A stretch of 42,055 nucleotides of DNA from Streptobacillus notomytis (GTDB lineage: Bacteria > Fusobacteriota > Fusobacteriia > Fusobacteriales > Leptotrichiaceae): contig LJRV01000508.1 in NCBI GenBank assembly GCA_001612575.1, positions 1 through 42,055 of the forward strand, given 5' to 3'. Positions 1 through 42,055 of the stretch are shown piece by piece (within the stretch, counting starts at the first letter, position 1; each line of letters opens with the position of its first letter). The position numbers were made by a program, and so were the translations under genes. The notes under the pieces are model-generated. The model saw only the letters and a program-made list of their open reading frames with translations, did no database searches and was not told the origin of the DNA.

Positions 1-52
1 TTCTTTACTTCTTCACCTTTTTCAGTCTTCTTTTCCTTCTAAATTGACTTCC

Positions 53-91
53 TTATATCTTGTTTGCTTTATCTATTCCTTCTCTTTCCAT
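53..91 (-). other. 12-codon ORF downstream of the left-edge promoter
   Basis: An ATG at 91 preceded by an AAGGA element opens a 12-codon reading frame (MEREGIDKANKI) that stops at 53. After it only a Lys/Glu-rich open frame without a start codon reaches the window edge. It could be a leader peptide or a chance ORF; no family is recognised. Confidence 0.2.
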
Positions 92-128
92 TGTCCTTGT
101 CTCACCTATTTTCCCTCCGGTGGACCTC

Positions 129-161
129 ATTATATTAGCATAACTCCCTCTCTGTTGTCAA
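129..161 (-). promoter_or_regulatory. Putative minus-strand promoter at left edge
   Basis: A perfect TTGACA lies at 156-161 (minus strand). An ATATTA-type -10 (TAATAT on the minus strand, 132-137) follows at 18 nt, and a perfect TATAAT (129-134) at 21 nt. It points towards the left edge. Downstream there is only a purine-rich stretch and a 12-codon ORF before the window ends, so the gene it serves is not visible. Confidence 0.5.
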
Positions 162-386
162 GGGGTTTTTTGAAAATTTTTATTTTTTTTATTTAAAACC
201 TTTTATTTCCATATAAATTATAGGTTTTTAAATATTTCATTTTAACCATACAAAATGTTTTTAATATTTTAAATATATATCCTTAATAAATGTTTTACAT
301 TATATAAATTAAGTAAGATACATATTTCTAAATGATACATAACCCCAAATCCATTTAAAATTCTGCCTTATTTTAATCCATATATA

Positions 387-415
387 TTGTAATAACACGT
401 TAAAAGTGATATAAT
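387..415 (+). promoter_or_regulatory. Promoter of the glmU operon
   Basis: TTGTAA (387-392), a 17-nt spacer and a perfect TATAAT (410-415) lie about 35 nt upstream of glmU. The rest of 162-438 is very AT-rich with no gene or clear hairpin. This is probably the main promoter of the plus-strand run up to 6669, since no intergenic gap before 6670 exceeds about 25 nt. Confidence 0.7.
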
Positions 416-450
416 TAATTTAATAATTAAATTTGTGAGTGGGTGATTTT

Positions 451-1791
451 GTGATTTCAATTATTCTTGCAGCAGGTAAAGGTACAAGAATGAAGTCAAA
501 CGTCTCTAAATTAATGCATAAAGTAAATGGGCAACCTATGATAGTTAAGCTTATTAACACCTTAAATAAGGCTGGTATTAACAAAAATATTTTAATATTG
601 GGTTACCTTAAAGAACAAATACTTGAAGTAGTTGATACTGAATATGTAATTCAAGACAAACAATTAGGTACTGGACATGCAGTAATTATTGCAAAGGATA
701 AAATATTAGAAAATGATGATGATATTTTAATCTGCAATGGAGATGGACCTTTATTGACTGTAGAGACTATTAATAAAATGAAAGAAAAATTTGAAGCAAA
801 TTCTTTAGATTGTCTAATTCTTTCTTGTATAGTTAACAATCCTTTAGGTTATGGTAGAATAATCAAAGAAGAGGGAAAAGTTATTGATATAATAGAAGAA
901 GTAGATACAACTATAGAACAAAAAAATATCAAAGAAATAAATGCAGGAGTTTATTTATTTAAAAGAAACTCTTTATTGTCTATACTAGATAAATTTAGTA
1001 ATGATAATAAAAAAGGAGAGTACTATCTAACAGATGCAGTAAAATTATTAAATGAAGAAAACTTAAAAGTAGATAGTCTAGTTCTTGAGGATGAAAAAGA
1101 AATGTTAGGTGTAAATTCTAAATCTCAACTTGCAGATGTTTCTAAGATATTAAGAGAAAGAAAAAATGAAGAACTTATGAATGAAGGAGTTATACTTATA
1201 GATCCTAGCAATACATATATAGAAGAAGATGTAATCATAGGACAAGATAGTATAATTTATCCTAATGTATACATAGAAAAAGGTACTAGAATAGGAAGTA
1301 ATTGTATTATCTATTCTGGAACTAGAATAGAAAATTCTATTATAGGAAATAATGTTATTATAGATAATAGCGTAGTGGAGCTATCTAATATAGAAGATAA
1401 TGTTAGTGTAGGACCATTTGCACACATTAGACCAAATAGCGTATTAAAAGAAAAATCAAAAGTAGGGAATTTTGTTGAAATTAAAAAAGCAATACTACAT
1501 AAAGGTGTTAAATGTGGACATTTAACATATATAGGTGATAGTGAAGTTGGAGAAAATACAAATATAGGAGCTGGAACTATTACATGTAATTATGATGGAG
1601 TAAAAAAACATAAAACAACTATAGGTAAAGATTGCTTTATAGGAAGTAATAGTATTATAGTATCTCCAGTAGAAATAGGAGAAAATGTATTAACTGCCGC
1701 AGGTTCAGTAATTACAAAAGATGTGCCAAATGATAGTATCGCGTTTGGAAGAGCAAAACAGATCAATAAAATTGGAATAAATAAAAAATAG
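451..1791 (+). CDS. glmU: Bifunctional UDP-GlcNAc pyrophosphorylase / glucosamine-1-phosphate acetyltransferase
   Basis: GlmU acetylates glucosamine-1-phosphate and then uridylylates it to UDP-GlcNAc, the cytosolic precursor of peptidoglycan and lipid A. The N-terminal half opens with the nucleotidyltransferase loop LAAGKGTRMKS and has the NGDGPLL segment. The C-terminal half is a left-handed beta-helix of hexapeptide repeats carrying GPFAHIRPNS, the GHLTYIGD catalytic-histidine region and NIGAGTITCNYDG. The 446-residue length is normal for the family. A GTG at 451 is preferred because GGGTGA sits just upstream and the protein then begins MISIILAAGKG; a GTG at 439 would add four residues. It heads the run glmU-prs, a common pairing in Gram-positives and Fusobacteria. 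Confidence 0.96.
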   Translation: MISIILAAGKGTRMKSNVSKLMHKVNGQPMIVKLINTLNKAGINKNILILGYLKEQILEVVDTEYVIQDKQLGTGHAVIIAKDKILENDDDILICNGDGPLLTVETINKMKEKFEANSLDCLILSCIVNNPLGYGRIIKEEGKVIDIIEEVDTTIEQKNIKEINAGVYLFKRNSLLSILDKFSNDNKKGEYYLTDAVKLLNEENLKVDSLVLEDEKEMLGVNSKSQLADVSKILRERKNEELMNEGVILIDPSNTYIEEDVIIGQDSIIYPNVYIEKGTRIGSNCIIYSGTRIENSIIGNNVIIDNSVVELSNIEDNVSVGPFAHIRPNSVLKEKSKVGNFVEIKKAILHKGVKCGHLTYIGDSEVGENTNIGAGTITCNYDGVKKHKTTIGKDCFIGSNSIIVSPVEIGENVLTAAGSVITKDVPNDSIAFGRAKQINKIGINKK

Positions 1792-1812
1792 AAGAAAGTG
1801 TGGGATTTCAAA

Positions 1813-2802
1813 ATGTATAACAATCATGAGATTAAAGTTTATGCTGGAACTTCAAGTGCAAAATTGGCTGCAAAAATAGCTGAGAAACTCAATGTAAAAC
1901 TTGGAGATAGAACTATAATCAGATTTGCTGATGGCGAAACTTTCGCTAAATCTAACGAAACTGTAAGAGGATGTAAAGTATTTGTAATACAATCTACATC
2001 TAAACCTGTTAATGAAAGTATAATGGAACTATTAGTTTTCATAGACTCATTAAAAAGAGCATCTGCAACTGAAATTATCGCAGTTATCCCTTATTATGGA
2101 TATGCAAGACAAGATAGAAAAGCATACCCAAGAGAGCCAATTACATCTAAATTAGTGGCTGATTTATTAACTGTAGCTGGAGCAACTAGAGTTGTTACTA
2201 TGGATTTACACGCAAGACAAATACAAGGATTTTTCAACATACCCGTAGATCATATGGAAGCTTTACCACTATTTGCAAAATATTTTTATGATAAAGGATT
2301 TAATTCAGAAAATGCTGTAGTTGTATCTCCTGATGTTGGTGGAGTTAAAAGAGCTAGAGCATTAGCAAGATCATTAAATCTACCTTTAGCTATAATAGAT
2401 AAAAGACGTGAAAAGGCTAATGTATCAGAAGTTATGAACTTAATAGGAGAAGTTAAAGGTAAAAAAGCAATACTTATAGACGATATTATAGATACTGCTG
2501 GAACTATATGCAACGCAGCTACTGCACTTAAAAATGAAGGGGCATTAGAAGTTTATGCTTGTGCTGTTCATCCAGTATTTTCAGGACCAGCAATAGATAG
2601 ATTAAAAAATTCAGAATTTAACAAAGTTATCGTTACAGATACTATAGAATTACCAGAAGATAAAAAATTTGATAAATTATCTATAGTTTCAACAGCAAGT
2701 ATGTTCGCTGAAACTATAAATAGAATATTTAAAGAAGAAGCAATAAGCGACTTATTTGAAGTTCCTAAAAATTTAGATGTGGAAGGAAAAAATGAACAAT
2801 AG
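1813..2802 (+). CDS. prs: Ribose-phosphate pyrophosphokinase (PRPP synthase)
   Basis: Transfers pyrophosphate from ATP to ribose-5-phosphate to make PRPP for nucleotide, histidine and NAD synthesis. Visible class I signatures are YGYARQDRK, the PRPP-synthase signature region VTMDLHARQIQGFF, and the ribose-phosphate loop DDIIDTAGTI near residue 230. The ATG at 1813 gives MYNNHEIKVYAGTSSAKLA, which matches the usual N-terminus (329 aa); an in-frame GTG at 1798 is less likely. It starts about 20 nt after glmU. Its last 11 nt overlap the next gene, suggesting translational coupling. Confidence 0.96.
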   Translation: MYNNHEIKVYAGTSSAKLAAKIAEKLNVKLGDRTIIRFADGETFAKSNETVRGCKVFVIQSTSKPVNESIMELLVFIDSLKRASATEIIAVIPYYGYARQDRKAYPREPITSKLVADLLTVAGATRVVTMDLHARQIQGFFNIPVDHMEALPLFAKYFYDKGFNSENAVVVSPDVGGVKRARALARSLNLPLAIIDKRREKANVSEVMNLIGEVKGKKAILIDDIIDTAGTICNAATALKNEGALEVYACAVHPVFSGPAIDRLKNSEFNKVIVTDTIELPEDKKFDKLSIVSTASMFAETINRIFKEEAISDLFEVPKNLDVEGKNEQ

Positions 2803-3343
2803 TGTAATACTCTTTCCTACGGATACTGTTTATGGTATAGGAACTCTTCCAAACAAAAAAGCTTTAGATAAAATTTTTAATATCAAAAAAAGGGACAAAA
2901 ATAAGAAAATCATTGCACTAGTTTCAAAAAAAAATATGATAAATAAGGTAATTGAAACTAATAATTTAATAGATAAAATAGTAGATAAGTTTTTTCCAGG
3001 ACCTATCACTTTAATAGTTAAATCCACTCCATTTATCAAAGAACTTTTAGGTTATGAAGATATAGGGGTAAGAATACCTAATAACAAACTAGCATTAGAA
3101 ATAATTGATAAATTTGGAGGAATTTTAATGACAACTTCTGCTAATATAAGTGGAAAAGATGCTCCAAGAAAATCTTTTGAAATAGATAAAGAAATATTAG
3201 ATGCTGTAGACTATAAATATATAGATGATAATAATATAAGTGGAATTTCTTCTAGCATATTTAAAATTGATGGCGAAGATATCACTTTATTAAGAGAGGG
3301 TAAAATCTCATTAATAGAATTAACAAAACTTAAGGAGGAATAA
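2792..3343 (+). CDS. tsaC: L-threonylcarbamoyladenylate synthase (TsaC/YrdC/Sua5 family)
   Basis: This family makes threonylcarbamoyl-AMP from threonine, bicarbonate and ATP, the first step of the t6A37 modification of ANN-decoding tRNAs. The fold is recognised from FPTDTVYGIG near the N-terminus, FPGPITLIVK, the block GVRIPNN, and TTSANISGKDAP. At about 183 residues it is the short YrdC/TsaC form without the Sua5 C-terminal domain. The ATG at 2792 follows AAGGA at about 5 nt and lies inside the end of prs; an upstream GTG at 2777 is less supported. The gene is in an operon with prs and the next ORF, whose Shine-Dalgarno overlaps its 3' end. Confidence 0.9.
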   Translation: MNNSVILFPTDTVYGIGTLPNKKALDKIFNIKKRDKNKKIIALVSKKNMINKVIETNNLIDKIVDKFFPGPITLIVKSTPFIKELLGYEDIGVRIPNNKLALEIIDKFGGILMTTSANISGKDAPRKSFEIDKEILDAVDYKYIDDNNISGISSSIFKIDGEDITLLREGKISLIELTKLKEE

Positions 3344-3344
3344 T

Positions 3345-3800
3345 TTGAAAGGTAAATTAGTAAACCCTAATAGCATTTCTGATATGGATATTATGAATGC
3401 AAAAAGTCAAGCAAGCATGGCTGCTTTACTTCAAAAAATTGGAAAAGGTAAAAGAAAAAAAGAAGTAACATTAAGTAAAAGTTCACAAAAATATTTAGAA
3501 CAAATGATAGGTGAAATGAAAAAACAAATGATAATGTATGAAAAACAACTACCTAACGTATTTTCATTCTTTAAATATGTAGAAAAATCATTACATGTAG
3601 GTAAGAAAGAAAAAAGGCCTAAAGAAAAAGTTCTTGCACTTTCTTTTGAAGAATATGATTTAATAATAAAACAAATGAAAGATGTAATTAAAGGTTTAGC
3701 GTTAGAAAAATCTAAATTAAAATGGTATAACATCATAAAAAAAATGCTATACAAAATGATGACTAAACAAACAGAAGAATTACTAAAAGATATGAAATAA
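3345..3800 (+). CDS. Hypothetical protein, lysine-rich and helical
   Basis: I do not recognise this 151-residue protein. It starts at TTG 3345, placed 6 nt after a strong AAGGAGG (3332-3338) and directly after the tsaC stop, so the start is well supported despite the rare codon. It is very rich in Lys, Met and Glu, strongly basic, apparently all-helical, and has no signal peptide or transmembrane segment. A methionine- and glutamine-containing helix (about residues 45-75) and a C-terminal basic helix could form a helical bundle or bind nucleic acid; that is inference only. It lies between the tRNA-modification gene and the GspE-like ATPase in the same operon. Confidence 0.75.
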   Translation: MKGKLVNPNSISDMDIMNAKSQASMAALLQKIGKGKRKKEVTLSKSSQKYLEQMIGEMKKQMIMYEKQLPNVFSFFKYVEKSLHVGKKEKRPKEKVLALSFEEYDLIIKQMKDVIKGLALEKSKLKWYNIIKKMLYKMMTKQTEELLKDMK

Positions 3801-3814
3801 TATTAGGGGGTTAA

Positions 3815-4855
3815 ATGAGGGATAATAATAAAAACACGGCAACTACCTCAGATAGTTGCTTTTTGTTTAATTTAGAAAATATTTTAGAATTGGCTATTTC
3901 AAAAAATGCTACTGATATACATATTAGAGAACATGAAAATAGTTGTAAATTAGAATTAAGAATAAACGGGGGTATAAATAAGATAGAAAATACCTCTAAA
4001 TTAAATGTAAGAGAAATAATTGCTAGAATTAAAATACTTTCAAAATTAAATGTTGCAGAAAAAAGATTACCACAAGATGGCGCTTTTACACATATTTTTA
4101 AAAATAGAAAATATGATATACGTGTTGCAACATTACCAAGTAATATGGGAGAAAATGTAGTTTTAAGAATATTAAACTCAAGCTTAGATGATGTTAGTTT
4201 AACAGCTTTAGGATTTGATAATACTAGTATTTCAATTCTTCAAAAAGCCTGTTTTCAAAATAATGGGCTTATACTTATAACAGGTCCTACAGGAAGTGGA
4301 AAATCTACTACACTACTTTCTTTAATTAATATACTTATGAAAAGTAAAAGAAAAATAATAACTATAGAAGATCCTATAGAAAATAAGATTGAAGATATAG
4401 TTCAAATACAGGTTAAAGAAGAAATAGGATTAAGTTTTGAAAAAATATTAAGAACTGTGTTAAGATCAGATCCCGACATTATTGTTATAAGTGAAATTAG
4501 AGATGAAATAACAGCACAAATTGCAATTAGAGCTGCACTTACAGGTCATTTAGTTCTTACCACTTTACATACTAATGATAGTGTATCAACTATAAATAGA
4601 TTAATAGATATGAATATTCCTAAATATCTAATACTTGATTCTTTACTTTGTATACTTTCACAAAGATTAGTATTTGATGGTTATAAAAGAATTTGTATAT
4701 CAGAAATACTTGAAATAAATGATGAAATTAAAAAAATCTTTAATAATACTTTTGATAAAACAACTATAGAAGAAAAACTTAAAAGCAAAGGCTTTATTAC
4801 ATTAAAAGAAAAATTAGAAAAGAGGTGTAAGCTTGAAGAATATTATTGTTTATGA
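3815..4855 (+). CDS. GspE/PilB/ComGA-family secretion or pilus ATPase
   Basis: A hexameric traffic ATPase of the type II secretion/type IV pilus superfamily. It has the N2-type domain (ATDIHIRE, then IKILSKLNVAEKRLPQDG, typical of GspE/ComGA), a Walker A GPTGSGKST near residues 157-165, a Walker B region PDIIVISEIRD near 220, and the His box LTGHLVLTTLHTND. At 346 aa it lacks the GspE N1 domain and the tetracysteine zinc site, so it is closest in build to ComGA of competence pseudopili. The ATG at 3815 follows TAGGGGG. However, codons 9-17 encode a terminator-like hairpin, so a start at the TTG near 3863, just before FNLENILELAISK, is possible. No other pilus gene is in the window. Its 3' end overlaps the next gene by 23 nt. 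Confidence 0.82.
   Translation: MRDNNKNTATTSDSCFLFNLENILELAISKNATDIHIREHENSCKLELRINGGINKIENTSKLNVREIIARIKILSKLNVAEKRLPQDGAFTHIFKNRKYDIRVATLPSNMGENVVLRILNSSLDDVSLTALGFDNTSISILQKACFQNNGLILITGPTGSGKSTTLLSLINILMKSKRKIITIEDPIENKIEDIVQIQVKEEIGLSFEKILRTVLRSDPDIIVISEIRDEITAQIAIRAALTGHLVLTTLHTNDSVSTINRLIDMNIPKYLILDSLLCILSQRLVFDGYKRICISEILEINDEIKKIFNNTFDKTTIEEKLKSKGFITLKEKLEKRCKLEEYYCL
3839..3864 (+). terminator. Terminator-like hairpin inside the 5' end of the ATPase gene
   Basis: GCAACTA (3839-3845) pairs with TAGTTGC (3853-3859) around a 7-nt loop and is followed by five T. It lies 24 nt inside the annotated ATPase ORF. It may act as an intrinsic terminator or attenuator between the upstream housekeeping genes and the ATPase. 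Confidence 0.5.
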
Positions 4856-5435
4856 TTTTGATAAAACTATTTATGATGGTGAAACATCTACTGATTTTAT
4901 GAGATTTTTCCTTAAAAGAAACCCAAAATATATCTTAAAAATATACAAGGTAATACACTCATTAATATATTATAGATATGATTTAAAAAAATCTAAAGAG
5001 ATATTTTTTTCAATATTAGATGATATAGAAATTGAGTATCTAAAAAAAGAAATACATGAATTTTGGGTAGAAAATAAAAAGAGAATATTCACTTGGGTTT
5101 ATGATGAAATCATGGAAAATAAAAAGGAAGCAGAAGAATTAATATTAATTTCTGCAACTCCTAGCTTATTTCTTGAAGAAATTTCAAAGGAATTAGGTTT
5201 TAATAAATTAATAGCTACTACCTTTTTTAAACAAAACAAATATTTTATAAGTAAGATAAATGGTAAAAATTGTAAACATGTAGAAAAAGTATATAAACTT
5301 AAAGAATATCTACCTAAATTTAATATACTTGCTTTTTATTCTGATAGTATGTCAGATAAACCTTTATTTGATCTTGCTCAAAAAAAATATTTTATATCTA
5401 AAGGTATAAAAAAGAAAGGGCTTCCAAATGAATAA
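4833..5435 (+). CDS. HAD-superfamily (subclass IB) phosphatase-like protein
   Basis: A 200-residue haloacid-dehalogenase fold of the SerB-like IB subclass. Motif I is YDFDKT (Asp8 nucleophile, Asp10 acid/base), motif II is the Ser in ISATPS, and motif IV is YSDSMSDKPLF. The cap is a helical insert between motifs I and II, rich in Tyr, Lys and Phe. Relatives include phosphoserine phosphatase and CicA/MorA-type proteins; the substrate cannot be read from sequence. The TTG start at 4833 is supported by AGAGGTG 5 nt upstream and lies inside the end of the ATPase gene. The last 8 nt overlap truA, so the two are probably translationally coupled. Confidence 0.85.
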   Translation: MKNIIVYDFDKTIYDGETSTDFMRFFLKRNPKYILKIYKVIHSLIYYRYDLKKSKEIFFSILDDIEIEYLKKEIHEFWVENKKRIFTWVYDEIMENKKEAEELILISATPSLFLEEISKELGFNKLIATTFFKQNKYFISKINGKNCKHVEKVYKLKEYLPKFNILAFYSDSMSDKPLFDLAQKKYFISKGIKKKGLPNE

Positions 5436-6162
5436 TATCAAAATTATATATCAATATGATGGAAGTGCTTTTTATGGTTCACAAAGACAAAAGGATAAAA
5501 TTACTGTTCAAGGAACTATAGAAGATATACTTATTAATTCATTTAATGAAAAAGTTAATATGATAAGTTCTGGAAGAACTGATAAAGGAGTTCATGCCAA
5601 AATGCAAATTTCTAATTTTATAATTAACAAAAATATAAAATTAGGGATTATAAAAGATAAAATAGAGAAATATTCAAACTATGCCATTAAAATTATTTCA
5701 ATAGAAAAGGTTGATATAAACTATAATTCTAGATATGATAGTATAGAAAGAACATATGAATATATAATTTCAAATCAAGAAAATATTACACCTTTTAATA
5801 GAAAATATATAACAGGTGTGCGTTATGAAATTGATGTTGAAAAATTAAATGATATTTTGAAACATTTTCTTGGTAAACATAATTTTTATAATTTTTCAAA
5901 AAAAGAAAATAAAGCTAACAAAAATCCAATCAGAGAGATTTATAAATGTTATGCTATAAGAAAAGATAAAAATATTCATATATATATTACAGGAAACAGT
6001 TTTTTAAAAACTATGGTAAGGATAATTATAGGAACAGCTTTAGCTATATATGAAAATAAAATTAATATAGATTTTATTAAAAAAGGATTCGATTATCCAA
6101 ATCCTAATACAAAAAAATATATATTAGATGGAAGTGGACTTTATCTATACCATGTAAAATAA
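5428..6162 (+). CDS. truA: tRNA pseudouridine(38-40) synthase
   Basis: TruA isomerises uridines 38-40 in the anticodon stem-loop of many tRNAs. The catalytic motif SSGRTDKGVHA is present with the nucleophile at about Asp52, matching Asp60 of the E. coli enzyme. The N-terminal IIYQYDGSAFYGSQRQ and the C-terminal FLKTMVRIIIGTAL block are also typical. The length (244 aa) is normal. The ATG is inside the end of the HAD gene. The neighbourhood contains a second tRNA-modification gene (tsaC). Confidence 0.95.
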   Translation: MNNIKIIYQYDGSAFYGSQRQKDKITVQGTIEDILINSFNEKVNMISSGRTDKGVHAKMQISNFIINKNIKLGIIKDKIEKYSNYAIKIISIEKVDINYNSRYDSIERTYEYIISNQENITPFNRKYITGVRYEIDVEKLNDILKHFLGKHNFYNFSKKENKANKNPIREIYKCYAIRKDKNIHIYITGNSFLKTMVRIIIGTALAIYENKINIDFIKKGFDYPNPNTKKYILDGSGLYLYHVK

Positions 6163-6171
6163 GGAGAAAAT

Positions 6172-6669
6172 ATGAAGATAACTATACAACAATGTATATT
6201 TTTAATATCAAATTTAACAAAAAAACAAAATAGAATTTTTCTTAATTTAAACTCTTATTCTAATATACCTCTAAAAGTTAATGGAAAAGATGTTTTTGAT
6301 AAAATACAGGCTAAAGAAATGTTAGAAGCATATTCAGAACTTGAAACTATAAATGAAGATTTAGCTATTTTAAAAACTACTCTAAATCATGCAAATGCTA
6401 CTAACAAAATAGATGAAATGCCTCTATTTTACCATTTAGAAGATGTAAAGAATAAAAGAGCTTTATTATCATTTTTAGAAAGAGTTCTTAATTCTAATAC
6501 TTCAAATGCAGAAAGTGGTGTAGGTATAGTAAACTATGGTGTATTAAATAGAGATATTTTAAAAGAAGAGTTCATAAAATTAGAAAAAGAGGTCAACTCT
6601 ATGTCAGAAAGAATAGATATAGAAAATTCAAAGATAACTATAGAAGTTGACCTAAAAGGTAAATATTAA
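6172..6669 (+). CDS. Hypothetical protein, cytosolic and helical
   Basis: Not firmly recognised. The 165-residue protein follows truA by 9 nt with an AAGGAGA Shine-Dalgarno, so it is very likely translated as the last gene of the run. It has no signal peptide or membrane segment. The middle (about residues 40-85) looks like two long helices with the pattern EAYSELETINEDLAILKTTL followed by HANATNK. This faintly recalls DIP1984/septicolysin-like helical proteins, but I would not assign it to that family. The C-terminus has alternating hydrophobic residues (ITIEVDLKGKY), suggesting a short beta strand. Confidence 0.75.
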   Translation: MKITIQQCIFLISNLTKKQNRIFLNLNSYSNIPLKVNGKDVFDKIQAKEMLEAYSELETINEDLAILKTTLNHANATNKIDEMPLFYHLEDVKNKRALLSFLERVLNSNTSNAESGVGIVNYGVLNRDILKEEFIKLEKEVNSMSERIDIENSKITIEVDLKGKY

Positions 6670-6701
6670 TTATTTTGGGTAGTAATTCTTTTTTAATCAG
6701 A

Positions 6702-6821
6702 TTTAAATCGAACGACTATTTTTACGATTTATTTATTTCACACCTTATACTAACGAACGATTTAAAGTAAATATATAGAATTACAATGGAGCTTCGCTCA
6801 AAAACTTTTGGGACAAGTTTT
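6702..6821. terminator. Convergent intergenic region with inverted repeats
   Basis: Between the end of the plus-strand run and the convergent HAD gene there is a 9-nt inverted repeat, TTTAAATCG (6702-6710) with CGATTTAAA (6758-6766). There are also a small GAGC-TTC-GCTC hairpin (6789-6799) and AAAACTT/AAGTTTT (6801-6807, 6815-6821). They probably end transcription from both sides, although none has a perfect T tract. No gene is visible in 6670-6833. Confidence 0.4.
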
Positions 6822-6833
6822 GCCTTTAAAGTC

Positions 6834-7631
6834 CTATATTAATTTAAACATTTCAAGCATTTTTACAAAACCATCATTGTCTACACTATCTGTTACATAT
6901 TTTGCGTGAGATTTAACTAAATCACTTGCATTTCCCATAGCAACAGAATGTTCTACTACTTCAAACATAGAAATATCATTATTTCCATCACCTATAGCTA
7001 TTGCCTCACTAGGATCTATATTAAATTCTTTCATAAATGCTTTAAGTCCATTTCCCTTACTTGCATTCTTATTTAATATTTCTATACTTATTGGTATGTT
7101 TCTTACAAAATAGTATTTATCAATAAAATCTTTATTATGTGTATTTTCAAATTCATCTAGCTTTTCTTTGCTTCCCATTATATTCACTCTTGAAATTTCA
7201 ATATTTTCATCTTCAACAAATTTTTCCATTTCCATTGAAAGTATTTCATTATCTTCTATTATTTCTGGGAATATTTCATTAACATAATACAATTTATCTG
7301 GAGTATAAACACTCAAATTATATTTATTATCCACATTTTTTCTAATATTTCTGTAATCATCAAGGGTTAAAGAAAAATGTTTAATTATCTTTCTTGTATC
7401 TATATTTTGAACTACAGCTCCTGTTGTAAGTATTGCATAATTATTTTTACCTGATAATTTAAGTAAATCAAACATTTCATAAAGACTATCTATACTTCTT
7501 CCTGTATTTACAATTAAAATTATTCCTTTATTTTCTAATTTATGAAAAGCTTCTATTACAGCTTTTGATAATTTAGAATTTTTAAGTATAGTTCCATCTA
7601 AATCAAAAGAAATTAATTTAATATTATTCAT
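6834..7631 (-). CDS. Cof-type HAD-IIB family hydrolase
   Basis: A 265-residue sugar-phosphate/flavin-phosphatase-type HAD protein. Motif I is FDLDGTIL (Asp10, Asp12), motif II is NTGRS, motif III is the Lys in SKGNGLKAF, and motif IV is IGDGNNDISMF followed by AMGNAS. A C2 cap domain lies between motifs II and III. Substrates of this family vary, and the sequence does not fix one. It is downstream of rpsP but separated from it by a strong hairpin, so expression may be by readthrough. The ATG is preceded by AAAGGA. Confidence 0.88.
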   Translation of the reverse strand: MNNIKLISFDLDGTILKNSKLSKAVIEAFHKLENKGIILIVNTGRSIDSLYEMFDLLKLSGKNNYAILTTGAVVQNIDTRKIIKHFSLTLDDYRNIRKNVDNKYNLSVYTPDKLYYVNEIFPEIIEDNEILSMEMEKFVEDENIEISRVNIMGSKEKLDEFENTHNKDFIDKYYFVRNIPISIEILNKNASKGNGLKAFMKEFNIDPSEAIAIGDGNNDISMFEVVEHSVAMGNASDLVKSHAKYVTDSVDNDGFVKMLEMFKLI

Positions 7632-7642
7632 AATATTCCTTT

Positions 7643-7692
7643 CTAAAAGAAAAACACTTAAATACTAAGATAAAATCTATTATTTAAGTGTT
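7643..7692 (-). terminator. Intrinsic terminator or attenuator after rpsP
   Basis: A perfect 12-bp stem (7653-7664 pairing with 7681-7692; AACACTTAAATA on both strands) is followed on the minus strand by a T-rich tract (7643-7652). It lies in the 78-nt gap between rpsP and the HAD gene. Confidence 0.75.
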
Positions 7693-7709
7693 ATATATTC
7701 TATATTTAT

Positions 7710-7976
7710 TTATCTTTTTTTAGAAGCTTCAAATTTTTCCCAAATTCCTGCTTTAGTTAAGATAGATTTAACTGTTTCTGTTGGTTGTGCTCCATTTGAT
7801 AAAAATTTTAAAATTTCTTCTTCTTTTAAGTTTACTTGATTTTCAGAAACTAATGGATTATATGTTCCAACGTAAGCTACTGCTTTCCCATCTCTTTTCC
7901 CTAATGCTTCCATTGCTGCTATTCTATAGAAAGGTGATTTTTTTCTACCTAATCTAGTTAATCTTAATTTTAACAT
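7710..7976 (-). CDS. rpsP: 30S ribosomal protein S16
   Basis: S16 is a small assembly protein of the 30S body. The 88-residue product has the usual N-terminus MLKLRLTRLGRKKSPFYRI, the block AMEALGKRDGKAVAYVGTYNP, and GAQPTETVKSILTKAGIWEKF at the C-terminus. Start and length match the family, and GGAGGA lies about 9 nt before the ATG. In many bacteria rpsP follows ffh/ylxM; here two large acyltransferase fusions sit between them and rpsP has its own promoter. Confidence 0.97.
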   Translation of the reverse strand: MLKLRLTRLGRKKSPFYRIAAMEALGKRDGKAVAYVGTYNPLVSENQVNLKEEEILKFLSNGAQPTETVKSILTKAGIWEKFEASKKR

Positions 7977-8007
7977 TTATTATTCCTCCAAATTTTTATT
8001 ACAATAC

Positions 8008-8036
8008 ATTTTACAATATTAAGAAAATATTGTCAA
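8008..8036 (-). promoter_or_regulatory. rpsP promoter
   Basis: Perfect TTGACA (8031-8036), 17-nt spacer and TAAAAT (8008-8013) on the minus strand, about 30 nt before the rpsP ATG. The -35 is one arm of a TTGTCAA/TTGACAA inverted repeat that ends upstream transcription only weakly if at all. Confidence 0.75.
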
Positions 8037-8059
8037 GTATTTTTTATTGACAAATTTTT

Positions 8060-10549
8060 TTATTTTTCACCCTCTAAATACATATTACGTGCAGTATTAA
8101 CTATTTCAGAATAAGTCATATTTTCAGGTTTAATTTTACCTAAATATTTAACAGATAATTTCTTAGGTTTAGGGAATTTATCATATCTTGAATATGCTTC
8201 AAATGCTCCATCAATTTTTAAACAAGTTACAGGTATATTTAATTCCTTAGATAATATAGCAAATATTTTCTTAAATTCTCCTAAATTACCATCTTTTGTT
8301 CTTGTCCCTTCAGGGAATATGAATATATTTTTCCCTTGTTTAAGAGCAGATGATACATTTTCTATAGTAGATTTAATATTTTTATTAATATCAAGTAATA
8401 ATATATTACTATGTTTAGCAAAAAACTTCATGAAGGCATTCTTGAAATACCAATTTATAGCTAAAGTATATGTTTTTTCTGATGATTCATTAGGTATTAA
8501 TAAACTAAATGCTAATCCATCAATAAAACTTTCATGGTTTGCTATAAATATTTGTTGTTCATTTTTAATATTTTCTGCTCCCTTAATATCTATTCTAAAG
8601 TATAATTTAAATACTAAAAATATCAACGGTTTAATTAATGACATTAACCAACCATCTTTAAGTTCTTGTTTAGGAGCATTTTGTATAACTTCTTTCCACT
8701 GATCTGTAGTTTCAGTAAATCCAGATGATTTATTTTCTATGTATTTAGATAATCCTATTAATGTAAGATTTTCTTTAAAGTCCTCTTCTGATATTTTTAA
8801 TCCAAAACTATTTTCAATAAAAGTTAATAACTCTACTTGGTCAAGTGAATCAAGACCAAATTCAACTTCTAGATTTTTATCTGCTTCAGGATACACACCT
8901 TTCATTTTAAAAACAAAATCTTTAAGTATCTTGTATTCTTCAGTACTTGGTTCTTCTACAGTTTCTTTTTTCTCTATCTTAGATTTTCCAGAATACACAT
9001 CTTTTAGCATAAATCTTCTTAATTTACCTATTCTAGTTTTCGGTAATTCTTCTTCTGTAATCTTGTATTCCAATACCTTTTCATAATTATGCACAGCTCC
9101 ATTATAGAACTCTACCATATCTTTAACATAAGCATTAATATTTAAAATATTTAATTTCTTAGCCTCATCTCTATCTACTACTATTAATGCTGCTAATTTA
9201 TCATTATGCCCTATGATTCCAACTTCTTTAATTATTTGATTAGCTGATGACATAAATTTAATTTCAAGTGTTTCTGGATCTACATTTTTACCATTAGATA
9301 ATACTATCATAGCATTTTTACGTCCAACTATACTTATATATCCCTCATCATCAACTTCTACTAAATCTCCTGTTTTAAACCATCCATCTTCAGTTAATAC
9401 CTCAGATGTTTTATCGGGTTTATTAAAATATCCTTTCATTACTATAGGTCCTTTAACCCATAATTCTTGATCTACAACTTTAACTTCTATATTATTTACT
9501 GCTTTTCCAACAGTTCCTATCTTATATCCATGATTATATGTATTTCCTGAAATTATTGGAGCTGTTTCAGTAAGTCCATAACCTTCACAGTAATCAAAAC
9601 CTAAAGTATTGAAAAATTCTATCATTTCAACATCAGATTTTGCTCCTCCAACTATCATACTTCTTAACTTACCACCAAATTTATCATGTACCTTTTTAAA
9701 TATTTTCTTAGAAAAACTCTTATTATTTATTTTCTTAGCAAGTGCATATATTAGTCTTGTTATCCATTTAGAATCTATAGTATTTTTAATAGATTTATAG
9801 AATAATTTATATACTCTTGGAACCAATACTAACATAGTTACATCATTTTCTGATAAAGCTTTTAGTATTTCTTGGCTAGATAATTTTTCTACCAATACTA
9901 CTGAATATTGATGTTCATGATACATATAGTAAATATTAGCAGACATTAATGGTAATATGTGATGAAACGGCAATACTGCTAAAATTTGTTCATCATCCCA
10001 TGTTATTTCTAATGTTCTTATAGATAATATCTGATTATATATATTACCATAAGTTAACATAACACCTTTAGGATGACCTGTAGTTCCAGAAGTATATAGC
10101 ATTACAGCTACTTTTTCCATTTCTGGGTGTAAAAGTATTCTTTCATCTTTTTCTATTTTAGAATATATTTCCTTATCTATTTTAATTTCATCAACATTAA
10201 ATATCTTAATATCTCTATTTACAGTTTCTATTGCTTTCTTCGCAACTTCATAGGTATTATTAGAAACATAAATGCAAGTAGCACCTGAATCACTTAAAAA
10301 ATATTCTAATTCTTTTTCATTTGACATAGCATCTACTGCAACAGGAATTAAATTTCTATCCCATAATGAATAAAATGCATAAAACCATTCTGCTCTATTT
10401 TCCATCATAATAATACTAAAAGTTTCAGGTATTACTTCATCTATAACATGCTCAGAATAATATTTTACTGTATTTACAAGATCTGTATGACTTATTTTAG
10501 TCCCGTCAAAATCAACTATTGCTAATCTATCAGATTTATTTAAAAACAT
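8060..10549 (-). CDS. Three-domain fusion: AMP-dependent acyl synthetase, acyl carrier domain, PlsC-type acyltransferase
   Basis: The 829-residue protein joins three domains. The first is an ANL adenylating domain with the P-loop YTSGTTGHPKG near residue 150, EGYGLTETAP, GWFKTGDLVEVD and the terminal-lysine motif LPKTRIGKL. The second is a carrier domain with FGLDSLDQVELL, whose Ser near 565 would take phosphopantetheine. The third is a 1-acylglycerol-3-phosphate acyltransferase domain with NHESFIDG (HX4D, near 671) and FPEGTRTKDG (near 748). It resembles Aas (acyl-ACP synthetase/2-acylglycerophosphoethanolamine acyltransferase) in reverse domain order with a built-in carrier. A fatty acid could be activated, loaded and passed to a lysophospholipid in one protein; the reaction is inferred. 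It has a full-length paralogue immediately upstream (10599). Confidence 0.88.
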   Translation of the reverse strand: MFLNKSDRLAIVDFDGTKISHTDLVNTVKYYSEHVIDEVIPETFSIIMMENRAEWFYAFYSLWDRNLIPVAVDAMSNEKELEYFLSDSGATCIYVSNNTYEVAKKAIETVNRDIKIFNVDEIKIDKEIYSKIEKDERILLHPEMEKVAVMLYTSGTTGHPKGVMLTYGNIYNQILSIRTLEITWDDEQILAVLPFHHILPLMSANIYYMYHEHQYSVVLVEKLSSQEILKALSENDVTMLVLVPRVYKLFYKSIKNTIDSKWITRLIYALAKKINNKSFSKKIFKKVHDKFGGKLRSMIVGGAKSDVEMIEFFNTLGFDYCEGYGLTETAPIISGNTYNHGYKIGTVGKAVNNIEVKVVDQELWVKGPIVMKGYFNKPDKTSEVLTEDGWFKTGDLVEVDDEGYISIVGRKNAMIVLSNGKNVDPETLEIKFMSSANQIIKEVGIIGHNDKLAALIVVDRDEAKKLNILNINAYVKDMVEFYNGAVHNYEKVLEYKITEEELPKTRIGKLRRFMLKDVYSGKSKIEKKETVEEPSTEEYKILKDFVFKMKGVYPEADKNLEVEFGLDSLDQVELLTFIENSFGLKISEEDFKENLTLIGLSKYIENKSSGFTETTDQWKEVIQNAPKQELKDGWLMSLIKPLIFLVFKLYFRIDIKGAENIKNEQQIFIANHESFIDGLAFSLLIPNESSEKTYTLAINWYFKNAFMKFFAKHSNILLLDINKNIKSTIENVSSALKQGKNIFIFPEGTRTKDGNLGEFKKIFAILSKELNIPVTCLKIDGAFEAYSRYDKFPKPKKLSVKYLGKIKPENMTYSEIVNTARNMYLEGEK

Positions 10550-10598
10550 AATTTTTTTCCTTTCTTCCTCTTAATTTTCCCCCACCAAATTCACATAA

Positions 10599-13079
10599 CT
10601 AATTATACATATTTCTTGCCTTATCAACTATTTCATCATAACTTAAATGTTCTGGATTAATTTCTCCTAAATAACTAACTGTTATTTTTTTAGGCTTAGG
10701 ATATTTATCATATCTTGAATATGCTTCAAAAGTTCCATCAATTTTTAAACAAGTAACCTTTACATTCATTTCTTTTGATATTATTGCAAAAGTCTTTTTA
10801 AATGGTGATAAATTACCATCTTTTGTTCTTGTTCCTTCTGGGAATATGAATACATTTTTCCCTTGTTTTAGTACTGATGCAATTTGTTCTATTGTATCTT
10901 TAATATTTCCATCAATATCTAATAAAACTAAATTAGTTTCCTTAGCAAGTTTTTTCATAAAACTGCTTTTAAAGTACCAATCTATAGCAAGTGAATAAGT
11001 ATCCTTAGATACTTTTTTTGGAAGTAATAAATTAAGTGCCAATGCATCTAAAAAGCTTGCATGATTAGCAATAAATATTTGTGGTTCATCTTTTATATTT
11101 TCCTTACCTTTAATACTTAATCTAAAATAAATTTTAAAAATAAGCCAACCAAGAGGTCTTAAAAATCTAATTCCACTTCCATTTTCTAATTCTCTTATTG
11201 GTGCATTTTTTATTATTTCTTTCCATTGATCTTTTGTTTCAATAAATTTTTCAGATTTATTTTTTATTAATTCTGATAACTTAATTAAATTAATATTTTC
11301 TTTAAATTCTTCTGCTGTAAGTTTAACTCCAAAACTTCTTTCTATAAAAGAAAGTAATTCAACCTGATCTAAAGAATCTAACCCAAACTCTATTTCTAAA
11401 TTTACATGTGGTTTAGCGTATTCATTTTTCATATTAAAGATATATTCTTTTAAGACTTTGTATTCTAAAATATCTGGTTCTTCTATATTTTCTTTTTCTT
11501 CATCTTCCATATGACCTAAATATATATCTTTTAACATAAATCTTTTTAATTTACCTATTCTAGTTTTAGGTAATTCCATTTCTGTCATCTTATATTCCAA
11601 TATTTTTTCATATCCATGTGAAGCTGCATTATAAAATGATATTGCATCTTCTATATATGGTTTAATATTTGTTATTCTTTTTTCTTTTATTTTATTATCA
11701 TCTATTACTATTAAAGCTGCTAATTTATCATTTTTAGCAAAAATTCCTATTTCTTTTATTATTTCATTTGAATATCCTAATAACCTATTTTCCAATTTCT
11801 CAGGATCTATATTTTTACCATTAGATAATACTATCATAGAGTTTTTTCTTCCTATAATAGTAATAAAGCCTTCTTCATCTATTTGGGCTAAATCTCCAGT
11901 TTTAAACCAACCATCTTCAGTTATTACCTTAGCTGTTTCTTCAGGTTTATTGTAATACCCTTTCATTACTATAGGTCCTTTAACCCATAATTCTCCATCA
12001 ACTAATTTAACTTCTATATTATCAACTTTTCTTCCTACAGTTCCATTTTTCTTACCATGTTTTGTAGTTGAACATGCAACTACTGGTGAGGTCTCACTTA
12101 AACCATAACCTTCAAAGTATTCAATACCTATAATGTCAAAGAAATCAGCTATTTCTTTATCAGTTTTAGCTCCTCCTGATATAACTCTTGTAAGTTTTCC
12201 ACCAAACATTTTATGTATCTTATTAAACAAGATTCTAGAAAATTTAATATTTTTAGCCGTTTGTGCAACTTTAAATAAATTCTTTGCTGCTACATTAGAA
12301 TCTATCTTACTTTTTATTGAACTATAAAATAGTTTATACACTCTTGGAACCATAGATAATATTGTTACATCATTATCTTTTAATGCTTTTAATATATCCT
12401 GGCTTGAAAGATTTTCTATAAACACTATAGAAAATTGAGTGCTATAATGCATAAATAGAAGATTTGTTGTCATTAATGGAAGTATGTGATGAAAAGGTAG
12501 CCCTGCTAAAACTTGTTCATTTTCTTCAATAATCATTAATGATTTTATAGATTCAATCTGTGCTTCTATATTATTAAAAGTAAGCATAACACCTTTAGGA
12601 TTTCCTGTAGTTCCAGAAGTATATAGCATTACTGCTAATTCTTCTCCCTCAGGATGAGATAAAACTCTATCATCTTTTGATATTTCGCTTAATTTACCTT
12701 CATCTATTTTTACATCATCTATATTTTCTATAAAGATTTCTCTTCCTAACATATCTATTGTTTCTTTAGCTTTTGAATATGTCTTATTTGAAACATAAAT
12801 ACTTGTTGCATTAGAATCTTTTAAAAAGTATATTATTTCTTCTATACTAGATTCTGAATCAATTACTAATGGAGTATTCTTTTTATCCCAAATTGCATAG
12901 AAAGTGTATAACCATTCCTTTCTATTTTCCATCATTATTACATTAAACTGTTGAATATCTTCAGTTTCTTTAATTACATATTTTGAAAAATATTTAACTT
13001 TATCTACCAATTCACTATGACTTACTTTATTTCCCTTAGGGTCAACCAAAGCTAACCTATTTGATTTTTGTAAGAACAT
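10599..13079 (-). CDS. Second copy of the acyl synthetase / carrier / PlsC acyltransferase fusion
   Basis: This 826-residue paralogue aligns with the gene at 8060 along its whole length. It has the P-loop YTSGTTGNPKG (near residue 153), EGYGLSETSP, GWFKTGDLAQID, LPKTRIGKL, carrier motif FGLDSLDQVELL (near 568), NHASFLDA (HX4D, near 671) and FPEGTRTKDG (near 748). All catalytic signatures are intact in both copies, so both should be active. The copies are separated by 49 nt and are probably cotranscribed with ffh. Differences concentrate in the adenylation domain and linkers, which may mean different acyl-chain preference; that is inference. AGGAGGAG stands before the ATG. Confidence 0.88.
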   Translation of the reverse strand: MFLQKSNRLALVDPKGNKVSHSELVDKVKYFSKYVIKETEDIQQFNVIMMENRKEWLYTFYAIWDKKNTPLVIDSESSIEEIIYFLKDSNATSIYVSNKTYSKAKETIDMLGREIFIENIDDVKIDEGKLSEISKDDRVLSHPEGEELAVMLYTSGTTGNPKGVMLTFNNIEAQIESIKSLMIIEENEQVLAGLPFHHILPLMTTNLLFMHYSTQFSIVFIENLSSQDILKALKDNDVTILSMVPRVYKLFYSSIKSKIDSNVAAKNLFKVAQTAKNIKFSRILFNKIHKMFGGKLTRVISGGAKTDKEIADFFDIIGIEYFEGYGLSETSPVVACSTTKHGKKNGTVGRKVDNIEVKLVDGELWVKGPIVMKGYYNKPEETAKVITEDGWFKTGDLAQIDEEGFITIIGRKNSMIVLSNGKNIDPEKLENRLLGYSNEIIKEIGIFAKNDKLAALIVIDDNKIKEKRITNIKPYIEDAISFYNAASHGYEKILEYKMTEMELPKTRIGKLKRFMLKDIYLGHMEDEEKENIEEPDILEYKVLKEYIFNMKNEYAKPHVNLEIEFGLDSLDQVELLSFIERSFGVKLTAEEFKENINLIKLSELIKNKSEKFIETKDQWKEIIKNAPIRELENGSGIRFLRPLGWLIFKIYFRLSIKGKENIKDEPQIFIANHASFLDALALNLLLPKKVSKDTYSLAIDWYFKSSFMKKLAKETNLVLLDIDGNIKDTIEQIASVLKQGKNVFIFPEGTRTKDGNLSPFKKTFAIISKEMNVKVTCLKIDGTFEAYSRYDKYPKPKKITVSYLGEINPEHLSYDEIVDKARNMYN

Positions 13080-13112
13080 ATATAGCTCCTCCTAATATTA
13101 CAATATTTGTAA

Positions 13113-14444
13113 TTATCTTTTTTTTCCTATTTGTCCAAATCCAGGTATATTCCCAGAATTAAACATTTTCATCATTTGTTTCATTTGTTCAAATTGTTTA
13201 AGTAACTTATTAACTTGAGTTACATCTGCACCTGAACCTTTTGCTATTCTTATTTTTCTACTACTTACTTTTAAAAGATTTGGATTTCTCCTTTCCTCTA
13301 CCGTCATAGAATATATTATAGCTTCTACTTTTTTCATTTCTTTTTCAGCACTAGTAAGATCTATATCTCCTAAAGCTCCCATACCTGGTAGCATTTTTAA
13401 TATTCCTCCAAGAGAACCCATTCTTTTAATCATTTTAAATTGTTTTAGGAAATCTTCAAAATCAAACTGATTTTTTCTAAATTTTGCTTCCATTTCACGT
13501 GCTTCTTTTTCATCTATAGCATCTTTAGCCTTTTCAACTAAAGAAACCACATCTCCCATTCCAAGTATTCTACTTGCAAGTCTTTCAGGATGAAATAATG
13601 ATATATCATCAAGTTTTTCTCCCTCAGAAATGTATTTAATAGGTTTACCTGAAACTTCTTTAATAGACAGAGCTGCTCCTCCACGAGTATCTCCATCTAA
13701 TTTTGTAACCACTACCCCTGTTATATCTAAACTATCATTAAATGTCTTAGAAACATTTACTGCATCTTGACCTGTCATACCATCTACAACTAATAGTATT
13801 TCTGTTGGATTAACACTTGATTTAACTTCTTGAAGTTCTTGCATTAAAATCTCATCTACATGTAATCTTCCAGCCGTGTCTATTAATATATAATCAGATT
13901 TTTCTTTTTGTGCTTGTATTATTCCGTTATTAACGATTTCTAATACATTATTACTATCTTCTATACTATAAAATGGAACTCCTATTTGATTTGCAAGTAC
14001 CATTAATTGTTTCTTAGCAGCTGGTCTATATACATCAGCTCCTATTAAAAATACTTTATTTTTCTCCTTCTTTAAAAGCTTAGACAATTTAGCTGCAAAT
14101 GTAGTTTTTCCAGCTCCTTGTAATCCAACTAACATAATAATAGTAGGTTTTGAAGCTGCCTTATTTAAGGCTGTATTTTGACCTCCTAAAACTTCTATTA
14201 ATTCATCATTTATTATTTTTATAAACTGCTGTCTTGGATTTACACCTTTAATAACTTCTTGTCCTTGTGCTTTTTCTTTTATCATTTTAACCAAATTTTT
14301 AACTACCGTGTAATTAACATCTGCTTCAAGTAGGGCAAGCCTTACCTCTCTTAAAGCTTCCGTGATATTACTTTCTGTAATCTTACTTTGCCCAGATAAT
14401 TTTTTAAAAGTTTCTTGTAATTTATCACTCAAGTTTTTAAACAT
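13113..14444 (-). CDS. ffh: Signal recognition particle protein Ffh
   Basis: The SRP GTPase binds signal peptides and 4.5S RNA and delivers ribosomes to FtsY at the inner membrane. The N domain comes first. The G domain has P-loop GLQGAGKTT (about 107-115), DTAGRLH and TKLDGDTRGGAALS. The C-terminal M domain is methionine-rich (QMKQMMKMFNSGNIPGFG) with the RRNPNLL/SSRKIRIAKGSG RNA-binding region. The length of 443 aa is normal. Its ATG overlaps the ylxM stop by one nucleotide (TAATG), so the two are translationally coupled. Confidence 0.97.
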   Translation of the reverse strand: MFKNLSDKLQETFKKLSGQSKITESNITEALREVRLALLEADVNYTVVKNLVKMIKEKAQGQEVIKGVNPRQQFIKIINDELIEVLGGQNTALNKAASKPTIIMLVGLQGAGKTTFAAKLSKLLKKEKNKVFLIGADVYRPAAKKQLMVLANQIGVPFYSIEDSNNVLEIVNNGIIQAQKEKSDYILIDTAGRLHVDEILMQELQEVKSSVNPTEILLVVDGMTGQDAVNVSKTFNDSLDITGVVVTKLDGDTRGGAALSIKEVSGKPIKYISEGEKLDDISLFHPERLASRILGMGDVVSLVEKAKDAIDEKEAREMEAKFRKNQFDFEDFLKQFKMIKRMGSLGGILKMLPGMGALGDIDLTSAEKEMKKVEAIIYSMTVEERRNPNLLKVSSRKIRIAKGSGADVTQVNKLLKQFEQMKQMMKMFNSGNIPGFGQIGKKR

Positions 14445-14770
14445 TAATTTGCTCCTTCTTCACATTCCATGATTATTTTATCTAAGTTTTCCTTTGAAAA
14501 ATTATCTCTTAACCATTTTAAATTCATTATCATATTCTCTTCTTTTTCCATAATTCCAAGTAACTTTTCATATTTATCTAACTGTTTACAACCTCTTTTA
14601 ATGTTATCAAAAACTGCCTGTCTACTTACATTAAACGCTTGGGCTATTTCTGTTAATGAATTATCCTCCTCTAAATATGCCGATAAATATTTTTTCTGTT
14701 TTTCAGAAAATAGTTCCTTGTAATATATGAATAAAATCGAGTATTTTATATATTCTTCTATCTCTTTCAT
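14444..14770 (-). CDS. ylxM: YlxM/p13-like helix-turn-helix protein
   Basis: A small putative DNA-binding protein classically encoded just before ffh. It has a sigma-70 region-4-like helix-turn-helix, LTEIAQAFNVSRQAVFDNIKR (about residues 38-58), preceded by YYKELFSEKQKKYLSAYLEED, which is the family signature. Its role in SRP function or regulation is not settled. Two ATGs are close together (14776 and 14770). I prefer 14770 because the predicted -10 (14777-14782) would place the transcription start at about that codon; the 14776 start adds Met-Cys. No Shine-Dalgarno is visible for either. Confidence 0.88.
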   Translation of the reverse strand: MKEIEEYIKYSILFIYYKELFSEKQKKYLSAYLEEDNSLTEIAQAFNVSRQAVFDNIKRGCKQLDKYEKLLGIMEKEENMIMNLKWLRDNFSKENLDKIIMECEEGAN

Positions 14771-14776
14771 ACACAT

Positions 14777-14805
14777 ATTTTACACTATTTGCCCCTTTTT
14801 TACAA
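14777..14805 (-). promoter_or_regulatory. Promoter of ylxM-ffh, possibly giving a leaderless mRNA
   Basis: TTGTAA (14800-14805), 17-nt spacer and TAAAAT (14777-14782) on the minus strand. The -10 abuts the first ATG, so RNA would begin near the ATG at 14770. The region also overlaps the start of the divergent outer-membrane gene promoter area. Confidence 0.6.
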
Positions 14806-14826
14806 CTATGAAAAATATACAGGTTA

Positions 14827-14835
14827 TGGTATAAT
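14827..14835 (+). promoter_or_regulatory. Extended -10 promoter of the outer-membrane barrel gene
   Basis: TGGTATAAT (14827-14835) is a TGn-extended -10 with a perfect TATAAT hexamer, 25 nt before the ATG at 14861. No good -35 is found at 16-18 nt, as expected for an extended -10 promoter. Confidence 0.55.
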
Positions 14836-14860
14836 ATATAGAATAAAAGGGAGTGATGAT

Positions 14861-15361
14861 ATGAAGAAGATATTAACATTTATACTACTATCAAGTTTAC
14901 TTTCTTATACTTCATACATAGCTGGACCAAGAATAAAAATTGAAGGTGGAGTTGGAATAGGTAAAGCCGATCATATAATAATTCCATTAAATGTTACTAT
15001 ACTTCCAGAATGGAGATCTGAAATTAGACATGATATTAATATTGTCTTTGGACCTAAATTTACTGTAGTTTCTTCTCCACAATTTAAAGATTTGAAATAT
15101 AACGGGGCTCAAATTAGGGCTTTAATAGGAGCAGAGACACATATAAATTTTAAGGTAACTAATAAACTTTCTATATTCTGGGGCATAGAAACAGCCATAG
15201 GTGGTGGAAGTGATGTAAAAGTTGATTCAACCAAAACAGCTGTATTTGATTGGTTAGCATTGATGTCTATTGGTGTAAAAGTAAATGAGAGATATAATAT
15301 GGGACCATACTTTGGATATGGAAAAGGAAATTTTGGAATACAAGCAGGATACACTTTTTAA
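14861..15361 (+). CDS. Small outer-membrane beta-barrel-like protein
   Basis: The 166-residue product begins with a Sec signal peptide (MKKILTFILLSSLLSYTSYI, cleavage probably near residue 20-22). The rest is amphipathic beta strands rich in Gly and aromatic residues, and it ends in GIQAGYTF, a C-terminal Phe typical of BAM substrates. The ATG at 14861 is chosen over the longer frame because GGGAGTGATG lies just upstream and it gives a proper signal peptide. The N-terminal GPRIKIEGGVGIG and the C-terminus match the paralogue at 22853 (GPKYRLEMGLGG ... GLKAGYTF). The function (small porin, adhesin or structural protein) cannot be told. Confidence 0.8.
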   Translation: MKKILTFILLSSLLSYTSYIAGPRIKIEGGVGIGKADHIIIPLNVTILPEWRSEIRHDINIVFGPKFTVVSSPQFKDLKYNGAQIRALIGAETHINFKVTNKLSIFWGIETAIGGGSDVKVDSTKTAVFDWLALMSIGVKVNERYNMGPYFGYGKGNFGIQAGYTF

Positions 15362-15370
15362 AATTAATAA

Positions 15371-15410
15371 AAAACTGTACTTTTATCAATATGATTTTAG
15401 TACAGTTTTT
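15371..15410. terminator. Bidirectional terminator between convergent genes
   Basis: AAAACTGTAC (15371-15380) pairs with GTACAGTTTT (15400-15409) around a 19-nt loop. A-runs and T-runs flank it, so it can end both the plus-strand barrel gene and the minus-strand gene stopping at 15414. Confidence 0.8.
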
Positions 15411-15413
15411 CAT

Positions 15414-16112
15414 TTACCTATTCAATTTTCTTTTTAAAGTATTTAAATATACTTTTTTATCCTTATCTATTTTTAAACTTTCTTTCATTTTTTGTATAGC
15501 CTTATTATGTACCCAATCATTTATTATCATATTATTTTCTAAATAAAATAAGACTTCTTTTTCATTTTTAGCGTAACATTCACAAAAATACCAAGCTATA
15601 GCAATGTTTACATAATATTCATCTGTTTGTATCTCTGATAATATTTTTAAATGATCTTCACTAAAGTTTTCTTTTATAAATTTAGTCATTAAAGTTACTA
15701 TGGCAAATCTCATAGTATATACATGTTCAGATTTTAACCATTCATATACCTTTTTTTCTACAATACACGGATATTTTTTAGCTATTTTCCCCATACCTAT
15801 ATCACAGGTTTCCCAATTATCAATGAAAGGTAAAACTTTTTCTAATCTTTTTATCAATATATCTATATCTTTTTCTTCACTTAATAAATACATATGTATA
15901 TGATATTCTTCAATATATTTATGTGGTAAATCATTTAAATATTCTTCTACATACATCTTATCTTCTTTTAATAAAAATTTAGAAAATTTTCTAAGTTCCG
16001 GTACTTTTACACCAACTATATTTTCTATCTTTACTGTAGGAATAAGTTTAGAACTAAATTCCCTATAATTTAAATCTTGTTTAGAAAAAAGAAATTCCTT
16101 TACCTTATCCAT
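15414..16112 (-). CDS. DNA alkylation repair protein (AlkD/AlkC-like HEAT-repeat family)
   Basis: A 232-residue helical HEAT-like repeat protein of the DNA alkylation repair family. Recognisable points are GVKVPELRKF near residue 34, NWETCDIGMGKI, MRFAIVTLMTKFI, the AIAWYF block followed by ECYAKN, and NDWVHNKAIQKMKESLKI at the C-terminus. AlkD members remove bulky cationic N3/N7-alkylated bases without base flipping. Many relatives in this clade are uncharacterised, so glycosylase activity is inferred. Its ATG overlaps the end of brnQ by 8 nt, which suggests an operon with that transporter. Confidence 0.82.
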   Translation of the reverse strand: MDKVKEFLFSKQDLNYREFSSKLIPTVKIENIVGVKVPELRKFSKFLLKEDKMYVEEYLNDLPHKYIEEYHIHMYLLSEEKDIDILIKRLEKVLPFIDNWETCDIGMGKIAKKYPCIVEKKVYEWLKSEHVYTMRFAIVTLMTKFIKENFSEDHLKILSEIQTDEYYVNIAIAWYFCECYAKNEKEVLFYLENNMIINDWVHNKAIQKMKESLKIDKDKKVYLNTLKRKLNR

Positions 16113-17406
16113 TTTTCTTTACCTTATGTAATATTATAGAGAATATAAAGGTAATCATTGCAGGAAATAACCAACCTAAATCTAATTTATAGAATGGCAG
16201 ATGAATAAACATAGGATCTAGCACATTCCCTATATATTTATTAAGTACCATACCTATACTAAATACTACTGTAACATATGTACATGATTTAAATACTAAT
16301 CTAGAATTATCAAAATACTGTGAAAATAAACCAAGTATTATTAACATTAAAGATACAGGATATATAGATAATAATATAGGTATAGATATTTTTAATATAT
16401 TTGCAAGACCAAAATTAGCTAAAATAAATGATGTTAAAATATATACTATAGCCCAAGTTCTATATGAAATTTTAGGATAATTTTGACTAAAGTATTGACT
16501 TATAGATGTAATTAATCCAACACTTACAGATAGACATGCAATAATAAATATGCTCCCTAATATTAAGGTACCTAAAATACCATAATTCATCCTTACCACA
16601 TTAACCAATATTTCTGCTCCTGTTTTTGTGTCAGGGAAATAACTTGCCGTAGCAAGACCTATATAAGTTAACATGAAATAAACTATAAATAATATTATTC
16701 CTGCTACTATTCCTGCTTTTATTGTAATTTTAGTAATTTCATTTTCATCAGTTATACCTAAATTTCTAATTGAAAATGCTATTATTATACCAAAATTTAA
16801 TCCTGATAACGCATCAACAGTATTATATCCTTCTATAAATCCTTTTATAGCTGGTGATGTTATATAATCTCCTGTTGGTGCAGTAATATTAAGAGGTTTA
16901 AATAATACTCCTACAAACATTATTACTATAAGTAATAATAATATAGGTGTTAATATCTTACCTAAAGTAGTTACAATTTTTTTAGGATTCATAGCTAAAT
17001 AATATACTGAAGAAAAGAATATTGTAGTATATATTAATCTATAATAAATAACATTATCTAAATTTGTAATATACGGAGCAATTGTAATTTCAAATGATGT
17101 AGAGGCATTTCTAGGTACAGAAAGATATGGACCTATAGTTAAATACATAGACGTTGTAAATATTAAAGCAAATAAAGAGCCTACCATATTGGAGAATTTA
17201 TTTATTCCATTAAATTTAGAAACAACTATTATTCCTAATGTAGGGAAAACTATTGATGTAATAGAAAAAAATATTAAAGCAATCATGAAACTTCTTCCTG
17301 ATTCCTTTCCTAAAAATGGTGGAAATATTAAATTTCCTGCTCCAAAGTATAACCCAAAAATCATTATACTTAAACACCTAAATTCCTTATTTGTTAAGTT
17401 CCTCAT
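16105..17406 (-). CDS. brnQ: Branched-chain amino acid : cation symporter (LIVCS family)
   Basis: An inner-membrane symporter taking up Leu, Ile and Val with Na+ or H+. The 433-residue protein has about twelve hydrophobic segments and the family N-terminus with FGLYFGAGNLIFPPFLGKESG. Other family blocks are GYNTVDALSGLNFG and GLATASYFPDTKTGAEIL. The ATG at 17406 follows GAGGAG. It is expressed from the promoter at 17439-17467 and is divergent from the ABC importer operon. Confidence 0.92.
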   Translation of the reverse strand: MRNLTNKEFRCLSIMIFGLYFGAGNLIFPPFLGKESGRSFMIALIFFSITSIVFPTLGIIVVSKFNGINKFSNMVGSLFALIFTTSMYLTIGPYLSVPRNASTSFEITIAPYITNLDNVIYYRLIYTTIFFSSVYYLAMNPKKIVTTLGKILTPILLLLIVIMFVGVLFKPLNITAPTGDYITSPAIKGFIEGYNTVDALSGLNFGIIIAFSIRNLGITDENEITKITIKAGIVAGIILFIVYFMLTYIGLATASYFPDTKTGAEILVNVVRMNYGILGTLILGSIFIIACLSVSVGLITSISQYFSQNYPKISYRTWAIVYILTSFILANFGLANILKISIPILLSIYPVSLMLIILGLFSQYFDNSRLVFKSCTYVTVVFSIGMVLNKYIGNVLDPMFIHLPFYKLDLGWLFPAMITFIFSIILHKVKKNG

Positions 17407-17438
17407 TCTTACTCCTCTTACTCTTTAAATTTTTAGCC

Positions 17439-17467
17439 ATTATACATTATTTATATAAATTTGTAAA
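17439..17467 (-). promoter_or_regulatory. brnQ promoter
   Basis: TTTACA (17462-17467), 17-nt spacer and perfect TATAAT (17439-17444) on the minus strand, about 32 nt before the brnQ start. Confidence 0.75.
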
Positions 17468-17795
17468 ATATATATTTTATTATAATGCATATACTTAGTA
17501 TATATAGAACGTATAAGTTTACTTATGACAAAATCAAATTCCTTGTTTATTATATATAAAATATATTAGGTGAAAAACAGTTAAAATGATAACTTCATTA
17601 AATTTAAATTATATAAATATTTAATATATTGAAAATCATACAAATCGGTGTAATAATCATTTTAATATCTTTTATACTTTAACTAATAAAAATTATCTTC
17701 TTTAACTAAATTCAGTGTGTTATTTGTCACATAAAAAATAATTATTAATTTTTTTTATTTTTATACAAAGTACTTTGATTTGCAAAATAAAAGTG
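17468..17795. other. AT-rich intergenic region between divergent operons
   Basis: No ORF with a ribosome binding site is visible. The region holds a 10-nt inverted repeat TTAAAATGAT (17581-17590) / ATCATTTTAA (17656-17665) that could be an operator. It is far from both promoters, and chance pairing is likely at this A+T content. Confidence 0.3.
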
Positions 17796-17824
17796 TTGAA
17801 AATACACTTAAAATAATGTATAAT
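17796..17824 (+). promoter_or_regulatory. Promoter of the ABC importer operon
   Basis: TTGAAA (17796-17801), exactly 17 nt, and perfect TATAAT (17819-17824). The leader to the ATG at 17904 is about 70 nt and contains AGGGAGA about 7 nt before the start. Confidence 0.8.
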
Positions 17825-17903
17825 TAAATTCAGTTATTTGATATTTTATGACTAAATATGACTTAAGTTAAAAAATAAATTAAAATAGTTAGGGAGATTT
17901 TTT

Positions 17904-19523
17904 ATGAAAAAATATTTATCATTTTTAATGAGTGCAATATTAGTGTTATTACTATTTGCTTGCTCACTTAAAAAAGAAGATGAATCTAAAATTAGAACTA
18001 GAAAGGGAAGAGCAACTAATGAACTTGTTGTTTCAATGGGTTCAAGAATAAGTGAATTTGATCCTAAAGATGGATTTGGTACACATAATGAAACTCACAT
18101 ATTATATAGTTCATTATTTAAAAGAACTGCTGATTTAGAAATCGTTGGAGATTTAGCTAAAGATTATAAAATATCTGATGATGGTTTAATGTGGACATTT
18201 AATTTACATGATAATTTCAAATTCTCAAATGGAGAAATTGTAACTGCTGAAGATGTTAAATTTACATTTGACATGTTAAGAAACGATGGTAGAACTTGGG
18301 ATTTAACATTCATAGATAAAATAGAAGCTCCAAGTAAAACTAAAGTAGTCTTTACTTTAAAAGAACCAAGATCTACTTTTGCTTCATCTCAATTAATAGA
18401 AATTGGTATTTTACCTAAAGCTCATTACAATGAGAATTTCAAAAAAAATCCAATAGGTTCAGGACCATACAAATTAGTGGAATACAAACCAAATGAACAA
18501 GCTATTTTTGAGGTTAATCCATATTGGCATGGAGAAGAACCACACTTTAAAAGATGGACTTGGGTTTTATTAGATGAAAATACAGCTCTTGCTGCACTTG
18601 AATCAGAAGATGTTGATATAATTTATGCAACACCTGAATTTGCAGATAAAAAAATTAGTGGAATAAGATTATTTGATATAGCATCAAATGATGTTCGTGG
18701 ATTATCTCTACCTTATCTAAAAAAAGGAGTAGTTGCAAGTTCTCCTAAAGGATATCCAGTTGGAAATGATATTACTAGTGATCCAGCTATAAAAAAAGCA
18801 CTTAATATAGGGCTAGATAGACAAAAAGTTATTGATACTGTATTAAATGGACATGGTAAACCTGCTCATTCTATTGTTGATGATATGCCATTTTGGAATC
18901 CCGATTCTATAGTTAAAACTAACGATGTAAAAGCGGCTAAAAAAATATTAGATGATGCTGGTTGGAAAGTTGGATCAGACGGAATTAGAGTAAAAGATGG
19001 AATGAAAGCTGAATTTGAACTATACTATGCAACAAAAGATCAATTAAGAACTAATATTGCAATAGAAGCTGCAAACCAAGCTAAAGATTTAGGAATAAAT
19101 ATAAAGCTTGTAGGTAGTGACTGGGAAGAAATAATAACAAAAATACATGAAGTTGCCGTTTTATATGGTGGTGGAAGACTTAATCCAGTTCCATTATATG
19201 ATTCATTCCATCCAAATTTAATACATAAATTATGGGGAAATGTAACTTTCTATAACAATCCAAAAGTTAATGAATATTTAGATAAAGCTATTAAGAGCGC
19301 AAACCTTGAAGAAGCAAATAAATACTGGAAACTTGCTCAATGGGACGGAGAAACAGGATTATCAATAAAAGGTGATCTGCCTAATGTTTGGCTTGTTAGA
19401 ATAAACCATACTTATTTAGGTGATAGCAGAATTAATGTTGGTAAACAAGGAATACATAGTCATGGACATGCTTGGGGATTAATAGCAAACATTAATGAGT
19501 GGAAATGGGAAGAAAATAAATAA
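17904..19523 (+). CDS. ABC transporter substrate-binding lipoprotein, nickel/peptide family
   Basis: Solute-binding protein of the SBP_bac_5 (OppA/NikA) family. It has a lipoprotein signal peptide with lipobox LLFAC, lipidated at Cys20. Family blocks include ISDDGLMWTFNLHDNFKFSNG, TAEDVKFTFDMLR, PIGSGPYKLVEY and IKKALNIGLDRQKVID. The C-terminal HSHGHAWG places His518, His520 and His522 close together, which could bind a metal. Together with the operon order (SBP, two permeases, two short ATPases) this favours a nickel or metallophore importer over an oligopeptide one, but the substrate is inferred. It lies after a good promoter and before a strong hairpin, so it should be made in excess over the permeases. 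Confidence 0.88.
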   Translation: MKKYLSFLMSAILVLLLFACSLKKEDESKIRTRKGRATNELVVSMGSRISEFDPKDGFGTHNETHILYSSLFKRTADLEIVGDLAKDYKISDDGLMWTFNLHDNFKFSNGEIVTAEDVKFTFDMLRNDGRTWDLTFIDKIEAPSKTKVVFTLKEPRSTFASSQLIEIGILPKAHYNENFKKNPIGSGPYKLVEYKPNEQAIFEVNPYWHGEEPHFKRWTWVLLDENTALAALESEDVDIIYATPEFADKKISGIRLFDIASNDVRGLSLPYLKKGVVASSPKGYPVGNDITSDPAIKKALNIGLDRQKVIDTVLNGHGKPAHSIVDDMPFWNPDSIVKTNDVKAAKKILDDAGWKVGSDGIRVKDGMKAEFELYYATKDQLRTNIAIEAANQAKDLGINIKLVGSDWEEIITKIHEVAVLYGGGRLNPVPLYDSFHPNLIHKLWGNVTFYNNPKVNEYLDKAIKSANLEEANKYWKLAQWDGETGLSIKGDLPNVWLVRINHTYLGDSRINVGKQGIHSHGHAWGLIANINEWKWEENK

Positions 19524-19534
19524 AGGAAAATAAG

Positions 19535-19577
19535 AGTTGATTTATTTTAAGCTAGTCTTAAGGTAAATCAACTTTTT
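19535..19577 (+). terminator. Strong hairpin between binding protein and permease genes
   Basis: AGTTGATTTA (19535-19544) pairs with TAAATCAACT (19564-19573). An inner TTAAG/CTTAA stem extends it, and it ends in a T5 run. In SBP-first operons such partial terminators lower expression of the downstream membrane genes. Confidence 0.75.
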
Positions 19578-19592
19578 CAAGGAGAAAATAAA

Positions 19593-20567
19593 ATGAATAA
19601 AAAATATATGGTTTTTATTTTAAAAAAACTTTTACGTTTAATACTTTTACTTTTTGGAGTTTCTACTTTTTCTTTTATTTTACTTAAATATTCACCAGTA
19701 GATCCTGTTTTAGCAAGTGTTGATTATGATGCAAGTTTAACAAAAGAACAATATGATAAAATTGCTGAATATTATGGTCTAAATAAATCTATATTTACTC
19801 AATATTTTATATGGCTTAAAAACTTTATAACAGGAAATTGGGGAAATTCATTAATATATAATAGGCCTGTTATAGAAATTGTTAGTAATAGAGCTATGGC
19901 TTCATTTGCTCTAATGGGTATATCATGGATTTTATCAGGGATTATAGGCTTTATTTTAGGTGCTCTTTCTGCATTTAAATTAGGTAAAATATTTGATAAA
20001 ATGATAAAATTATTTTCATTTATACAAGCAAGTGTCCCTACTTTTTGGATGGGGCTTATATTTTTACTTATATTCTCTGCACAATTAAAATGGTTCCCAA
20101 TAGGTCTATCTTCTCCAATAGGAGTTGTAAGTGCTGATGTTTCTTTTGTTGAAAAAATACGGCATTTAATACTTCCAGCATTTACATTAAGTATACTTGG
20201 AATTGCGAACGTTACGTTACATACAAGAGAAAAAATGATAGATGTATTAAACAGTGAATATGTAACTTTTGCAAAGGCAAGGGGAGAAAGTAATTTTGAA
20301 ATATTTAAAAATCATTGCATAAAAAATGCGATTACACCAGCAATAACACTACATTTTTCATACTTTGGAGAATTATTCGGTGGTTCTGTATTAGCTGAGC
20401 AAGTGTTCTCATACTCTGGGCTTGGTTCTACATTAACATTGGCTGGATTAAAAGGAGACAGCCCTCTTCTTTTAGCTATTGTTATTATTGGAGCAGTATT
20501 TGTATTTTTAGGTAATATGCTATCTGATATATTAAATAAAATTTTAATGCCAAATTTAAGGAGGTAA
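19593..20567 (+). CDS. ABC transporter permease, NikB/DppB type
   Basis: First inner-membrane permease of the importer, 324 aa with about six transmembrane helices. Family features are the N-terminal LRLILLLFGVSTFSFILL, the DPVLASVDYDAS segment, the EAA loop region EYVTFAKARGESNFEIFKNH, and GELFGGSVLAEQVFSYSGLG. It follows the intergenic hairpin; AAGGAGA is about 8 nt before the ATG. It is separated from the second permease gene by 1 nt. Confidence 0.9.
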   Translation: MNKKYMVFILKKLLRLILLLFGVSTFSFILLKYSPVDPVLASVDYDASLTKEQYDKIAEYYGLNKSIFTQYFIWLKNFITGNWGNSLIYNRPVIEIVSNRAMASFALMGISWILSGIIGFILGALSAFKLGKIFDKMIKLFSFIQASVPTFWMGLIFLLIFSAQLKWFPIGLSSPIGVVSADVSFVEKIRHLILPAFTLSILGIANVTLHTREKMIDVLNSEYVTFAKARGESNFEIFKNHCIKNAITPAITLHFSYFGELFGGSVLAEQVFSYSGLGSTLTLAGLKGDSPLLLAIVIIGAVFVFLGNMLSDILNKILMPNLRR

Positions 20568-20568
20568 A

Positions 20569-21390
20569 ATGAAATTAGATGCAAGAATAAGAGTAATTAT
20601 GTCAATCGCATTTTCTATGTTTATAATTAGTCTTGTATTAATATTAAATATAGCCTTAGGCGATGAAGGATTAAAAACAAATCATGTTATAAGAAATTTA
20701 CCTCCATCATGGGATTTCATATTTGGAACAGATTCTTTAGGAAGAAACATGTTTGTAAGAACTATAAAAGGTTTAAACTTTTCTTTATTAATAGGAGTAT
20801 TAGGTGCAACAATAGGTGTAAGTATATCTGTTATACTGGGAATAATATCGTCTACAAGTAATAAAAAAATAGATTTAATAATAATGTGGATTGTTGATTT
20901 ATTCATAGGAATGCCTCATATTATTTTCATGATTTTAATTTCTTTTTCTGTTGGAAAAGGCGCTAAAGGAATTATTATTGCTACTGCAATAACTCACTGG
21001 CCTGCATTAACAAGAGTGATAAGAAATGAAGTTTATAGTATTAAAAATTCTGAATATATTTTACTTTCAAAAAATATGGGGAAAAGTAAATGGTTCGTTA
21101 TAAAAAAACATATTTTACCTATAATATTCCCTCAAATTTTCATAGGTTTTGTACTATTATTCCCACATATAATACTTCATGAAGCATCTATGACATTTTT
21201 AGGCTTTGGTCTATCTGTTCAAAAACCATCTATTGGAATAATTCTATCAGAAGCAGCTAAACACATTTCATTAGGTAATTGGTGGTTGGTTGTTCTACCT
21301 GGAATTTCATTAATATTATTAGTAAAATGTTTTGATAATATAGGTGGGTCATTAAGGATTTTAAATAATCCTCAGACAAGATATTTATAA
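20569..21390 (+). CDS. ABC transporter permease, NikC/DppC type
   Basis: Second permease of the importer, 273 aa with six predicted membrane segments. It has the typical FGTDSLGRNMFVR motif after the first helix, the EAA loop (NSEYILLSKNMGKSKWFVIKKH) and HEASMTFLGFGLS near the C-terminus. It starts just after the first permease gene, whose 3' end holds its Shine-Dalgarno (AAGGAGG). Confidence 0.9.
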   Translation: MKLDARIRVIMSIAFSMFIISLVLILNIALGDEGLKTNHVIRNLPPSWDFIFGTDSLGRNMFVRTIKGLNFSLLIGVLGATIGVSISVILGIISSTSNKKIDLIIMWIVDLFIGMPHIIFMILISFSVGKGAKGIIIATAITHWPALTRVIRNEVYSIKNSEYILLSKNMGKSKWFVIKKHILPIIFPQIFIGFVLLFPHIILHEASMTFLGFGLSVQKPSIGIILSEAAKHISLGNWWLVVLPGISLILLVKCFDNIGGSLRILNNPQTRYL

Positions 21391-21401
21391 TAGGAGGGTA
21401 C

Positions 21402-22199
21402 ATGAAAGACACATTGTTAAAGATAGAAAATTTATCTATTTCTTTTGAACAGTATGGTAGAGGATTAAAAAGATTTATTTCTACACCAATTAAAGATTTA
21501 AATATAGAAGTTAAAAAAGGTGAAATACTAGCTATCGTTGGTGCAAGTGGATCAGGAAAAAGTCTATTAGCTCACACTATTATGGATATATTACCTCCTA
21601 ATGCCACTATAAACGGAAATCTTTCATATAAAAATGAACCTTTAAATAAGAAAAAGATAAAAAAATATAGAGGAGAAAGCATTGTTTTTATTCCTCAATC
21701 AGTAAATTTTTTAGATCCCTCACTAAAGGTTAAAGATCAAATAAAAATTGGACTAAAAAATATGAAAAAAGAAGAAAAAATAAAACTACAAAAAGAAATA
21801 TTTGATAAATTTGAACTAAAAGAAAATGAAATAGAACTATATCCATATCAATTATCTGGTGGAATGTTAAGAAAGGTTCTATTTGCAACAAGTATAAAAC
21901 CAAATACTGAACTTATTATTGCAGATGAACCAACTCCAGGTATACATAAAAGTATATTAGATAAAGTTTTAGAACAATTAAGAGATTTTGCAGATGCTGG
22001 AATTAGTGTAATACTTATTACACATGATATATTTTCTGCAATAAAAATAGCAGATAGAATTACTGTTTTTAAGGACGGTAAAACAATAGAAACAGTTCCA
22101 AGTACATTTTTTAGTGGTAATGGTGAAAATTTAAAAGAAGAATATTCAAAAAACTTATGGAATTCATTACCTCAAAATAAATTTTTGGAGGTTAGATAA
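21402..22199 (+). CDS. ABC transporter ATP-binding protein, NikD/DppD type
   Basis: Cytosolic ATPase subunit of the importer. Walker A is GASGSGKS (about residues 47-54), the Q-loop is FIPQSVNF, the signature is QLSGGMLRK and Walker B is LIIADEPT. The H-loop is LITHD. The 265-residue length is short for OppD/DppD (about 330). It lacks the C-terminal oligopeptide-transporter extension, as NikD-type subunits do. The stop overlaps the next ATG by one nucleotide. Confidence 0.9.
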   Translation: MKDTLLKIENLSISFEQYGRGLKRFISTPIKDLNIEVKKGEILAIVGASGSGKSLLAHTIMDILPPNATINGNLSYKNEPLNKKKIKKYRGESIVFIPQSVNFLDPSLKVKDQIKIGLKNMKKEEKIKLQKEIFDKFELKENEIELYPYQLSGGMLRKVLFATSIKPNTELIIADEPTPGIHKSILDKVLEQLRDFADAGISVILITHDIFSAIKIADRITVFKDGKTIETVPSTFFSGNGENLKEEYSKNLWNSLPQNKFLEVR

Positions 22200-22822
22200 T
22201 GTCATTAAAGGTTAAAAATTTAGGTTTTTATTATGAAAAAGATGAATGGATATTTAAAGATTTAAATTTTGAGCTTGCTCAAGGTGAAATTCTTGGAATT
22301 TTTGGTTATAGTGGCTGTGGTAAATCAAGTTTAGCAAAGGTATTATCTGATTTTCAAAATCCCATATGTGGTGAAGTTATTATAGATGATAAAATTCATC
22401 AAGAAAATTCTTTTAGAGAAGTTCAATTAATTTATCAACATCCTGAAAAAATAATGAATCCATTATGGAAAATGAGAGATATTCTTAATGAAAGTTATAC
22501 ACCTGATAAAGAATTATTAGAGCTTTTTGGTATTAAAGAAGAATGGTTAAATAGATATCCTATAGAACTATCAGGAGGAGAATTACAAAGATTTTCTATT
22601 ATACGGGCATTTAATCCAAAAACTAAGTATTTAATAGCTGATGAAATGACAACCATGTTAGATGGTGTAACACAAGAATTTATATGGAAAAATTTCATAG
22701 ATATTATTAAAAAAAGAAATTTAGGTTTGATTATAATAAGCCATGAAAAAGATATAATAAATAAAATATGTGATAAGTGTCTATATATGGATACTAAAAA
22801 AATAGTAAATATTAAAAAATAA
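22199..22822 (+). CDS. ABC transporter ATP-binding protein, NikE/DppF type
   Basis: Partner ATPase of the importer, 207 aa. It contains Walker A GYSGCGKSS, Q-loop LIYQHPEKIMNP, signature ELSGGELQR, Walker B YLIADEMTTMLD and H-loop IISHE. The residue after the Walker B aspartate is Glu, as needed for hydrolysis. It has no C-terminal extension. It starts at TAATG overlap with the preceding ATPase gene and is followed by a terminator, so it is the last gene of the operon. Confidence 0.9.
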   Translation: MSLKVKNLGFYYEKDEWIFKDLNFELAQGEILGIFGYSGCGKSSLAKVLSDFQNPICGEVIIDDKIHQENSFREVQLIYQHPEKIMNPLWKMRDILNESYTPDKELLELFGIKEEWLNRYPIELSGGELQRFSIIRAFNPKTKYLIADEMTTMLDGVTQEFIWKNFIDIIKKRNLGLIIISHEKDIINKICDKCLYMDTKKIVNIKK

Positions 22823-22854
22823 AATGGGCGTAAATATTGTTTATCGCCCATTTT
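22821..22854. terminator. Bidirectional terminator
   Basis: AAAATGGGCG (22821-22830) pairs perfectly with CGCCCATTTT (22845-22854). It has the most GC-rich stem in this part of the window and overlaps the stop region of both convergent genes. Confidence 0.85.
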
Positions 22855-23449
22855 AAAATGTATAACCTGCTTTTAATCCAAAATATCCTTGTAATATATC
22901 TACAAAAAGCCCTACATTATATTTATCATTTATTTTAGTTCCTACAGTAACATTACTTTCAGGTATAAAATCATAAATTACACTTATTTTTTTACTTTCA
23001 GCATCTTTACTACTACTATTATTTAAGTTCATAAATGTTCCCATTCCTATTAAACCATCTATACCTGTATAAAACTTAACATTTTCTCTTATATTATAAT
23101 TAAACTCAAAACCAGCACCTGCAGTAATTCCTAAAAAAAAGAAGATATTTTTTGCTATATGTGATATATTAAGTAATTTAATTCTTGGACCAAAATTAAT
23201 ATCACATTTTTCATTAATTTTCAATTTCCAATCAGAAGAAAATTCAATAAATCCTTTACTTTCTCCACCATAATAATGTGTAACCTTTGTTCCATTAGGT
23301 TCTGTTGCTTTTTCATTTCCTTCATTTGAAAACGTTGAATCAACTGCAACTTTTCCACCCAGTCCCATTTCAAGTCTGTATTTGGGCCCCAAAATATTTA
23401 AAGAAAGTGAGATTATACCTAATAATGGTATCATTAATAATTTTTTCAT
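22853..23449 (-). CDS. Small outer-membrane beta-barrel-like protein with a poly-G promoter
   Basis: The 198-residue product has a Sec signal peptide (MKKLLMIPLLGIISLSLN), alternating polar and hydrophobic strands, and the C-terminal barrel signal GLKAGYTF ending in Phe. It is a paralogue of the protein at 14861: both start the mature part with a GPK/GPR-(x)-R/I-E-G-x-G pattern and end in a G-(x)2-AGYTF. A polar loop (about residues 40-65) and a Ser/Lys-rich loop (about 150) would face outwards. Its promoter contains an 11-G spacer run, so expression is probably phase-variable. The ATG at 23449 is about 25 nt from the predicted transcription start. Confidence 0.8.
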   Translation of the reverse strand: MKKLLMIPLLGIISLSLNILGPKYRLEMGLGGKVAVDSTFSNEGNEKATEPNGTKVTHYYGGESKGFIEFSSDWKLKINEKCDINFGPRIKLLNISHIAKNIFFFLGITAGAGFEFNYNIRENVKFYTGIDGLIGMGTFMNLNNSSSKDAESKKISVIYDFIPESNVTVGTKINDKYNVGLFVDILQGYFGLKAGYTF

Positions 23450-23481
23450 TTTTTATTTTACTCCTAAAATTTTTTAGTAAC

Positions 23482-23513
23482 ATTATACCCCCCCCCCCGA
23501 CATATTTTGTCAA
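23482..23513 (-). promoter_or_regulatory. Poly-G spacer promoter of the barrel gene
   Basis: Perfect TTGACA (23508-23513) and perfect TATAAT (23482-23487) are separated by 20 nt. The 11 nt next to the -10 are all G on the minus strand (23488-23498). Slippage in the run would change the spacer; loss of three G gives the 17-nt optimum. Confidence 0.8.
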
Positions 23514-23579
23514 TTGTTTTTTTATAATCTAAAAAAACAGTCAGTAATTTTGTCTTACTACCTAAAATGTATATATTTA

Positions 23580-23981
23580 CTACTTATCTATATCTTTAAT
23601 TAAATCTGCTAAAATACCATTTATGAAAGTTTTAGTCTTTTCATCACCATATATTTTAGATAATTCTACAGCTTCATTTACAACTATTTCATAACCTATT
23701 TCTTCAAATAGTATTTCAAAAAATGCCATTTTAAGTATTACTTTTTCCGGATTAGCTAATCTTGAAAAAGTCCAACCTTTTATCTTTTCTTTTACTTTTT
23801 CTATTATTTTAGCTTCATTTAATAAAAAATTATCTAAATAGTTTTCTAAAAATTCTCTTTTAGCCTTACTAATTTTTAAAGTTTCAAGTACTTCATTTTT
23901 TCTTACTGCAATATCAGAATTTACTACTTCATGCTCAAATAATATTTTGAAAATCTCATCTCTTACTTCCCTTTGGGTCAT
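23580..23981 (-). CDS. nusB: Transcription antitermination / rRNA maturation factor NusB
   Basis: NusB binds boxA RNA with S10 (NusE) during antitermination of rRNA operons. The all-helical product contains REVRDEIFKILFEHE at the N-terminus, ILKMAFFEILF in the middle and YEIVVNEAVELSKIYGDEKTKTFINGILADLI at the C-terminus, the family hallmark. The ATG at 23981 is preferred because GGAGA lies about 6-7 nt upstream and the protein then begins MTQREVRDE; an ATG at 23993 would add four residues. It is the last gene of an asp23-amaP-nusB group. Confidence 0.93.
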   Translation of the reverse strand: MTQREVRDEIFKILFEHEVVNSDIAVRKNEVLETLKISKAKREFLENYLDNFLLNEAKIIEKVKEKIKGWTFSRLANPEKVILKMAFFEILFEEIGYEIVVNEAVELSKIYGDEKTKTFINGILADLIKDIDK

Positions 23982-23995
23982 TACTATCTCCATTT

Positions 23996-24586
23996 CTAAA
24001 ATTCTGGTGTTGTTTCAACTATTTCTTCATCTGTTAATTCATTTAAAGTTACATCTTCTACTGTAAGTGTATCAAATACCTTTTCTTGATTTATTTTAAT
24101 AATTTTAAGACTTACGTCTTTAACTATTATTCCTGTCATAAGAACTACATATTCTTTTAATTCATTTTGTATAATTGATAATCTATCGTTTAAATTTTCA
24201 ATATTATATGTTTCAACACTTGCACTAATTAATATTTTTGAAAAATATGAATAAGACATTACTTTAGCATTTTTAATTAAAGGTTTTTGTTCTAAAAATA
24301 CTTTAGATATTTCATTAATAGTATTTAAATCTACTTCTATTTTACCGTTTTTACCTTTAGATGTTACTGCTTTAGATTTTTTCAATAATCTTTCTATTAA
24401 AGATAGTAAAAAAATCACTAAATATCCTATAGCTAAAAATCCAACAAATCTTAAATATCCTATATATGGTATTACTTCATCAAAATATTCTGTATAAAAA
24501 AATGTATCTGAAATTGTCATAAATCCTAAAATTGGTAAGCTTAGAAAGACCATTACCTTAATTAAACTTGATAAAAATCTAAACAT
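23996..24586 (-). CDS. amaP: Alkaline shock response membrane anchor protein AmaP
   Basis: A 196-residue protein with two N-terminal transmembrane helices (about residues 5-28 and 45-66) followed by a cytosolic domain resembling Asp23/Gls24 itself. AmaP tethers Asp23 to the cell membrane in Gram-positive bacteria. The second half has the DVTLNELTDEEIVETTPEF acidic end. It overlaps the asp23 gene by 8 nt and is followed closely by nusB. A role at the inner membrane in envelope stress is inferred from the pairing. Confidence 0.82.
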   Translation of the reverse strand: MFRFLSSLIKVMVFLSLPILGFMTISDTFFYTEYFDEVIPYIGYLRFVGFLAIGYLVIFLLSLIERLLKKSKAVTSKGKNGKIEVDLNTINEISKVFLEQKPLIKNAKVMSYSYFSKILISASVETYNIENLNDRLSIIQNELKEYVVLMTGIIVKDVSLKIIKINQEKVFDTLTVEDVTLNELTDEEIVETTPEF

Positions 24587-24947
24587 TTTTTTCCTCCTTA
24601 TTTATCTTTACTATATTAGTTACATTAACATTTATTTCATTTACCTTTATTTCTGTTAATTTTTCAACATTAGTTTTAACAACCTCTTGGAATGCTTTAA
24701 CAACTTCAACTATATTTTTACCAAATTCTACAACTATACCTAAATCAATTACGCATTCTGTTTCACCTAATTCTACATCTATAAATTTAGCATTTCCTAA
24801 CTTAGTTAAATTTTTCAACATATTTATACCATTTGATTTACTTGTTTTATCAGATATACATATAACTCCATCAACCTCTGAAACACTTTCTAAAACTATA
24901 TCATTTATTACACTTGGAGATATTTCGATTCTACCAAAATTATTCAT
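24579..24947 (-). CDS. Asp23/Gls24 family envelope stress response protein
   Basis: A 122-residue cytosolic protein of the Asp23 family. The family pattern is seen in GRIEISPSVINDIVLESVSEVDGVICI at the N-terminus (quoted here in part as EISPSVINDIVLES), LGIVVEFGKNIVEVVKAFQ, and a C-terminal VNEINVNVTNI strand. The neighbour nusB matches the yqhY-nusB arrangement of Firmicutes, so it is closer to YqhY by context. It has its own promoter (24977-25005) and an AGGAGG before the ATG, and is coupled to amaP. Confidence 0.87.
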   Translation of the reverse strand: MNNFGRIEISPSVINDIVLESVSEVDGVICISDKTSKSNGINMLKNLTKLGNAKFIDVELGETECVIDLGIVVEFGKNIVEVVKAFQEVVKTNVEKLTEIKVNEINVNVTNIVKINKEEKNV

Positions 24948-24976
24948 ATTAGTCCTCCTATTTTTACTTATACCTT

Positions 24977-25005
24977 ATTATATCAATTGAATATTCTTTA
25001 TTCAA
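24977..25005 (-). promoter_or_regulatory. Promoter of asp23-amaP-nusB
   Basis: TTGAAT (25000-25005), 17-nt spacer and perfect TATAAT (24977-24982) on the minus strand. The -35 overlaps the dnaE stop codon, and the spacer contains an imperfect TTGAATA/AATATTCAA hairpin. Confidence 0.7.
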
Positions 25006-28000
25006 GTTTTTATTTGTAGTATAACATTATCTTTTCCTAGAAATTTTATCATTTTTTCTATAAATTTTTTATTCAAACTAATCTGTTTTACATTTTTTTG
25101 ATTTTTTACTCCAAAATATATGTTTAATGTGTCATATCCTTTATGTTCTAATATATATTTTTTCAATTCTTCTTTATATTCAAAATCTTCATTTATTTTT
25201 ACACTAATATTGTATTTTGAAAAATCATTTATTTCAAAAGCATCAGATATATTATATTTATTATTATCTATCCTATTTGCCTTAAAACATATTATATTAC
25301 CTTTTCGTATTATTTTAGATATTTTTAAATAGTTCTTAGGAAATATTAGATATTCGTTACTTCCTTCAAAAGTAAAAATATTAGCTATATTCATAAGTTC
25401 ATTTTTCTTAGTAATTTTACTATTTTCAGATTCTATATAACCTATAACATATTCATTGCTTTTAAATATATTATATACTAATTCATTTTTTAACATTTGT
25501 GTATTTCTCATACTTAATTTAACATATTCTTTTTCAAACTTTATTATATCATCATCACTCATATTATCAGTTTCTACCCACTTATATTCTTCTATTTCCA
25601 TATTCATATTAAGGAAAAGTAAAGAATGTATATCTGTTTGAGACTTATTTTTTTTATCTGACCATTTAATAATGTCTTGTAAATTAACTATTAATTTTCT
25701 TCTATCTATGTTAAATTCATCAAAAGCACCTGAATATATTAATCCTTCAAGATTACTTTTATTTAAAAATCTACATCTACTTATGAAATCAAAAATATCT
25801 CTAAATTTACCATTTTTTTCTCTTTCTTCCACAACTTCTCTAGCTGTTTTTTCTGACATTTCCTTAAGAGCACTTAAAGGTATTCTTATTCCTTTTTCTT
25901 CTATTTCAAATTCAGCTGTTGATTTATTTATGCTAGGTGGATACATTTCAATATTTCTTTTAAGCATCTCAGCATAACTATTTACTAATTTCTTTTCTAC
26001 TTTAAGTTCTGTGGTTAAAAGGCTTGCAAAAAATTCCTTTGGATATCTTGCTTTTAAATATGCAGTTTGATAAGTAATATTTGCATAACTTATAGCGTGG
26101 GCTTTATTAAATCCATAATTTCCAAAATTATCTATCAAATCATATATTTCTTCTGCCCTATCTTTAGGTATAATAGAATTTTCTATAAAAGTTTTTCTAT
26201 TTTGCTTTAATAACTCAACATTTTTCTTCCCTATAGCCTTTCTCAACTCATCGGCTTTAGCTAAACTATACCCTGATATTTTTTGTGCTATTTGCATTAC
26301 CTGTTCCTGATAAACTAATACTCCATATGTGGAAGATAATATATCTTCTAATATAGGGTCTGGATATTTAATTTTAATCTCTTTATTATTCTTCATAACA
26401 ATTAAATTAGGAATTAAACCACTTTCTAAAGGTCCTGGTCTATATAAGGCAAGTAAAAGAGCTATATCTTCTAAAGAATGTATTCTTAAACTCATAGCAA
26501 GTTGAGTAATACCCTTTGATTCACACTGAAATATCCCCATAGTATTTCCAGTATTTAATAAATTAAAGGCTTCTTCACATTCAGGTAAATTATATATATC
26601 TATATCTTCATCAATTTTTTTAACTACATTTTTTACAACATTCAAATTTTTAAGACCTAAAAGATCCATTTTAAGATATCCTAAAGACTCTAATACATTT
26701 GCCTCAAATTGTATTTGATAATCTTTAGTATGATTATCATAAATTAAAGGTAAATTTTCCCTCATATCTTCCTTAGTGATTATAACCCCAGCTGCATGGG
26801 TTGAACTATTTTTTACCTTACCTTCTATTCTTTTAGCATAATCTATTAAAATTTTAATAATTTCTTTACCATCATATAGATCATTTAAAGATTTTTCTTT
26901 AGACTCATCTAATAATTTTCTTATATTTTTTTCAGGTATCTCAAAAACTCTTGCTAAATCTTTTAATGCAAGTGTTGGTTTAAAAGTAGAAAAGGTAATA
27001 ATTTGACTTACATTTCTACTACCATAAGTTTTTTTAATATATTCTATTAAATCCATCCTTTTTTCTTGCTCTATATCCACATCTATATCAGGCATAGATA
27101 TTCTTTCTGGATTTAAAAATCTTTCAAAAATTAGACCATATTTTATTGGATCAAGTTCTGTTATTCCTAATAAATATGAAATAATAGAACCTGCTGCAGA
27201 TCCTCTACCTGGACCTATAAATATGTCATTTTCCTTAGCATATTTAATAAAATCATGGACTATAAGGAAGTATTTAATATAGCCCATTTTATCTATTACA
27301 TTTAATTCATAATTTATTCTATCTTGTATTTCTTTTGTAATATTTGGGTATTTTATTTTTTTCTTTTCCTCAAGTATGCTAAGTATATATTCTTTTTCAT
27401 TTAATCCTTCTGGTAATTTAATTAAAGGGAATTCAACATTTTTATCATCTAAAACTATATCTATATCACTTAATATTTCTTCTCTTATATTTGACGTGGT
27501 TGTAATAAAATGTAATCCATCTTGTTTTTTTTCATTTTGAACAGTTTTTAAAGTTCTATTTTCTTTAATAGCTGTAAATATTTTTTGTAATATTTTATCT
27601 TCTTTTTCTAAATAATATATTTCATTTACTTCTATACTTTTAACATTTAATTCTTCTACTAATTTATCAAACATTAATCTTTGATGTTCAAACATTTCAA
27701 ACATGGGTATTTCTAGTATTATGTCTATGTCTTTCATCATAATTTCCATAAGTTTTTTTACTTTTTTATAATCATTTTTCAAGACATAACTAACTAATTC
27801 TGAATTAACTCCACCACTTAATATATACATATCCTTTCCATGCTCTAACAAGTCTTCTAATAATATGTAATTTCTTTCATATTCCTTTCTCTCATAACTT
27901 ATTGTTGATAGCTTATATATATTTTTTACCCCTTTTTCATTTTTAGCAAGTAAAGTAATAGTATATGTATTTCCCTCATCTAAAAATCCTTTTAAATATA

Positions 28001-28187
28001 TTTCTATACCTATTATTGGAGATATATTATTCTTTTTACAAGAATTATAGAATTTAAGAGCTGCAAACATGCCAAAATCTGTAATAGCTAATTCTTTTAC
28101 ATTATTTTCTTTAGCTTTTTGTATGTATTCTTCAACACTACCTACACCTTCAAGTAATGAATATTCTGTATGTATTCTTCTTAGCAT
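25002..28187 (-). CDS. dnaE: DNA polymerase III subunit alpha
   Basis: Replicative C-family polymerase. The order is an N-terminal PHP domain (HTEYSLLEG, ITDFGMFAALKFY), the polymerase core with GPGRGSAAGS and the catalytic PDIDVDIE, then LYRPGPLESG, YGVLVYQEQVM, FNKAHAISYANITYQTAYLKARYP, and a helix-hairpin-helix region. The PHP HisAsp pattern is partly missing (ITDF rather than ITDH), as in E. coli DnaE, so PHP nuclease activity is unlikely. At 1061 aa it is about 100 residues shorter than E. coli DnaE, mostly in the C-terminal part. It lies 12 nt after the cysteine desulfurase gene. Confidence 0.95.
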   Translation of the reverse strand: MLRRIHTEYSLLEGVGSVEEYIQKAKENNVKELAITDFGMFAALKFYNSCKKNNISPIIGIEIYLKGFLDEGNTYTITLLAKNEKGVKNIYKLSTISYERKEYERNYILLEDLLEHGKDMYILSGGVNSELVSYVLKNDYKKVKKLMEIMMKDIDIILEIPMFEMFEHQRLMFDKLVEELNVKSIEVNEIYYLEKEDKILQKIFTAIKENRTLKTVQNEKKQDGLHFITTTSNIREEILSDIDIVLDDKNVEFPLIKLPEGLNEKEYILSILEEKKKIKYPNITKEIQDRINYELNVIDKMGYIKYFLIVHDFIKYAKENDIFIGPGRGSAAGSIISYLLGITELDPIKYGLIFERFLNPERISMPDIDVDIEQEKRMDLIEYIKKTYGSRNVSQIITFSTFKPTLALKDLARVFEIPEKNIRKLLDESKEKSLNDLYDGKEIIKILIDYAKRIEGKVKNSSTHAAGVIITKEDMRENLPLIYDNHTKDYQIQFEANVLESLGYLKMDLLGLKNLNVVKNVVKKIDEDIDIYNLPECEEAFNLLNTGNTMGIFQCESKGITQLAMSLRIHSLEDIALLLALYRPGPLESGLIPNLIVMKNNKEIKIKYPDPILEDILSSTYGVLVYQEQVMQIAQKISGYSLAKADELRKAIGKKNVELLKQNRKTFIENSIIPKDRAEEIYDLIDNFGNYGFNKAHAISYANITYQTAYLKARYPKEFFASLLTTELKVEKKLVNSYAEMLKRNIEMYPPSINKSTAEFEIEEKGIRIPLSALKEMSEKTAREVVEEREKNGKFRDIFDFISRCRFLNKSNLEGLIYSGAFDEFNIDRRKLIVNLQDIIKWSDKKNKSQTDIHSLLFLNMNMEIEEYKWVETDNMSDDDIIKFEKEYVKLSMRNTQMLKNELVYNIFKSNEYVIGYIESENSKITKKNELMNIANIFTFEGSNEYLIFPKNYLKISKIIRKGNIICFKANRIDNNKYNISDAFEINDFSKYNISVKINEDFEYKEELKKYILEHKGYDTLNIYFGVKNQKNVKQISLNKKFIEKMIKFLGKDNVILQIKT

Positions 28188-28199
28188 GTTTATGACTCC

Positions 28200-29315
28200 T
28201 TACTTTATTATATTTTCCAAGACATTTATAAAATAGTCTATTTCCTCTTTTTTATTCTGTATAGATAAGCTTATTCTTATAGATGATTTAGCCTCATTTT
28301 CACTTAATCCCTGTTCCATTAAAACATTAGAAGGTTTAATTACCCCACTTTGACATGCTGAACCACCTGATAAAAAAACCCCGTTCATATCAAATAAAGG
28401 TAAAAGATAGTCTATCTCTTTACCTCTTATTTGTAAATTAATAATATGAGGTATAGTATTTTCTTTATTATTTACTATTATCCTATTGCCAAATTTTTCT
28501 AAACTTTTCAATAGATATTCTTTTAAACCTTTAACATGCTCAATATTATTTTCTATATTCTTAGATAAATGTTCATATACCTTAGTAGAAAAAATTATGG
28601 AGTTTATATTTTCTGTTCCTGCTCTTTTATTCTTTTCCTGTTCACCACCATGTATATGTTTTTCTATTAAATACTTTGATGATATATATGCAAATCCACT
28701 ACCTTTTGCACCATGAAATTTATGAAAAGAGGCTGAAATACCATCTATGTTAAATAGTGATAAATCTAATTTTTCCCTTAATATTAACTGAGTCATATCA
28801 CTATGAAAAAAGATATTTTTATCTTTTAGCATATTTCCTATTTCTTCTACAGGCATTCTAACTCCAGTTTCATTATTAACTGCCATTATACTTACAAGTA
28901 TAGTATCTTCTCTTAAATTTTTTTCTATTTCACCAGTTTCAATAATTCCCTTACTATTTGGTTTAATATAGCTTATATCAAAACCTTTTTCTTCAAGATA
29001 TTTACAAACATTTAATATACTAAGATGTTCTATAGATGAGGTAATGATATGTCCTTTACCCTTATTTAAAGCAACTCCTTTAAGTATCATATTATTAGAT
29101 TCTGTAGAGCCTGAGGTAAAGAAAATATCTTTTGTTGGTATATTAAGATCCTTTGCTATTACTTCCCTTGATTTTTCTAGCATATATCTGGCTTTTTTAC
29201 CAAGACTATGAGTAGATGAAGCATTTGCAAAATATGTTGTATATATATTTAATAATTCTTCTTTAAATTCATCTAAGATTCTTGTAGTTGCAGCATTATC
29301 AAAGTATACTTTCAT
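28200..29315 (-). CDS. Cysteine desulfurase (NifS/IscS-like)
   Basis: A PLP-dependent enzyme that moves sulfur from cysteine to a persulfide for Fe-S cluster or tRNA thiolation. It starts with YFDNAATTR and has FTSGSTESNNMILKG. The PLP-binding lysine lies in SFHKFHGAKGSG, and the catalytic Cys in SGGSACQSG near residue 320, in an IscS-like loop. The length of 371 aa is normal for the NifS/NifZ-type group. No iscU or thiI is beside it; cotranscription with dnaE is suggested by the 12-nt gap. AAGGAGGA precedes the ATG by about 10 nt. Confidence 0.92.
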   Translation of the reverse strand: MKVYFDNAATTRILDEFKEELLNIYTTYFANASSTHSLGKKARYMLEKSREVIAKDLNIPTKDIFFTSGSTESNNMILKGVALNKGKGHIITSSIEHLSILNVCKYLEEKGFDISYIKPNSKGIIETGEIEKNLREDTILVSIMAVNNETGVRMPVEEIGNMLKDKNIFFHSDMTQLILREKLDLSLFNIDGISASFHKFHGAKGSGFAYISSKYLIEKHIHGGEQEKNKRAGTENINSIIFSTKVYEHLSKNIENNIEHVKGLKEYLLKSLEKFGNRIIVNNKENTIPHIINLQIRGKEIDYLLPLFDMNGVFLSGGSACQSGVIKPSNVLMEQGLSENEAKSSIRISLSIQNKKEEIDYFINVLENIIK

Positions 29316-29386
29316 ATTAAACCATCCTCCTTTTTAAATATATTCTAGCACGAAAATATAAAAAAGAATAGTATTAGAATATCGTT

Positions 29387-29418
29387 AAATTGCAATTTAA
29401 ATACCTTTTTGATAAAAT
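29387..29418 (+). promoter_or_regulatory. Promoter of the DUF1294 gene, in a palindrome
   Basis: TTGCAA (29390-29395), 17 nt, and TAAAAT (29413-29418). The -35 lies inside the 12-nt palindrome AAATTGCAATTT (29387-29398), so it could also serve as a -35 for the divergent cysteine desulfurase gene (TACTAT at 16 nt on the minus strand). Confidence 0.5.
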
Positions 29419-29449
29419 TATATATATTTCTATTAAAAGGAGATTTTAA

Positions 29450-29698
29450 ATGTTTTTATTAACAGTTAATTTTTTGGTATTTATATCTTTTGGAATAGAT
29501 AAATTTCTTGCAATAAAAAATATGGTTAGAATTCCAGAAAAAACATTACTTTTATTATCCTTAATTGGACCATTTGGAGCAATTATTGGAATGAATTTTT
29601 TTAGACACAAAACTAAAAAACTTAAATTTAAATCTATATATTTATTTCTAATACTACATTTATTAGTTATATATTATTTAAAGATTTATGCAATGTAA
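29450..29698 (+). CDS. DUF1294 family small membrane protein
   Basis: An 82-residue protein with the DUF1294 pattern: an N-terminal membrane segment, then DKFLAIKN and RIPEKTLL, GPFGAIIGMNFFRHKTKKLKF, and a second C-terminal membrane helix. The function of the family is unknown. A canonical AAAAGGAGA stands about 7 nt before the ATG and a promoter lies at 29390. It is the only plus-strand gene between 22853 and the right edge. Confidence 0.85.
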   Translation: MFLLTVNFLVFISFGIDKFLAIKNMVRIPEKTLLLLSLIGPFGAIIGMNFFRHKTKKLKFKSIYLFLILHLLVIYYLKIYAM

Positions 29699-29704
29699 AA
29701 AAAA

Positions 29705-29728
29705 TTGACTAGATTTTCATCTAGTCAA
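29705..29728. terminator. Bidirectional terminator between DUF1294 gene and rpsR
   Basis: TTGACTAGAT (29705-29714) pairs perfectly with ATCTAGTCAA (29719-29728) around a TTTC loop, with A-rich and T-rich flanks on both sides. Confidence 0.85.
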
Positions 29729-29735
29729 ATTATTT

Positions 29736-29969
29736 TTATCTTTCTATTTTTGTATAAGGTAATAATGCTATTTGTCTTGCTCTTTTAATTGCTTTTGCAA
29801 TTTTTCTTTGAACCTTAGCATCTAACCCTGTTACTCTTGATGGAGATATTTTACCTTTATCGTTCATAAAGTTTTTCAATAAATCCACATTTTTATAATC
29901 TATATCTTCCATTTTGAATTTAACTTTTGGTCTTCTTTTTCTCTTTTTAAACTCAGCAACTGGTTTCAT
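29736..29969 (-). CDS. rpsR: 30S ribosomal protein S18
   Basis: S18 pairs with S6 on the 30S platform. The 77-residue product has the family core [25 protein letters not shown] and the C-terminal [18 protein letters not shown]. It has no CxxC zinc-type motif, that is, it is a C-minus form. It is the last gene of rpsF-ssb-rpsR and is followed by a strong terminator. Confidence 0.96.
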
Positions 29970-29984
29970 TTCTTCCTCCTATTT

Positions 29985-30389
29985 TTAGAATGGGAAGTCA
30001 TCCTCTTCATCTACAAGAATCTCTTCTTTTGGAGCTTCATATAATCTACTTGGTGTAAATTCTTTATTTCCTCCATTTGAATCAGATTTTGAATCTATGA
30101 ACTCAAAGCTATTTAAAACAACATCTGTAGATGTCCTTTTTTCTCCTTCTTTAGTTTCATAATTACTTACTGATAATTTTCCTGTAACAAGTATTCTACT
30201 TCCTTTTTTAAAATATTGTCCTATAGTTTCTGCTCTTTTTTCCCAAGCAACACAGTTAATAAAATCAACCTCTTCTCTATTGTTATCTCTTTGAACTGCA
30301 ATAGAAAATCTCAAATAAGCTTTTCCTGTCCCTGTGTATTGAACTTCAGGATCTCTTGTAAGTCTTCCTAATAATGATACGTAATTCAT
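29985..30389 (-). CDS. ssb: Single-stranded DNA-binding protein
   Basis: The tetrameric SSB binds ssDNA during replication and repair. The OB-fold starts MNYVSLLGRLTRDPEVQYTG and includes VDFINCVAWEKRAETIGQYFKKGSRI. A short Ser/Asn linker leads to the acidic tip DEEDDFPF used to recruit partner proteins. The length of 134 aa is at the short end of the family because the linker is brief. Placement between rpsF and rpsR is the classical arrangement. Confidence 0.96.
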   Translation of the reverse strand: MNYVSLLGRLTRDPEVQYTGTGKAYLRFSIAVQRDNNREEVDFINCVAWEKRAETIGQYFKKGSRILVTGKLSVSNYETKEGEKRTSTDVVLNSFEFIDSKSDSNGGNKEFTPSRLYEAPKEEILVDEEDDFPF

Positions 30390-30418
30390 AATATTCCCCC
30401 TAATAATTTATTTTAACC

Positions 30419-30700
30419 TTATAACTTTACTATCATGTATTTCATTAAGTACTCAGATATGTTTAATTTATTCTCTACTTCTGCTAATTGAGTTCCGTCC
30501 ATAGCAAATTTAGTTAATACATAGTATCCATTTTCTTTTTTCTTAATTGGATATGCTAATTTTCTATCTCCCATTATCTCAGTCTTAACTTCAGTTGCTC
30601 CAGCATGTGTTAAGATAGTTTCTACTTTCTCAACATTTGCTTTTTTTTCTTCTTCTGTTAATTGAGTTGAAAGAATAAACATAATTTCGTAATTTGTCAT
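30419..30700 (-). CDS. rpsF: 30S ribosomal protein S6
   Basis: S6 binds the 30S platform with S18. The 93-residue protein starts MTNYEIMFILSTQLTEEE and contains DRKLAYPIKKKENGYYVLTKF and ISEYLMKYMIVKL. It heads the rpsF-ssb-rpsR operon. GGAGAG lies before the ATG. A hairpin in the leader (30731-30756) is a candidate S6:S18 autoregulatory site. Confidence 0.96.
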   Translation of the reverse strand: MTNYEIMFILSTQLTEEEKKANVEKVETILTHAGATEVKTEIMGDRKLAYPIKKKENGYYVLTKFAMDGTQLAEVENKLNISEYLMKYMIVKL

Positions 30701-30730
30701 TTCTTTTTCTCTCCTTCCCTCTGGATTTAG

Positions 30731-30756
30731 CCCTAGTGGATTACCACAAAGCAGGG
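30731..30756 (-). promoter_or_regulatory. Hairpin in rpsF leader, candidate S6:S18 regulatory RNA
   Basis: On the minus strand CCCU and GUGG pair with CCAC and AGGG around a UAAU loop, with an asymmetric internal loop (GCUUU against U). A regulatory hairpin binding S6:S18 is known in this position in many bacteria. I cannot match the published consensus, so only the position and shape support it. Confidence 0.35.
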
Positions 30757-30763
30757 TATTTAA

Positions 30764-30792
30764 ATTTTATCATACTTTAAATCAAATTGCAA
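30764..30792 (-). promoter_or_regulatory. rpsF promoter overlapping the end of an adhesin gene
   Basis: TTGCAA (30787-30792), 17-nt spacer and TAAAAT (30764-30769). The -35 lies within the last codons of the adhesin ORF ending at 30782, and no terminator is visible between the two genes. Confidence 0.6.
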
Positions 30793-32569
30793 ATATTTTA
30801 TTACTTAAACTTTTAATTAATTCCTTTAAATCCGTTAATTCTTTTTTAAGTTTATCATTTGAATCTAATAACTCTTTTATTTTTATATCATGTTCATATA
30901 CTTTCTCATCTAGCATATTTATATTTCCATTTCTATGTAATGTTAACATATCTTTTTTTCTTGTCTCTAATTTATCAAATTGATATCCTATTCCTGCTCC
31001 TAATGATACATGTCCTCTTGTATTTAATGATCCACTTGCCCTATATACTATATTTGCTTTATCATTTATTCCTGATAACCCTAATGCAAAAGCATGTTCT
31101 CCATTATAGTAACCATATGAACCTGACAGGTTATGTCTATGACCTCCTAATGAACTTACCTGTGGTAAGTTTGCCATTGATATTGCACTTGCTACTCCAC
31201 TATTTACCTTTGATATATCTTCTTTTAATTTATCTGATATATCTATACTTACTTCATTTCCCTTTGCTGTTGTTCTTATATATTCTGAACCTCTAATTTT
31301 AAAGTTTAGGCCTCCTGTTTTATTTAAAGTTTGTTTTTCTGTGCTTCCACTATCTCCAGTAAATGATATATTATTATTTCCTATGCCATTTACTGCATTT
31401 ACTACATCTCCTGTTTTAGCTATTTTCTCATTATCATCTGTTTTATATTCAATCTTCCCATTATTTTCTGATTTTGTAATTGTACCTACATTAACCTTTA
31501 AATTGCCACTACCATCCTTTAATATTGTTTTATTATCTATCTTGGTATCTAATGTATATACTTTATTACCATTTGCTCCAGTAGTTGATTTTACTATTAT
31601 TGAAGAATTATTTTCTGATTTTACCTCAGTTATAGCCGCTTTTATTGCATCATCTATATTATTTTTCCCAGTTCCACCTATATTTGTCATATCAATATTA
31701 GCAATATTATCTCCAGTTTTAGTTATTTTAGAGTTTCCACCTAGAATTTTTTTAGTTGAATTAGCTAAATTTTCTAAAGCTTTACTAGTTGAAAAAAGTT
31801 GTGACCCATTTACTGCATCTGTTGAATCTTTAGAAACTTTACCTGATGCAACATTTTTAATCTGTCTTTCACTATCTTTGGCTCCAACTGAAACTTGATG
31901 TCCATCAGTTCCCGCTTCACCTGAAAATCCAGAATAAGTAAAATCTCCTATTTTGGCAGAACTTTCTTGTGTAGCCTTAGAATCTGTTTTAGAACTTGCT
32001 CCTATTGCTATTGCATTATCATAGCTTGCCTCAGAGCTTGCTCCTATTGCTGTTGAACTTTGATTTTTAGCTTTAGAAGCTGAACCTATTGCTGTTGAAA
32101 GTGTTTTACTCGCTTCTGACTGACCACCTATAGCTGTAGCATAACTTTCTTTTGATTTAGCAGAATATCCTATACTAACTGCACTATCTCCAGTACTTTC
32201 TCCACTATACCCTATATTAGTAGCTCCTGTACCACTAGCTTTACCCCCAAAAGACATAGAAGAACTTTTTTCAGCTATTGCTCCATTTCCTATAGCAAAT
32301 GCATTATCTCCATCTGCTTTTGAATTAGATCCTATTGCAACAGCACCTCCATTACTACCCTTATTTCCCCCTTTGTTTGTTTGAGCATTAGTACCTATTG
32401 CAACATCATGTTTCCCTTCTGCATTTGAATTAATACCTAATGCTAAAGAAGATTCTCCATTTGCCTTTGACCCATTTCCTAAAGTTGGATTTGTACTTGA
32501 TGAAGAAGTATCTGCATAAGATATGATAGAAATAAATGCTAATCCTACGAGTAAATTATTTTTTTTCAT
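30782..32569 (-). CDS. Trimeric autotransporter adhesin (YadA-like), 595 aa
   Basis: A type Vc secreted adhesin. It has a signal peptide (MKKNNLLVGLAFISIISYA, cleaved near residue 19) and a YadA head of 14-residue AIGxxSxAxGxxSxA-type repeats (about 25-230). A neck with the motif SKDSTDAVNGSQLF follows near 245, then a short stalk (to about 455) and the four-strand YadA anchor. The anchor contains NLPQVSSLGGHRHNLSGSYGYYNGEHAFALGLSG and ends at GYQF (about 531); only part is quoted in words here. A 64-residue coiled-coil tail follows the barrel (residues 532-595). It is the shortest of the four adhesins. Its promoter has a fixed 17-nt spacer, and only a weak Shine-Dalgarno (AAAGAA) precedes the ATG. 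Confidence 0.9.
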   Translation of the reverse strand: MKKNNLLVGLAFISIISYADTSSSSTNPTLGNGSKANGESSLALGINSNAEGKHDVAIGTNAQTNKGGNKGSNGGAVAIGSNSKADGDNAFAIGNGAIAEKSSSMSFGGKASGTGATNIGYSGESTGDSAVSIGYSAKSKESYATAIGGQSEASKTLSTAIGSASKAKNQSSTAIGASSEASYDNAIAIGASSKTDSKATQESSAKIGDFTYSGFSGEAGTDGHQVSVGAKDSERQIKNVASGKVSKDSTDAVNGSQLFSTSKALENLANSTKKILGGNSKITKTGDNIANIDMTNIGGTGKNNIDDAIKAAITEVKSENNSSIIVKSTTGANGNKVYTLDTKIDNKTILKDGSGNLKVNVGTITKSENNGKIEYKTDDNEKIAKTGDVVNAVNGIGNNNISFTGDSGSTEKQTLNKTGGLNFKIRGSEYIRTTAKGNEVSIDISDKLKEDISKVNSGVASAISMANLPQVSSLGGHRHNLSGSYGYYNGEHAFALGLSGINDKANIVYRASGSLNTRGHVSLGAGIGYQFDKLETRKKDMLTLHRNGNINMLDEKVYEHDIKIKELLDSNDKLKKELTDLKELIKSLSNKIFAI

Positions 32570-32613
32570 TATTCTTTTAGTATAATATAGTTAGTTTTTA
32601 AACTGTATTATAG

Positions 32614-32621
32614 CCCTCCTT
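32614..32621 (-). promoter_or_regulatory. Distal Shine-Dalgarno-like element in adhesin leader
   Basis: AAGGAGGG on the minus strand lies about 45 nt before the ATG at 32569, too far for direct initiation, and no start codon follows it at a usable distance. A similar element occurs 38 nt before the adhesin at 37033 (40106-40113). It may be a ribosome standby site. Confidence 0.3.
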
Positions 32622-32680
32622 ATCCTATATATATTTATATTTTTATTTTCAAAAGATATTTTTTTAACAATGACTTCAAT

Positions 32681-32709
32681 ATTATACCTACCCTCCATTA
32701 TTTTGTCAA
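32681..32709 (-). promoter_or_regulatory. Promoter of the 595-aa adhesin, fixed 17-nt spacer
   Basis: Perfect TTGACA (32704-32709), 17-nt spacer and perfect TATAAT (32681-32686). The spacer is G-rich next to the -10 (GGAGGGTAGG) but interrupted, so it looks like a broken-up homopolymer. Confidence 0.75.
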
Positions 32710-32851
32710 TATAATTTGTACGCTTTTTTCACAAATTAAAAAGAATTAACTCCTTTACAGAAATTAATCCTCATTTTAATCACCATTCTCCTATTTAAAG
32801 ACCTTCATTTGTTACCACCATTATATATATAAAGTTTCACAAATATTTTAC

Positions 32852-35800
32852 CTACTTATTTTTTTGCATTAATATTTCTAATTCATTAATTCTATTTTCT
32901 AAAGTTTTATTATTTTCTTCAAGAACTTTAACTTTTTCTTCAAGAACTTTGAATTCTTTATCTAATTCATAAACTTTTTCATCAAGTAGATTAATGTTTC
33001 CATTTCTTTGTAATTTTAACATCTCTTTATTTCTATTTCCTACACTCTCAAATTGATATCCAAGTCCTGCACCTAGTGATATATGTCCTCTAGTATTTAA
33101 TGATCCACTTGCTCTATATACTAAATTAGCTCTATCATTCATTCCTGATAATCCTATTGCAAATGCATGTTCTCCATTGTAGTATCCATATGAACCTGAC
33201 AGGTTATGTCCAATACCACTCATCTGTGATAAATTGGCCATTGCTATTGCATTTGCTACTCCACTATTTGCTGCTATTCCTTTTTCTATATCTTTTTTCG
33301 CCTTATCTGTTAAATCTACCTTAACTTCATTTCCTTTAGCTTCTGTTTTTATATATCCTGAACCACTAATTTTAAAATTTAATCCTCCATCTTTATTTAA
33401 TGATTGTTTATCTGTTTCTCCACTATCTCCACCAAATGATATACTATTATTTCCTAATGCATTTATTGCTTTTGATACTTCTCCTGCATTTGCTACCTTT
33501 TTAGAATCTTCATCACTTAATTTTTCTACTTTACCTCCAGAACTTGATTTTAATTGTGTTGTAGATAAACTAATATCATAAATATTATGTCCTTCATTTG
33601 ATTTTTTAGATGTTAAAGTTACTGGACCTTTAGTCTTATTTGCTTCCTCTCCAGAATTTGCTGTTATATCTGTCTTTAGCGTCTTTGTTGCTTTGTCTAT
33701 CTTATCTGTTAAATCCTTTTTAGTACTTTCTATTTTTTCATCATTTTTTGTTATTTTTTCTTCTAACTCTTTCTTAGTTTCATCTATCTTTTTATCTACT
33801 TCTTTTTTATTATCCTCTATCTTTTTCTCTAATTCTTTCTTAGTCTCATCTATTTTATTTTCTATTTCTTTCTTATTTTTTTCTATTTCTTTCTTACTTT
33901 CATCTATTTTATTCTCTAATTCTTTTTTAGAAGTGTCTATTTTTTTCTCAACTTCATCTAATTGTTTCTTATTTACTGCATCAGTGTCATTTTTTCCATC
34001 ACCAATATTTTTTAAAACTTTACCCCCGTTATCTAATCCATCTTTAGTTATTTTTACTTTATCACTACCATTATTTATAGATATTTCATCTCCAGTAATC
34101 TTAACTTTACCTCCAGAAGTGCCATTAAATTCTGCACTAGTTAAATCTTTTAATGTTTTACTTAATGCATATGTAAAATCTTTTCCAGCTTGTGTAATAC
34201 TTAAATTATCTCCAGCTTTTAATGTTAGTAATTCATCTTTTAATAGTTTTGTTTTATTTTCTCCAGATGAAGTTCCTGTTCCTTCTTTTCCTGCCATTAC
34301 ATTAAATCCATATTCAGCTATTGATTTTGTTATTTTATCATCTAATGATTTTATTGCCTCATGAATTGTATCTTTATTTGTTCCACCTATATTTGTAAAA
34401 GTAAGCTCTCCATTTTCTGCTAAATTTGCATTTCCACCAAAAATACTCTTTGTTTTATTCGCAAATTTACCTAAAATATTATTAGTTGCAAATAGTTGTG
34501 ATCCATTAATTGCATCTGTTGAGTCTTTACTTACTTGCCCTGCTCCAACATACTGTAATTGTCTTTCCTTATTTTTAGATCCTATAGCCACTACATGAGA
34601 AACGTTTGGTGCTGCAAAGTTTCCATATTTTAAATTTTCTATTGTAACATTTAAAGATGCCGCAGGTGTTTTTGTTTCACTTTCTGATCCAATAGCTACA
34701 GATTCATCTACAGTAACTTTTGAATGTCTTCCTATTGCTATAGAGTCTGATTTTAAGGCTTCTGAACTTTGTCCTATTGCTATAGATTTTCCACCTTTTG
34801 CTTTTGCGTATAATCCTAAAGATATATCATTAGTATTTTCTGATACTGCATAGGCTCCTATAGATATTGAATGTTTTCCTTTTGCTTCACTATTATATCC
34901 AAATGCTATAGAATTTTCATCTGAAGATTTACTTTCTTTACCTATAGAAATAGCATTTTTAACTGCTTTTGCATTATCTCCTAAAGCTATTGCTCCATCA
35001 TCTTTTGCCTCAGTATTTGTTCCAATAGCTATACTATGTTCTTTTGAACTTTTTGAACTTTTACCTATAGCAATACCATTTATTGCATCTTCTTCCACTT
35101 TTGAACTAACTCCTATTGCAATAGAACCAGATGCTTTAGACATAGCATTTCCACCTATAGCTATAGCATTCATTGCTGCTGCTTCTGACCATAAACCAAT
35201 AGCTATACCGTAATCTTTTGTTGCCTTTGAATATGATCCTAATGCAATCGTTCTTTCTGCTGTTGTAACAGCTTGATGTCCTATTGATAAAGCATCTAAT
35301 TTTTCTGATCTACTTTCTTTTCCTATAGCTATTGCATGTGCTCCTTCTGATTTAGAATTCGTTCCCACAGCTATACTACTTTCTCCATTTGTCATAGCAG
35401 ATGTTCCAAATGTTATAGAATTACTTTTAAAACTTTGAGCACTTTTACCAATAGAAATAGAACTATCCTCTTTTGACTTAGCTTTTCTTCCTATTGCTAT
35501 AGCTGAGTTTTTTTCTGCAACACTTTCAGATCCTATAGATAATGAATCTGTTCCTTTTGATTCTGCATATCTACCAAGTGATATTGAATAATCATTTGAA
35601 GTCTTAGCACCATATCCTATAGAAATAGAGGCTTCTCCTTCAGAATTAGCATGCATTCCTACTGCTATTGTATGCTTTTTTAAACTCTTAGAATTATATC
35701 CTATTGCAATAGATGCCTCTTCTTTTGCATTAGCATTCATTCCAGCTGTTATAGAATATTTTCCTTCTGCTCCAGCTGCCTCTCCAATTTTACCTAAATT

Positions 35801-36853
35801 ACTACTTTTATCTCCACCATTGTGAGTGCCTGTATTAACATGAAAATATGTTTTTTTATCATCTTCTAGTTTTGTTGCCAAAGCTTTTAATTGAGCCACA
35901 TTTACTGCATCTGTATCTTCTTTTCCTGCTGCTAGTCCCGTTATTTGTCTTGTAACTGTACTTCCATTACCTATTGCTAATGCTGCATGAGTTGATTGCC
36001 ATGCATTTCCTGAAAGAGTTTTATCAGCACTTGGTACATATCCCATTACTCCTTTATCTACAGTTGTCTTTGATTCACTTCCTAAAGCTATTGCTCCCAT
36101 CATTGTTGATTCAGCTTTGTATCCAAAAGATAATGCATTTTCTCCAGAAGCTTGTGCTATATGACCTAAAGCTACTGAATTCTTTCCTGATGCATCTACT
36201 CTCTTTTTGGGATCTGTTTGATACAGTGCATTTCTTTCTCTTGCCGATGATCCTATCGCTATTGCATTTTCTCCACTTGATGTTGCATTTGTTCCTATAG
36301 CTATTGAACCTTTTTCTTTTGCTAATGATGTTACCCCTTGTGCTATAGATTCATTTCCTAATGCTGTTGCACTTCTTCCATATGCCTGTGAATAATACCC
36401 TTCAGCATAACTTCCTGCTCCTATTGCTATAGCTGATGCTTTTGTTGCCCTTGCTTGAAACCCTATACCTACAACAAATACTGCCCCTTTACTTGATGAA
36501 TGACTCCCTAAAGCTACTCCACCCTGTCCTGCATGAGAGAATGCTCCCAGGGCTACTCCTGTCCCTCTTTTTTTTGTAGTATCTAATGTATTCCCTGGTA
36601 CTTTATTATCCAATATTTTGGGTACACCTTTAGGATCATATTCTATTTTGGCTGAATTTCCACGAGTAAATCCATCTGTTCCATCTACTCCTTGTTGATT
36701 TTCTGTTGGATCTTTTTCATAATCCTCTGAATAAGATATATTACTTAAAAATCCACCTGTTATTAAAAAAGCAATAATAAGTCCTTTACTAATATTTATT
36801 TTCCTTTTAAGCCGTTTCTTCAATTCACCTTCTATTTTAAAATTTTTAATCAT
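32852..36853 (-). CDS. Large trimeric autotransporter adhesin, 1333 aa
   Basis: The largest complete adhesin in the window. The N-terminus is a long basic signal region (KIEGELKKRLKRKINISKG, then a hydrophobic core to about residue 47) that does not match the common ESPR consensus. A first YadA head (about 90-300) ends at a neck, TRQITGLAAGKEDTDAVNVAQLK. A second, longer head of 14-residue AIG repeats runs to about 740, followed by a second neck (SKDSTDAINGSQLF, near 770). The stalk contains 11-residue (hendecad) Lys/Glu repeats at about 975-1037. The YadA anchor (about 1194-1268) ends in GYQF and is followed by a 65-residue coiled coil. Its promoter holds a G9 run, so it is probably phase-variable. 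SD: GAAAGTGAT. Confidence 0.9.
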   Translation of the reverse strand: MIKNFKIEGELKKRLKRKINISKGLIIAFLITGGFLSNISYSEDYEKDPTENQQGVDGTDGFTRGNSAKIEYDPKGVPKILDNKVPGNTLDTTKKRGTGVALGAFSHAGQGGVALGSHSSSKGAVFVVGIGFQARATKASAIAIGAGSYAEGYYSQAYGRSATALGNESIAQGVTSLAKEKGSIAIGTNATSSGENAIAIGSSARERNALYQTDPKKRVDASGKNSVALGHIAQASGENALSFGYKAESTMMGAIALGSESKTTVDKGVMGYVPSADKTLSGNAWQSTHAALAIGNGSTVTRQITGLAAGKEDTDAVNVAQLKALATKLEDDKKTYFHVNTGTHNGGDKSSNLGKIGEAAGAEGKYSITAGMNANAKEEASIAIGYNSKSLKKHTIAVGMHANSEGEASISIGYGAKTSNDYSISLGRYAESKGTDSLSIGSESVAEKNSAIAIGRKAKSKEDSSISIGKSAQSFKSNSITFGTSAMTNGESSIAVGTNSKSEGAHAIAIGKESRSEKLDALSIGHQAVTTAERTIALGSYSKATKDYGIAIGLWSEAAAMNAIAIGGNAMSKASGSIAIGVSSKVEEDAINGIAIGKSSKSSKEHSIAIGTNTEAKDDGAIALGDNAKAVKNAISIGKESKSSDENSIAFGYNSEAKGKHSISIGAYAVSENTNDISLGLYAKAKGGKSIAIGQSSEALKSDSIAIGRHSKVTVDESVAIGSESETKTPAASLNVTIENLKYGNFAAPNVSHVVAIGSKNKERQLQYVGAGQVSKDSTDAINGSQLFATNNILGKFANKTKSIFGGNANLAENGELTFTNIGGTNKDTIHEAIKSLDDKITKSIAEYGFNVMAGKEGTGTSSGENKTKLLKDELLTLKAGDNLSITQAGKDFTYALSKTLKDLTSAEFNGTSGGKVKITGDEISINNGSDKVKITKDGLDNGGKVLKNIGDGKNDTDAVNKKQLDEVEKKIDTSKKELENKIDESKKEIEKNKKEIENKIDETKKELEKKIEDNKKEVDKKIDETKKELEEKITKNDEKIESTKKDLTDKIDKATKTLKTDITANSGEEANKTKGPVTLTSKKSNEGHNIYDISLSTTQLKSSSGGKVEKLSDEDSKKVANAGEVSKAINALGNNSISFGGDSGETDKQSLNKDGGLNFKISGSGYIKTEAKGNEVKVDLTDKAKKDIEKGIAANSGVANAIAMANLSQMSGIGHNLSGSYGYYNGEHAFAIGLSGMNDRANLVYRASGSLNTRGHISLGAGLGYQFESVGNRNKEMLKLQRNGNINLLDEKVYELDKEFKVLEEKVKVLEENNKTLENRINELEILMQKNK
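33743..33928 (-). repeat. Hendecad (33-bp unit) repeats coding for coiled-coil stalk
   Basis: Units such as KKELENKIDES, KKEIENKIDET, KKELEKKIEDN, KKEVDKKIDET and KKELEEKITKN follow each other in frame, with one 7-residue unit (KKEIEKN) after the first. The eleven-residue period at protein level corresponds to 33-bp DNA repeats. Confidence 0.8.
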
Positions 36854-36870
36854 ATCACTTTCTACCGTTT

Positions 36871-36888
36871 AAATTATTTTTTTCACAA
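36871..36888 (-). promoter_or_regulatory. Conserved 18-nt leader element
   Basis: TTGTGAAAAAAATAATTT on the minus strand is repeated without mismatch at 40148-40165, in both cases starting 12 nt after the -10 hexamer. A looser copy (TTGTTAAAAAAATA) is in the leader of the 595-aa adhesin near 32657-32670. It marks the early transcribed region of these adhesin genes and could be a binding site or an mRNA-stability element. Confidence 0.55.
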
Positions 36889-36900
36889 TTTATCTGTAAA

Positions 36901-36932
36901 AGTATACCCCCCCCCACACGATATTTTGTCAA
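36901..36932 (-). promoter_or_regulatory. Poly-G spacer promoter of the 1333-aa adhesin
   Basis: Perfect TTGACA (36927-36932) and TATACT (36901-36906) are separated by 20 nt. The 9 nt next to the -10 are all G on the minus strand (36907-36915). Loss of three G would give a 17-nt spacer. Confidence 0.8.
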
Positions 36933-37032
36933 TATATATTTTCTTTTAAAATATATATTAACTTTTGTATTTAAATATTTATCATACTTTGAAGCTATTA
37001 AAAAAATATAGAAATAGTTCTTAATATATTTC

Positions 37033-40000
37033 CTATTTTTTCATTAACTCTTTTACTAACTTTTCTAATTCAAGAATCCTAGTTTCTAAAATTTTATTAT
37101 TTTCCTTAAGAACTTTAACCTCATTATCACTTTCTGATACACTCTTAAATTGATATCCAAGTCCTGCACCTAAAGCTATATGTCCTTTAGTATTTAATGA
37201 TCCCCTTGCTCTATATACTAAATTACCTACATTATTCATTCCTGATAATCCTATTGCAAATGCATGTTCTCCGTTATAGTATCCATATGAACCTGACAGG
37301 TTATGTCCTCTTCCACTTATATGTGCTAAATTTGACATTGCTATCGCATTTGCGACTCCACTATTTGCTGCTATTCCTTTTGCTATGCTATCTTTAATCT
37401 TATCTGACAAGTCTATATTTACAACATTTCCACTTGCTTTTGTTGTAATATATTCTGACCCTTTAATATTAAATTTCATTCCACCAGATTTATTTAATGT
37501 TTGATTTTCTGTACTTCCACTATCCCCAACTAACGATAATGTATTATTGCCTAATTCATCTAATTGTTTTTTATTTACAGCATCTTTTTCTTCTACTCCG
37601 TCTAATACATTACTTATTCTTTTATTATTCATATCTAGTCCATTACTATCTAATTTTGCTCCATTAGTTATTCCTATACTATCAACTTTAAGATTCTTAT
37701 TTAAGCCTATATCTAACTTATTTCCTAATGCTTCTGTCCTTATATTTTCATCTCCCATTATTAATAGAGTACTTCCTAATTTTTGAATACTTGTTTCTCC
37801 AGAATCTCCTTTAAATTTTAGTCCTTTATTATCTATCGTATCTTTTGCATTTTTTCCTGCTTTTATATCTTCTTTTACTTTATCTGTTAAATCTATCTCT
37901 ACTTTATTTCCACTTGCCTTTGTTTCTATGTACTCACTATTTTCTTTTTTTACTATATCAAATTTAATTTCATTACTCTTTCCTTGATTTTGATTTCCTG
38001 TATTTATATTATTATTTGTAATATCCTTTCCTATCTTTTGTCCGTCTGTAATTGTATTATTATCCCCACCTAGTTTAATTTCAGTATTTTCTATTTTATT
38101 TACTCTTTTATCTATATTTTCTATTTTATCTCCTAATGATTTTATAGCATCATTAATGTTATTCTTTCCTGTATCTCCAATATTAGTTATTGTAAGTTTA
38201 CCATTTTGCATTATATTTGAACTTCCACCTAAAATAGTTTTATATGAATTAGCTAATTCTGATAAAACATTATTAGTTGCAAATAATTGTGAACCATTTA
38301 TAGCATCTGTTGATTCTTTACTTATTTGTCCTGCTGCTACATACTGTAATTGTCTTTCTCTATCCTTATACCCTATAGATAATACTGAAAAAGGTATTTT
38401 ACCTGCAAATTCCCCATATTTTATTCCATTTATTTCAACTTCTTTTGTTGCAACTGCTCTTGTTGTTTCACTTTCTGCTCCTAATGCTACTGATTTTTCT
38501 ACATTAGCCTTAGATAATTGTCCTAATGCTAGAGTATGAGTAGATGAAGAAGTTGAACTAAGTCCTAATGCTATAGAAGCAAAACCTGATGAATTTGCAT
38601 TTGATCCTAATGCTATTGATGTAATACCTGATGATTTAGCATCTACTCCTAAAGCCATTGATGTAATACCAAAAGCTTTAGAATCTATACCCATTGCTAT
38701 TGAATTAATTCCTGATGAAGCTGATGATTTACCAATAGCTATGCTATTAAGACCAGATGCTTTAGCTTTCATTCCTATCGCTATAGATCCATCTCCAGTT
38801 GCACCAGCAGCATCTCCTATTTTACCTAAATTATTATCTTTATCTCCCGTATCTTTGTTTGTTCCTGTATTTACATGGAAATATGTTTTATTTTCTTCTT
38901 CAAATTTCTTATGTAATGATTTTAATTGAGCTACATTTACTGCATCTGTATCTTCTTTTCCTGCTGCTAGTCCTGTTATTTGTCTTGTTATTCCATTTTC
39001 TACATCTCCAATTGAAACTTCTCCATATGTCGCTTCCCATGCATTTACAATTTTAGAATATTCAGTATATTTTTGATTAATTTCTGTGTTTTTATTTATA
39101 ATTTTATTATTTAAATCTGATAGCTTGTTTTTTTCATCTTCTGTTCTTGAGTTATAGTCTTTATCAATTATAACCTTGGCGTCTTTATTAAGAGCAGCTT
39201 TTTCTGTTTTTAATCTATTTATTTCTTCTTTTAAACTTGTATATTTAGTTTTATTATCTTCTGATAATTGATCTTCTAATCTAACTACCTTATTTGTAAA
39301 CATATCATAGCCAAGTCTATCACTTCTTTTCCTCGCTATAGAACTTGAACCAAGTGCTGTTGAGTAGTTTTCTTCTACCTTTGCCTTATTTCCTATTGCT
39401 GTTGAAAAACTTAAATTTTCAGATGTACTACTTTCATTACCTATAACTACATTACCATATGAATATATTCCATTTGAATCTGCCTTATATCCTATAGCAA
39501 CACTACGACCCCTTGAATGCGAGTTTTCTCCAAGTGCTACACTTTTACCATAACCTACTGCTTCTTTACCTATACCTATAGAATCTGAATTTGCTTCACT
39601 CTTATACCCTAAAGAAATTGCACCTATTCCATCTGTTTTAGTTTGAGTTCCTATGGCTATACCATATTTTGTTCCAGCATTTGCTTCATTTCCTATAGCT
39701 ATTGCATCAATTGCTGTAGCTTTAGCTTTTGTTCCTATAGCCACTGTATTTTCAACATCATTACTAAGATTTTGAGTTGATCCAGCATGTGCCTCATTTC
39801 CTATAGCTACTCCATTAGTACCTCTTGATACGGAACTAGATCCTATTGCTATAGCCTTTTTATCTTCTTCTGCTTTAGAATCTTTACCTATTTGTACACT
39901 AGATTTATCAGTAGTAAGAGTATTAATTCCAACAACCATTGATTTTTCTAATTTTAAATCTGAATTCCTCCCTAAATTTATATTAGACTTCAAATTATTT

Positions 40001-40068
40001 CCATTATCTCTAGTATAAGATAAAATAGAAATGAGAGCTAAAACTGTAATTAAATTCTTTTTCTTCAT
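37033..40068 (-). CDS. Trimeric autotransporter adhesin, 1011 aa
   Basis: Signal peptide MKKKNLITVLALISILSYT (cleavage near residue 19), then a YadA head (about 60-250). An inserted charged coiled-coil segment follows (about 256-340; LEDQLSEDNKTKYTSLKEEI onwards). The first neck TRQITGLAAGKEDTDAVNVAQLK is near 361, a second head (about 410-540) comes next, and a neck with SKESTDAINGSQLF near 580. A stalk with repeated IENxxxK and ETKASGNKVEIDL units leads to the YadA anchor (about 903-974), ending in GYQF. The tail after the barrel is 37 residues and lacks the RNGNINLLDEKVYEL block of its siblings. The promoter has a fixed 17-nt spacer. GGGAGA lies before the ATG. Confidence 0.9.
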   Translation of the reverse strand: MKKKNLITVLALISILSYTRDNGNNLKSNINLGRNSDLKLEKSMVVGINTLTTDKSSVQIGKDSKAEEDKKAIAIGSSSVSRGTNGVAIGNEAHAGSTQNLSNDVENTVAIGTKAKATAIDAIAIGNEANAGTKYGIAIGTQTKTDGIGAISLGYKSEANSDSIGIGKEAVGYGKSVALGENSHSRGRSVAIGYKADSNGIYSYGNVVIGNESSTSENLSFSTAIGNKAKVEENYSTALGSSSIARKRSDRLGYDMFTNKVVRLEDQLSEDNKTKYTSLKEEINRLKTEKAALNKDAKVIIDKDYNSRTEDEKNKLSDLNNKIINKNTEINQKYTEYSKIVNAWEATYGEVSIGDVENGITRQITGLAAGKEDTDAVNVAQLKSLHKKFEEENKTYFHVNTGTNKDTGDKDNNLGKIGDAAGATGDGSIAIGMKAKASGLNSIAIGKSSASSGINSIAMGIDSKAFGITSMALGVDAKSSGITSIALGSNANSSGFASIALGLSSTSSSTHTLALGQLSKANVEKSVALGAESETTRAVATKEVEINGIKYGEFAGKIPFSVLSIGYKDRERQLQYVAAGQISKESTDAINGSQLFATNNVLSELANSYKTILGGSSNIMQNGKLTITNIGDTGKNNINDAIKSLGDKIENIDKRVNKIENTEIKLGGDNNTITDGQKIGKDITNNNINTGNQNQGKSNEIKFDIVKKENSEYIETKASGNKVEIDLTDKVKEDIKAGKNAKDTIDNKGLKFKGDSGETSIQKLGSTLLIMGDENIRTEALGNKLDIGLNKNLKVDSIGITNGAKLDSNGLDMNNKRISNVLDGVEEKDAVNKKQLDELGNNTLSLVGDSGSTENQTLNKSGGMKFNIKGSEYITTKASGNVVNIDLSDKIKDSIAKGIAANSGVANAIAMSNLAHISGRGHNLSGSYGYYNGEHAFAIGLSGMNNVGNLVYRARGSLNTKGHIALGAGLGYQFKSVSESDNEVKVLKENNKILETRILELEKLVKELMKK

Positions 40069-40177
40069 TTTCTCCCTACACAGCTAAATATTAAACTATG
40101 TAATACACCTCCTTTTTATATTTACTAAAATATCCTTTATTAATTAGAAATTATTTTTTTCACAAGACATTCACAAA

Positions 40178-40206
40178 AGTATACCTTCATCTCTAAAATT
40201 AGTCAA
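40178..40206 (-). promoter_or_regulatory. Promoter of the 1011-aa adhesin, fixed 17-nt spacer
   Basis: TTGACT (40201-40206), 17-nt spacer and TATACT (40178-40183) on the minus strand. The -10 and the following leader match the promoter at 36901, but there is no G run. Confidence 0.7.
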
Positions 40207-40320
40207 TAGTTGTATAAAAGTATATTTATCTTCCTCCCTAATATTTATTGATAAAAAGTCAGTTTTGAATATCAAAAGTTTTTACAAAATATTTTTTTTG
40301 CAAATTAATTTAATGTATAA

Positions 40321-40360
40321 AAAAAAGAACCATCTCTAATTTAATTAGAAATAGTTCTTT
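40321..40360 (-). terminator. Terminator of the right-edge adhesin gene
   Basis: On the minus strand AAAGAAC (40354-40360) pairs with GTTCTTT (40324-40330), with an inner ATTAGA/TCTAAT stem. A T run follows towards 40318. Confidence 0.7.
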
Positions 40361-40365
40361 AATTC

Positions 40366-42055
40366 CTATTTTTTCATTAATTCTTTTACTAATTTTTCTA
40401 ATTCAGTAAGTCTTGATTCTAAAATTTTATTATTTTCTTCAAGAGTTTTATTACTTTCCTTAAGAGCATTAACTTCGTTATCTAATTCATACACTTTCTC
40501 ATCAAGCAAATTAATGTTTCCATTTCTTTGTAATTTTAACATCTCTTTACTTCTTGAACCTATGTTGTCAAATTGATAACTCAGTCCTGCTCCCAATGCT
40601 ACATGTCCTTTTGTATTTAATGATCCACTTGCTTTATACACTAAATTCCCTCTTTCATTCATTCCTGATAAACCTAATGCAAATGCATTTTCTCCATTAA
40701 AGTATCCATATGCTCCTGCTATGTTATGTCTTTGATTACCTATAGCACTTACTTGTGGTAAGTTTGCCATTGCTACTGCATTTGCTACCCCACTTAAGGC
40801 TACTCCTAATTTATTATCAACATATTTCTTATTAACTGCATCATTTGCTTCAACTGGGTCTGCAAGTCCTTTTATTCTTCCATCATTTCCTGCAAAACTT
40901 AAAGTTGGTTCTTTTTCATTACTTAATTTAATTTTTTCATTTCCATCCTTATCCTTTAAGCTTAATTCTGTAGAAGTTAAATCAGATTCTCCTTTACCAT
41001 CTTTTATTGTTGTTCCATCTAATGTATATTTAGAACTATTTGTCGGTTGTTCATTAGAACTATTTGATGGATCATTATCATATTTACCTATCTCAACACC
41101 ATTAGGTCCTGATTTAGACACAATATATTTATTATCATCTGTTTTATTTGTTGAAGTTAGACCATCTTTATCTAATTTAACCTTAGACTTAGGTCCATTA
41201 TCATCTATATCCTTAGTTTCAAATGATGTCATCTCTTTTAGTTTGTCTGATAGTTTTAATGTTAATTCTCCATTCTTATTATCTGATTTAACTTGTATGT
41301 TTCCACTTGCACTAGTAAAGTCATCTTTATTATCTGTTCCTTCTCCTTTAATGATTACTTTTTCTCCTAGGTTTCTATGTACTTCTTCTCCTGATCCTGT
41401 ATTACCAGAGAAATTAAGACCTGCTTTTGCTAGTGCCTTTAGGTCTGTCCCTGTCGCTACGTTATTTTTATTGTTCTTAAATATATCATCTTTATCTTCT
41501 AGGAATTCTTTGATTTTTTCTGGTGTTGCATCTTCTCCTAGAATGCTCTTTACATTTCCTATAGATATAGGTTCATTGCCATTTCCTTTTGGCATTAGGT
41601 TTACTATTACATCTTTACTATCTACTGGAGTTAATTGGTTCATATTTCCATTAGTAGTTGTGTTTTTAGGTTTGTATTTATTTTCATTTGTATCATAATA
41701 GAAGTTTTTAAGTTCTGATTCTTTGTATAACTTATTGTCTTGTCCTCTTACAACTTTTTCATTATTATTTGTTGAATATTCAAATGGTCCATTAGCTATT
41801 TCTTTTATCTTGTTGTCTACATAGTTTTTATTAACTGCTATGCTTCCATCTGTTTCATCTGGATCTATATCTTTAAGTCCTGTTATAGAACCTTTTTCAC
41901 CATCTATTTTTATAGAGTCTTTTCCATCTTTTCCTTTTACAGCTATTGTTCCACCATTATCTTCAGCTTTTATTGTTACTGATTCTTTTCCATCCTTACC
42001 TTTTACAGTTAATCCTGATTTTTCAATTGTTGTGCTTGTTTTATCCTGTGAATTA
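40366..42055 (-). CDS. Trimeric autotransporter adhesin, 5' end beyond the window
   Basis: At least 563 codons are open; the frame continues through 42055 without a stop, so the protein start lies off the window (an internal ATG at 41643 is not the true start). The visible part is stalk and anchor. It begins with repeats of the GKDGKxSxxIK type (TVKGKDGKESVTIKAEDNGG, then a second unit), a KNYVDNKIKE neck-like segment and several Lys/Gly/Asp-rich strands. A second neck (DAVNKKYVDNKLG, near 40810) follows. The YadA anchor (NLPQVSAIGNQRHNIAGAYG onwards) ends in SYQF, and a 67-residue coiled-coil tail follows. No head is in view. Confidence 0.88.
   Translation of the reverse strand, partial: NSQDKTSTTIEKSGLTVKGKDGKESVTIKAEDNGGTIAVKGKDGKDSIKIDGEKGSITGLKDIDPDETDGSIAVNKNYVDNKIKEIANGPFEYSTNNNEKVVRGQDNKLYKESELKNFYYDTNENKYKPKNTTTNGNMNQLTPVDSKDVIVNLMPKGNGNEPISIGNVKSILGEDATPEKIKEFLEDKDDIFKNNKNNVATGTDLKALAKAGLNFSGNTGSGEEVHRNLGEKVIIKGEGTDNKDDFTSASGNIQVKSDNKNGELTLKLSDKLKEMTSFETKDIDDNGPKSKVKLDKDGLTSTNKTDDNKYIVSKSGPNGVEIGKYDNDPSNSSNEQPTNSSKYTLDGTTIKDGKGESDLTSTELSLKDKDGNEKIKLSNEKEPTLSFAGNDGRIKGLADPVEANDAVNKKYVDNKLGVALSGVANAVAMANLPQVSAIGNQRHNIAGAYGYFNGENAFALGLSGMNERGNLVYKASGSLNTKGHVALGAGLSYQFDNIGSRSKEMLKLQRNGNINLLDEKVYELDNEVNALKESNKTLEENNKILESRLTELEKLVKELMKK

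What the first reader, a model, noticed from the sequence alone, without database searches (positions are those of the whole stretch)
36901..36932. G9 tract inside the promoter spacer of the largest adhesin
The 1333-aa adhesin has TTGACA and TATACT 20 nt apart, with nine G directly next to the -10. The arrangement is the same as at 23488 but with a different run length and a different 11-nt remainder. Switching a giant adhesin at transcription level would give the population bound and unbound variants.
Basis: partly seen in the sequence, partly recalled or inferred. Interest (0 to 1): 0.85.

Follow-up and report, generated by a model that had tools for sequence, protein, structure and literature searches.

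The report
Slippery G-run promoter switching surface adhesins
A run of nine Gs inside the promoter of a large surface adhesin in a Streptobacillus (the rat-bite-fever genus) is one of 20-34 near-identical slippery promoters per genome (in three of the four genomes searched) that sit almost only in front of surface proteins, so the bacterium probably turns its surface proteins on and off at random by gaining or losing single bases.

Summary
In detail: on the minus strand TTGACA-AAATATCGTGT-G9-TATACT (36932-36901, spacer 20) lies upstream of a 1333-aa YadA-type trimeric autotransporter adhesin. It is not isolated. The genome (a Streptobacillus; sister genome G001 is S. moniliformis DSM 12112) has 27 G-runs of 8 or more; 23 sit in exactly this position, before surface-type genes of several unrelated families. 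S. moniliformis has 34. Orthologues of this adhesin have no indel in the 4002-nt gene (99.2-99.4% identical), yet spacers of 20, 17 and 16. Seven of nine orthologous tracts differ in length. Ordinary promoters in these genomes peak at 17 and none has 19; pure G-run promoters peak at 19; G-rich but interrupted derivatives, including that of the next adhesin in this window, are all 16-17. Best reading: slipped-strand transcriptional phase variation of the porA/Tp0126 kind, used as the main surface switch of the genus, with this copy predicted OFF or weak. The mechanism is known in kind; I found no paper describing it in Streptobacillus. Switching within a population, the transcription start and expression were not testable here.

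The parts
36927..36932 (-). -35 hexamer TTGACA of the 1333-aa adhesin promoter
36916..36926 (-). 11-nt non-run part of the spacer, AAATATCGTGT; the GTGT next to the run is absent from both orthologues
36907..36915 (-). G9 tract directly upstream of the -10
36901..36906 (-). -10 hexamer TATACT; total spacer 20 nt here, 17 in S. moniliformis, 16 in G002
32852..36853 (-). 1333-aa YadA-type trimeric autotransporter adhesin (head, stalk, anchor)
23482..23513 (-). second switch promoter TTGACA-AAATATGTC-G11-TATAAT, spacer 20 (19 in S. moniliformis)
22853..23449 (-). 198-aa small outer-membrane-type protein of the 'GPRYRLE' family, behind the second switch
32681..32709 (-). interrupted ('frozen') version of the same promoter, TTGACA-AAATAATGGAGGGTAGG-TATAAT, spacer exactly 17; identical in S. 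moniliformis
30782..32569 (-). 595-aa YadA-type adhesin behind the frozen promoter, predicted constitutive
40178..40206 (-). tract-free promoter-like pair TTGACT-17 nt-TATACT of the neighbouring adhesin; internal contrast
   Evidence: read by eye
37033..40068 (-). 1011-aa YadA-type adhesin behind the tract-free pair

Best explanation
The tract is the moving part of a transcriptional phase-variation switch. DNA polymerase slippage adds or removes Gs and so changes the -35/-10 distance of an otherwise consensus sigma-70-type promoter; at about 17 nt (16-18) the adhesin is transcribed, further away it is weak or silent. Here the spacer is 20 (OFF or very weak); in S. moniliformis DSM 12112 it is 17 (ON) and in G002 16 (ON or intermediate). 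The GTGT next to the run means this copy needs G6 to reach 17, so it should be biased to OFF. The same cassette stands before 20-34 mostly surface-type genes in three of the four genomes searched, giving combinatorial surface variation; cassettes become locked when other bases interrupt the run at 16-17 nt. Shown: architecture, enrichment, gene families, length differences between orthologues, the 16-17 nt interrupted class. Inferred: slippage within populations, which length is ON, the effect on expression and binding.
For: Of 27 G-runs of 8 or more, 23 lie between TTGACA and a TATAAT-like hexamer; 34 of 38 G9+ runs in S. moniliformis; 20 in G002. Downstream ORFs fall into six main surface-type families. 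Spacer 20/17/16 in orthologues with no gap column in the 4002-nt ORF; 7 of 9 orthologous tracts differ in length. Ordinary promoters: 63/129 at 17, 0 at 19; pure G runs 24/72 at 19; interrupted G-rich spacers 8/8 at 16-17, seven of these eight before the same families. Frozen neighbour promoter in this window, 17 nt. Precedents Tp0126 and porA with optimum 17 are described in PMC7864442.
Against: No within-isolate data and no mapped transcription start. Pure-G promoters peak at 19, so either most are OFF in the sequenced genomes or G-run spacers have a longer optimum. MutS and MutL are present, so slippage is not raised by loss of mismatch repair. Single-base length differences may include consensus error; the 'interrupted' class was defined after some members had been seen.
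Confidence: 0.86

Rival explanations
1. Phase variation is real but a G-run spacer has a longer optimum (18-19 nt), because poly(dG) is stiff and A-like, so 19 nt is ON and this 20-nt copy is only slightly reduced.
For: Pure-G promoters peak at 18-19 in three genomes; G-run promoters from other phyla have their larger peak at 18-19.
Against: Interrupted G-rich derivatives before the same families sit at 16-17; Tp0126 and porA are reported optimal at 17 (PMC7864442).
Confidence: 0.25
2. The tract is a static relic: one promoter cassette was copied in front of many surface genes and its length does not switch on a biologically relevant time scale.
For: The AAATAT next to the -35 is alike at many loci, as expected from copying; no within-population data.
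Against: 7 of 9 orthologous tracts differ, including 20/17/16 in an exchanged block with no indel in the 4-kb gene; interrupted copies cluster at 16-17.
Confidence: 0.07
3. Apparent length differences are homopolymer sequencing or assembly errors.
For: G000 has 823 contigs; S. moniliformis was sequenced by 454 plus Sanger.
Against: The GTGT difference is not a homopolymer error; differences of 2-4 nt occur at several loci; the S. moniliformis genome is finished with Sanger reads.
Confidence: 0.05
4. The G run acts by binding a regulator or by an unusual DNA structure, not by spacing.
For: A CRP homologue and tract length act together at some T. pallidum tpr promoters (PMC7864442).
Against: The tract always lies between near-consensus hexamers; a single G9 run is not expected to form a standard intramolecular quadruplex (own knowledge); interrupted versions fall at one narrow spacing.
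Confidence: 0.08

Closest known systems
Treponema pallidum Tp0126 promoter (poly-G between -35 and -10)
   Same: Poly-G in the spacer upstream of an outer-membrane protein gene; optimum reported at 17 nt in all (PMC7864442)
   Different: One spacer-type locus described there; here 20-34 near-identical cassettes in each of three genomes, before several gene families, in Fusobacteriota
Neisseria meningitidis porA (and fetA, opc) promoter phase variation
   Same: Homopolymer in the promoter, graded expression with length (PMC7864442, PMC4235727)
   Different: Few promoter loci among mostly frame-based switches (own knowledge); no shared cassette
Mycoplasma hyorhinis vlp poly-A promoter switches (from memory, not tested)
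   Same: A homopolymer in each promoter of a family of surface proteins
   Different: Poly-A, one gene family
Campylobacter poly-G/C phasome
   Same: Many poly-G tracts controlling surface structures
   Different: There only about 20% of gene groups have tracts in intergenic regions (PMC6321876); here 85-89% of the G-runs are in promoter spacers

Membership tests
Homopolymer promoter-spacer phase variation (porA/Tp0126 kind) | Mononucleotide run between -35 and -10 hexamers | tested here: met
Homopolymer promoter-spacer phase variation (porA/Tp0126 kind) | Run length differs between related genomes while flanks are conserved | tested here: met
   20/17/16 with no indel in the 4002-nt ORF; 7 of 9 loci differ
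Homopolymer promoter-spacer phase variation (porA/Tp0126 kind) | Reversible length variation within one strain | not testable with these tools
   one genome per species, no reads
Homopolymer promoter-spacer phase variation (porA/Tp0126 kind) | Expression depends on run length with an optimum near 17 nt | tested here: inconclusive
   indirect only: ordinary and interrupted promoters at 16-17, pure runs at 18-19
Homopolymer promoter-spacer phase variation (porA/Tp0126 kind) | Controls a surface-exposed product | tested here: met
   YadA head, stalk and anchor for this gene; other families by signal-like N-termini only
YadA-type trimeric autotransporter adhesin (gene product) | Head repeats, coiled stalk and C-terminal membrane anchor above Pfam cut-offs | tested here: met
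   relatives with solved structures

The most novel reading that the evidence does not exclude
One promoter cassette with a slippery G-run spacer has been placed in front of many surface-protein genes of a bacterial genus (34 switches in S. moniliformis), making random promoter spacing rather than reading-frame switching its dominant surface control; cassettes are then frozen ON by interruptions at 16-17 nt. The same architecture recurs in uncultured gut Bacilli, Clostridia, Saccharibacteria and Spirochaetia.
Probability: 0.55. Interest if true: 0.75.

Novelty: new member of a known kind. Interest (0 to 1): 0.62.

Why it matters
A 2024 review says that virulence-associated genes have not been described for the sequenced Streptobacillus species (PMC11609424). 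A promoter-based phasome of adhesins and outer-membrane proteins would be a direct, cheaply testable source of surface variability in this genus and would affect serology, typing and antigen choice. The pure, interrupted and tract-free versions of one promoter also give a natural test of how spacer length and G content set promoter strength.

Tried and rejected
A protein search for P0001 in genome contigs found no relative. AlphaFold of the 198-aa protein without an alignment was uninformative (pLDDT 30). Pfam and NCBIfam gave nothing for it. The promoter scanner found nothing above shuffles in 36700-37100, but it allows only 16-18 nt spacers and so cannot see the 20-nt pair. A compensating negative correlation between run length and remainder length was not significant (rho -0.11, p 0.34). 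Loss of mismatch repair as a cause was rejected: MutS and MutL are present. Within-species variation could not be examined (one genome per species; no metagenome scan).

Full report
WHAT IS THERE. On the minus strand of the window, TTGACA (36932-36927), AAATATCGTGT, nine G (36915-36907) and TATACT (36906-36901) stand before a 1333-aa ORF whose ATG is 53 nt after the tract. The protein has YadA head repeats, stalk and membrane anchor above Pfam cut-offs and matches solved trimeric autotransporters. Both spacers are 20 nt.

ORGANISM. The nearest genomes include G001, whose second contig is identical to plasmid pSMON01 and whose chromosome is 1,662,578 bp, the published size for Streptobacillus moniliformis DSM 12112 (PMC3035246). 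G000 is 1.73 Mb in 823 contigs, 99.99% complete.

NOT ISOLATED. G000 has 27 G-runs of 8 or more; about 0.04 runs of 9 or more are expected by composition, 26 are seen. Twenty-three of the 27 lie in the -35/-10 spacer at or within 2 nt of the -10. S. moniliformis has 38 runs of 9 or more, 34 in this position; G002 has 20 such promoters; G003 only 2. The exact consensus pattern counts 19, 19, 11 and 1 in these four and 0-2 in 96 genomes outside the genus; the reversed pattern counts 0. The other four runs of G000 are two near the start of OMP-like genes, one inside an OMP-like gene and one between Shine-Dalgarno and ATG.

WHAT IS CONTROLLED. Downstream ORFs of all tracts cluster into six families: small OMP-like 'GPRYRLE' (28 members), YadA-type adhesins (26), 'INEDIKKI' (10), 'AEYYVKND' (7), 'YYDLIINQRLSV' (7) and a small sixth family (4), plus three singletons (the counts span four genomes and include the few non-promoter tracts). 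Only the adhesins have Pfam support; the others are called surface-type from signal-like N-termini and, for the first family, an aromatic C-terminus.

DOES THE LENGTH VARY. Orthologues of the 1333-aa gene have spacer 20 (G000), 17 (S. moniliformis) and 16 (G002). The 4002-nt gene is 99.2-99.4% identical with no gap column in any pair. This block (about 31.4-37.3 kb against S. moniliformis, 32.7-37.3 kb against G002) is mostly 98-100% identical while the region next to it is 85-89%, so the adhesin has probably been exchanged between species recently, and the spacer already has three lengths. Over nine orthologous loci with well-matched flanks, seven differ in spacer length (three of the loci match well on one side only).

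WHICH LENGTH IS ON. In G000, S. moniliformis and G002 ordinary TTGACA/TATAAT pairs peak at 17 nt (63 of 129) with none at 19; pure G-run promoters peak at 19 (24 of 72); G-rich spacers broken by other bases are all at 16-17 (8 of 8). In S. moniliformis alone: 14/30 against 0/43 at 19 nt, p 4e-7. Seven of the eight interrupted promoters precede members of the same families (one of them an apparently broken copy); the eighth precedes a signal-like protein without a match. Caveats: the lists hold chance pairs, orthologues are counted more than once, and the interrupted class was defined after seeing examples. The simplest reading is that 16-18 is ON, that interruptions lock promoters there, and that most pure-run promoters in these genomes are OFF or weak. 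The alternative is that G-run spacers have a longer optimum.

INTERNAL CONTROLS IN THE WINDOW. The next adhesin gene (595 aa) has TTGACA-AAATAATGGAGGGTAGG-TATAAT, 17 nt, conserved in S. moniliformis; the previous adhesin (1011 aa) has TTGACT-17 nt-TATACT without a tract. Three neighbouring adhesins thus show the switching, locked and tract-free forms. The GTGT beside the run in G000 means that G6 would be needed for 17 nt, so this copy is predicted to be biased to OFF.

MECHANISM STATUS. Shown: architecture, enrichment, gene classes, length differences between genomes. Inferred: slippage within populations, dependence of transcription on length, effect on binding. MutS and MutL are present by family search.

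COMPARISON. It works like porA and Tp0126, for which length-dependent transcription with a 17-nt optimum is reported (PMC7864442). The sequence-level features that could be tested are met; the within-strain feature could not be tested and the expression feature is only indirect. Searches for Streptobacillus with phase variation, homopolymers or slipped-strand found no description; the library lacks most subscription papers. In Campylobacter only about 20% of phase-variable gene groups have intergenic tracts (PMC6321876); here 85-89% of the G-runs are in promoter spacers.

VERDICT. Observation confirmed, interpretation supported and much enlarged. Known in kind, apparently undescribed in this genus.

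Noticed in passing
L084-L200 (genome-contig scan): The exact promoter TTGACA-n-G8+-TATAAT occurs in at least 117 stretches, mostly from gut MAGs (Bacilli, Clostridia, Saccharibacteria, Spirochaetia; also Streptococcus, Helicobacter); 84 of 119 downstream ORFs have signal-like N-termini. Spacers are bimodal (15-16 and 18-20) with a dip at 17.
   Followed up: partly
window 31400-37300: Mosaic exchange block: adhesin region mostly 98-100% identical to S. moniliformis and (from 32.7 kb) to G002, against 85-89% in the adjoining region.
   Followed up: partly
L039 (two runs), L049, L046: Four G-runs outside promoter spacers: two near the start of OMP-like genes and one inside an OMP-like gene (possible frame switches), one between Shine-Dalgarno and ATG (possible translation-initiation switch).
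   Followed up: no
window 36916-36919; L285 (G002:C16:16681-16712): Upstream edges of some runs read GTGT or GTGTGTGT, as if Gs had been replaced by T; this may limit slippage or shift the reachable spacer range.
   Followed up: no
G003 (same genus): One Streptobacillus relative has only two such promoters although it carries many YadA-type adhesins.
   Followed up: no
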